Origin: Clostridia bacterium
GTDB taxonomy: Bacteria; Bacillota; Clostridia; Oscillospirales; CAG-382
Reading direction: 5' to 3'
Assembly (NCBI GenBank): GCA_017629175.1
Contig: JAGBXS010000067.1
Span: forward strand, 1 to 36,499
Length of the DNA stretch: 36,499 bases
The notes below the pieces were generated by a model, which saw only the letters and a program-made list of their open reading frames with translations, ran no database searches and was not told where the DNA came from. The first letter of the stretch is position 1. Each line of letters begins with the position of its first letter. The translations under genes were made by a program, and so were the position numbers. Positions 1-36,499 of this stretch are shown here, in pieces.

Positions 1-686
1 ATTCCAACGACGAAAACAAGCCCGAAGAAAAGAAAAACGGGTTCAAAACCTTCTTGAAGGCTGTGGAAGAAAGCGGACTTTCCGTGGAATTCGAGCCGGA
101 AAAAGGGGATAAGCTTTGTAATTGGGTAGCCCGCCACTTTACCTCTCGGGGTGCCAAAACCGAGCCGGGTCTGCCCTCCTTCCTGACCTCTTATTGCGGA
201 ACGGATATGTATACCCTCCAAGGAGAGATCCAAAAGCTTTGCGACGCCTGCGGGGGAAAGATCATCACTGAGCAGGACGTGCGTACCTACTGCTGTGCCA
301 ACGAGAACCATGTTTTCTTCGATGTGGCAACCTGCATGGTTCGTAAGGATGCCCCCGGAGCCAGAAGAATTTTGGCGGGGGTGAAGATGACACCCGAGAC
401 AGTTCCCATGGCAATGGGCTTCTTGGCATCCAACTACCGCCTCCTTTTGCTGGTAAAGGCGGGCATGGATATGGGCAAATCCGTGGCGCAGATCGCCGCG
501 GAACATAAAATTCCCACCTGGAAGGTGAGCAAGGCCGTTTCCTCCTTGGGGAATGCGGATTACGCTACTCTGCAGGAAGCTGTGGCGGAGATCGCCGAGA
601 CGGATGCAAAGCTGAAAAACCGCCGAGGGAACGCCGCCGCGGCATTGGAGCTTTTGGTGTATAGGATCTGTATGTATGGCAAATAA
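1..686 (+). CDS. holA: DNA polymerase III delta subunit, 3' part
   Basis: The frame is open from base 3 with no start inside the window, so the 5' end is missing; about 227 codons remain. Delta is the clamp-loader subunit that opens the beta sliding clamp during DNA replication. The fragment covers the end of the AAA+ region and the all-helical C-terminal collar domain. Family-typical blocks are YCGTDMYTLQGEIQKL, followed by an 'IITEQDV' turn, and the late helices around FLASNYRLLLLVKAG. The stop overlaps the start of the next gene (ATGGCAAATAA), which indicates translational coupling. Assignment rests on the pattern of the C-terminal domain, since the N-terminal Walker-like region is off the window. 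Confidence 0.9.
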   Translation, partial: SNDENKPEEKKNGFKTFLKAVEESGLSVEFEPEKGDKLCNWVARHFTSRGAKTEPGLPSFLTSYCGTDMYTLQGEIQKLCDACGGKIITEQDVRTYCCANENHVFFDVATCMVRKDAPGARRILAGVKMTPETVPMAMGFLASNYRLLLLVKAGMDMGKSVAQIAAEHKIPTWKVSKAVSSLGNADYATLQEAVAEIAETDAKLKNRRGNAAAALELLVYRICMYGK

Positions 687-1260
687 AATGCGTTTGATCT
701 GCCCGTTGGTGGTGGAAGGAAAATACGATAAGATCCGCCTTTCTAACCTGGTGGAAACTCCCATCCTGGTGTTGAACGGCTTTTCCGTGTTCAAGGACAA
801 GGAGAAAAAAGCCCTCTTACAGCGTATCTGTAAGGAAAAGGGCTTGATCTTCTTGACAGACAGCGATCATGCGGGGAACTTTCTGCGTACCAAGCTGAAG
901 GGGATCTTTTCGGAAGGAAAGCTTTACCACGTATACACGCCCCAAATTTTCGGAAAGGAAAAACGGAAAAACGCCCCCTCTGCTGAGGGACTTTTGGGGG
1001 TGGAGGGCATGGATCACGAGATCCTGCGCCCCCTGCTTGCCCCCTATGAAGAAACCGCCCTGCGCTCCTCCGGCGGGGATATCACCTCTGCTCAGTGGTA
1101 TGCAGACGGCTTTTCCGGCGGGGAAGGGGCAAGCCAAAAACGGAAGGCGCTGGCCAAGGCCTTAAACCTTCCCGACAATCTGTCCTCCGGCGCACTTTTG
1201 GAAGCAGTCAATCTGCTTTGCGATCGGGAGACCTATGAGAAAGTGAGAGAAACGGTATGA
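676..1260 (+). CDS. Toprim-domain protein related to ribonuclease M5
   Basis: This 194-aa protein has an N-terminal Toprim fold: the metal-binding glutamate sits in VVEGKYDK (E14), and the acidic pair lies in FLTDSDHAG (residues 56-64). A 'LLGVEGMDHEIL' segment follows, matching the GVEHAS region of RNase M5, which in Bacillus trims 5S rRNA precursors. The C-terminal part (from about residue 115) is of the kind annotated DUF4093 in clostridial genomes. RNase M5 usually neighbours rsmA, whereas here it lies between holA and mtaB, so a 5S rRNA role is inference. The start overlaps the holA stop by 11 bases; an in-frame ATG at 688 is the alternative. Its own stop overlaps the mtaB start (ATGA). 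Confidence 0.75.
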   Translation: MANKMRLICPLVVEGKYDKIRLSNLVETPILVLNGFSVFKDKEKKALLQRICKEKGLIFLTDSDHAGNFLRTKLKGIFSEGKLYHVYTPQIFGKEKRKNAPSAEGLLGVEGMDHEILRPLLAPYEETALRSSGGDITSAQWYADGFSGGEGASQKRKALAKALNLPDNLSSGALLEAVNLLCDRETYEKVRETV

Positions 1261-2531
1261 AAAAGGTGTGTATCACCACCCTTGGGTGCCGTGTCAACCA
1301 ATATGAATCCGTCTCCATTGCGGAGACGTTGCAGGCCAACGGTTTCCTTGTTACCAAGGAAGAGGAAGGCTGTGACTATTACCTGCTGAACACCTGCTCC
1401 GTTACAGGGGAAAGTCAGCGGCAGAGCCGTCAGCTTGCCCGCCGCTATGGCTCCCGCGGGAAGGTGGCCGTCATCGGATGCGCCTCCCAAAACCAAAAGG
1501 AAGACTTTTTGTCCATCCCCGGGGTATTTTACGTGGGAGGATGCAGTCAAAAAGGGAAGGTGGCGGAAGCCATTGTTTCCGATGCTGGAGGAGACTTCGT
1601 CACCACCATGGAAGGCGTTCCCTACGAACCCATGGAGGTGAAAGGAAAGAGCGACTTGTTCTCTACCTGCCGTGCCTATATCAAGATCCAGGACGGATGT
1701 AGCGGCAAATGTACCTATTGCATCATTCCCACCCTCAGAGGTAAGACCCGTTCCAGAGAGAGCAGTGAGATTCTTGCAGAAGCTTCCCGCTTGGTAAAAG
1801 CGGGCTACAAGGAGATCGTTCTGACGGGTATAGAGACTTCTGCGTATAACAAACGCCCTCTCGGGGAATTGATCACCGCCTTGGGCGACCTGCAATCGGA
1901 GGGGCTTTTGCGTGTCCGCCTGGGCTCCTTGTCCATCGGCAGTCTGACCCCCGCCTTTTTGAATGCCATTGGGGAAGCACCCAATTTTATGCCCCATCTC
2001 CATCTGTCCCTGCAATCGGGCTCCACTCGGATCCTGCGCTTGATGCGCCGTCCCTACACGGCGGAAGGGGCGATGGAAAAGATCCTCATGTTAAAGGAAG
2101 CACTGCCTCACGTACAGCTCAGCGCAGACTTTATCACCGGATTCCCCACGGAGACCGAGGAGGACTATTTGGAGACCGAAGCCTTTGTCAGGAATGCAGG
2201 TATGATGCACGTCCACGCCTTCCCTTACTCCGAGCGGGAAGGAACGCCTGCCGCCACCATGGAAGGTGCCGTTCCCAAGGAGATCCGTAAGGAAAGATGT
2301 GCAAGGCTGAACGCCGTTTCGGCAGAGCAGAAAAAAGAGATCATGAACACCTTCACAGGGAAAACCGTCAAGGTTCTCACCGAGAAGATCAAAAACGGCG
2401 TGGCGGTTGGCCACACCGAGGAATTTATGGAATGCACCTTCCCGGCAGTCAATGCCGCGGTGGGGCGGGTAAGCGAGATCACCGTCTGTGGCAATCGCGA
2501 CGGTAAGCTTACGGGAAATGAAAGGAACTGA
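1257..2531 (+). CDS. mtaB: tRNA t6A37 methylthiotransferase MtaB
   Basis: A 424-aa radical SAM enzyme that adds a methylthio group to N6-threonylcarbamoyladenosine-37 in ANN-decoding tRNAs. The N-terminal UPF0004 domain carries the three cysteines of the auxiliary 4Fe-4S cluster (TLGCRVNQYES, NTCSV and the following GCAS). The radical SAM motif C-X3-C-X2-C is at C148, C152 and C155 (DGCSGKCTYCIIP). A short C-terminal TRAM-like RNA-binding region starts near residue 363 (FTGKTVKVLTE). Length and the TLGCRVNQYES signature favour MtaB over MiaB or RimO. The start overlaps the stop of the upstream Toprim gene as ATGA. Confidence 0.93.
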   Translation: MKKVCITTLGCRVNQYESVSIAETLQANGFLVTKEEEGCDYYLLNTCSVTGESQRQSRQLARRYGSRGKVAVIGCASQNQKEDFLSIPGVFYVGGCSQKGKVAEAIVSDAGGDFVTTMEGVPYEPMEVKGKSDLFSTCRAYIKIQDGCSGKCTYCIIPTLRGKTRSRESSEILAEASRLVKAGYKEIVLTGIETSAYNKRPLGELITALGDLQSEGLLRVRLGSLSIGSLTPAFLNAIGEAPNFMPHLHLSLQSGSTRILRLMRRPYTAEGAMEKILMLKEALPHVQLSADFITGFPTETEEDYLETEAFVRNAGMMHVHAFPYSEREGTPAATMEGAVPKEIRKERCARLNAVSAEQKKEIMNTFTGKTVKVLTEKIKNGVAVGHTEEFMECTFPAVNAAVGRVSEITVCGNRDGKLTGNERN

Positions 2532-2535
2532 TACT

Positions 2536-3666
2536 ATGAGCGAATTGATGAATGAAGTAACACAGCAGGAGAGCATTCCCGCCGAAACGGCGTTTTTGGA
2601 AGAGGCTTTTGGAGCAGAGGGTTGGGGGACCAAGCTTTTAACGCCTATTTCCAAGGTGTCCTTCTACTCCGAGCGTACTGCCAATGCCTTCAAGACCTTT
2701 GCGGAAAACGTAAGCCTTGGAGAGCAGTTTACTCTTGCAGAGCTTTTGACCACCCCCGAGGCGCTGTACAGCCGCTATGAGGTTGTTGCCAAGGAAGGGT
2801 ACGCCGTATATCTCCTGCGGGAGGCTGTGCCGGACATCCGTCTGATGGCATCCTTGATGCGTAATTCCGTGCCCGGGCTTTGGAGCTTGCTGTACGTTAC
2901 CAAGGGTGTGGAACTTTCCCTGCCTGCGGATATGACCATTGAAAAGCTGTGCCAGAGCCGTTTCTTGTTGCTCCGTGAGCGTGACGGAGATCGCTTCTGC
3001 GCCAGCCAGCTGATCAAAATGAACCGCGTTGGTACGTTGACCCCCGACAACTTCCGCTTCTTGAAGAACGGCGTGTGTCTTTTCCAGCGTTCCATTGCCA
3101 CCCTTTTGCCCACTCTTCCCGTGGAGCTTTCCGTCGGAGCGGAAGCAGAGGAGATTTACTGGCAGTATTTTAACAGCACTATGGGATATAGCTGTTGCCA
3201 TATGGATGCAGGAGAGTATTATGTAAACTTGCCTGCGTCTTTGCCGCTGGCAGATTTCTTGGCAGGATGCCTGGGCGTGTTCTCTGCTATGATGCGTTTC
3301 CGCTTCTCCATGCCTCCCATGCGCTTCGCCAAGGAGAAAAACGGCTTGGTGGTGCCTCGCCCCACCGTTCTCAGCGGAGACGGCGTCTTTGCCTTCCGTC
3401 CCAAGTGCGGTGCTGACGGTCTGCCTCACCCCGCTGAGCTTATGAAGCTGGTGAAGTTCCTGTCCGACGGTGTTAAGAGCGGCAAAATCAAAAGCGTCCT
3501 TCCTTTAAAGAAGAACGCTCAGATGATGATGGATCGACTTGCCGACGAGGATCTGACCTACGTCTCTGAGAGAGAATTCCCCACAGAGGGCTTCTCCGTG
3601 CTGGCAATTTTGCCCGCGGGCTCCGATGTACCCGCGACCAAGCTGGGATCTTTTCAGTACAAATAA
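2536..3666 (+). CDS. Unrecognised 376-aa protein
   Basis: I do not recognise this family. The start is taken at 2536 (MSELMNEV), five bases after the mtaB stop and preceded by AAAGGA; an in-frame start at 2488 would overlap mtaB by 44 bases. There is no signal peptide or clear membrane segment. The sequence is a mixed alpha/beta globular pattern with several cysteines (a CC pair near residue 219) and a proline-rich stretch, SMPPMRF, near residue 263. It is probably the last gene of the holA-Toprim-mtaB operon. Its 3' end overlaps by 13 bases the 3' end of the convergent HAD phosphatase gene, and no hairpin separates them. Confidence 0.75.
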   Translation: MSELMNEVTQQESIPAETAFLEEAFGAEGWGTKLLTPISKVSFYSERTANAFKTFAENVSLGEQFTLAELLTTPEALYSRYEVVAKEGYAVYLLREAVPDIRLMASLMRNSVPGLWSLLYVTKGVELSLPADMTIEKLCQSRFLLLRERDGDRFCASQLIKMNRVGTLTPDNFRFLKNGVCLFQRSIATLLPTLPVELSVGAEAEEIYWQYFNSTMGYSCCHMDAGEYYVNLPASLPLADFLAGCLGVFSAMMRFRFSMPPMRFAKEKNGLVVPRPTVLSGDGVFAFRPKCGADGLPHPAELMKLVKFLSDGVKSGKIKSVLPLKKNAQMMMDRLADEDLTYVSEREFPTEGFSVLAILPAGSDVPATKLGSFQYK

Positions 3667-4469
3667 TCTAAGATCTCGCCGATATTGTTTAAGATCACGT
3701 CGGGGGCGTTGCTTTCGTTAACGTCCTCCATGGTGGTTTCCCCGGTAAGCACCAGAATAGAGAGTAAACCGTTGTTTTTGCCCAAGGCAATATCAGTGTA
3801 AAGACGGTCGCCCACGATGGCGGTTCTTTCCGGCGGAACGTTGTAGCTACGCTCCAGCATCAAGGCAGTCTCTTTCTCGGGCTTGCCGAAGTATTTGGGG
3901 GTCACTCCGGTGCAAGAGGTAAGCAATGCGCAGATGGCGCCGCTGTCGGGAAGCACTGCACCGCCCTCCAAGGGACAAACGAAGTCGGGATGGGTGGAAT
4001 AGAAGGTTGCCCCCTTGCGGATGAGATTGCAGGCAATGTCCAGCTTCTCGTAAGTCAAGGTGGTATCAAAGGATGCCACTACGATGGATGCCGTTTCCGC
4101 AGTCTTGCGGTCGGATCCATTGGTCAGGTTGATTCCCTCGTCGCGGAACATCTCTTCCAAGGCGGGAGTGCCCACAAGATATACGGGCTCGCCCTTGTGA
4201 TGCAGGTTCAGATACGCCGCAGTCACGTCCCCGGAGGAGAGAATATCCTCTCTGCTTGCTTCAAAGCCCATGCGGTTCAACCGCTCTACGTAGATCTGAG
4301 GATTGCGGGAAGCGTTGTTGGTGAAGAAGATCACTCTCTTGCCCGCCTCACGTGCTTCTTTCACGAAGCGCAATGCCTCGGGGAACACCTGCTCACCCAA
4401 ATAAATGGTTCCGTCCATATCCAGGACGAAAAGATCGATATCCTTCAATCGATAGGTTTTATTTTCCAT
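3654..4469 (-). CDS. HAD-IIA phosphatase, NagD/AraL type
   Basis: A 271-aa cytoplasmic HAD-superfamily hydrolase, subfamily IIA, acting on small phosphorylated metabolites such as sugar phosphates, p-nitrophenyl phosphate or nucleotides in characterised relatives. Motif I is VLDMDGT with nucleophile D17 and acid D19, motif II is FFTNNASR, the motif III lysine is in KPEKE, and motif IV is IVGDRLYTDI. A C2-type cap lies between motifs II and III. ATG at 4469 is preferred over an in-frame TTG at 4490, because AAGGAAGG lies about nine bases upstream of that ATG. The gene has its own minus-strand promoter at 4499-4527. The exact substrate cannot be read from the sequence. Confidence 0.9.
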   Translation of the reverse strand: MENKTYRLKDIDLFVLDMDGTIYLGEQVFPEALRFVKEAREAGKRVIFFTNNASRNPQIYVERLNRMGFEASREDILSSGDVTAAYLNLHHKGEPVYLVGTPALEEMFRDEGINLTNGSDRKTAETASIVVASFDTTLTYEKLDIACNLIRKGATFYSTHPDFVCPLEGGAVLPDSGAICALLTSCTGVTPKYFGKPEKETALMLERSYNVPPERTAIVGDRLYTDIALGKNNGLLSILVLTGETTMEDVNESNAPDVILNNIGEILDYLY

Positions 4470-4498
4470 AAAAATGCACCTTCCTTTCAAACAGCCAA

Positions 4499-4527
4499 AT
4501 TATATCACAAAAGAAGAAGGATTGCAA
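4499..4527 (-). promoter_or_regulatory. Sigma-A promoter for the HAD phosphatase gene
   Basis: On the minus strand, TTGCAA (4522-4527) and TATAAT (4499-4504) are separated by 17 bases, and the -10 is preceded by TGA, giving an extended -10 (TGN). The expected transcription start is near 4492, about 23 bases before the ATG at 4469. Confidence 0.8.
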
Positions 4528-4577
4528 GATGCACCGCCATATTTTCTTGCTTTCCCGCTTCTGCCAAGGAGGCTTTT

Positions 4578-5618
4578 ATGTTCAAGCGTAATCCCCGAAA
4601 AGCGAAACTTGCCCGTGTCCATCGGGACCGTATGCGTCCTCTTCGCGTCATTGAATATCTGGATAACAGCGCTATTTTTGATGAAAGCCCCGTGGAGATC
4701 AAGGAAGGCTATATCATCTCCGACAGAGATACCGCGGATCTGTTCCTTACCATGAACTTGCGCTCTGTTTCCGAGAAGACCATCGCCGCCTTGGATATTC
4801 GTATTATTTTGTACAAGGAACGTACCATCCTGCCGGATAAAAAGATCGACTTCCGCTACAGCTGGGAGGAGGCCACCTTCGGCGACCGTGTTCTGAACGG
4901 CATTCCTCGCAAAGAAAGAGAATGCAAGAAGGACAAAACCATCGTTTTGGGAGAAGAGTTCGGCGAGGGCATTTTCATCCCTCTTCCGGAAAGTTATTTC
5001 AAGAAGATGCAGATCGAGCTTGTCTCCGTTACCTTCTTTGACGGAAGCACCAAGGAGCTGAACCTCATCGCCGGAGGCAGAGCTTTGCGATTTGTGGAGC
5101 TGGATGGCGATCTCAGAGATGCCTACCGCTCCCTCAACATCTTCCAAAAAGCGGAGGAATCCCATCCCATCCGCGTTCTGCCCCAGGCGGGAAACAGTGT
5201 TTGGCTTTGCTGCTGCGGCAGAAAGAATCCTTTGGGGGCGTCCATGTGCGACGTTTGCGGCAGAGACAAGGATTGGCAGTTCGAAAATCTCTCTGTGGAG
5301 CGCTTGGAAGAGACCATTGCCAAGAACAACGAAGGCAAGCGGATCCTCAACGATACCTCTGCCTACAAGCAGAACAAATACATGGAAACGGAAGAAGAAC
5401 AAAAGCGCAAGGTGGAGCTTTGCAACCAAGCCCTGGAGCGTCTTGCCGTTATCGAAAAGCAGAGAGAGCGCCGTCAGGTTATGCTGTTGCCCAAGATCCT
5501 TTTGTGGGTGGGCATCTTCGCGTTGCTGTATTTCCTGTGCGAGCTGTTCTTGAGCTTTTTACAGAATTACGGCTATATCAACCAGGAAGCCGCTATGATT
5601 TTTAAGCTATTGCAATAA
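4578..5618 (+). CDS. Unrecognised protein with cysteine knuckle, charged helix and membrane anchor
   Basis: The start is ATG 4578, with AAGGAGG at 4566-4572; the frame is open much further upstream but that part is antisense to the HAD gene. The 346-aa product begins with a basic segment (residues 1-23). A mostly beta region follows (about 24-200), then a small cysteine knuckle: C211, C212 and C213, then C224 and C227 in the pattern CxxCG. Next come a charged helical stretch rich in E, K, Q and R (about 240-300) and one hydrophobic helix (about 304-326) with a short tail. I infer a tail-anchored zinc-ribbon protein whose soluble part faces the cytoplasm; function unknown. No convincing promoter was seen in the 50 bases upstream. 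Confidence 0.8.
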   Translation: MFKRNPRKAKLARVHRDRMRPLRVIEYLDNSAIFDESPVEIKEGYIISDRDTADLFLTMNLRSVSEKTIAALDIRIILYKERTILPDKKIDFRYSWEEATFGDRVLNGIPRKERECKKDKTIVLGEEFGEGIFIPLPESYFKKMQIELVSVTFFDGSTKELNLIAGGRALRFVELDGDLRDAYRSLNIFQKAEESHPIRVLPQAGNSVWLCCCGRKNPLGASMCDVCGRDKDWQFENLSVERLEETIAKNNEGKRILNDTSAYKQNKYMETEEEQKRKVELCNQALERLAVIEKQRERRQVMLLPKILLWVGIFALLYFLCELFLSFLQNYGYINQEAAMIFKLLQ

Positions 5619-5620
5619 TT

Positions 5621-5660
5621 TATGAGAGAGGGACTTTTTGGAAAAAGTCCCTCTCTCATA
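5621..5660. repeat. Perfect 19-bp inverted repeat, 2-base centre
   Basis: Bases 5621-5639 are exactly complementary to 5642-5660, with GG in the centre. It begins three bases after the stop of the membrane-anchored protein gene. A T-run lies inside the arm rather than after the stem, so it is not a textbook intrinsic terminator, though it would still form a very stable hairpin in either transcript. Confidence 0.85.
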
Positions 5661-5683
5661 CTCTCACCCCAAAAACTTTTATG

Positions 5684-5709
5684 CCAAAACACATGTATAT
5701 GGGTTTTGG
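5684..5709. repeat. Inverted repeat, 7+3 bp stem
   Basis: CCAAAAC (5684-5690) pairs with GTTTTGG (5703-5709), and CAT pairs with ATG inside it after one A-G mismatch. It is the middle of three hairpins in the 164-base gap between convergent genes. Confidence 0.6.
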
Positions 5710-5718
5710 AAAGGCAGG

Positions 5719-5770
5719 TTTCTTTGGGGATTTTTAAGGACCTTTCTTTTTCGAAAGAAAGGTCCTTAAA
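5719..5770. repeat. Dispersed hairpin repeat, copy 1
   Basis: A conserved lead-in (TTTCTTTGGGGAT, 5719-5731) is followed by a perfect 17-bp stem: 5733-5749 pairs with 5754-5770 around a TTCG loop. A closely similar 51-base copy lies at 27064-27114. This copy sits 12 bases past the phosphoglucomutase stop and may end transcription from that side, but there is no T-run after the stem on either strand. Confidence 0.8.
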
Positions 5771-5782
5771 CGTACTATTATC

Positions 5783-7516
5783 TTATCCCTTCAGCTTAGC
5801 CTTCATCTCTGCGGAGAACGCACTGATCTTTTCGGCAGTCTGTTCCTCGTTGTCACCCTTGGCAAGGATATAAACCTTGATCTTAGGCTCGGTACCGGAA
5901 GGACGCACGATGACCGCATCGCCGCTTTCCAGCTCGTAGTACAGCACGTCGGAGGAGGGGAGTCCCGTCTCCGTCACATTGCCGTCAGCGTGATAAACCT
6001 TGCCGTCCTTGTAATCTCTTACACGAGCCACAGCAATTCCGCCGATGGACTTGGGTGCGCTTCCGCGCATTGCCGCCATCTGCTCCTTCATCATACCCAT
6101 GGGATCCAGCCCGGTAATGGCAAGGTTGATGACAGACTCACGGTAACAGCCGTAGGTTGCGTAGATCTCGTCCAACGCCTCTGCCACAGTCTTGCCTGCG
6201 GCGGCGTGGTAGCAAGCCATCTCAGCGATCAGCATCGCCGCGGCAATGGCATCCTTATCTCTTGCATAGCCGTCGGACAAGTAGCCCTGGCTTTCCTCGT
6301 AACCGAAAATGAAGGTATGTTCACCGCTAGACTTCCATTGCTTGATCTTCTCGCCGATGTACTTAAACCCGGTGAGCACGCTGATGTGTGCAACGCCGTG
6401 AGCATCGCAAATGGCATCAAACAGGTTGGAGGAGACGATGGACTTGATGGCACACGCGTTTTCGGGCAGAATGCCTTTTTCTTTTCTTACCTTAATAATA
6501 TAGTCAATAAGCAACGCACCGATCTGGTTGCCGTTCAGTGCAAAGAACTCACCGTCCTTGCCGCGCAGTGCAAGACCCACTCTATCTGCATCGGGGTCAC
6601 TGGCGATGATCATGTTGCAGTTGAGACCAAGCTCCTTGATCTTCTCTGCTGCTAGATTGAAGCATTCCTTGTTCTCGGGGTTGGGAGAAGCTACGGTGGG
6701 GAAGTCACCGTTGGGTTCAGCCTGCTCCTCTACCACCTGCAGATTGGTGATGCCACAGCGCTTCAAGCACTCTGGGATCAGCTTGTAGCCCGTACCGTGC
6801 AAGGGGGTGTAGAACATATTCAACCCATTGCCGTACTTTGCAGTGAGATCGGGAGCCAGTGCGCAGTTCAACACCGCAGAAAGGAACGCATCGTCTGCCT
6901 TGTCGCCAATGACGGTAACGAGACCGCTTTGAATAGCCTTGTCCAGATCAGCCAGTTCAACGGAGAAAATATCCGTTGCTGCCGCAGCGGCAGAAACCAC
7001 CTCAGCGTGTTCGGGAGGAAGCTGTGCGCCGTCTTCCCAGTAAACCTTGTAGCCGTTGTATTCCTTGGGGTTGTGGGATGCCGTCACGTTGATACCGGCG
7101 ATACAACCGTAATGCAGGATGGCAAAGGAAAGCTCGGGAGTGGGGCGGATGCCGTCAAAGAGATATACCTTGATTCCGCAAGCGGCCAAAACTCTCGCCG
7201 CGGTATGGGCAAACAGTCCGGAGTTGTTTCTGCTGTCGTAACTGATGGCAACGCCTCGGTCCTTGCCGCCTGCCTCCAGTACAAGATCCGCCAAGCCCTT
7301 GGTGGTCTGGGCAACGGTATACACGTTCATACGGGAGATACCCAGATCCATGGTACTGCGCAAGCCTGCGGTACCAAAGGACATGGGAATGGCGAAACGG
7401 GAGAGAATTGCGTTCTCGTCACTGCGGATGGCCTCCAATGCAGCCTTTTCCTCCTCGTTAACGTGAGCAAGCCAATTTTCGTATTCCTTCAGAGCGGTTT
7501 CGTAAGCGGTATTCAT
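5783..7516 (-). CDS. Phosphoglucomutase/phosphomannomutase, PgcA type
   Basis: A 577-aa enzyme of the alpha-D-phosphohexomutase superfamily, interconverting glucose 1-phosphate and glucose 6-phosphate for polysaccharide and glycolipid precursor supply. All four signatures are present: phosphoserine loop TASHNP (S147), metal loop DPDADR (307-312), sugar-binding loop GYEESQGYL (405-413), and phosphate loop RPSGTEPK near residue 548. The long form matches the PgcA/PGM2-like branch rather than the 450-aa GlmM type. ATG 7516 is preferred over ATG 7522, because GGAG is 8 bases from the former and only 2 from the latter. It lies 20 bases after the TSCPD gene, probably in the same transcript. Confidence 0.94.
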   Translation of the reverse strand: MNTAYETALKEYENWLAHVNEEEKAALEAIRSDENAILSRFAIPMSFGTAGLRSTMDLGISRMNVYTVAQTTKGLADLVLEAGGKDRGVAISYDSRNNSGLFAHTAARVLAACGIKVYLFDGIRPTPELSFAILHYGCIAGINVTASHNPKEYNGYKVYWEDGAQLPPEHAEVVSAAAAATDIFSVELADLDKAIQSGLVTVIGDKADDAFLSAVLNCALAPDLTAKYGNGLNMFYTPLHGTGYKLIPECLKRCGITNLQVVEEQAEPNGDFPTVASPNPENKECFNLAAEKIKELGLNCNMIIASDPDADRVGLALRGKDGEFFALNGNQIGALLIDYIIKVRKEKGILPENACAIKSIVSSNLFDAICDAHGVAHISVLTGFKYIGEKIKQWKSSGEHTFIFGYEESQGYLSDGYARDKDAIAAAMLIAEMACYHAAAGKTVAEALDEIYATYGCYRESVINLAITGLDPMGMMKEQMAAMRGSAPKSIGGIAVARVRDYKDGKVYHADGNVTETGLPSSDVLYYELESGDAVIVRPSGTEPKIKVYILAKGDNEEQTAEKISAFSAEMKAKLKG

Positions 7517-7536
7517 ACGCATTACTCCTTTGCAAA

Positions 7537-7791
7537 TTATTTGTTTGCCAAAGCGTTTTTCAAAGCCTGTGCCAGCTGATCGGGGCAGGAGGTGTTCTTA
7601 AAGCCGCATTTGGTACCTTCCAGACGCTGGATAAGATCCTCGGCCTTCATCCCCTCGCAGAGGCGGGCGATGCCCTTCAGATTGCCATTACAGCCTCCGG
7701 TATACGCAATACCGGTAACGATATGATTTTCATCCATGTCAAAACGGATGGAGCGGGAGCAGGTCCCGCTGCAGTTGTGGATAAATTCCAT
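7537..7791 (-). CDS. TSCPD-domain protein (four-cysteine, TIGR03905 type)
   Basis: An 84-aa protein made up entirely of a TSCPD domain, the module also found at the C-terminus of some class II ribonucleotide reductases. It contains the name motif TSCPDQL (C69) with further cysteines at C7, C11, C34, C45 and C62, so a metal or Fe-S site is likely. Stand-alone members of this family are common in Clostridia and have no established function. AAGGAAGG upstream of ATG 7791 provides a good ribosome binding site. It is the first gene of a two-gene unit with the phosphohexomutase, behind the promoter at 7858-7885. Confidence 0.88.
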   Translation of the reverse strand: MEFIHNCSGTCSRSIRFDMDENHIVTGIAYTGGCNGNLKGIARLCEGMKAEDLIQRLEGTKCGFKNTSCPDQLAQALKNALANK

Positions 7792-7857
7792 GTGTTTTCC
7801 TTCCTTATTATATATAGGGCGCGTGCTTATGAAAAATGCACCCTTTTGATTACTTCC

Positions 7858-7885
7858 ATTATAACAAAAAAATAGGGATTGTAAA
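7858..7885 (-). promoter_or_regulatory. Sigma-A promoter for the TSCPD-pgm unit
   Basis: On the minus strand, TTTACA (7880-7885) and TATAAT (7858-7863) are separated by 16 bases, with an extended -10 (TGT before TATAAT). It is divergent from the ribosomal promoter at 7979-8007. The leader to the TSCPD start is about 60 bases. Confidence 0.75.
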
Positions 7886-7978
7886 GACCTTTTTGAAAAG
7901 AAAAACGCATCTCTTGTTTGTTCACAAATTATTTACAATTATAGCGGGATTTTTTATATACTTTTTTGACAAAAATAC
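7886..7978. other. AT-rich gap between divergent promoters
   Basis: No gene. The stretch is rich in A and T runs, including T6 at 7951-7956, just upstream of the ribosomal -35 box. It could act as an UP element for the ribosomal promoter. That is inference from base composition. Confidence 0.4.
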
Positions 7979-8007
7979 TTGACAAATATTGGCTTATATG
8001 CTAAAAT
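7979..8007 (+). promoter_or_regulatory. Main promoter of the S10-spc-alpha supercluster
   Basis: TTGACA (7979-7984) and TAAAAT (8002-8007) are separated by exactly 17 bases, and TGC precedes the -10 (extended -10). This near-consensus promoter with an AT-rich upstream region suits a strongly transcribed ribosomal operon. The expected start is near 8014. Confidence 0.88.
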
Positions 8008-8013
8008 CTACTT

Positions 8014-8190
8014 CGCTTGGTGTGCGATGAAGCAGTAGATTGCCATGCAAAAGCGTGGGTAACTTCTGTGGAGTATGTCCGGAAATCGGGCGCAGAGGAA
8101 GGCATTTTTTTAGGGAAGGGCATGAAACGCCCGGAACGGTGTCCTGCCTTTGCCACTAAAATCAAACAAAATTTTTTAGGAGGCTAAACC
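8014..8190 (+). promoter_or_regulatory. Structured leader of the S10 operon, possible attenuator
   Basis: About 175 untranslated bases precede rpsJ. Helices I can pair by eye are 8043-8048 with 8053-8058 (AAAA loop); 8063-8070 with 8091-8098 (8 pairs including G-U); and 8118-8121 with 8129-8132. The segment AAGGCA (8099-8104) has two possible partners: TGCC at 8041-8044, just before a T7 run at 8105-8111, or TGCCTT at 8145-8150. That suggests a terminator/antiterminator choice. In many bacteria S10 operon leaders are bound by a ribosomal protein (L4 in E. coli); the ligand here is unknown. The ribosome binding site TTAGGAGG ends at about 8182. Confidence 0.6.
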
Positions 8191-8499
8191 ATGGCAAAAG
8201 AGAGAATCCGTATCAGACTCAAGTCTTACGACCACACTTTGATCGATCAGGCAGCTGAGAAGATCGTTGAAACTGCAAAGCGCAACGGCGCATCTGTTTC
8301 CGGTCCTATCCCGCTTCCCACCGACAGAGAGATCATCACCATCCTGCGTGCTGTTCATAAGTACAAGGATAGCCGTGAGCAGTTCGAGTATCGTACTCAC
8401 AAGAGACTGATCGACATCATCAAACCTTCCAAGGCTTGTGTAGACGCGATGATGAACATTGATCTTCCCGCCGGCGTTGATTTCAGCGTCGAACTCTAA
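8191..8499 (+). CDS. rpsJ: 30S ribosomal protein S10
   Basis: 102 aa, the usual length. S10 sits in the 30S head; the same protein (NusE) bridges NusB, NusG and RNA polymerase in antitermination and transcription-translation coupling. The start [17 protein letters not shown], the central VSGPIPLPT, and the late RTHKRLIDI and INIDLPAGV-like (here MNIDLPAGV) segments are all family-typical. It is the first gene of the supercluster and has a strong AGGAGG nine bases before ATG. Confidence 0.98.
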
Positions 8500-8574
8500 G
8501 TTAATCCGTAAACAAAAACAAGGTCACGTTGGACTTTGAAAGGTTCAACCAATAACCAAGGAGGAATATTTACA

Positions 8575-9204
8575 ATGAAAAAAGGCATCATTGGCAGAAA
8601 GCTGGGCATGACTCAGATCTTCGATGAGAAGGGCAGAGTTATTCCCGTTACTGTCATCAACGCAGGTCCCTGCACCGTTGTTCAGAAGAAGACGGTAGAG
8701 AAGGACGGTTACTCCGCAGTTCAGCTCGGTTACGCCGATCTGGCAGAGCGCAAGGCAACCAAGCCTCTCAAGGGCCACTTCGAGTCCCACAAGGTTTCCT
8801 TTAAGAAGTACCTCAAGGAGTTCCGTCTTGAGGATGCTGCTTCCATGAACGAGGGCGACATCGTTACTGCCGATACCTTCGCTGAAGGCGAAAAGGTCGA
8901 CATCACCGGTATCACCAAGGGTCACGGTTACAGCGGCGTTATCAAGAGATGGAACGCACACCGTCTGAGAATGACTCACGGTACCGGCCCCGTTCACCGT
9001 CAGGTTGGTTCCATGGGTGCAAACAGCGATCCTTCCCGTGTGTTCAAGAACAAGCACATGGCAGGTCAGTACGGTCACGAACAGGTTACTATGCTCAATC
9101 TGGAGATCGTTAAGATCGACGCCGACAACAATCTGATTGCTGTCAAGGGCGCGGTTCCCGGTCCCAAGGGCGGCATCGTTTATGTTCGCAACGCTGTGAA
9201 GTAA
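8575..9204 (+). CDS. rplC: 50S ribosomal protein L3
   Basis: 209 aa. L3 is an early assembly protein whose long central extension reaches the peptidyl transferase centre. The N-terminus KKGIIGRKLGMTQIFDE and the central HGTGPVHRQVGSMGANSDPSRVFKNK are hallmark segments (the second lies on the extension). The start is ATG 8575, with AAGGAGG at 8558-8564; an in-frame start at 8536 would add 13 residues without a family counterpart and without that ribosome binding site. The 75-base gap after rpsJ is the longest in the early part of the operon. Confidence 0.98.
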   Translation: MKKGIIGRKLGMTQIFDEKGRVIPVTVINAGPCTVVQKKTVEKDGYSAVQLGYADLAERKATKPLKGHFESHKVSFKKYLKEFRLEDAASMNEGDIVTADTFAEGEKVDITGITKGHGYSGVIKRWNAHRLRMTHGTGPVHRQVGSMGANSDPSRVFKNKHMAGQYGHEQVTMLNLEIVKIDADNNLIAVKGAVPGPKGGIVYVRNAVK

Positions 9205-9224
9205 GCGAAAGGAGGAAATGAACT

Positions 9225-9851
9225 ATGCCTACACTTAACGTGGTAAACATGGGAGGCCAGGTGGTTGGTACCATCGAGCTTTCCGAAAAGATTTTTGCGG
9301 CTGAAATGAATGAAGCTGCAGTTCACGCTGTTGTAAGAGCTTACCTGCTCAACCAGCGTCAGGGCACCCAGTCCGCTCTCACCAGAGCAGAAGTTTCCGG
9401 CGGCGGCAGAAAGCCCTGGAAGCAGAAGGGTACCGGTCATGCAAGACAGGGTTCCACCAGAGCTCCCCAGTGGACTCACGGCGGTATCGTGTTTGCTCCC
9501 AAGCCCCGCTCCTATCGCGTCAGCATCAACAAGAAGGTGAAGAAGATCGCACTGTTCTCCGCTTTGTCTGCAAAGGTAGCTGAAGGTGAACTGATTGTCG
9601 TTGACAATATCGCATCTGCAGATTACAAGACCAAGCCCATGGTGCAGTTCCTCTCCGCTATCGGCGCAAACGGCAAGACTCTGGTAGTTCTGCCCGAGGC
9701 TGACAAGAAGGTAATCAAGTCTATGGCTAATATCGAGGGCGTGGCTACCACTCCCGTGAATGCAATCAACGTCTACAACATCCTGAAGTATGGCAAGCTT
9801 GTCATGGCTAAGGATGCGGTGGCTAAGATCGAGGAGGTTTACGCAGAATGA
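9225..9851 (+). CDS. rplD: 50S ribosomal protein L4
   Basis: 208 aa. L4 binds domain I of 23S rRNA, and its loop lines the peptide exit tunnel constriction. The loop is seen at about residues 58-90 (GGGRKPWKQKGTGHARQGS), a region where macrolide resistance changes occur in other species. In E. coli L4 represses its own operon by binding the S10 leader, so it is the leading candidate ligand for the leader at 8014-8190; that is inference. Its last four bases overlap the rplW start (ATGA). Confidence 0.97.
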   Translation: MPTLNVVNMGGQVVGTIELSEKIFAAEMNEAAVHAVVRAYLLNQRQGTQSALTRAEVSGGGRKPWKQKGTGHARQGSTRAPQWTHGGIVFAPKPRSYRVSINKKVKKIALFSALSAKVAEGELIVVDNIASADYKTKPMVQFLSAIGANGKTLVVLPEADKKVIKSMANIEGVATTPVNAINVYNILKYGKLVMAKDAVAKIEEVYAE

Positions 9852-10141
9852 AAACCGCATACGATGTAATCCAGAAGCCGGTCATCACCGAGGCAGCGAT
9901 TGAAAACATCCAGCAGAAGAAGTACACCTTCCGCGTTGCTAACGATGCGAACAAGATCGAGATCAAGAACGCAGTAGAAGAGATCTTCGGTGTGGAAGTT
10001 GAAAAGGTGACCACCATCACCATGAAGAGAAAGCCCCGCAGAATGGGCTACCACTACGGTTATACCGCACAGTGGAAGAAAGCGATCGTTAAGCTGACTG
10101 CTGATTCTAAGACGATCGAGTTCTTCGACAGCTTGATGTAA
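9848..10141 (+). CDS. rplW: 50S ribosomal protein L23
   Basis: 97 aa. L23 sits at the tunnel exit and docks trigger factor and SRP. The pattern [17 protein letters not shown] at the start and the later [19 protein letters not shown] and a 'KRKPRRMGY' hook are typical. It is coupled to rplD by a four-base overlap. Confidence 0.97.
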
Positions 10142-10157
10142 GAAAGGAGTAACGGAA

Positions 10158-10991
10158 ATGGCAGTTAAAACGTATCGTCCTACTACTCCGTCACTCAGAC
10201 ACATGGCAACTCCCTCTTTTGAGGAGCTGACCAAAAGAAAGCCTGAGAAAAGCCTGCTTGTAACTCTGAAGCACAAGGCAGGCCGTAACAACACCGGTAA
10301 GATTACCGTTCGTCATCACGGCGGCGGCAACAAGACCAAGTACAGAATCATCGATTTCAAGGGTGCGTTCAATGCAAACGGTAACACCGTTACCGCTATT
10401 GAGTACGACCCCAACCGTACCGCATACATCGCACTTCTCCAGGATGAAGCAGGGAAGAAGAGCTACGTTCTTGCTACCGACGGCATCAAGGTTGGCGACG
10501 TCCTCTACGCAGGCGAAACCGCTGACATTAAGCCCGGTAACGTGCTTCCCATCGCAAACATCCCCGTAGGTACCCTGATCAACTCTATCGAGATCTACCC
10601 CGGCAGAGGCGCTCAGCTGGTTCGTTCCGCAGGTGCTGCAGCTCAGCTGATGGCAAAAGAGAACGGCATGGCTCAGGTTCGTCTTCCCTCCGGTGAGGTT
10701 CGTCTGGTTCGTCTGGATTGCAAAGCAACCATCGGTACCATCGGTAACCTTGAGCATGAGAACGTTAAGATCGGTAAAGCCGGTAAGAAGCGTCACATGG
10801 GCATCAGACCCACCGTTAGAGGTTCCGTAATGAACCCCTGCGATCACCCCCATGGTGGTGGTGAGGGCCGCGCTCCCATCGGCCGTCCCGGTCCTGTAAC
10901 TCCTTGGGGCAAGCCTGCTCTGGGTTATAAGACCAGAAATAAGAAGGCTCGTACCAACAAGTTCATCGTCAAGAGACGTAACGACAAATAA
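10158..10991 (+). CDS. rplB: 50S ribosomal protein L2
   Basis: 277 aa. L2 is required for subunit association and peptidyl transferase activity. The N-terminal OB domain begins after the [10 protein letters not shown] segment, with [12 protein letters not shown] at about residues 47-58. The highly conserved histidine motif [10 protein letters not shown] is at residues 229-238, where the first histidine corresponds to the essential E. coli His229. It ends with the basic tail [12 protein letters not shown]. An AAAGGAG site precedes the ATG. Confidence 0.98.
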
Positions 10992-11006
10992 AGGAGGATA
11001 TGAACA

Positions 11007-11288
11007 ATGAGCAGAAGCGTAAAAAAAGGCCCCTTTGTCGAGGCTAAACTGTATAAGCGCGTTTGTGAAATGAATGAAAAGGGCGAAAAGAGAGTTCTGA
11101 AGACCTGGTCTCGCGCCTCTACCATCTTCCCGGATTTCGTCGGTCACACCATTGCCGTATACGACGGCAGAAAGCACGTCCCGGTATATGTAGTTGAGGA
11201 CATGGTTGGTCATAAGCTGGGTGAGTTCGCTCCCACCAGAACTTATAAGGGCCACGCAGGTTCCAAGACTTCCAACAACGGTAAATAA
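11007..11288 (+). CDS. rpsS: 30S ribosomal protein S19
   Basis: 93 aa. A 30S head protein that pairs with S13 near the A-site finger. The N-terminus [14 protein letters not shown] and the later [24 protein letters not shown] and TRTYKGHAG are diagnostic. AAAGGAGG lies before the ATG, and it is 15 bases from rplB. Confidence 0.98.
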
Positions 11289-11313
11289 GCGCAGGCTGAA
11301 AGGAGAATAAACG

Positions 11314-11664
11314 ATGGAAAACAAAGTTTCTAAAGCTTATCTTAAGCAGCTTCGCGTATCTCCCCGTAAGGTTGGGATCGTACTGGACGAAATCAGAGGC
11401 AAGGATGCCGCTGTTGCAATGGCGATTTTGAAGAACACCAATAAGATGGTGGCTACCGATATCGCAAAGCTGTTGAAATCCGCTATGGCAAATGCCGAGC
11501 ACAACTTCGGTATGGATGTTGAGAAGCTCTACGTTGCTGAGTGCTACGTAACTCCCGGCATTCTCAAGAACATGAAGAGAGTTATGCCCCGTGCGCAGGG
11601 CAGAGCCTTCCGCATCATCAAGCGTACCTCTCATGTGAACCTCACGCTGAAAGAAAGAGACTAA
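11314..11664 (+). CDS. rplV: 50S ribosomal protein L22
   Basis: 116 aa. L22 contacts all six 23S rRNA domains, and its beta-hairpin reaches the exit tunnel beside L4. Recognised from the start region YLKQLRVSPRKVGIVLDEIRG, the helix ILKNTNKMVATDIAKLLKSA, and the hairpin tip with RVMPRAQGRAFRI at residues 89-101. An AAAGGAG site precedes it. Confidence 0.97.
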   Translation: MENKVSKAYLKQLRVSPRKVGIVLDEIRGKDAAVAMAILKNTNKMVATDIAKLLKSAMANAEHNFGMDVEKLYVAECYVTPGILKNMKRVMPRAQGRAFRIIKRTSHVNLTLKERD

Positions 11665-11679
11665 GGAGGAGGACTAAAA

Positions 11680-12360
11680 ATGGGACAGAAAGTTAATCCC
11701 CACGGACTTCGTGTGGGCGTCATCAAAAATTGGGACTCCCGTTGGTATGTAAAGGAACAGGATTTCGGCGATACCCTGGTTTCTGACTATCAGTTGAGAA
11801 AGTTCCTGAAGAGCAAGCTCTATCAGGCTGGCGTTCCGAAGATCGAAATCGAGCGCGACAACAGCCGTATCAAAGTGATCATCCACTGCGCTAAGCCCGG
11901 TATTATTATCGGTAAGGGCGGTGCTGAGATCGAAAAACTCAAGGGCGTTATCACCAAGTTCCTGAACACCCCCGCAAACGTTACCGTGGATGTTAAGGTT
12001 GTTGAGGTAAAGAGCCCCGACATGAATGCAACCCTGGTTGCCGAGAACATTGCAGCTCAGCTGGAGAAGAGAATTTCCTTCCGCCGTGCAATGAAGCAGG
12101 CAATCGGCAGAACCATGAAGCTTGGTGCTAAGGGTATCAAGATCTCCTGCGGCGGCCGTCTGGGCGGCGCGGAAATCGCGAGAACCGAACACTATCACGA
12201 AGGTACCATCCCGCTGCAGACCCTCCGTGCTGATATCGACTACGGCTTCGCTGAAGCTAACACCACCTACGGTAAGATCGGTATCAAGGTTTGGATCTAC
12301 AAGGGCGAGGTTCTCTCCGAAGTGAAGCGCACCACTGCTCGCGAAGGAGGTAGACGCTAA
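11680..12360 (+). CDS. rpsC: 30S ribosomal protein S3
   Basis: 226 aa. S3 lines the mRNA entry channel and takes part in mRNA unwinding with S4 and S5. The start [19 protein letters not shown] is the family signature. The type II KH domain has the GIIIGKGG loop at residues 74-81, and the C-terminal domain carries [20 protein letters not shown]. Its stop shares a base with the rplP start (TAATG). Confidence 0.98.
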
Positions 12361-12788
12361 TGTTAATGCCTAAGAGAGTAAAATACAGACGTGTCCACAG
12401 AGGCAGACTGACCGGTAAGGCCTACAGAGGCAACAAGATCTCCAACGGTCAGTACGGCTTGGTAGCTACCGAGCCCGCATGGATCACCAGCAACCAGATC
12501 GAGGCAGCCCGTATTGCTATGACCCGTTATATCAAGCGTGGCGGTAAGGTTTGGATCAAGATCTTCCCGGATAAGCCCATCACCGAGAAGCCTGCTGAAA
12601 CCCGAATGGGTTCCGGTAAGGGCTCTCCCGAATACTGGGTAGCAGTAGTGAAACCGGGCAGAGTGATGTTCGAGATGGAAGGCGTTGACGAATCCGTTGC
12701 TCGCGAAGCAATGCGTCTGGCTTCCCACAAGCTTCCGATCAAATGTAAGTTTGCGACGAAAGCTGACCTTGAAAATCAGGAGGCATAA
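12360..12788 (+). CDS. rplP: 50S ribosomal protein L16
   Basis: 142 aa. L16 lies at the A-site/central protuberance base and helps position aminoacyl-tRNA. The opening [21 protein letters not shown] and the later [18 protein letters not shown] are classic. The start overlaps the rpsC stop as TAATG, and GAAGGAGG lies within the end of rpsC; the second ATG at 12366 is less likely given the conserved MLMP start. Confidence 0.97.
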
Positions 12789-12790
12789 AG

Positions 12791-12991
12791 ATGGATATCA
12801 GAGAAATCAAAGAATTGTCCGCTTCCGAACTGGAAAAGGCCATTAAGGAGCAGAAGGAAGCGCTCTTCAATCTTCGCTTCCAGCATTCTATCAACCAGCT
12901 CGAAAATCCGATGAAGATCGTCGAGACTAAGAAGACCATCGCTCGGATGCTCACTGTTCTCCGCGAGAAGCAGCTCGCAGAGAATGCGTAA
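12791..12991 (+). CDS. rpmC: 50S ribosomal protein L29
   Basis: 66 aa. A small two-helix protein near the tunnel exit. The pattern IKELSASELEKAI, then KEALFNLRFQ and later KKTIARMLTVLREKQ fits the family in length and order. It starts two bases after the rplP stop, with its AGGAGG-like site inside the end of rplP. Confidence 0.96.
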   Translation: MDIREIKELSASELEKAIKEQKEALFNLRFQHSINQLENPMKIVETKKTIARMLTVLREKQLAENA

Positions 12992-13007
12992 GGGAAAGGA
13001 GTAGAAC

Positions 13008-13265
13008 ATGGAAGAAAGATCTATGAGAAAGACCAGAGTCGGTATCGTAGCAAGCGACAAGATGGAGAAGACCATCGTCGTTGCAGTACGCGACAATGTC
13101 AAGCATCCCCTTTATAAGAAGATCGTAAAGAGAACTGTACGTTTCAAGGCTCATGACGAGAACAACGAGGCAAAAGTTGGCGATATCGTTATGATCATGG
13201 AAACCAGACCTCTTTCCAAGGACAAGAACTGGCGTCTCGTCAAAATCGTCGAGAAGGCTAAGTAA
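13008..13265 (+). CDS. rpsQ: 30S ribosomal protein S17
   Basis: 85 aa. A primary 16S rRNA-binding OB-fold protein. [30 protein letters not shown] and the late '[14 protein letters not shown]' are diagnostic. ATG 13008 has AAAGGAG at the correct distance; the second in-frame ATG at 13023 would remove only five non-conserved residues. Confidence 0.97.
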
Positions 13266-13279
13266 TCAGGAGGTACAGA

Positions 13280-13648
13280 ATGTTACAGCAGCAATCTATG
13301 ATGAAAGTTGCCGACAACACTGGCGCTAAAGAGCTTATGTGCATCCGTGTACTTGGCGGCACCGGCAGACGTTATGCCGGCGTTGGCGATGTTGTTGTCT
13401 GCGCAGTCAAGAAGGCAGCACCCGGCGGTGTTGTTAAGAAGGGTGACGTAGTTCGCGCCGTTGTGGTTAGAACCGTACAGCCCGTAAGAAGAGCAGACGG
13501 CTCCTACGTTCGCTTCGATGAGAACGCAGCAGTCATCATCAAAGAAGATAAGAACCCCCGCGGTACCCGTATTTTTGGGCCGGTTGCAAGAGAGCTTCGT
13601 GATAACGACTACATGAAGATCCTCTCCCTCGCACCCGAAGTTGTTTGA
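13280..13648 (+). CDS. rplN: 50S ribosomal protein L14
   Basis: 122 aa, the exact family length. L14 sits at the subunit interface with L3 and L19 and is the docking site of the silencing factor Rsf[20 protein letters not shown] and the late [16 protein letters not shown] are hallmark segments. CAGGAGG precedes the start. Confidence 0.98.
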
Positions 13649-13662
13649 TGGGAGGATGTACA

Positions 13663-13992
13663 ATGAGTAAGATGCACGTTAAGACCGGCGATACCGTTAT
13701 CGTGATCTCCGGCGAATATGCAAACGGCAAAGAGCCCGCCATCGGCAAAGTAATCGGCGTTTCCCCCAAGGAAGGCAAGGTTATGGTTGAGGGCGTTCAG
13801 ATCGTTTCCAAGCATGTTAAGCCCAGAAGACAGGGTGAGGCAGGCGGTATCATCAAGACCGAAGGCGCTATCTACGCAAGCAAGGTTCAGCTTTACTGCA
13901 ACAAGTGCAAGGCTGGCAGACGTTCCAAGGTTCAGATCGCCGAGGACGGCCGCAAGATCAGAGTTTGCGTTAAGTGCGGCGAAGAACTTTAA
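13663..13992 (+). CDS. rplX: 50S ribosomal protein L24, four-cysteine form
   Basis: 109 aa. An assembly-initiating 23S rRNA-binding protein with an N-terminal KOW motif (VKTGDTVIVISG, residues 6-17). The C-terminal half holds two CxxC pairs (C79/C82 and C102/C105), so this is a zinc-binding form. ATG 13663 has GGGAGG seven bases before it; an in-frame start at 13645 would overlap rplN and has no ribosome binding site. Confidence 0.96.
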   Translation: MSKMHVKTGDTVIVISGEYANGKEPAIGKVIGVSPKEGKVMVEGVQIVSKHVKPRRQGEAGGIIKTEGAIYASKVQLYCNKCKAGRRSKVQIAEDGRKIRVCVKCGEEL

Positions 13993-14008
13993 TTGAGGAG
14001 GTATTACA

Positions 14009-14551
14009 ATGTCTAGACTGAAAGAATTTTATAAGAGCGACGTTGCACCTGCCCTCATGGCAAAGTTCAACTACTCCAGCCCCATGCAGATCCCGAGACT
14101 TGATAAGGTTGTCATCAACGTTGGTGCAGGCGAAGCAAAGGAGAACCCCAAGGTTATCGACGCTATCATCGCTGACATCACAGCTATCACCGGCCAGAAG
14201 GCTGTGGCAACCACCGCTAAGAAGTCCGTTTCTAACTTTAAGATCAGAGCTGGCCAGAAGATCGGCGTTAAGGTAACTCTCCGCGCTGAGAACATGTGGG
14301 AATTTGTTGACAAATTCTTCAACCTGGCACTGCCCCGCGTTCGTGACTTCAAGGGTATCAACCCCAATGCGTTCGACGGCAGAGGCAACTACAGCGTTGG
14401 CTTGAAGGAACAGCTGATCTTCCCCGAAATCGAGTACGATAAGGTGGATAAGGTCAGAGGTATGGACATCGTATTTGTAACCACCGCACAGACCGATGAG
14501 GAAGCAAAAGAGCTTCTGACTCTGCTGGGCGCACCGTTCGCAAAACAGTAA
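14009..14551 (+). CDS. rplE: 50S ribosomal protein L5
   Basis: 180 aa. L5 binds 5S rRNA in the central protuberance and contacts the 30S head through bridge B1b. Typical segments are [17 protein letters not shown], then [21 protein letters not shown], and [29 protein letters not shown] site precedes it. Confidence 0.98.
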
Positions 14552-14564
14552 GGAGGAAAACAAG

Positions 14565-14750
14565 ATGGCAAAGAAAGCAATGATTCTTAAGCAGCAGAAG
14601 GCCCCCAAGTTTTCCACCCGTGCGTACACCCGCTGCAAGATCTGCGGCAGACCTCACGCATATATGAGAAAATACGGCATCTGCCGTATCTGCTTCCGTG
14701 AGCTGGCTTACAAGGGCCAGATTCCCGGTGTAAAGAAAGCCAGCTGGTAA
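14565..14750 (+). CDS. rpsN: 30S ribosomal protein S14, zinc-binding type Z
   Basis: 61 aa, the short zinc form. Two CxxC pairs (C24/C27 in CKICG, and C40/C43 in CRICF) coordinate zinc in characterised homologues. The end [16 protein letters not shown] is diagnostic. Many Bacillota also carry a zinc-independent long S14 paralogue elsewhere, which cannot be judged from this window. Confidence 0.98.
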
Positions 14751-14768
14751 TCTAAGGAGGATTGAACT

Positions 14769-15167
14769 ATGCAGATGACAGACGTTGTAGCAGACCTGCT
14801 CACCAGAATCCGCAATGCAAACGATGCAAAGCACGAGTCTGTTGAGATCCCTGCTTCCAATATGAAGAAAGCCATCGTTCAGATTCTTCTTGACGAGGGC
14901 TACATCAAAGAGTACAAAGTGACCGACGACGGCAAGCAGGGTATCATGACCGTTACCCTGAAGTACGGCGAAGGTAAGCAGAAGATCATCCAGGGCATTA
15001 AGCGTGTCTCTAAGCCCGGATTGAGGATTTATGCGGCAAGTCAGGACATTCCGAAGGTCAGAAACGGCCTCGGCATCGCGATTGTTTCCACCTCCCGTGG
15101 TATCATGACCGACAAGGCAGCCCGCAAAGAGAACGTGGGCGGTGAAGTGCTCGCCTTCGTTTGGTAA
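14769..15167 (+). CDS. rpsH: 30S ribosomal protein S8
   Basis: 132 aa. Primary binder of the 16S rRNA central domain; in E. coli it is the translational repressor of the spc operon. [15 protein letters not shown] opens the protein, and the C-terminal [21 protein letters not shown] and GGEVLAFVW are family signatures. TAAGGAGG precedes it. Confidence 0.98.
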
Positions 15168-15181
15168 GGAGGATTTGAAAC

Positions 15182-15730
15182 ATGTCCAGAATTGGTAGAA
15201 AGCCGATTGCGCTCCCCGCTGGTGTTACCGTTACTGTCAGCGACAGCAACCTGGTTACCGTAAAGGGTCCCAAAGGCGAACTTTCCGAGCAGATCAGCCC
15301 CATCATCAGCGTTAAGGTTGAGGGTGCGGAGATCCTGGTTACTCGTCCCAACGACGAGAAAGAAGCAAGATCCCTCCACGGTCTTTCCAGAACCCTGGTT
15401 GCTAACATGGTTGTTGGCGTTACCGAGGGCTACGTTAAGAACCTGGAGATCATCGGTGTTGGTTACCGTGCAGAAATGAAGGGCAAGGACCTTCTCCTGC
15501 ACTTGGGCTACTCCCATGACATTCTCATGACCGCTCCCCAGGGTATCACTTTTGAGATTCCCGGCGATAGCGGCGGATTGAAGATCAAGGTAAGCGGCTC
15601 CAACAAGCAGCAGGTTGGTCAGATCGCAGCAGTTATCCGCGGCAAGCGTCCTCCCGAACCCTACCATGGTAAGGGTATCCGCTATGCTGGCGAATACGTG
15701 AGAAGCAAAGCCGGTAAGGCTGGCAAATAA
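15182..15730 (+). CDS. rplF: 50S ribosomal protein L6
   Basis: 182 aa. Two tandem L6 domains near the factor-binding stalk base. The start [14 protein letters not shown] and the second-domain signature [16 protein letters not shown] at about 159-174 are diagnostic. The downstream gap to rplR is 21 bases and contains GGGAAGGAGAGG. Confidence 0.98.
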
Positions 15731-15751
15731 CGGGAAGGAGAGGAAAGAAAC

Positions 15752-16111
15752 ATGATTACTCGTGCTGATAGCAATGCAAAGAGACTCCATAGACATAAGA
15801 GAGTCAGAGCGAAGATTTTCGGAACTCCCGCAAGACCCCGTTTCTGCGTTTATCGTTCCAACGATAACATCTACGTTCAGATCATCGACGACACCGTAGG
15901 CAATACCCTCGTAGCAGCTTCCTCCACCGAAAAGGAATTCGGCGCAGAGGGCGGCAACATCGAGGCTGCAAAAAAGGTTGGCGAACTGGCTGCAAAGAGA
16001 GCTCTCGAGAAGAACATTACCGAGGTTGTCTTTGACCGCGGCGGTAATCTCTATCACGGCCGTGTAAAGGCTCTCGCTGAGGCTGCTCGCGAAGCCGGCC
16101 TGAAGTTCTAA
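15752..16111 (+). CDS. rplR: 50S ribosomal protein L18
   Basis: 119 aa. Binds 5S rRNA with L5 in the central protuberance. Basic N-terminus [20 protein letters not shown], then [17 protein letters not shown], and the end [21 protein letters not shown] are all typical. Confidence 0.97.
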
Positions 16112-16121
16112 GGAGGGTATT

Positions 16122-16616
16122 ATGAAAAAAGATTATTCCAATGTAGAATTCAAGGAAAACCTTGTTGATACCAAGAGCGTTTCCAAAACCGTAAAGGGCG
16201 GTCGTATCCGTCGCTTCTCTGCTCTGGTCGTTGTCGGTAACGGCGAAGGCCTGGTAGGTTACGGCATCGGTAAGGCAGCCGAAGTTCCGGATGCTATCCG
16301 TAAGGCTATCGAGGCTGCAAAGAGAAACGTTATCGAGGTTCCTCTGGTTGGTACCACCATTCCTCACGAGATCGTCGGTGAGTATGGCGCAGGCAAGGTT
16401 CTTCTGAAGCCCGCTGCACCCGGTACCGGTATCATCGCCGGTGGTAAGGTACGTGCCGTTCTCGAGATGGCAGGTATCCGCGATATCCGTGGTAAGTCTC
16501 TCCGTTCCAACAATCCCGCGAACGTTGTGAAAGCAACCTTCGAGGCATTGAAGGATCTTCGTACCGTTGAAGAAGTTGCTGCAATGCGCGGCATCGACGT
16601 CAACAACGTCCGCTAA
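16122..16616 (+). CDS. rpsE: 30S ribosomal protein S5
   Basis: 164 aa. Part of the mRNA entry helicase ring and decoding fidelity centre. The double-stranded RNA-binding N-domain has [20 protein letters not shown], in the loop where spectinomycin-resistance changes map in other species. The C-domain has [29 protein letters not shown] precedes the ATG. Confidence 0.97.
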
Positions 16617-16627
16617 GGAGGTCAGAC

Positions 16628-16807
16628 ATGAAAGTTAAAATTACTCTGGCCAAGAGCCTGATCGGCCGTAAAAAGAACCAGATCCTCACCGCTGCATCCC
16701 TCGGTCTGAACAAGATCGGCGACGTTAAGATCGTTGAGAAGGACGCAAGCATTGAGGGCAAGATCAACGTTATCTGCCACCTCGTTAAAGTCGAAGATGC
16801 AGAGTAA
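16628..16807 (+). CDS. rpmD: 50S ribosomal protein L30
   Basis: A 59-aa gene reading MKVKITLAKSLIGRKKNQIL at the start, then LGLNKIGD and ending in HLVKVEDAE. Length and the pattern K-x-T-L-x-K-S-x-I-G-x-x-x-x-Q fit bacterial L30 exactly, and its place between rpsE and rplO is canonical. TAAGGAGG overlaps the rpsE stop. L30 binds near the 50S central protuberance. Confidence 0.97.
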   Translation: MKVKITLAKSLIGRKKNQILTAASLGLNKIGDVKIVEKDASIEGKINVICHLVKVEDAE

Positions 16808-16841
16808 CGGATCGACAGATTAGAAGAAGGAGGATATAGTT

Positions 16842-17282
16842 ATGAAACTTCATGAGCTTTCTCCGGCTGTCGGTTCCACCAAAGCCCCCTACAGAAAAGG
16901 TAGAGGTGCAGGTAGTGGTAACGGCAAAACCGCAGGTAAGGGTCACAAGGGTCAGAACGCTCGCACTGGCGGCGGTGTAAGACCTGGTTTCGAGGGCGGT
17001 CAGTTGCCCCTTTACAGAAAACTTCCCAAGAGAGGTTTCAAGAACCACTTTGCAACCCAGTATGCCATCATCAATCTGTCCGATCTGGATGTGTTTGAAG
17101 CTGGCGCAGTGATCGATCTCGACACTCTGGTAGCAAATGGCATTATTAAGAAGACGTTCGATGGACTTAAGGTCCTGGGCAACGGCGAAGTTACCAAAGC
17201 ATTTACCGTTAAAGCAACCAAGTTTTCCGCGTCCGCTCAAGAAAAGATCGAAGCCGCAGGCGGAAAGACTGAGGTGGTATAA
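16842..17282 (+). CDS. rplO: 50S ribosomal protein L15
   Basis: 146 aa. A late-assembly protein with a glycine- and basic-rich N-terminal extension that threads into 23S rRNA ([21 protein letters not shown], about residues 19-39) and [15 protein letters not shown] around 57-71. AGAAGGAGG precedes the start. The stop shares its last base with the secY start (TAATG). Confidence 0.97.
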
Positions 17283-18568
17283 TGTTTAAGGTATTCGGTA
17301 ACGCATGGAGGGTGCCGGAGCTGCGTAAGAGAATGCTCTTCACGCTGCTGGTCATCGTGATTTACCGACTCGGCGCCAACGTCATGGTTCCCTTTATCAA
17401 CAGCACCGCTGTGCAGCAAATGTTCAGCTCCGCGGCTGTTCAGGGATCCTTGTTCGGCTACTTTAGCATGTTGGCCGGTGACGCTTTCTCTCAGGCAACT
17501 CTGTTTGCTCTGGGTGTCAGCCCCTACATCACCGCATCCATCGTAATTCAGCTGTTGACCATCGCTATCCCCGCATTGGAGAGAATTGCCAAGAGCGGCC
17601 CCGAAGGCCAGGCAAGAATCTCCCGCTACACCCGCTACGTCACCATCGCTCTTGCAGTGGTTACTTCTTACGGTTACTATGCAACCTTGAAGAGCCAGCG
17701 CATGATCGAGAACACCGGCTTCTTTGCGGCACTGGTTATCATCGCATGCCATACCGCAGGTGCTTGCTTGGTTATGTGGCTTGGTGAGCGTATCGACGAG
17801 AAGGGTATTGGTAACGGTATCTCCCTGATCCTGTTCGCCAACATCGTTTCCACCGGTCCTACTCTGGCGGCAAACATGTTTAGCTTGCTTACCGGCAGCT
17901 TCAGCGTTGGCAATGTTCTGGGTGTTCTGGCCGCAATCGTAATGATGTTGGTCATCATCACCCTGGTAGTATTCTTCTCCAACTCCGAGCGCCGTCTGCC
18001 TGTCCAGTATGCTAAGAGACAGGTTGGACGTAAGATGTACGGCGGTGCAAACACCCACCTTCCCATCAAGATCATGATGGGCGGCGTTATGCCTGTCATC
18101 TTCGCATCTGCGATCGTGTCTCTGCCTTCCACCCTGGCTTTGATCATCGGTGGTGGCTTCCAGACCTGGGTTCAGAACTGGTTCTCTTCCGGTAGCGTAG
18201 TCTACGTGCTGGTAATGTTCGTTCTGATCATCGCATTTGCATACTTCTATATCGCAATTTCGTTCAATACCGTTGAGGTTGCCAACAATCTGAAGAACAA
18301 CGGTGGTACCATCCTGGGTTACAGACCCGGCCAGCCCACCGCACAGTACATCCAGAAGGTTGTCAACAGAATCACCCTGATCGGTGCATTGTTCCTCTCC
18401 TTCATGTCGATCTTCCCGATCCTCATGAGCTGGACCAACAACGCTGCACTGTCCATGCTGGTGTATGGCGGTACTTCGGTCATCATCGCAGTTGACGTAG
18501 CTCTGCAGACCACCAGAGATATCGAAAGCGAGACGACCATGCGTCACTACAAGGGCTTCCTTGAGTGA
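17282..18568 (+). CDS. secY: Preprotein translocase channel subunit SecY
   Basis: 428 aa, ten predicted membrane helices. SecY forms the protein-conducting channel for export and membrane insertion with SecE, SecG and SecA. The first helix follows RKRMLFTLLVIVIYRLGANVMVP-like sequence. The plug/TM2 block ALGVSPYITASIVIQLL and the cytoplasmic loop SNSERRLPVQYAKRQVGRKMYGG are signatures, as is the C-terminal block with RPGQPTAQYIQKVVNRITLIGA. Its position after rplO is the usual spc arrangement. Confidence 0.98.
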   Translation: MFKVFGNAWRVPELRKRMLFTLLVIVIYRLGANVMVPFINSTAVQQMFSSAAVQGSLFGYFSMLAGDAFSQATLFALGVSPYITASIVIQLLTIAIPALERIAKSGPEGQARISRYTRYVTIALAVVTSYGYYATLKSQRMIENTGFFAALVIIACHTAGACLVMWLGERIDEKGIGNGISLILFANIVSTGPTLAANMFSLLTGSFSVGNVLGVLAAIVMMLVIITLVVFFSNSERRLPVQYAKRQVGRKMYGGANTHLPIKIMMGGVMPVIFASAIVSLPSTLALIIGGGFQTWVQNWFSSGSVVYVLVMFVLIIAFAYFYIAISFNTVEVANNLKNNGGTILGYRPGQPTAQYIQKVVNRITLIGALFLSFMSIFPILMSWTNNAALSMLVYGGTSVIIAVDVALQTTRDIESETTMRHYKGFLE

Positions 18569-18590
18569 TCTGTTTCGGGAGAATTGAGAA

Positions 18591-19223
18591 ATGAACCTGA
18601 TACTGTTTGGCCCTCCCGGTGCCGGCAAAGGCACTCAGGGCGAAATTATCTGTGAGGCGCTCAAGATCCCTACTATTTCGACCGGAGCCATGATCCGTGC
18701 CGCCATCAAAGACGGCACGGAGCTTGGCAAGCAAGCTTCCGAACTGATCAAGTCCGGTGCGCTTGTTCCCGATGAAGTGGTTGTTGGCATCGTCAAAGAA
18801 CGTCTTGCAAATCCGGACTGCGCCAATGGCTTCATCCTGGACGGATTCCCCCGTACGATTCCTCAGGCAGAAGCACTCGATCAGCTTGGTGTTCACATCG
18901 ACTGCGTACTTTCTCTGGAAGTATCCGATGAGACCATCGTTGAGCGTATGAGCGGCAGACGCTCCTGCCCCGGTTGCGGTGCTACTTACCACGTTAAGTA
19001 TAACCCTTCCGCTGACGGAAAGACTTGCGATTCCTGCGGCACTGAGTTGACTCTCCGTGCTGACGATAAGCCTGAAACGGTTCTGAACCGTCTCCAGGTT
19101 TACCATACGGAAACCGAACCGCTCAAGGACTATTACGCAAAGAAGAATCTTTTGAAAACCGTTGTCGGACAGGCAAGTGTGGATGATACCACCCGCCTGG
19201 TTAAGGAAGTGCTCGGCATATGA
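18591..19223 (+). CDS. adk: Adenylate kinase, zinc LID form
   Basis: 210 aa. Interconverts AMP, ADP and ATP in the cytosol. The P-loop GPPGAGKGTQ is at residues 7-16, the AMP-binding DGFPRT at 84-89, and the long LID carries four cysteines (C126, C129, C146, C149), the structural zinc site common in Gram-positive bacteria. The last four bases overlap the map start (ATGA). Confidence 0.98.
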   Translation: MNLILFGPPGAGKGTQGEIICEALKIPTISTGAMIRAAIKDGTELGKQASELIKSGALVPDEVVVGIVKERLANPDCANGFILDGFPRTIPQAEALDQLGVHIDCVLSLEVSDETIVERMSGRRSCPGCGATYHVKYNPSADGKTCDSCGTELTLRADDKPETVLNRLQVYHTETEPLKDYYAKKNLLKTVVGQASVDDTTRLVKEVLGI

Positions 19224-19972
19224 TCATCTTGAAATCCAAAGAAGAGATTCAGATGATGCGAGATGCCGGACGGATCGCGGCGATAGCACGGGCTGTGGGC
19301 GGTGAGCATTGCAAAGAGGGCGTCACAACGGCGCAGATCGATGCAGTGATCCGCAAGACCATCAAGTCTCTGGGTGCTACCCCGTCCTTCCTGAATCTCT
19401 ACGGCTTTCCCGCCTCCGCGTGCATCAGCGTAAACGAGGAAGTGATCCACGGGATCCCTTCCGACCGCGTGCTGAAGAACGGCGATATCGTCAAGATCGA
19501 CGTCGGGGCCTTGTATAAGGGCTACCACGGAGATTGCGCCGCAACCTTTGCGGTGGGCGAGATCAGCAGGGAAGCGGAGCAGCTGATAGAGGTAACACGG
19601 CAAAGCTTTTTCAAAGGACTTCAAGCTGCAGAGTGTGAGGGTGCGCGTCTCGGTGATATCGGGAACGCCATCCAAACCTACGTGGAATCCTTTGGTTACT
19701 CGGTTGTTCGTGACTTTGTAGGTCACGGCATCGGAAAAAAAGTACACGAGGATCCCGAAGTTCCCAACTACGGCAGAGCGGGAAGAGGTATACGGCTTTG
19801 CTCCGGCATGACCTTGGCTGTTGAGCCTATGATCAACGCCGGTGTCTACTCGGTACACACCTTGTCCAACGAATGGACGGTGGTCACCGACGACGGAAAG
19901 CTGTCTTCTCATTTCGAGAACACCTTCGCGCTGACAGATAACGGAGCCGTGATCCTGACCGATCCCTCGTAA
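19220..19972 (+). CDS. map: Methionine aminopeptidase, type I
   Basis: 250 aa. Removes the initiator methionine after deformylation. The five metal ligands are all present: D94, D105, H169, E202 and E233, in VKIDVGA, GDCAATF, FVGHGIG, LAVEPM and HFENTFA. The substrate-site histidine H77 is in HGIP. The short N-terminus classifies it as type Ia. It is translationally coupled to adk. Confidence 0.98.
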   Translation: MIILKSKEEIQMMRDAGRIAAIARAVGGEHCKEGVTTAQIDAVIRKTIKSLGATPSFLNLYGFPASACISVNEEVIHGIPSDRVLKNGDIVKIDVGALYKGYHGDCAATFAVGEISREAEQLIEVTRQSFFKGLQAAECEGARLGDIGNAIQTYVESFGYSVVRDFVGHGIGKKVHEDPEVPNYGRAGRGIRLCSGMTLAVEPMINAGVYSVHTLSNEWTVVTDDGKLSSHFENTFALTDNGAVILTDPS

Positions 19973-19973
19973 A

Positions 19974-20240
19974 ATGAGCGGAAACGTAGGATGCTTGGCC
20001 CGATCTCTGGCCGGCAGGGATGCGGGAATCATCTGCTTGATCCTTCGCGAGGAAGACGAAAACGTCTTCATTGCCGACGGACGAGACAGAAGGGTAGAAA
20101 CCCCAAAGAAGAAAAACCGTAAGCATGTAAGATTGATCACCGGCGAAAACGGAGAGCCCATTCGGTTTTCCGGCGAAGCATTGACCAACCGCTTCTTGCG
20201 GAATTGGCTGCGGGAACAAGCCGGTCGCGTACAGGTATGA
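19974..20240 (+). CDS. KOW-domain RNA-binding protein (L14e-like)
   Basis: 88 aa. An N-terminal KOW-like beta barrel ([20 protein letters not shown], then [20 protein letters not shown]) followed by a short basic tail. Proteins of this kind, sometimes annotated as L14e-like, lie between map and infA in many Clostridia and Bacilli; their role is thought to involve RNA or the ribosome but is not settled. The ATG is one base after the map stop with no separate ribosome binding site, so translation is probably coupled. Its final codons overlap the infA ribosome binding site. Confidence 0.85.
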
Positions 20241-20248
20241 AGGAGGAG
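20240..20248 (+). promoter_or_regulatory. Ribosome binding site that sets the infA CTG start
   Basis: AAGGAGGAG begins at the last base of the KOW gene stop codon. Its core ends 6-7 bases before CTG 20254, an optimal distance, and about 21 bases before the GTG at 20269, which is too far. It therefore supports initiation at CTG. Confidence 0.8.
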
Positions 20249-20253
20249 TTGTT

Positions 20254-20472
20254 CTGGCTAAGGACAATGTGATTGAATGTGAAGGTGTCGTGGTTGAGGT
20301 TCTGCCCAACACGGTATTCCGCGTAAAGCTGACCAACGGTCACATCATCACCGCTCACATTTCAGGAAAAATGCGCATGAATTATATTCGAATCCTTCCC
20401 GGTGACAAGGTTACCGTTGAGGTTTCGTTATATGACCTGACACAGGGCAGAATCACTTTCAGAGCAAAGTGA
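20254..20472 (+). CDS. infA: Translation initiation factor IF-1, CTG start
   Basis: 72 aa if read from CTG 20254. IF-1 is an S1/OB-fold factor that occupies the 30S A site during initiation. Read from the CTG, the protein opens (M)[18 protein letters not shown], matching the universal MAKxDxIExxGxVxExLPN start, and has exactly the usual family length. The next usable start (GTG 20269) would cut off AKDN and lacks a ribosome binding site. The RNA-binding segment [17 protein letters not shown] is at about 34-50. ATG, GTG and TTG are all absent between the ribosome binding site and the conserved alanine, so CTG is the only plausible start. Confidence 0.92.
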
Positions 20473-20502
20473 TCTGCAACCACAATGAATGGAGGTATCA
20501 TC

Positions 20503-20616
20503 ATGAAAGTAAAACCTTCCGTAAAGAAAATCTGCGAGAAGTGCAAGATTATCAAGAGAAAAGGCAAGATCATGGTAATCTGCGAAAACCCCAAGCATAA
20601 ACAGAAACAAGGCTAA
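20503..20616 (+). CDS. rpmJ: 50S ribosomal protein L36, zinc form
   Basis: 37 aa. Starts [17 protein letters not shown] and ends HKQKQG. The zinc ligands C11, C14, C27 and H32 are all present. ATGGAGG lies before the ATG. Position after infA is canonical. Confidence 0.98.
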
Positions 20617-20632
20617 GGAGAGAGGTGTAACA

Positions 20633-21001
20633 ATGGCACGTATTTCAGGCGTTGACATTCCTAACGCAAAGCGTGTTGAGATCGGTCTGTGCTATATCTA
20701 CGGTATTGGCAGAAGCCGTTCCAACGAAATCTTGAAGGCGACCGGCATCAACCCCGACACTCGCGTTAAGGACCTGACTGAGGCAGATATTGCCAAGCTT
20801 CGTGATTGCATCGAAAACAACTACGTTGTAGAAGGCGATCTGAGAAGAGAAGTAGGTCTGAACATCAAGAGAATGGTGGAAATTGATTGCTACCGCGGCC
20901 AGAGACACAGAAAAGGTCTCCCCGTAAGAGGTCAGCGTACCAAGACCAACGCAAGAACCAGAAAAGGTCCCGTCAAGACCATCGCGAACAAGAAAAAGTA
21001 A
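20633..21001 (+). CDS. rpsM: 30S ribosomal protein S13
   Basis: 122 aa. A head protein forming bridges B1a/B1b to the 50S subunit. [18 protein letters not shown] opens it, [14 protein letters not shown] carries the helix-two-turn-helix, and [20 protein letters not shown] with the basic tail contacts P-site tRNA. Confidence 0.98.
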
Positions 21002-21020
21002 GAGGGAGGTAAAGACGGAA

Positions 21021-21419
21021 ATGGCAAAGACTACTAAGAAGACTGCATTGAAGAAGCGTCGCGAAAAGAAGAATATTGAGCGCGGTGCAGCACATATCCA
21101 GTCCAGCTTTAACAACACCATCGTAACCATCACTGATACCCAGGGTAACGCAATTTCTTGGGCATCCGCAGGTGAGCTGGGTTACAGAGGTTCCAGAAAG
21201 TCTACTCCTTTCGCAGCTCAGATGGCAGCTGAGGCAGCTGCAAAGACTGCAATTGAGCAGGGCTTGAAGACTGTAGAAGTATTCGTAAAGGGCCCCGGTC
21301 AGGGTAGAGAATCCGCAATCCGTGCACTGCAGGTTGCAGGTTTGGAAATTACTATGATTAAAGACGTAACGCCGATTCCTCACAACGGTTGCAGACCGCC
21401 CAAGAGAAGACGCGTTTAA
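21021..21419 (+). CDS. rpsK: 30S ribosomal protein S11
   Basis: 132 aa. Platform protein near the mRNA exit/E site. Segments [16 protein letters not shown], then [18 protein letters not shown] and the C-terminal [18 protein letters not shown] are diagnostic. AGAGGGAGG lies upstream. Confidence 0.98.
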
Positions 21420-21440
21420 TCAAGAATAGGAGGCAAACAC

Positions 21441-22079
21441 ATGGCAAGATATACAGGACCCTCTTGCAGACTGTGCCGCAGAGAAGGCACCAAGCTTTAT
21501 CTGAAGGGCGACAAGTGTGCAAGCGACAAGTGCCCCTTGTCCCGCAGAGGCACTGTTCCCGGTCAGCATGGCGCTAACGTGTCCAGAAGAAGACCTAAGG
21601 AATACACCCTGCAGCTCCGCGAGAAGCAGAAGGCAAAGAGATACTACGGTATTCTGGAGAAGCAATTTAAGAACTACTTTGAGAAGGCTGACAGACTCCC
21701 CGGCCAGACTGGTGAAAACCTGCTGACCATGATCGAGCGTCGCTTCGATAACGTAGTTTACCGTATGGGTATGGCAGCAAGCCGTAAGGAAGCTCGTCAG
21801 CTCGTACTCCACGGCCACTTTACCATCAACGGCAAGAAGGTAAACATTCCTTCCTACCTGGTAAAGAAGGGCGACGTGATCGCTTTGAAGGATAAGAGAT
21901 CCAACAAGGAATCTGAGAAGATTAAAGTGCTTATCGAGAATATCAACAGCAGACCCGTTCCCGCATGGCTTACCGTTGATGCGGAAAATGTTATTGCAAC
22001 GATCAACAACCTTCCTACCAGAGCCGACATCGACTTCCCGTTCGAAGAGCATTTGATCGTCGAGTTGTACTCGAAGTAA
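21441..22079 (+). CDS. rpsD: 30S ribosomal protein S4, zinc form
   Basis: 212 aa. Primary 16S rRNA 5'-domain binder and part of the mRNA entry ring; in E. coli it represses the alpha operon. The N-terminal zinc knuckle has C9, C12, C26 and C31, the rRNA-binding block follows, and the S4 domain lies near residues 100-160 with [29 protein letters not shown] precedes it. Confidence 0.98.
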
Positions 22080-22124
22080 TCGTCTCTGCTACAGAGCCGA
22101 CCATTGAAATAGGAGGTTATTATA

Positions 22125-23075
22125 ATGATCGAAATCGAAAGACCGAACATTGTTACCGCCGAGCTTAGCGAAGACGGAAAACACGGTGTTTTTGTCATTG
22201 AACCCCTTGAGAGAGGCTACGGCATTACGCTTGGCAACTCCTTGCGCAGAGTGCTTTTGAGCTCCCTGCCCGGCGTTGCAGTATCTAATATCAAAATTGA
22301 CGGTGTTCTTCACGAAATCTCCACCGTGCCCGGTGTCAAGGAAGATGTTCCTGAGATCGTGATCAATGTCAAGGGTATTGTTGCGAAGTTGCATTGCAAC
22401 GAGCCGAAAACCGTTATGATCGATGTTCGCGGCGGCGAAGTTACCGCCGGCGATATTCAGACGGACTCCGATATCGAGATCCTGAACCCCACCCACCATA
22501 TTGCAACGGTTGAACCCGGTTCTCCGTTCTTTATGCAGCTCACCTTTGAGCATGGCAGAGGTTACGTTTCTTCCGATAAGAACAAGGCCGCAGCGGAATC
22601 TTCCGTTATCGGCGTGATCTATACGGATTCCATCTATACGCCTGTCTACACCGCAAACTATACCGTTTCTAACACCCGCGTCGGCAATATCACCGACTAC
22701 GATCGTCTTGAGCTTGATGTGACCACCAACGGCACCATCAACGCCAAGGAAGCGGTTTCTTTGGCAGCAAAGATCCTCAACGAGCATCTCAATCTGTTCG
22801 TAGAGCTCTCTGTCGAGGCCCAGAACTCCACCGTTCTGGTAGAGCGTGAGGAAGCAAAGAAGGGCAAGGTTCTCGAGATGACCATCGAAGAGCTGGATCT
22901 GTCCGTCAGAAGCTTCAACTGCTTGAAGCGTGCCGGTATCGACAACGTAGAAGATCTGATCAGCAAGACCGAGGAAGAGATGATCAAGGTTCGTAACCTT
23001 GGTAAGAAGTCCCTCGAGGAGGTCATTCTGAAATTGCAGTCTCTCGGACTTGCATTCAGAAAGCCCGAAGACTAA
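22125..23075 (+). CDS. rpoA: RNA polymerase alpha subunit
   Basis: 316 aa. The N-terminal domain dimerises and assembles core polymerase ([20 protein letters not shown] at about 26-45, then [11 protein letters not shown]). The C-terminal domain (about residues 255-316) has [19 protein letters not shown] and [10 protein letters not shown], the helices that bind UP elements and activators. ATAGGAGG precedes the ATG. It is the usual penultimate gene of the alpha operon. Confidence 0.98.
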
Positions 23076-23102
23076 CATTTTGTAAGAAGGAGGCACAGAG
23101 AA

Positions 23103-23516
23103 ATGCCCGGAAACAGAAAATTAGGCAGAAACACTTCTCAGAGAATGGCCATGCTGAAAGGTATGGTAACCTTCCTCTTGGAGAAGGGCAGAATCGAAAC
23201 TACGGTCACCCGTGCGAAGGAAGTCAGCGCACTGACCGATAAGATGATCACGCTTGGTAAGGCAAACACCCTTGCTTCTAAGCGTCAGGCACTTTCTTTC
23301 CTGAAGAAAGAGGCTGTTGTTTACAAACTCTTCACCTTGATCGCTCCCAACTACGAGGAACGCAACGGTGGTTATACCAGAGTTCTCAAGATCGGTCCCA
23401 GACGTGGCGACGGTGCCGAAATGGCAATCATCGAGCTTGTGGATGCAGAGGCTATCTACGCTCCCAAGACTGAGACCAAGAAAGAGAAGAAGTCCAAAGA
23501 GGCAGACGCTGAGTAA
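23103..23516 (+). CDS. rplQ: 50S ribosomal protein L17
   Basis: 137 aa. Located near the peptide exit tunnel. [20 protein letters not shown] and [18 protein letters not shown] are family signatures; the late [21 protein letters not shown] is also diagnostic. A charged [11 protein letters not shown] tail extends past the common core. It is the last gene of the supercluster, followed by a strong terminator. Confidence 0.98.
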
Positions 23517-23543
23517 GCAAAGCTTCCGTATAAACGGATTTCG

Positions 23544-23575
23544 GGCGGTTGTGAAAGCAACCGCCTTCTTTTTTT
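23544..23575 (+). terminator. Intrinsic terminator of the ribosomal supercluster
   Basis: GGCGGTTG (23544-23551) pairs with CAACCGCC (23558-23565) around a TGAAAG loop, followed by TTC and a T7 run to 23575. A weak upstream hairpin TCCGT/ACGGA is at 23525-23538. Confidence 0.93.
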
Positions 23576-23577
23576 GC

Positions 23578-23606
23578 TTGCATTGTAACGGAAACTGTGT
23601 TATACT
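23578..23606 (+). promoter_or_regulatory. Sigma-A promoter for the 458-aa gene
   Basis: TTGCAT (23578-23583) and TATACT (23601-23606) are 17 bases apart, with TGT before the -10. It starts only three bases after the ribosomal terminator's T-run. Confidence 0.8.
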
Positions 23607-23638
23607 GTGATCAACTGAAGAGAAGGAGGTGTTGCTTT

Positions 23639-25015
23639 TTGAACCGCTGGTTATATTGGTATGATTTCTTTGACAGAAACGATCCTGAGTCCTTTTTGGA
23701 ACAAATTAACGCAATGGGCACACTTCCCTTATCCTTAAGAGAATTGCTTCGCTCAGGGCAAGACAAAGCCTTTGGCGGAATGCTTCTCGACGTCCCGGAG
23801 GAGGACTTGAACGCACTTTGCCGGTGTACAGCCCGTGCAGGGCTCTCGCTGTGCTTGTTCTGCAGTGTTCCGTACAGTGAACGTACTCTGTACACGTTAC
23901 GGAAATTCAAAAACCTTTCCGTTTATCCGACCGCATCCTTATTGCAAAGTTTGTCGGAAAAGCAACCCGATGTGTCGTTGAACGCACAGGTGGTTTATCT
24001 GGATCTTCCGTTTCAAAAGCGCACCTTGGAGCTTTTTCGCGAATGCAAGACACGTGTAGTGGTCACAAAGGAAGAAAAGTTGCTTTCCGCCATATCGGAA
24101 AAAGGCTTTTACACCCTTCTTGCGGTGACATCGAATGCTGTGCGAAGGGAACCCTCTTCCTTTGAGATTCCTATTCAAAAGGATCCGCTGTTTAAAACCT
24201 TTCCCATTGCGCCCCGCGTTTCAATGCTGGACGACGACACTTTGCTTTTCTGTGCCGCGTATGAACGTTACTACGATCCTTCGGCTTGTATTTATAAAAT
24301 CGTAGGTGCTTTTCCTCATGTTTCGGAGACAAGGATATCTGTTCCGCAGGATCTTATGGCGTATTGCCGTGAAAAGCTTTCGGAAAACACCGCCGTGCTT
24401 TTGCAATACGGGAAAGGTGACGGGCTGTTCGTCTACGGCCTGCACGGCGATACAGGATGCTTGCTGGCCATGGATCACCGGTGGAAATCTCTTCTGCTGA
24501 GCAGAAAGGGGTTGGAGCATATCGCGGGCAATGGGGTCGAGATCACGTTACTTTCTCGGTTCTTCTCCGATGCTAAGCCCCGGGAGGATTTATTTACGGG
24601 CCTCTTGCGAGAATACGATGACACTAAGCTGCCTTATAGAGGCAGAACTGCCGCTGTGAGATTTATGAACGCATTCGCAACCGACGGATCTTCCGTTACC
24701 CAATCCTCCTTGCAGACCTTTGTGGAGGAGCGTTTTCTGATAGGGAATGCGTTGGCGTGGTTTGCGGCGGAAAAGGAGCTTTACGTAGAGAATTTGGAAA
24801 GTCACCTTACCTTCTTGGAGAAGGAGCTTCGTCCGATCCTGAGGCAAATGAGCGAGGGTATCTCCGAGATGACGCCCAAACGCCATTTGCAATGGAGTCA
24901 ACGCATCAATCGCGCCTTTGCATCGGAGGAGAACTGCGTGCAAGCTTGCGTGGAGGATCTCCGCCGTATGGCAACCTACCGCCAATGGGCAAAAGAGTTA
25001 CGAAAAAAGTCATAA
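23639..25015 (+). CDS. Unrecognised 458-aa cytoplasmic protein
   Basis: I do not recognise this family. TTG 23639 is chosen because AAGGAGG (23623-23629) is nine bases before it; an in-frame start at 23597 lies upstream of the promoter -10. The product starts MNRWLYWYDFFDRNDPESF and has no signal peptide or membrane helix. The first half looks like alternating strands and helices with several cysteines (LCRCTARAGLSLCLFC, about 61-76). The second half ends in a helical, charged region (about 370-458) that may form coiled coils. It has its own promoter and the next gene has another, so it appears to be monocistronic. Confidence 0.78.
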   Translation: MNRWLYWYDFFDRNDPESFLEQINAMGTLPLSLRELLRSGQDKAFGGMLLDVPEEDLNALCRCTARAGLSLCLFCSVPYSERTLYTLRKFKNLSVYPTASLLQSLSEKQPDVSLNAQVVYLDLPFQKRTLELFRECKTRVVVTKEEKLLSAISEKGFYTLLAVTSNAVRREPSSFEIPIQKDPLFKTFPIAPRVSMLDDDTLLFCAAYERYYDPSACIYKIVGAFPHVSETRISVPQDLMAYCREKLSENTAVLLQYGKGDGLFVYGLHGDTGCLLAMDHRWKSLLLSRKGLEHIAGNGVEITLLSRFFSDAKPREDLFTGLLREYDDTKLPYRGRTAAVRFMNAFATDGSSVTQSSLQTFVEERFLIGNALAWFAAEKELYVENLESHLTFLEKELRPILRQMSEGISEMTPKRHLQWSQRINRAFASEENCVQACVEDLRRMATYRQWAKELRKKS

Positions 25016-25033
25016 ATAACCGAAAAAATGTTC

Positions 25034-25062
25034 TTGCATTCCGATAGAAAGTGTGATATACT
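25034..25062 (+). promoter_or_regulatory. Sigma-A promoter for the lipoprotein gene
   Basis: TTGCAT (25034-25039) and TATACT (25057-25062) are 17 bases apart. The two hexamers and spacing are identical to those at 23578-23606. The start is expected near 25069, giving a short leader to ATG 25104. Confidence 0.82.
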
Positions 25063-25103
25063 AAAATAGATTATCAAGTAGCATTTTCAGGGGGAAATGA
25101 TAT

Positions 25104-26183
25104 ATGCTTCGAAAAGTTATCAGCCTTTTGCTTTTGATGGCATTTGTTGCTGCACTCTTTGCTTCCTGCGCGGTGGATTTTGCAGATCCCTTGGCAGACG
25201 CAGAGGATGAGCGTACCATCCCTACGGTGGTTTTACCCTCCGTAAAATTGAATCAATCCGTAACTTATCCCGCGCCGGAGCCCAATGAGGCGGTTTCTAC
25301 ACCTATGGACGAACCGCTTCCCGAGCCTGCGCCTATTATGATTCCCATCCGTTCTATCACCCAGAACCAGGAGAACGTGTTGGAGTTTTACGGCGACGTG
25401 GATATGAACGATCCTGAGGTAGCCGCCGCTGTTCAGCAGATTAATGAGCTGTTGGCAGGCTATGATAAGCCCATCGCCTTCTGCGCTTATTCGCTGGACG
25501 GCTCCCGTGCCATTGCCTACAACTGCCGCGAGAACTATTTCTCTGCTTGTACCATTAAGGCGGGATATATGCTGTATTGTTGTCTCGCCATCGACCAAGG
25601 CATCGTCGATCCCGATGAGATCATGATCTACGAGAAGAAGTACGAACACGGCGGCTCCGGCAAGATCAAGAATTCCGAGTACGGCACGCCCTACACCATC
25701 AAGGAGCTGATCCGTCTCAGCCTGCGTTACAGCGATAACATCGCCTATAAGATGCTGGTTCACTATTTCGGCAAGGACGGCTATAACAAAATGATGAACG
25801 AGCTTGGGGTGTCAAAGCTTCGCCTCAGCTCCTCCACCTCCATTTCTTCCGTTTGGAATTACAATGCCAACGCCCGTGACCTTTGCATCATCTGGCGTGA
25901 GTTGTATTTCTATTTCGCATCCGAAACGGAAATGGCTAAGTTGTTCAAGACTGCTACTACCAATACCGCATATAACTACGCCACCAAATTGATCGACGAG
26001 AAGTATTCTCACAAATCCGGCGACAAGTTTAAGCCCAACCCCGTCTATAACGATGCCGCCATCGTCTGGAAGAAGGATAACCCCTACGTAGTTGCCACAC
26101 TCAACGGGTCTGAAGGGGAAGAAGAGGACGAATACGTTGTAGGCACCATTGTCAAATTGATCAACGATCATATTATGAAATAA
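25104..26183 (+). CDS. Exported beta-lactamase-fold lipoprotein with Cys at the nucleophile position
   Basis: 359 aa. Residues 1-22 form a signal peptide (basic start, LLLLMAFVAALF core) ending in a lipobox-like FAS-C22, so it is probably a membrane-anchored lipoprotein. A proline- and acid-rich linker runs to about residue 95, followed by a class A beta-lactamase/D,D-peptidase-like domain. Motif 2 is intact as S210-D211-N212 and motif 3 is K304-S305-G306. Motif 1, normally S-x-x-K, reads C149-T-I-K152. Spacing between motifs (61 and 94 residues) fits class A enzymes. I saw no ExxLN omega-loop motif, so a lactamase function is doubtful; a peptidoglycan-related hydrolase or binding protein is more likely. 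The downstream NagB-like gene follows after 14 bases. Confidence 0.82.
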   Translation: MLRKVISLLLLMAFVAALFASCAVDFADPLADAEDERTIPTVVLPSVKLNQSVTYPAPEPNEAVSTPMDEPLPEPAPIMIPIRSITQNQENVLEFYGDVDMNDPEVAAAVQQINELLAGYDKPIAFCAYSLDGSRAIAYNCRENYFSACTIKAGYMLYCCLAIDQGIVDPDEIMIYEKKYEHGGSGKIKNSEYGTPYTIKELIRLSLRYSDNIAYKMLVHYFGKDGYNKMMNELGVSKLRLSSSTSISSVWNYNANARDLCIIWRELYFYFASETEMAKLFKTATTNTAYNYATKLIDEKYSHKSGDKFKPNPVYNDAAIVWKKDNPYVVATLNGSEGEEEDEYVVGTIVKLINDHIMK

Positions 26184-26197
26184 AGAGGACGTAACAA

Positions 26198-26968
26198 ATG
26201 GCACTTCTGAAAACCGTAACCAAAGATTCCCTTGTTTTCCACGTTTTTGATACCCGCGCCGAGGGTGGTGCCCTTGCGGCAAGAGAAGGTGCAGATGTGA
26301 TCCGTGACCTTCTGTCCAAGCAGGATAAGGTGAACATCATTTTCGCCGCTGCTCCCTCTCAGAACGATACTCTCTCTGCATTGCTGGCAGAGGAGGGGAT
26401 CGATTGGTCTCGTGTACGCGCCTTCCACATGGATGAGTACGTAGGCTTCGGCAGAGAGTGTCCCCAGAGCTTTGGTACTTATCTCTACGACCACGTTTTC
26501 GGCAAGCTTCCCTTCGGCGAGGTTTATTACATCAACGGCGCCGCGGAGGATCCCGAGGAAGAATGCCGCCGTTACAGCGAGCTTTTGACTACTTATCCCA
26601 CCGATATTGTTTTCCTGGGCATCGGCGAGAACGCCCACATCGCCTTCAACGATCCTTGGATCGCAGACTTCAACGATCCTGCATTGGTTAAGCTGGTTCC
26701 TCTGGATGAGGTGTGCCGCAATCAGCAGGTTCACGACGGATGTTTCCCCACCCTGGATGATGTACCCACCCACGCCTTTTCTTTGACTGTGCCCGCTCTG
26801 GTGAAGGCAAAGCACATGTTCTGCACCGTTCCCTGCGCTACCAAGGCTGAGGCAGTTTATCTGACCGCTACTGCTCCCATCAACGAGGATGTTCCCGCCA
26901 CTGCAATGCGGAACCATCCCCACGCCGTGATGTACTGCGATAAGGACAGCGGCGCCAAGCTTCTGTAA
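26198..26968 (+). CDS. NagB-like sugar-phosphate isomerase/deaminase
   Basis: 256 aa of the glucosamine-6-phosphate deaminase/6-phosphogluconolactonase fold. The FHMDEYVG block (D79) matches E. coli NagB D72, the proton-transfer residue, and the active-site loop GIGENAHIAFNDP is at 141-153. H147 matches NagB H143, but N145 replaces D141 and D152 replaces E148. It may therefore belong to a divergent branch acting on another sugar phosphate. CPQSFGTYLYDHVF resembles the NagB substrate loop. AGAGGACG lies upstream, and it probably shares a transcript with the upstream lipoprotein gene. Confidence 0.85.
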   Translation: MALLKTVTKDSLVFHVFDTRAEGGALAAREGADVIRDLLSKQDKVNIIFAAAPSQNDTLSALLAEEGIDWSRVRAFHMDEYVGFGRECPQSFGTYLYDHVFGKLPFGEVYYINGAAEDPEEECRRYSELLTTYPTDIVFLGIGENAHIAFNDPWIADFNDPALVKLVPLDEVCRNQQVHDGCFPTLDDVPTHAFSLTVPALVKAKHMFCTVPCATKAEAVYLTATAPINEDVPATAMRNHPHAVMYCDKDSGAKLL

Positions 26969-27030
26969 GAAGCGTAAAGAGGGCGCCCTTTTCAACTCCC
27001 GCTTAGGGAGCTTTGAAGCATATTGTTTAT

Positions 27031-27060
27031 ACTTCCCCGAAAACGAACGTTTCCGGAAGT
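27031..27060. repeat. Imperfect hairpin preceding the dispersed repeat
   Basis: ACTTCC (27031-27036) pairs with GGAAGT (27055-27060), with inner AAACG/CGTTT pairing. It occupies the same relative place as the hairpin 5684-5709 before repeat copy 1, though the sequence differs. Confidence 0.5.
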
Positions 27061-27063
27061 GAA

Positions 27064-27114
27064 TTTCTTTGGAGATTTTAAGAACCTTTCTTTTTTCAAA
27101 GAAAGGTTCTTAAA
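27064..27114. repeat. Dispersed hairpin repeat, copy 2
   Basis: TTTCTTTGGAGAT (27064-27076) leads into a perfect 17-bp stem: 27077-27093 pairs with 27098-27114 around TTTC. Relative to 5719-5770 the stem differs at one position in each arm (G to A, and C to T on the other arm), so pairing is kept. It ends 11 bases before the RluA-family start codon. Confidence 0.8.
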
Positions 27115-27125
27115 CTTATTGACCT

Positions 27126-28019
27126 ATGGAGTTTCTTGTAGACAAAAAACACGATGGCGTCTTACTGCGTTCCTATTTAAAGGGAACCTGCGGCGTTTCC
27201 TCCCGCCTGCTGACACAATTAAAAAAACGCCCCGAGGGCATCACTGTCAACGGAACCCACGTTACCGTGCGTTATATCCTGCGGGAAGGAGACCTTTTAC
27301 GCATCGGCTCTGACGACATCGTTTCTCAGGATGCTTTTCCGGCAGTGGAGCTTCCCTTTACCATCCTATACGAAGACAACGATCTTCTCATTGTGGACAA
27401 GCCCGCCAATATGCCCACCCATCCCTCCGCAGGCCACAACGGAGATACGCTGGCCAACGGCTTGACGTTTTTGTTCGCACAGCGTGGAGAGCCCTTCGTG
27501 TTCCGCCCCGTTAGCCGATTGGATAGAAACACCAGCGGGATCATCACCCTTGCTAAGAACCAATACGCCGCAGGCGTGCTTTGTAAGGCGATGAAAGCCC
27601 ATCAGATCAAAAAAACATACCTTGCCATTACGGAGGGTTTCCCTCCGTCAGAAAGCGGCAGAGTGGAAACAGGAACCCGACGGAGAGAGGACTTCTTCGT
27701 TTTGCGGGAGGTTTGCGATATCGATGCTCCGGGAGCCTCCTTGACGGTTACGGATTATAAGCTTTTGCAGCAAAACGAAACCCATGCACTGCTGGAGTTA
27801 CATCCTCTTACCGGCAGAACCCATCAGATCCGCGTCCATTTGGCTCACTTGGGCTGTCCCATCCTCGGTGACGATCTTTACGGCAGGGAAAGTACCCTGA
27901 TCCCGCGGCACGCTCTCCACGCCTGCCGTGTGGAATTATGCCACCCCACCACCGGACAGCAAATGGTATTTGAGTCCCCCTTGCCGGAAGATATGAAGAA
28001 ACTGTGCGTTTTTCCGTGA
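27126..28019 (+). CDS. RluA-family pseudouridine synthase
   Basis: 297 aa. Isomerises uridine to pseudouridine in rRNA or tRNA. An S4-like N-terminal region (about 13-60, LLRSYLKGTCGVSSRLLTQL) precedes the catalytic domain. Motif II is S130-R-L-D133 in SRLDRNTSGI, with D133 the catalytic aspartate, and the TGRTHQIRVHLAHLGCPILGD-type block is near 235-255. The sub-type (RluA, RluC, RluD) and target nucleotide cannot be fixed. No Shine-Dalgarno sequence is visible before ATG 27126; the region is taken up by the hairpin repeat. Confidence 0.92.
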   Translation: MEFLVDKKHDGVLLRSYLKGTCGVSSRLLTQLKKRPEGITVNGTHVTVRYILREGDLLRIGSDDIVSQDAFPAVELPFTILYEDNDLLIVDKPANMPTHPSAGHNGDTLANGLTFLFAQRGEPFVFRPVSRLDRNTSGIITLAKNQYAAGVLCKAMKAHQIKKTYLAITEGFPPSESGRVETGTRRREDFFVLREVCDIDAPGASLTVTDYKLLQQNETHALLELHPLTGRTHQIRVHLAHLGCPILGDDLYGRESTLIPRHALHACRVELCHPTTGQQMVFESPLPEDMKKLCVFP

Positions 28020-28047
28020 GGAATTTGTAACACTTGATGAAAAGCTG

Positions 28048-28076
28048 TTGACAAGTGTCGAATTCTGTGCTAAATT
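28048..28076 (+). promoter_or_regulatory. Sigma-A promoter for the small membrane protein gene
   Basis: TTGACA (28048-28053) and TAAATT (28071-28076) are 17 bases apart, with TGC before the -10. The start is expected near 28083, which rules out the in-frame start at 28055. Confidence 0.78.
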
Positions 28077-28108
28077 GTAGACAGAAAAGGACGAAAGGGG
28101 AGATCACA

Positions 28109-28531
28109 GTGAAGAAGTGGAATGGTCAACGGGTCAAGGCCTTGCTGAAGAAGATCCTGGAGTTTCTCTTAAACCCACGGTTGCTTCTTTGCTTCGGTAT
28201 CGCGTGGTTCATCACCAACGGATGGTCTTACGTCTTTGCCATTTTGGGGACGTATTTCGGCATTACGTGGATGACCGTTACGGGGATCTCTTGGCTGACC
28301 ATTTTGTGGTTCCCGTTTTCTCCCGAGAAGATCGTCACCCTGTTTATTACCATCTGCCTGCTTCGCTGGCTCTTTCCGGGGGATCAGAAGACCCTGGCAG
28401 TTATCCGTAGGGAGCAAGCCGCTCTTCTTTCCGCCTTGCGGAGAGCAAAGCAGAATCGCCGTCGTAAGCGCGTGGCAAGATGGCTTGCCAAAGAGCTTCC
28501 CAGACGGAGAATGCTAAAAAAATTAAGCTGA
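28109..28531 (+). CDS. Small basic membrane protein, unrecognised
   Basis: 140 aa from GTG 28109, with AAAGGGGAG just upstream. It has a basic N-terminus (residues 1-15), two or three hydrophobic stretches (about 25-48, 52-69 and 73-89), and a strongly basic, arginine-rich helical tail (about 99-139; QNRRRKRVARWLAKELPRRR). I infer an integral membrane protein with a positively charged cytoplasmic tail able to contact phospholipid head groups or nucleic acid. I do not recognise the family. It has its own promoter and is closed by a two-way terminator. Confidence 0.75.
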   Translation: MKKWNGQRVKALLKKILEFLLNPRLLLCFGIAWFITNGWSYVFAILGTYFGITWMTVTGISWLTILWFPFSPEKIVTLFITICLLRWLFPGDQKTLAVIRREQAALLSALRRAKQNRRRKRVARWLAKELPRRRMLKKLS

Positions 28532-28538
28532 AAAAATT

Positions 28539-28570
28539 AGTGCGTATCGGTGGTCCGATACGCACTTTTC
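28539..28570. terminator. Bidirectional intrinsic terminator
   Basis: AGTGCGTATCGG (28539-28550) pairs with CCGATACGCACT (28555-28566) around TGGT. It is followed by TTTCTTG on the plus strand and, on the minus strand, by AATTTTTTC (28530-28538). It serves the small membrane protein gene and the convergent pssA. Confidence 0.9.
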
Positions 28571-28573
28571 TTG

Positions 28574-29206
28574 TTATTTAACAAGCTGAATAACAAAGAT
28601 CGCAATCAAGCAAGCCAGCATATACGCGCCAATGATCGCCTGGGCTTTCCCGTCGGGCTTGGGAACCTTTACGCGAACCACGTAACCGATGCCCACGACC
28701 AGGAACGCCAAGCGGAACAGAATGGAAAGATGCCCTGCCAGCATATGCACGATGACAAGCAAGGGGAGAAGCACTGCAGAGAAGGGGATCGGCACACCGG
28801 TAAAATGCTTCAATTTAAGGTCGGGGCTGTCTACCGCCGCCTCGGTGTTAAAGTTTGCCAAGCGGGTTGCGCCGCAAACGCAGAACAACAAGTACAAAAG
28901 GATATCGATGATCCCGTTGTATCCCATCTGATAGGCAATATAGCAGGGAACGGCGCCGAAGCTTACCATGTCGCAAAGGCTATCCAGCTGAACGCCGTAA
29001 AAACGGGATCTGTTGGTAGCGGAACGGTTAGCACGGGCAATACGGCCGTCGGTTGCATCGCAAAGCGCGGCCAAGCTAAGCGTGAGCATAGCCAGGAAAT
29101 GATTGCCGCTTGCTGCCATAAAGCAGGCAAGAACAGCACAAACCAACCCGGTGAGGGTTACAAAATTGGCTAAATTGTAATATCCGATCACAAACTTGTT
29201 TTTCAT
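28574..29206 (-). CDS. pssA: CDP-diacylglycerol-serine O-phosphatidyltransferase
   Basis: 210 aa integral membrane enzyme that makes phosphatidylserine, the precursor of phosphatidylethanolamine. The CDP-alcohol phosphotransferase motif is present: D50, D53-G54, A57-R58, then G71, D75 and D79 (DATDGRIAR ... FYGVQLDSLCD). The AR-to-G spacing is 12 rather than 8 residues, as is usual for clostridial and Bacillus-type PssA. About six membrane helices follow. AAAAGGGG precedes ATG 29206, 19 bases after rsgA. Confidence 0.93.
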   Translation of the reverse strand: MKNKFVIGYYNLANFVTLTGLVCAVLACFMAASGNHFLAMLTLSLAALCDATDGRIARANRSATNRSRFYGVQLDSLCDMVSFGAVPCYIAYQMGYNGIIDILLYLLFCVCGATRLANFNTEAAVDSPDLKLKHFTGVPIPFSAVLLPLLVIVHMLAGHLSILFRLAFLVVGIGYVVRVKVPKPDGKAQAIIGAYMLACLIAIFVIQLVK

Positions 29207-29225
29207 AGGTATGTATACCCCTTTT

Positions 29226-30110
29226 CTATTTGAATAAATGAAGGTCTTTCATTTCACGGAACAGCTTGCAGTAGCTTTCGTGTCTCTCTCGGGAAATGCG
29301 ACCCATTTCGACCTCTTCAAGGATCCGACAGCCTTCCTCACAGGTATGTCCGCAGCGAGTGTAGCGGCAAGAACCTATGAAAGGCTCCATTTCGGGAAAC
29401 AGCGTGGGAAGCTCTTCTTTTTCCAGACGGCAATACATTTCCGTATCCAGCATGGTAAAACCGGGCGAATCTGCAATGTATGTACCGTCTCCCACGGAGT
29501 ACAACGTAGTGGCACGGGTGGTATTTTTTCCCCGTTGAATTTTTTCGGAAAGCTCACCCACCTCCGCTTGAAGCTGGGGGAACAATCGGTTCAACAGCGT
29601 GGATTTACCAACCCCGGAAGCACCGCAGAATACCGAGGTTTTTCCCTTCAGATATTCCAGCAACGCTTCGCCTCCCACCGTCCCTTTTTCCGCAAGGAAG
29701 AAGATGGGGTAGGGAGTGCCGTGGAAATGGGCAGCGATCTCATCTGCACCGCCCAATTCCGATTTGGTAATAGCGATGGCAACGGGGATCTTGGATTTCT
29801 CCGCAATCACCGTCAGCTTGTCAAGGGTGTAGGGTGCGGGCTTGGGAGCGGTTGCGGCAATTACCAGCACCAGCAATCCGATGTTGGCAATGGGAGGGCG
29901 AACCAAGCTGTTGATCCTGGGATCTACCTCTCGGATAAAGCCGGTATCGTCTCCGTTATCCTCTGCCGTTACGCGGTCGCCCGCCATTAGCTTCAGTCCG
30001 TTTTTACGAATCTTGGAAGCACCTCTGCAAAGAAGGATCCCATCCTCCGTCTCTACACGGTAAAGACCGTTTATGCCTCCAAGAACCAACGCGTGCTCAA
30101 AAAGCTTCAT
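29226..30110 (-). CDS. rsgA: Ribosome small-subunit assembly GTPase RsgA
   Basis: 294 aa. A late 30S maturation GTPase with circularly permuted G motifs: G4 TKSE at 115-118, G1 GASGVGKST at 163-171, and G3 DSPG at 214-217. An N-terminal OB domain (about 1-70) precedes it, and the C-terminal zinc knuckle uses C248, C253, H255 and C261. It overlaps the end of pknB by 14 bases. Confidence 0.96.
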   Translation of the reverse strand: MKLFEHALVLGGINGLYRVETEDGILLCRGASKIRKNGLKLMAGDRVTAEDNGDDTGFIREVDPRINSLVRPPIANIGLLVLVIAATAPKPAPYTLDKLTVIAEKSKIPVAIAITKSELGGADEIAAHFHGTPYPIFFLAEKGTVGGEALLEYLKGKTSVFCGASGVGKSTLLNRLFPQLQAEVGELSEKIQRGKNTTRATTLYSVGDGTYIADSPGFTMLDTEMYCRLEKEELPTLFPEMEPFIGSCRYTRCGHTCEEGCRILEEVEMGRISRERHESYCKLFREMKDLHLFK

Positions 30111-32286
30111 AATTCACACAAATCAACTGCACGGCGCCGTCGGCAGGAGGCTCTGCGCCCTCGGGAACGCTTTGGAAGATGACAATGGTATTTTCGTCGA
30201 TCTTAGTTCCGGGATATGCGCCGATATTTTCCAAGCGGATCATCAATTCGATCATATCCGTAAAGCCTAAATAAGCGTTATCGCCCTCCACAACACCGTC
30301 ATAGATGATCGTGGTGTAAGGGATATTCGCGGCATCCAGATACGTCATTGCTTCGATCAAGGATCCCATATAGAAGTTTTTTAATCCCTGGGTCTTGGTA
30401 TTGATGGTCAGCTGTACCACTGTATTGCGGGGAGAAACCTTATCCTTGACAATGGATTGTGCAATGATCTTGTTGTCGCCCGTGACAGTGGGGGATTCGA
30501 TAAACTCTACCTTATAAAGAGCGTATTCGCAAAGCTTTTGTGCCTCTGCGGGATCCAAGCCCACGCAGTTGGGCATGGGAGCGGTGGTAGTGGAGTCGCT
30601 TCTGGTACAAACGTAAAGCACGATGGTATCACCGGAGTTATAAGCCTCACCCGGTGCCGGAACGGTGCGGGTGATCTGATTATCAAACAATACGTTGTAC
30701 TTGGGATCCGTCTCCTCTGCAAACTCGATGTGCGCACCGTCAATACCGAAATTGTTGGTCAAGCGCACCTTGGCATCCGCACGCAAAAGTCCGATCACGT
30801 CGGGCATGGTGGTAGTGGTCTCAATACGGTTGATCACAATGGAGGTGAAGGTGAAGGTAGCCTTTCCTTCGGTAGCGTCGGCCTTCTTTGTAGTATTGCT
30901 GGCAGGCTCTGTGGAAATGATCTCTCCGTTGGCAAAGCCGGGGTTGTAGGAATAGCTGATAGCACCGGGTGCGATCTCAAATGTTGCACCGTAAGCGCCG
31001 TTCTGCAAGCGGGAAACCAACTCGCTGTTGTATTCCTTGCCCACCAGATTGGGGAATACTGCCGTTACGGTTGTATCATCGGCGAAGAACAGAGACTTTA
31101 CAAAGGTAACGCCCAGAACGATACCGAGGATCAATGCAACCAGCAGGAATGGGAAGAAGATGCCGGAGATGATGGGGAAGATGGTGGTGCTGTTGGTGTA
31201 CTTCTTTCTTCTCCTCTTTTTCTTCTTGCTTTGGGTTTTCTGGCGTTCCTTTTGCTGCTTCTTTTCGTTCTCAAACTGCTTTTTCTTTTGTTCCAATTCC
31301 TTATCGGAGGCGGTAGTAGCCTTGCCCAGCGAACGAACCATCTCGTCGTCACCGTAGGGCTTGATCTCCGCCGTATCGATCATATCGATGGATACAACGC
31401 TTGTGTCGCCGATAGAGGCACCGTTTTCTCCGGAGAGGGAAAAGATCGCCTCGGGATTTCTCAAGACCCATTCGATGGCCTTGGACATGGAGTGCGCGGA
31501 ACGGAATCTTCCGTCGGTATCCTTGGTCAACGCTTTCAAAATGATTTGAGAAACACCCACAGGGATGGTGAGTACAAGATCTCTGGGGTTGGGGGGCTCG
31601 TCGTTCACCTGCATGGCGGCAACTGCCATGGGGCTGTCCGCCTTGAAGGGGAGCGTACCGGTAACCGCCTCAAACAGCATGATGCCCACAGAATACAGAT
31701 CGGAGTAAGCTCCGGTCTCCTTGCCGCTTGCTTGCTCGGGGGAAATATAGTATACGGTACCCACCGCCTTGTCTCCGGATGCGGAGGAAGAGGTGGGAAT
31801 CTTAGCGATGCCGAAATCCATCACCTTGATCTCGCCGTTTTTCTGCAGAATGATGTTTTGAGGCTTGATGTCTCTGTGAATGACGCCCTTGCTGTGTGCA
31901 TGCTCCAATGCTCTCAGCACCTGAAGCACGTAAATGCAGGCCTCGTTCCAGGGCAATGCACCCTTCTTATCCAAATATTCCCGCAGCGTGATACCGTCAA
32001 GATATTCCATAACGATATATTTCATGTCGGGATAAATGGCGACGTCGTAAATATTTACGATGTTTTTGTGAGAAAGCATGGCAACCGCCTTGGATTCATC
32101 AATAAAGCGGGTCTCTGCCTGCTCGTTGCCGTTATATTCATCGTTCAAGATCTTAATGGCAACCACACGGTTCATCACAAGATCCTGGGCGCGCAGAACG
32201 CAAGCCATGCCGCCAATGCCCACGAGATCAAGGATCTTATACCGTTTGTCAAGAATTTTTCCGATAAAATTGCTGTAATCGTTCAT
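30097..32286 (-). CDS. PASTA-domain Ser/Thr kinase, PrkC/PknB type
   Basis: 729 aa. The cytoplasmic kinase domain (about 10-270) has glycine loop VGIGGMACV (22-30), K45 in VAIKIL, catalytic HRDIKPQN and metal-binding DFGIAK. A Q/K/E/R-rich charged linker ending in a KKKKRRRKK-like patch precedes one membrane helix (about 372-400). Three PASTA repeats and a degenerate fourth follow outside the cell; these bind muropeptides or lipid II in relatives. ATG 32286 is used, with GAGGAAAGG upstream; an upstream in-frame start at 32367 lies within stp and adds a non-family extension. It is paired with the stp phosphatase and coupled to rsgA. Confidence 0.95.
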   Translation of the reverse strand: MNDYSNFIGKILDKRYKILDLVGIGGMACVLRAQDLVMNRVVAIKILNDEYNGNEQAETRFIDESKAVAMLSHKNIVNIYDVAIYPDMKYIVMEYLDGITLREYLDKKGALPWNEACIYVLQVLRALEHAHSKGVIHRDIKPQNIILQKNGEIKVMDFGIAKIPTSSSASGDKAVGTVYYISPEQASGKETGAYSDLYSVGIMLFEAVTGTLPFKADSPMAVAAMQVNDEPPNPRDLVLTIPVGVSQIILKALTKDTDGRFRSAHSMSKAIEWVLRNPEAIFSLSGENGASIGDTSVVSIDMIDTAEIKPYGDDEMVRSLGKATTASDKELEQKKKQFENEKKQQKERQKTQSKKKKRRRKKYTNSTTIFPIISGIFFPFLLVALILGIVLGVTFVKSLFFADDTTVTAVFPNLVGKEYNSELVSRLQNGAYGATFEIAPGAISYSYNPGFANGEIISTEPASNTTKKADATEGKATFTFTSIVINRIETTTTMPDVIGLLRADAKVRLTNNFGIDGAHIEFAEETDPKYNVLFDNQITRTVPAPGEAYNSGDTIVLYVCTRSDSTTTAPMPNCVGLDPAEAQKLCEYALYKVEFIESPTVTGDNKIIAQSIVKDKVSPRNTVVQLTINTKTQGLKNFYMGSLIEAMTYLDAANIPYTTIIYDGVVEGDNAYLGFTDMIELMIRLENIGAYPGTKIDENTIVIFQSVPEGAEPPADGAVQLICVNYEAF

Positions 32287-32308
32287 GCGATCCAACCTTT
32301 CCTCGTTT

Positions 32309-33061
32309 TCAATCCGTCCCCAAAAGGACTGCCGTGATATTATCCGTACCGCCGCAGGAGTTGGCACGGCGGATCATTTCGCTTAGCCTTGCCCGATACC
32401 CGGGGGATCTCTTTTTGCCGGAATAGCTTCCGTCCGCAAGGGAAGACATCTCTTCCACGGAGACCATATTGTAAAGCCCGTCAGAGCATAAGAGCAACCG
32501 CTCAAACTCGGGAATGGAATAAAGATCACATTCTACCTCTTCGTTTACCCCCAACGCCCGCAGAATAATGTTTCTGTTGGGGTGGGTGGCAGCCTCCTCG
32601 GGAGCGATCAACCCTTTGTCCAGTAAATACTGAATAAAGGAATTATCCTTGGTCAGCTGGGTCAGCTCTCCATCCTTCTGTAAGTACAAGCGGCTGTCAC
32701 CTACGTTTACTGCGTAGTGACCCACGGTGCAAAGCAGAACGGCCACAAGCGTCGTTCCCATGCCCTCCAGCTCACTTTCTTCCACCGCTTTACGGTAGAC
32801 GTCGGTATTGGCATCGCAGACCGCTTGGGTCAGCAGATCCTTCACTGCCTGCTCGTCCGCAGGCGGATTTTTTGCAAACGCTTCCTTAACGGTGCTGCAG
32901 AAGCTTTTTATCGCCGTCTCGCTGGCAATGTTCCCGCCTCTGGCACCGCCCATACCGTCACAAACCGCGGCGAGCAAATATTCGCCTTTGTCTGCAATGG
33001 CGTAGCAATCCTGATTGTTTTTGCGTTTGGCACCGATATCCGTTTTTCCGTAGCATTTCAT
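32309..33061 (-). CDS. PP2C-family Ser/Thr protein phosphatase
   Basis: 250 aa, the Stp/PrpC partner of the PASTA kinase. Metal-binding aspartates occur in NNQDCYAI (D18), VCDGMGG (D35), a central LLCSDGLYNMV, and the final GGTDNITAVLL. ATG 33061 has GGGAGG seven bases upstream. It lies 22 bases before pknB, in the standard phosphatase-kinase order, and reverses the kinase's phosphorylation in related systems. Confidence 0.95.
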   Translation of the reverse strand: MKCYGKTDIGAKRKNNQDCYAIADKGEYLLAAVCDGMGGARGGNIASETAIKSFCSTVKEAFAKNPPADEQAVKDLLTQAVCDANTDVYRKAVEESELEGMGTTLVAVLLCTVGHYAVNVGDSRLYLQKDGELTQLTKDNSFIQYLLDKGLIAPEEAATHPNRNIILRALGVNEEVECDLYSIPEFERLLLCSDGLYNMVSVEEMSSLADGSYSGKKRSPGYRARLSEMIRRANSCGGTDNITAVLLGTD

Positions 33062-33088
33062 GGAGAGTCCCTCCCTTCGGCAAGGATT

Positions 33089-34123
33089 TTACAGTCCGTC
33101 TCTTTGTGCACGCAGCTGTCCGCAGGAGGCATCGATGTCTCCGCCCAACTTTCTGCGAACGGTGGTGCTGATCTTATAAGTGTTTTCTGTGATATCCGTA
33201 AAAGCCTTGATGGCTTCCTTTTCGCTTTTCTTAAAGTCCCGTTCCTTGATGGGGTTAACAGGGATCAAATTCAAATGCGCCAGCCGCCCCTTTAAGAGCT
33301 TGCCCAGCAGATGCGCATCCTCCGGGGTGTCGTTCACGCCGGAGATCAACGCGTATTCGTAAGAAATTCTGCGTCCCGTCGCCTTGGTGTAGCGGTCACA
33401 AGCCGCCATAAGCTCGGAAAGGCTGTACCTTCTGGCCACGGGCATGATCTCTTTTCTCTTTTCATCCGTAGCGGCGTGGAGAGAAACCGAGAGGGTGATC
33501 TGCAGATTTTCTCTTGCAAGATCGTCCATACGGTTCACCAATCCGCAGGTGGAGAGGGAGATGTGCCGCATGCCGATGTTCAGCCCCTTTTCCAAATTCA
33601 CAAGGCGCAAGAACTTCAGTACGTTGTCATAGTTATCCAAAGGCTCGCCCATGCCCATCAGCACCACGTTGGAGACTGCTTCACCCGTCTCCCGCTGGGC
33701 GCAAAGGATCTGCAACAGCATCTCCGAGGGGAGCAATGAACGCTTCAAACCCGCCTTTGTGGAGGCGCAAAAGGCGCATCCCATGCGACAGCCCACCTGG
33801 GTGGAGATACAAAGAGTATTGCCGTGCTTATAGCGCATAAATACACTTTCTACCGCCTCGCCGTCCTGCAGGCCAAAGAGAAACTTCACAGTTCCGTCCA
33901 GTTTGGATACCAGCATCCGTTCCGTGGTCATCCCGCGGATCTCAGCGGTTTCATCAAGCTTGGCGATCAAGCTTTTGGGCAGATTGGTAATTTGCGAGAA
34001 CTCCGTAGCCCCTCGATAAAGCCCCTCAAAGATCTGCTTTCCGCGGAACTTCTTTTCTCCTATTTCCAATGCAAAGCTCTCCAGCTCCTCGGGGAGCATT
34101 GAAAGCACGTCAATCTTTGCCAT
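33089..34123 (-). CDS. rlmN: 23S rRNA A2503 C2-methyltransferase RlmN
   Basis: 344 aa radical SAM enzyme methylating 23S rRNA A2503 and often tRNA A37. The cluster motif is C112-X3-C116-X2-C119 (GCRMGCAFC), and the methyl-carrying cysteine near the end is C334 (DIDASCGQL). Both cysteines needed for the two-step mechanism are present. The helical N-terminal RNA-recognition part has GEKKFRGKQIFEGLYR. The start overlaps the rsmB end by 14 bases. Confidence 0.96.
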   Translation of the reverse strand: MAKIDVLSMLPEELESFALEIGEKKFRGKQIFEGLYRGATEFSQITNLPKSLIAKLDETAEIRGMTTERMLVSKLDGTVKFLFGLQDGEAVESVFMRYKHGNTLCISTQVGCRMGCAFCASTKAGLKRSLLPSEMLLQILCAQRETGEAVSNVVLMGMGEPLDNYDNVLKFLRLVNLEKGLNIGMRHISLSTCGLVNRMDDLARENLQITLSVSLHAATDEKRKEIMPVARRYSLSELMAACDRYTKATGRRISYEYALISGVNDTPEDAHLLGKLLKGRLAHLNLIPVNPIKERDFKKSEKEAIKAFTDITENTYKISTTVRRKLGGDIDASCGQLRAQRDGL

Positions 34124-35354
34124 GGATCCTCACCAATCTTGCGGCGTAGAAGCCTTCTCCGCCCTCCTCAAAGGGAAACCAGGTATGCTCCGATTCCAGA
34201 GCAAAACCGGGATGGGTCTCAAGAAAGTCTCTTACTGCCTCTTCGTTTTCCTTTTTATTCAGCGTGCAGGTAGAGTATACCAAGCAGCCGTTCTTTTTTA
34301 CGTAGGTTGCGGCAGATGCCAAGATCTCCCGCTGGGTTTTGTAAAGCCCTTCGAATTCCGCGGGCTCCTTGTAGCGGATCTCAGGCTTCGCACCCATCAC
34401 GCCCAGCCCTGAGCAGGGAACGTCGCAGATCACTCTGTCTGCAGCTTCGCAAAGGGCGGGATCCGCTTTCCTGCCGTCGTGTTCCTTGGTTTCGATGATG
34501 TTGATTCCCAAGCGCTTGGCACTCTTTGTGATCAAAGGGAGCTTGTTTCCGTGGAGATCCATGCTCAGCACCCTTCCTTGGTTTTCCATGGAGAGTGCCG
34601 CGCCCATGGATTTTCCTCCGGGGCAGGCACAGGCATCAATGATAAACTCACCGGGCTGTGCATCCAGCAGTCTCACAGTCATCTGTGAGCCGTACCCCTG
34701 CACGAAGTACTCTCCCGTTTCAAGCCCTTTGACAGCCTCGCCGTGGTTTTCCGTGACGGTCACCATGGTACCCTCCGCCGTGGCAGAAAATCTCTCGGCC
34801 ACATCCTTGGGGGCGGCCTTCAGCGTATTGACACGCAAGAACAAGGGCTGTCTTGCGGAAAAGCCTTCCATGATCCTTTCGTAGGTATCGGGATATTGCT
34901 CCTTCAGCAGGGAAGCCACCCCGTCGCCGAAGGAATAGCGAACCTCCGCGGGAGCATCCTGCAGGGAAGCCCACGCGCCTTCCTTTTCTCTGCACAGAGA
35001 GCGCAACACCGCGTTGGCAAATCCGGAGCGCTTTTCGCCGCAGAACCGCTTGGCAAGCTTTACCGTCTCGTTACAGGCGGCACTGTCGGGAACGCGATCC
35101 ATATAGAATAATTGGTAAACACCCAAGCGCAACAGCAACAGCAGATCGCCCTCGGGGAGCTTTTTCGCATACAGACAAATGAGATGATCCAAGGCACGCT
35201 TGCTTTCCAAAACACCCATGACCAAGGCGGTGGCAAACCCGTTGTCCACCGGGGAAAGCTCCCTGAGCTTCGCTGTGGCCAGGTTGGAGAACGCGCCGTC
35301 CTTTTCCACCCGTCGTAACGCCTCAAATGCCGCAGTTCTTGCCAAATCAGCCAT
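34110..35354 (-). CDS. rsmB: 16S rRNA C967 m5C methyltransferase RsmB
   Basis: 414 aa. An N-terminal NusB-like RNA-binding domain (about 1-130) precedes the m5C methyltransferase domain. The SAM motif is DACACPGGK (240-248), motif IV is DVPCSG with C314, and motif VI is YSTCT with C363, one being the nucleophile and the other the release cysteine. The start overlaps the end of fmt by 8 bases. Confidence 0.95.
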   Translation of the reverse strand: MADLARTAAFEALRRVEKDGAFSNLATAKLRELSPVDNGFATALVMGVLESKRALDHLICLYAKKLPEGDLLLLLRLGVYQLFYMDRVPDSAACNETVKLAKRFCGEKRSGFANAVLRSLCREKEGAWASLQDAPAEVRYSFGDGVASLLKEQYPDTYERIMEGFSARQPLFLRVNTLKAAPKDVAERFSATAEGTMVTVTENHGEAVKGLETGEYFVQGYGSQMTVRLLDAQPGEFIIDACACPGGKSMGAALSMENQGRVLSMDLHGNKLPLITKSAKRLGINIIETKEHDGRKADPALCEAADRVICDVPCSGLGVMGAKPEIRYKEPAEFEGLYKTQREILASAATYVKKNGCLVYSTCTLNKKENEEAVRDFLETHPGFALESEHTWFPFEEGGEGFYAARLVRIHGKD

Positions 35355-36270
35355 TGAAACGGAATCCTTCCTTATTCTGCAAGCCGTTTAAGAAGCTTGA
35401 CGCGTCCATACGCTTCTTGCCCTCGGGCTGTAAAGACGTGATGAACACACTGCCTTCCTTGCAGGCGACCTCGATGCCGTTCTTCCCTGCGGAAAGCACC
35501 TCGCCGGGCACGCCCTTGCCACAGCCCACACGGGATTCGTGAAGCTTCACACGCTTGCCCTCCAGCGTACAGTAAGCGGAGGGAACGGGTGCAAGACCGC
35601 GGATACGGTTGTGGGTCTGCAAAGCGGTCTCTTCAAAAGAAACGTACAGATCCTCTCCGGTGATCTTTTCCGCGTAGCTGCCTTCTTGGGGTTGCTTGAC
35701 CCGAGGCACGTTACCCTCTTGGGCCATTCTTAAATATTCCAGCGCGGCTTGGGCTCCCATAGCCGCCATGGCGTCGTGGTATTCACCGGCGTTCATACCG
35801 TCGGTAATGGAGATCTTCTTTTGCAGAATGATATCCCCGGTGTCAATCCCCTCGTCCATGTACATCATGGAGATACCGCCCTCTGCATCGCCGTTCATCA
35901 CAGCACGCTGGATGGGCGCGGCACCTCTCCATGCAGGAAGCAGGGAAGCGTGAATGCAAATACATCCCATGGGAGGAATATCCAAAATATTCTTCGGCAG
36001 GATCTTACCGTAAGCCGCCACCATGAACAGATCTGCCTCCACGGAGCGAAGTAGCTCTTCTGCTTCCGCAGTACGCATAGAAACTGGCGTCTCCACCCGC
36101 AAGCCGACGGACAAGGCGTATTCTTTTACCTCGGAGGGGGTCAAAGTATATTTTCTGCCCTTGGGCTTATCGGGCTGAGTGATCACAAGGGGAATCTCAT
36201 GCCCGGCCTGCACCAGTGCCTCTAAGGCGACCTTGGCAAACTCGGGGGTTCCCATAAAAACGATCTTCAC
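35347..36270 (-). CDS. fmt: Methionyl-tRNA formyltransferase, Asn-to-Cys at the active site
   Basis: 307 aa, GTG start at 36270. It formylates initiator Met-tRNA using 10-formyl-THF. The N-terminal domain opens IVFMGTPEFA, HASLLPAWRGAAPIQ follows, and the DEGIDTGDI block carries the catalytic aspartate. The formyltransferase triad is normally N-x-H...D. Here the N position is C105 (GCICIHASLLP), with H107 kept. A C-terminal domain (about 205-307) binds tRNA. It lies five bases after def, whose end supplies a GAGGAG site. Confidence 0.93.
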   Translation of the reverse strand: MKIVFMGTPEFAKVALEALVQAGHEIPLVITQPDKPKGRKYTLTPSEVKEYALSVGLRVETPVSMRTAEAEELLRSVEADLFMVAAYGKILPKNILDIPPMGCICIHASLLPAWRGAAPIQRAVMNGDAEGGISMMYMDEGIDTGDIILQKKISITDGMNAGEYHDAMAAMGAQAALEYLRMAQEGNVPRVKQPQEGSYAEKITGEDLYVSFEETALQTHNRIRGLAPVPSAYCTLEGKRVKLHESRVGCGKGVPGEVLSAGKNGIEVACKEGSVFITSLQPEGKKRMDASSFLNGLQNKEGFRFNG

Positions 36271-36275
36271 GCGGC

Positions 36276-36499
36276 TTACTCCTCGTCTTCCATTTCCTCG
36301 GGGGTCAGCATTCTGCTGGCCTTATCGATATACAAAATTCCGTCCAGATGGTCGATCTCATGGCAGAATGCTCTTGCCAGCAAACCCTCACCGCGAATGG
36401 TAAAGGGCTCGCCGTTGCGATCGGTGGCCTTTACCGTGACGATGTTGGGGCGCTTTACGATGCCCACCTCGTCGGGAACGGAAAGACAGCCTTCCTCAC
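36276..36499 (-). CDS. def: Peptide deformylase, C-terminal part
   Basis: The gene runs off the right edge, so its start is missing; about 74 codons remain. It removes the N-formyl group from new proteins using Fe2+ or another metal. Motif 2 EEGCLSVP is at the very edge (the Cys is a metal ligand), and motif 3 [10 protein letters not shown] supplies two His ligands and the catalytic Glu. The tail is [13 protein letters not shown]. Coupling with fmt is the usual arrangement. Confidence 0.95.

Follow-up and report, generated by a model that had tools for sequence, protein, structure and literature searches.

A natural, conserved cysteine at the SxxK serine position in a predicted surface lipoprotein of the Beta-lactamase2 family from gut Clostridia

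Introduction

A structural classification from 2025 describes the penicillin-recognising (SxxK) superfamily as enzymes with a Ser-Lys dyad (PMC12073871). L,D-transpeptidases (YkuD domain, e.g. LdtMt2) are exported cysteine acyltransferases that run a neighbouring reaction on peptidoglycan stems, and the reason why they use cysteine while the superfamily uses serine is stated as not understood (PMC6391942). Within the superfamily, cysteine has been introduced at the nucleophile position by engineering in SHV-1 S70C, OXA-48 S70C, KPC-2 S70C and S. aureus PBP4 S95C, where it yields CxxK with the SxN and KTG motifs retained and where thioesters or Cys-Lys cross-links are known. Such engineered variants are usually less active than the wild type or inactive; the kcat/KM of OXA-48 S70C for a cephem probe is about a quarter of that of the wild type (0.098 versus 0.36 per µM per s) (PMC6391942). 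Thioester adducts with beta-lactams, and fragmentation of penicillins, are seen with the KPC-2 and OXA-48 Cys variants as well as with the L,D-transpeptidases (PMC6391942). Our search of the open-access literature found engineered Cys variants only, and no report of a natural CxxK sequence in the SxxK superfamily.

Here we describe CysBL, the product of a gene in a window of 36,499 nucleotides (the whole stretch of DNA analysed) from a Clostridia bacterium. A first-pass annotation of this window had pointed to a cysteine in place of the motif 1 serine. In contrast to the laboratory mutants, CysBL has a cysteine that occurs naturally and is both conserved and recurrent. A CxxK lineage of this kind, with CxxK and SxxK relatives available as matched pairs, would make the question of serine versus cysteine directly testable, and would predict an unusual interaction with beta-lactams.

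Results and Discussion

Protein architecture

The coordinates of the gene, its motifs and its neighbours are summarized in Table 1. CysBL matches Pfam family PF13354 (Beta-lactamase2) well above the curated cut-off (98.3 bits versus 22), with residues 127–332 covering profile positions 3–212 of 214; the sole other Pfam match, to PF00905, is weak. The lipobox-like sequence at the N-terminus reads LFASC22, and the same position reads LLASC in the nearest orthologue and ALASC or LLVSC in others (alignment judged by eye). CysBL is thus predicted to be a lipoprotein with Cys22 as the lipid-anchored residue, and is probably exported. An AlphaFold2 model built from a three-sequence alignment has a mean pLDDT of 39 and is unusable for active-site geometry.

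Table 1. Features of the CysBL locus (nucleotide positions in the window).
Feature	Position	Strand	Basis
Probable extended -10 promoter (TTGCAT, 17 nt, TGaTATACT)	25035..25063	+	alignment of orthologue upstream regions; inference
CysBL gene	25104..26183	+	ORF including stop codon; 359-aa protein, Pfam match, kept in 10 genus genomes
Predicted signal peptide with lipobox-like sequence ending at C22	25104..25169	+	sequence and orthologue alignment, inferred
Variable linker between anchor and domain, Pro/Glu-rich (Ser-rich in orthologues)	25170..25391	+	orthologue alignment
Motif 1, C149-T-I-K152 (Cys for the SxxK serine, catalytic Lys retained)	25548..25559	+	sequence and alignments
Motif 2, S210-D211-N212	25731..25739	+	sequence and column counts
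Shortened omega-loop region, L241-N252	25824..25859	+	alignment to PenP-type lactamases, segment listing, column counts
Motif 3, H303-K304-S305-G306 (K304 codon from 26013)	26010..26021	+	sequence and column counts
nagB-like gene, glucosamine-6-phosphate deaminase family	26198..26968	+	PF01182 match; NCBIfam NagB models below cut-off; synteny
RluD-type pseudouridine synthase gene, third of the conserved cluster	27126..28019	+	PF00849 and synteny

Comparison with class A beta-lactamases and other acyltransferases

Motif 1 of CysBL lies in the context F146-S-A-C149-T-I-K152, and codon 149 is TGT (25548–25550), which confirms the original reading of the sequence. In phmmer alignments to the class A structures 3qhy and 4n92, C149 is aligned under Ser70 and K152 under Lys73, such that the class A serine of FAFAS-T-x-K-A occupies the column of C149. 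The first-pass annotation had also described motifs 2 and 3 as intact and correctly spaced. Both motifs are indeed intact, and the distance between motifs 1 and 2 is normal (61 residues, versus 60 by class A numbering), but the distance between motifs 2 and 3 is short, at 94 residues. This distance is about 104 residues in class A lactamases; CysBL is some 10 residues shorter because its omega-loop segment is reduced. Class A Glu166 and Asn170 (ExxLN) align with Ser242 and Ser246, and the omega-loop region of CysBL has no equivalents of these two residues. The segment is gapped or largely deleted in most of the other Cys-type proteins described below.

CysBL carries two of the motifs that define the SxxK superfamily, (S/Y)xN as S210-D-N212 and (K/H)(S/T)G as K304-S-G306, but departs from the strict form of motif 1, in which the Lys is present and the Ser is replaced by Cys. 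It lacks the class A hallmarks Ser70 and Glu166/Asn170, and scores only 44.9 bits against the NCBIfam class A equivalog NF033103 (cut-off 200). Since the omega-loop Glu166/Asn170 are absent, CysBL is unlikely to be a classical beta-lactamase. The initial assignment to a beta-lactamase fold therefore stands at the level of the family (PF13354) and does not extend to lactamases proper, whose deacylation residues are missing; the comparison with D,D-peptidases appears to fit better.

Class A lactamases (BlaP/PenP, KPC, SME) share with CysBL a sequence similarity detectable across the domain, the spacing of motifs 1 and 2, and SDN, but differ in possessing Ser70 and Glu166/Asn170 and in their longer distance between motifs 2 and 3. 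D,D-carboxypeptidases of the Peptidase_S11 family (DacA type) likewise belong to the SxxK superfamily, have no Glu166 and likely act on the same kind of substrate; they differ in their Ser nucleophile and Pfam family, and four of them are separately encoded in the genome that carries CysBL. L,D-transpeptidases resemble the activity proposed here for CysBL but have an unrelated fold, and a profile search found no YkuD domain in CysBL or anywhere in its whole genome. A further comparison is with Ser-type PF13354 proteins of Clostridia (L015, L016 and L240–L244), which share the fold family, SDN, K-S-G, surface attachment and the absence of Glu166, but have Ser in motif 1 and are uncharacterised.

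Conservation of Cys149 within the genus

Among genomes of the genus to which the window belongs, 10 of 24 encode a CysBL orthologue, although several of the assemblies are incomplete and absence does not prove loss. Those of the genomes that are named in public records are Clostridia MAGs from ruminant and buffalo gut. All 10 orthologues, which share 47–91% identity with the window protein, have FSACT(I/V)K at motif 1, and the dN/dS ratio of the domain is 0.06–0.13 in eight close orthologue pairs. Codon 149 is TGT or TGC, encoding Cys throughout. The two nearest relatives with Ser (L015 and L016) use AGT or AGC; hence, while TGT does differ from TCT by one base, as had been remarked, the step at this codon was more likely between AGY and TGY, in either direction. 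Taken together, Cys149 looks like a real, selected change rather than an error.

One genome (G001) carries, in addition to a full copy of the Cys gene, a damaged duplicate (contig 41, positions 1330–2337, minus strand), in which approximately C141–K300 are missing. The deletion is joined at a repeated E-K-Y stretch, and the two copies lie on different contigs.

Distribution and phylogeny of Cys-type proteins

The count of homologues that the first-pass annotation had proposed was carried out on genomes of the family, order, class and phylum, together with the family of one further genome (G311). Among 182 non-redundant sequences with a residue in the nucleophile column, 166 have Ser, 15 have Cys and one has Gly; the survey was seeded with Cys-type profiles, and these counts do not represent prevalence. 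The Cys types comprise the 10 genus orthologues and five proteins from other genera: one that combines a dockerin with the Cys domain (L017, genome G030), two with SLH domains (L079 and L238), and two lipoproteins from two genomes of one genus (L254 and L255). A surface-attachment feature (lipoprotein signal, SLH or dockerin) is found in every Cys type whose architecture was examined. The C-terminal placement of the Cys-type Beta-lactamase2 domain in the two SLH surface proteins is an unusual architecture.

K152, S210, D211, N212, W251, E266, H303, K304, S305 and G306 are kept in all 15 Cys types. Motif 3 is more canonical in the Cys types than in the family, since S305 is invariant among them while, of 190 family members overall, only 51 have Ser or Thr in this column. 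The 15 proteins have a single cysteine in common, C149, which therefore has no shared disulfide partner. Four further cysteines of CysBL, C127 (9/10 orthologues) and C141, C159 and C160 (each 10/10), are conserved in the genus clade alone, and an explanation of C149 as a disulfide cysteine was rejected.

The 10 genus proteins are monophyletic (support 99/98–99), with L015 and L016, Ser types of the same genus, as their sister group. The tree requires about four changes between Ser and Cys, at least three of which are forced by well-supported branches. The AU test rejected monophyly of the 12 Cys types that were identified first (p 0.002) but not that of the five Cys types from other genera (p-AU 0.35). 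The recurrence of Cys among related paralogues may in part reflect one old Cys with reversals to Ser.

The one homologue in which Gly occupies the nucleophile column (L163, 356–1144, plus strand; SAGCMK) comes from a different clostridial family. This Beta-lactamase2 protein keeps SDN and KTG, and is a candidate for a true pseudoenzyme.

Proposed function and alternative explanations

We consider CysBL to be, on balance, probably a cell-surface enzyme of the D,D-peptidase/acyltransferase type that works through a Cys-Lys dyad with Cys149 as nucleophile. As such, it would be a membrane-anchored, extracytoplasmic member of the penicillin-recognising (SxxK) superfamily in which Cys149 takes the place of Ser. 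Lys152 would act as the base that activates the Cys149 thiol for attack on a D-Ala-type (or related carboxylate-ended) peptide bond, with K304-S305-G306 holding the substrate carboxylate and S210 passing a proton to the leaving group. The resulting thioester acyl-enzyme could be resolved by water, as in a carboxypeptidase or endopeptidase, or by an amine, in a transpeptidase-like transfer. The substrate would be a peptidoglycan-like D-amino-acid peptide. Catalysis, substrate and dyad chemistry are all predicted here from the sequence and its relatives. In an anaerobic host, the Cys149 thiol would presumably stay reduced. The replacement of a missing D,D-carboxypeptidase by CysBL was considered and rejected; because the genome encodes four Peptidase_S11 proteins and no YkuD protein, CysBL appears to be an addition to, rather than a stand-in for, the usual carboxypeptidases.

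The first-pass annotation had offered either a thiol nucleophile with altered chemistry or a non-hydrolytic binding protein. The homologues favour the thiol nucleophile, because purifying selection has kept the Cys, which recurs in several lineages and is always accompanied by Lys at the third position after it, SDN and HKSG. A non-catalytic binder, in which acyl transfer is lost or slowed and the retained pocket binds peptidoglycan stems, glycopeptides or beta-lactams in a scaffolding or sensing role, is unlikely. In its favour, replacement of the nucleophile is a classic mark of pseudoenzymes, activity is usually lost in engineered Ser-to-Cys variants (PMC6391942), and the genome encodes four other D,D-carboxypeptidases. 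However, decay should have let Lys152, S210 or the nucleophile itself drift, whereas every other catalytic residue is kept in 15/15 Cys proteins; a decayed nucleophile would be expected as Ala, Gly and the like, as with the Gly of L163, and the same replacement appears to have arisen more than once. A redox-gated enzyme is less probable again, and is compatible with a thiol enzyme rather than exclusive of it. Oxygen would produce a C149-K152 cross-link (a sulfenamide or N-O-S bridge) that turns the protein off, and in the anaerobic gut it would be reduced and active or competent for binding. Precedents include the Cys70-Lys73 sulfenamide in crystals of SHV-1 S70C (Rodkey et al. 2012, as related in PMC5895744), the cross-link of S. 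aureus PBP4 S95C to Lys98, and the natural Lys38-Cys98 NOS bridge of the K15 transpeptidase (PMC8964421); the 15 Cys proteins share the Lys but no partner cysteine. On the other hand, the cross-link could be an artefact of aerobic handling, and the use of such a switch by these strict anaerobes is unsupported.

Capture or fragmentation of beta-lactams by Cys149, such that CysBL protects the cell as a scavenger or thiol beta-lactamase, is quite improbable. The thioesters and penicillin fragments formed by KPC-2 and OXA-48 Cys variants and by L,D-transpeptidases (PMC6391942) speak for it; against it, the Glu166/Asn170 needed for class A deacylation are missing, the class A NCBIfam models fall far below their cut-offs (45 bits versus 200), and the gene is chromosomal and adjoins a ribosomal protein cluster. 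CysBL had no match among 72,556 plasmids and no relative was found in viral contigs, and a reading as a mobile resistance gene was rejected. An error of sequence or assembly that hides a Ser codon, or S147 as the true nucleophile, is scarcely credible. The codons are one base apart, and S147, a conserved residue within the genus clade, lies two residues upstream of C149. Nevertheless, because nine further, independently assembled genomes of the genus carry Cys with synonymous TGT/TGC variation, a sequencing error, and with it the TCT codon that resequencing might have revealed, is ruled out. The S147 column varies among A, S, T, C, P and G in the family, with A, T or P in the Cys types outside the genus, and its distance to the Lys is wrong: it sits five rather than three residues before this invariant residue, which follows the nucleophile column by exactly three residues in 182/182 sequences.

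More broadly, and with somewhat less than even confidence, we propose that CysBL represents a thiol branch that evolved naturally within the superfamily, in which surface Cys-Lys acyltransferases of anaerobic gut Clostridia repeatedly exchanged Ser for Cys while keeping Lys, SDN and KSG. Thioester chemistry would favour amine transfer over hydrolysis and alter the reaction with beta-lactams, and would be workable since the thiol stays reduced without oxygen.

Genomic context

The gene order CysBL-nagB-rluD is found in 10/10 orthologue genomes, with the nagB-like gene directly adjoining CysBL in each (14 bp downstream in the window). On contigs that extend far enough, most genomes have rplQ immediately upstream, and pssA-rsgA-pknB-prpC-rlmN lie downstream of the cluster. 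The Ser-type relatives L015 and L016 are located outside this neighbourhood. The promoter-like block upstream of CysBL, which has a poor -35 element and was missed by a consensus scan, is conserved upstream of the orthologues and is probably the CysBL promoter. The arrangement weakly suggests that CysBL and the nagB-like gene form one operon, and hints at a possible link to amino-sugar or cell-wall recycling. Loss of CysBL by gene replacement next to nagB was rejected: genus genomes that lack CysBL have a more distant nagB (49–59% identity), which has unrelated surroundings in 6/6 genomes compared.

The NagB-like protein itself has an altered catalytic loop (GIGENAHIAFNDP) and falls below the cut-offs of all NCBIfam NagB models. 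Relative to E. coli NagB, we take the changes to be Asp141 to Asn and Glu148 to Asp. A 472-residue ORF between rplQ and CysBL (23597–25015) matches nothing in Pfam or NCBIfam. It diverges fast, with 38–78% identity versus 95–100% for the ribosomal neighbours, and does not appear next to CysBL in more distant relatives.
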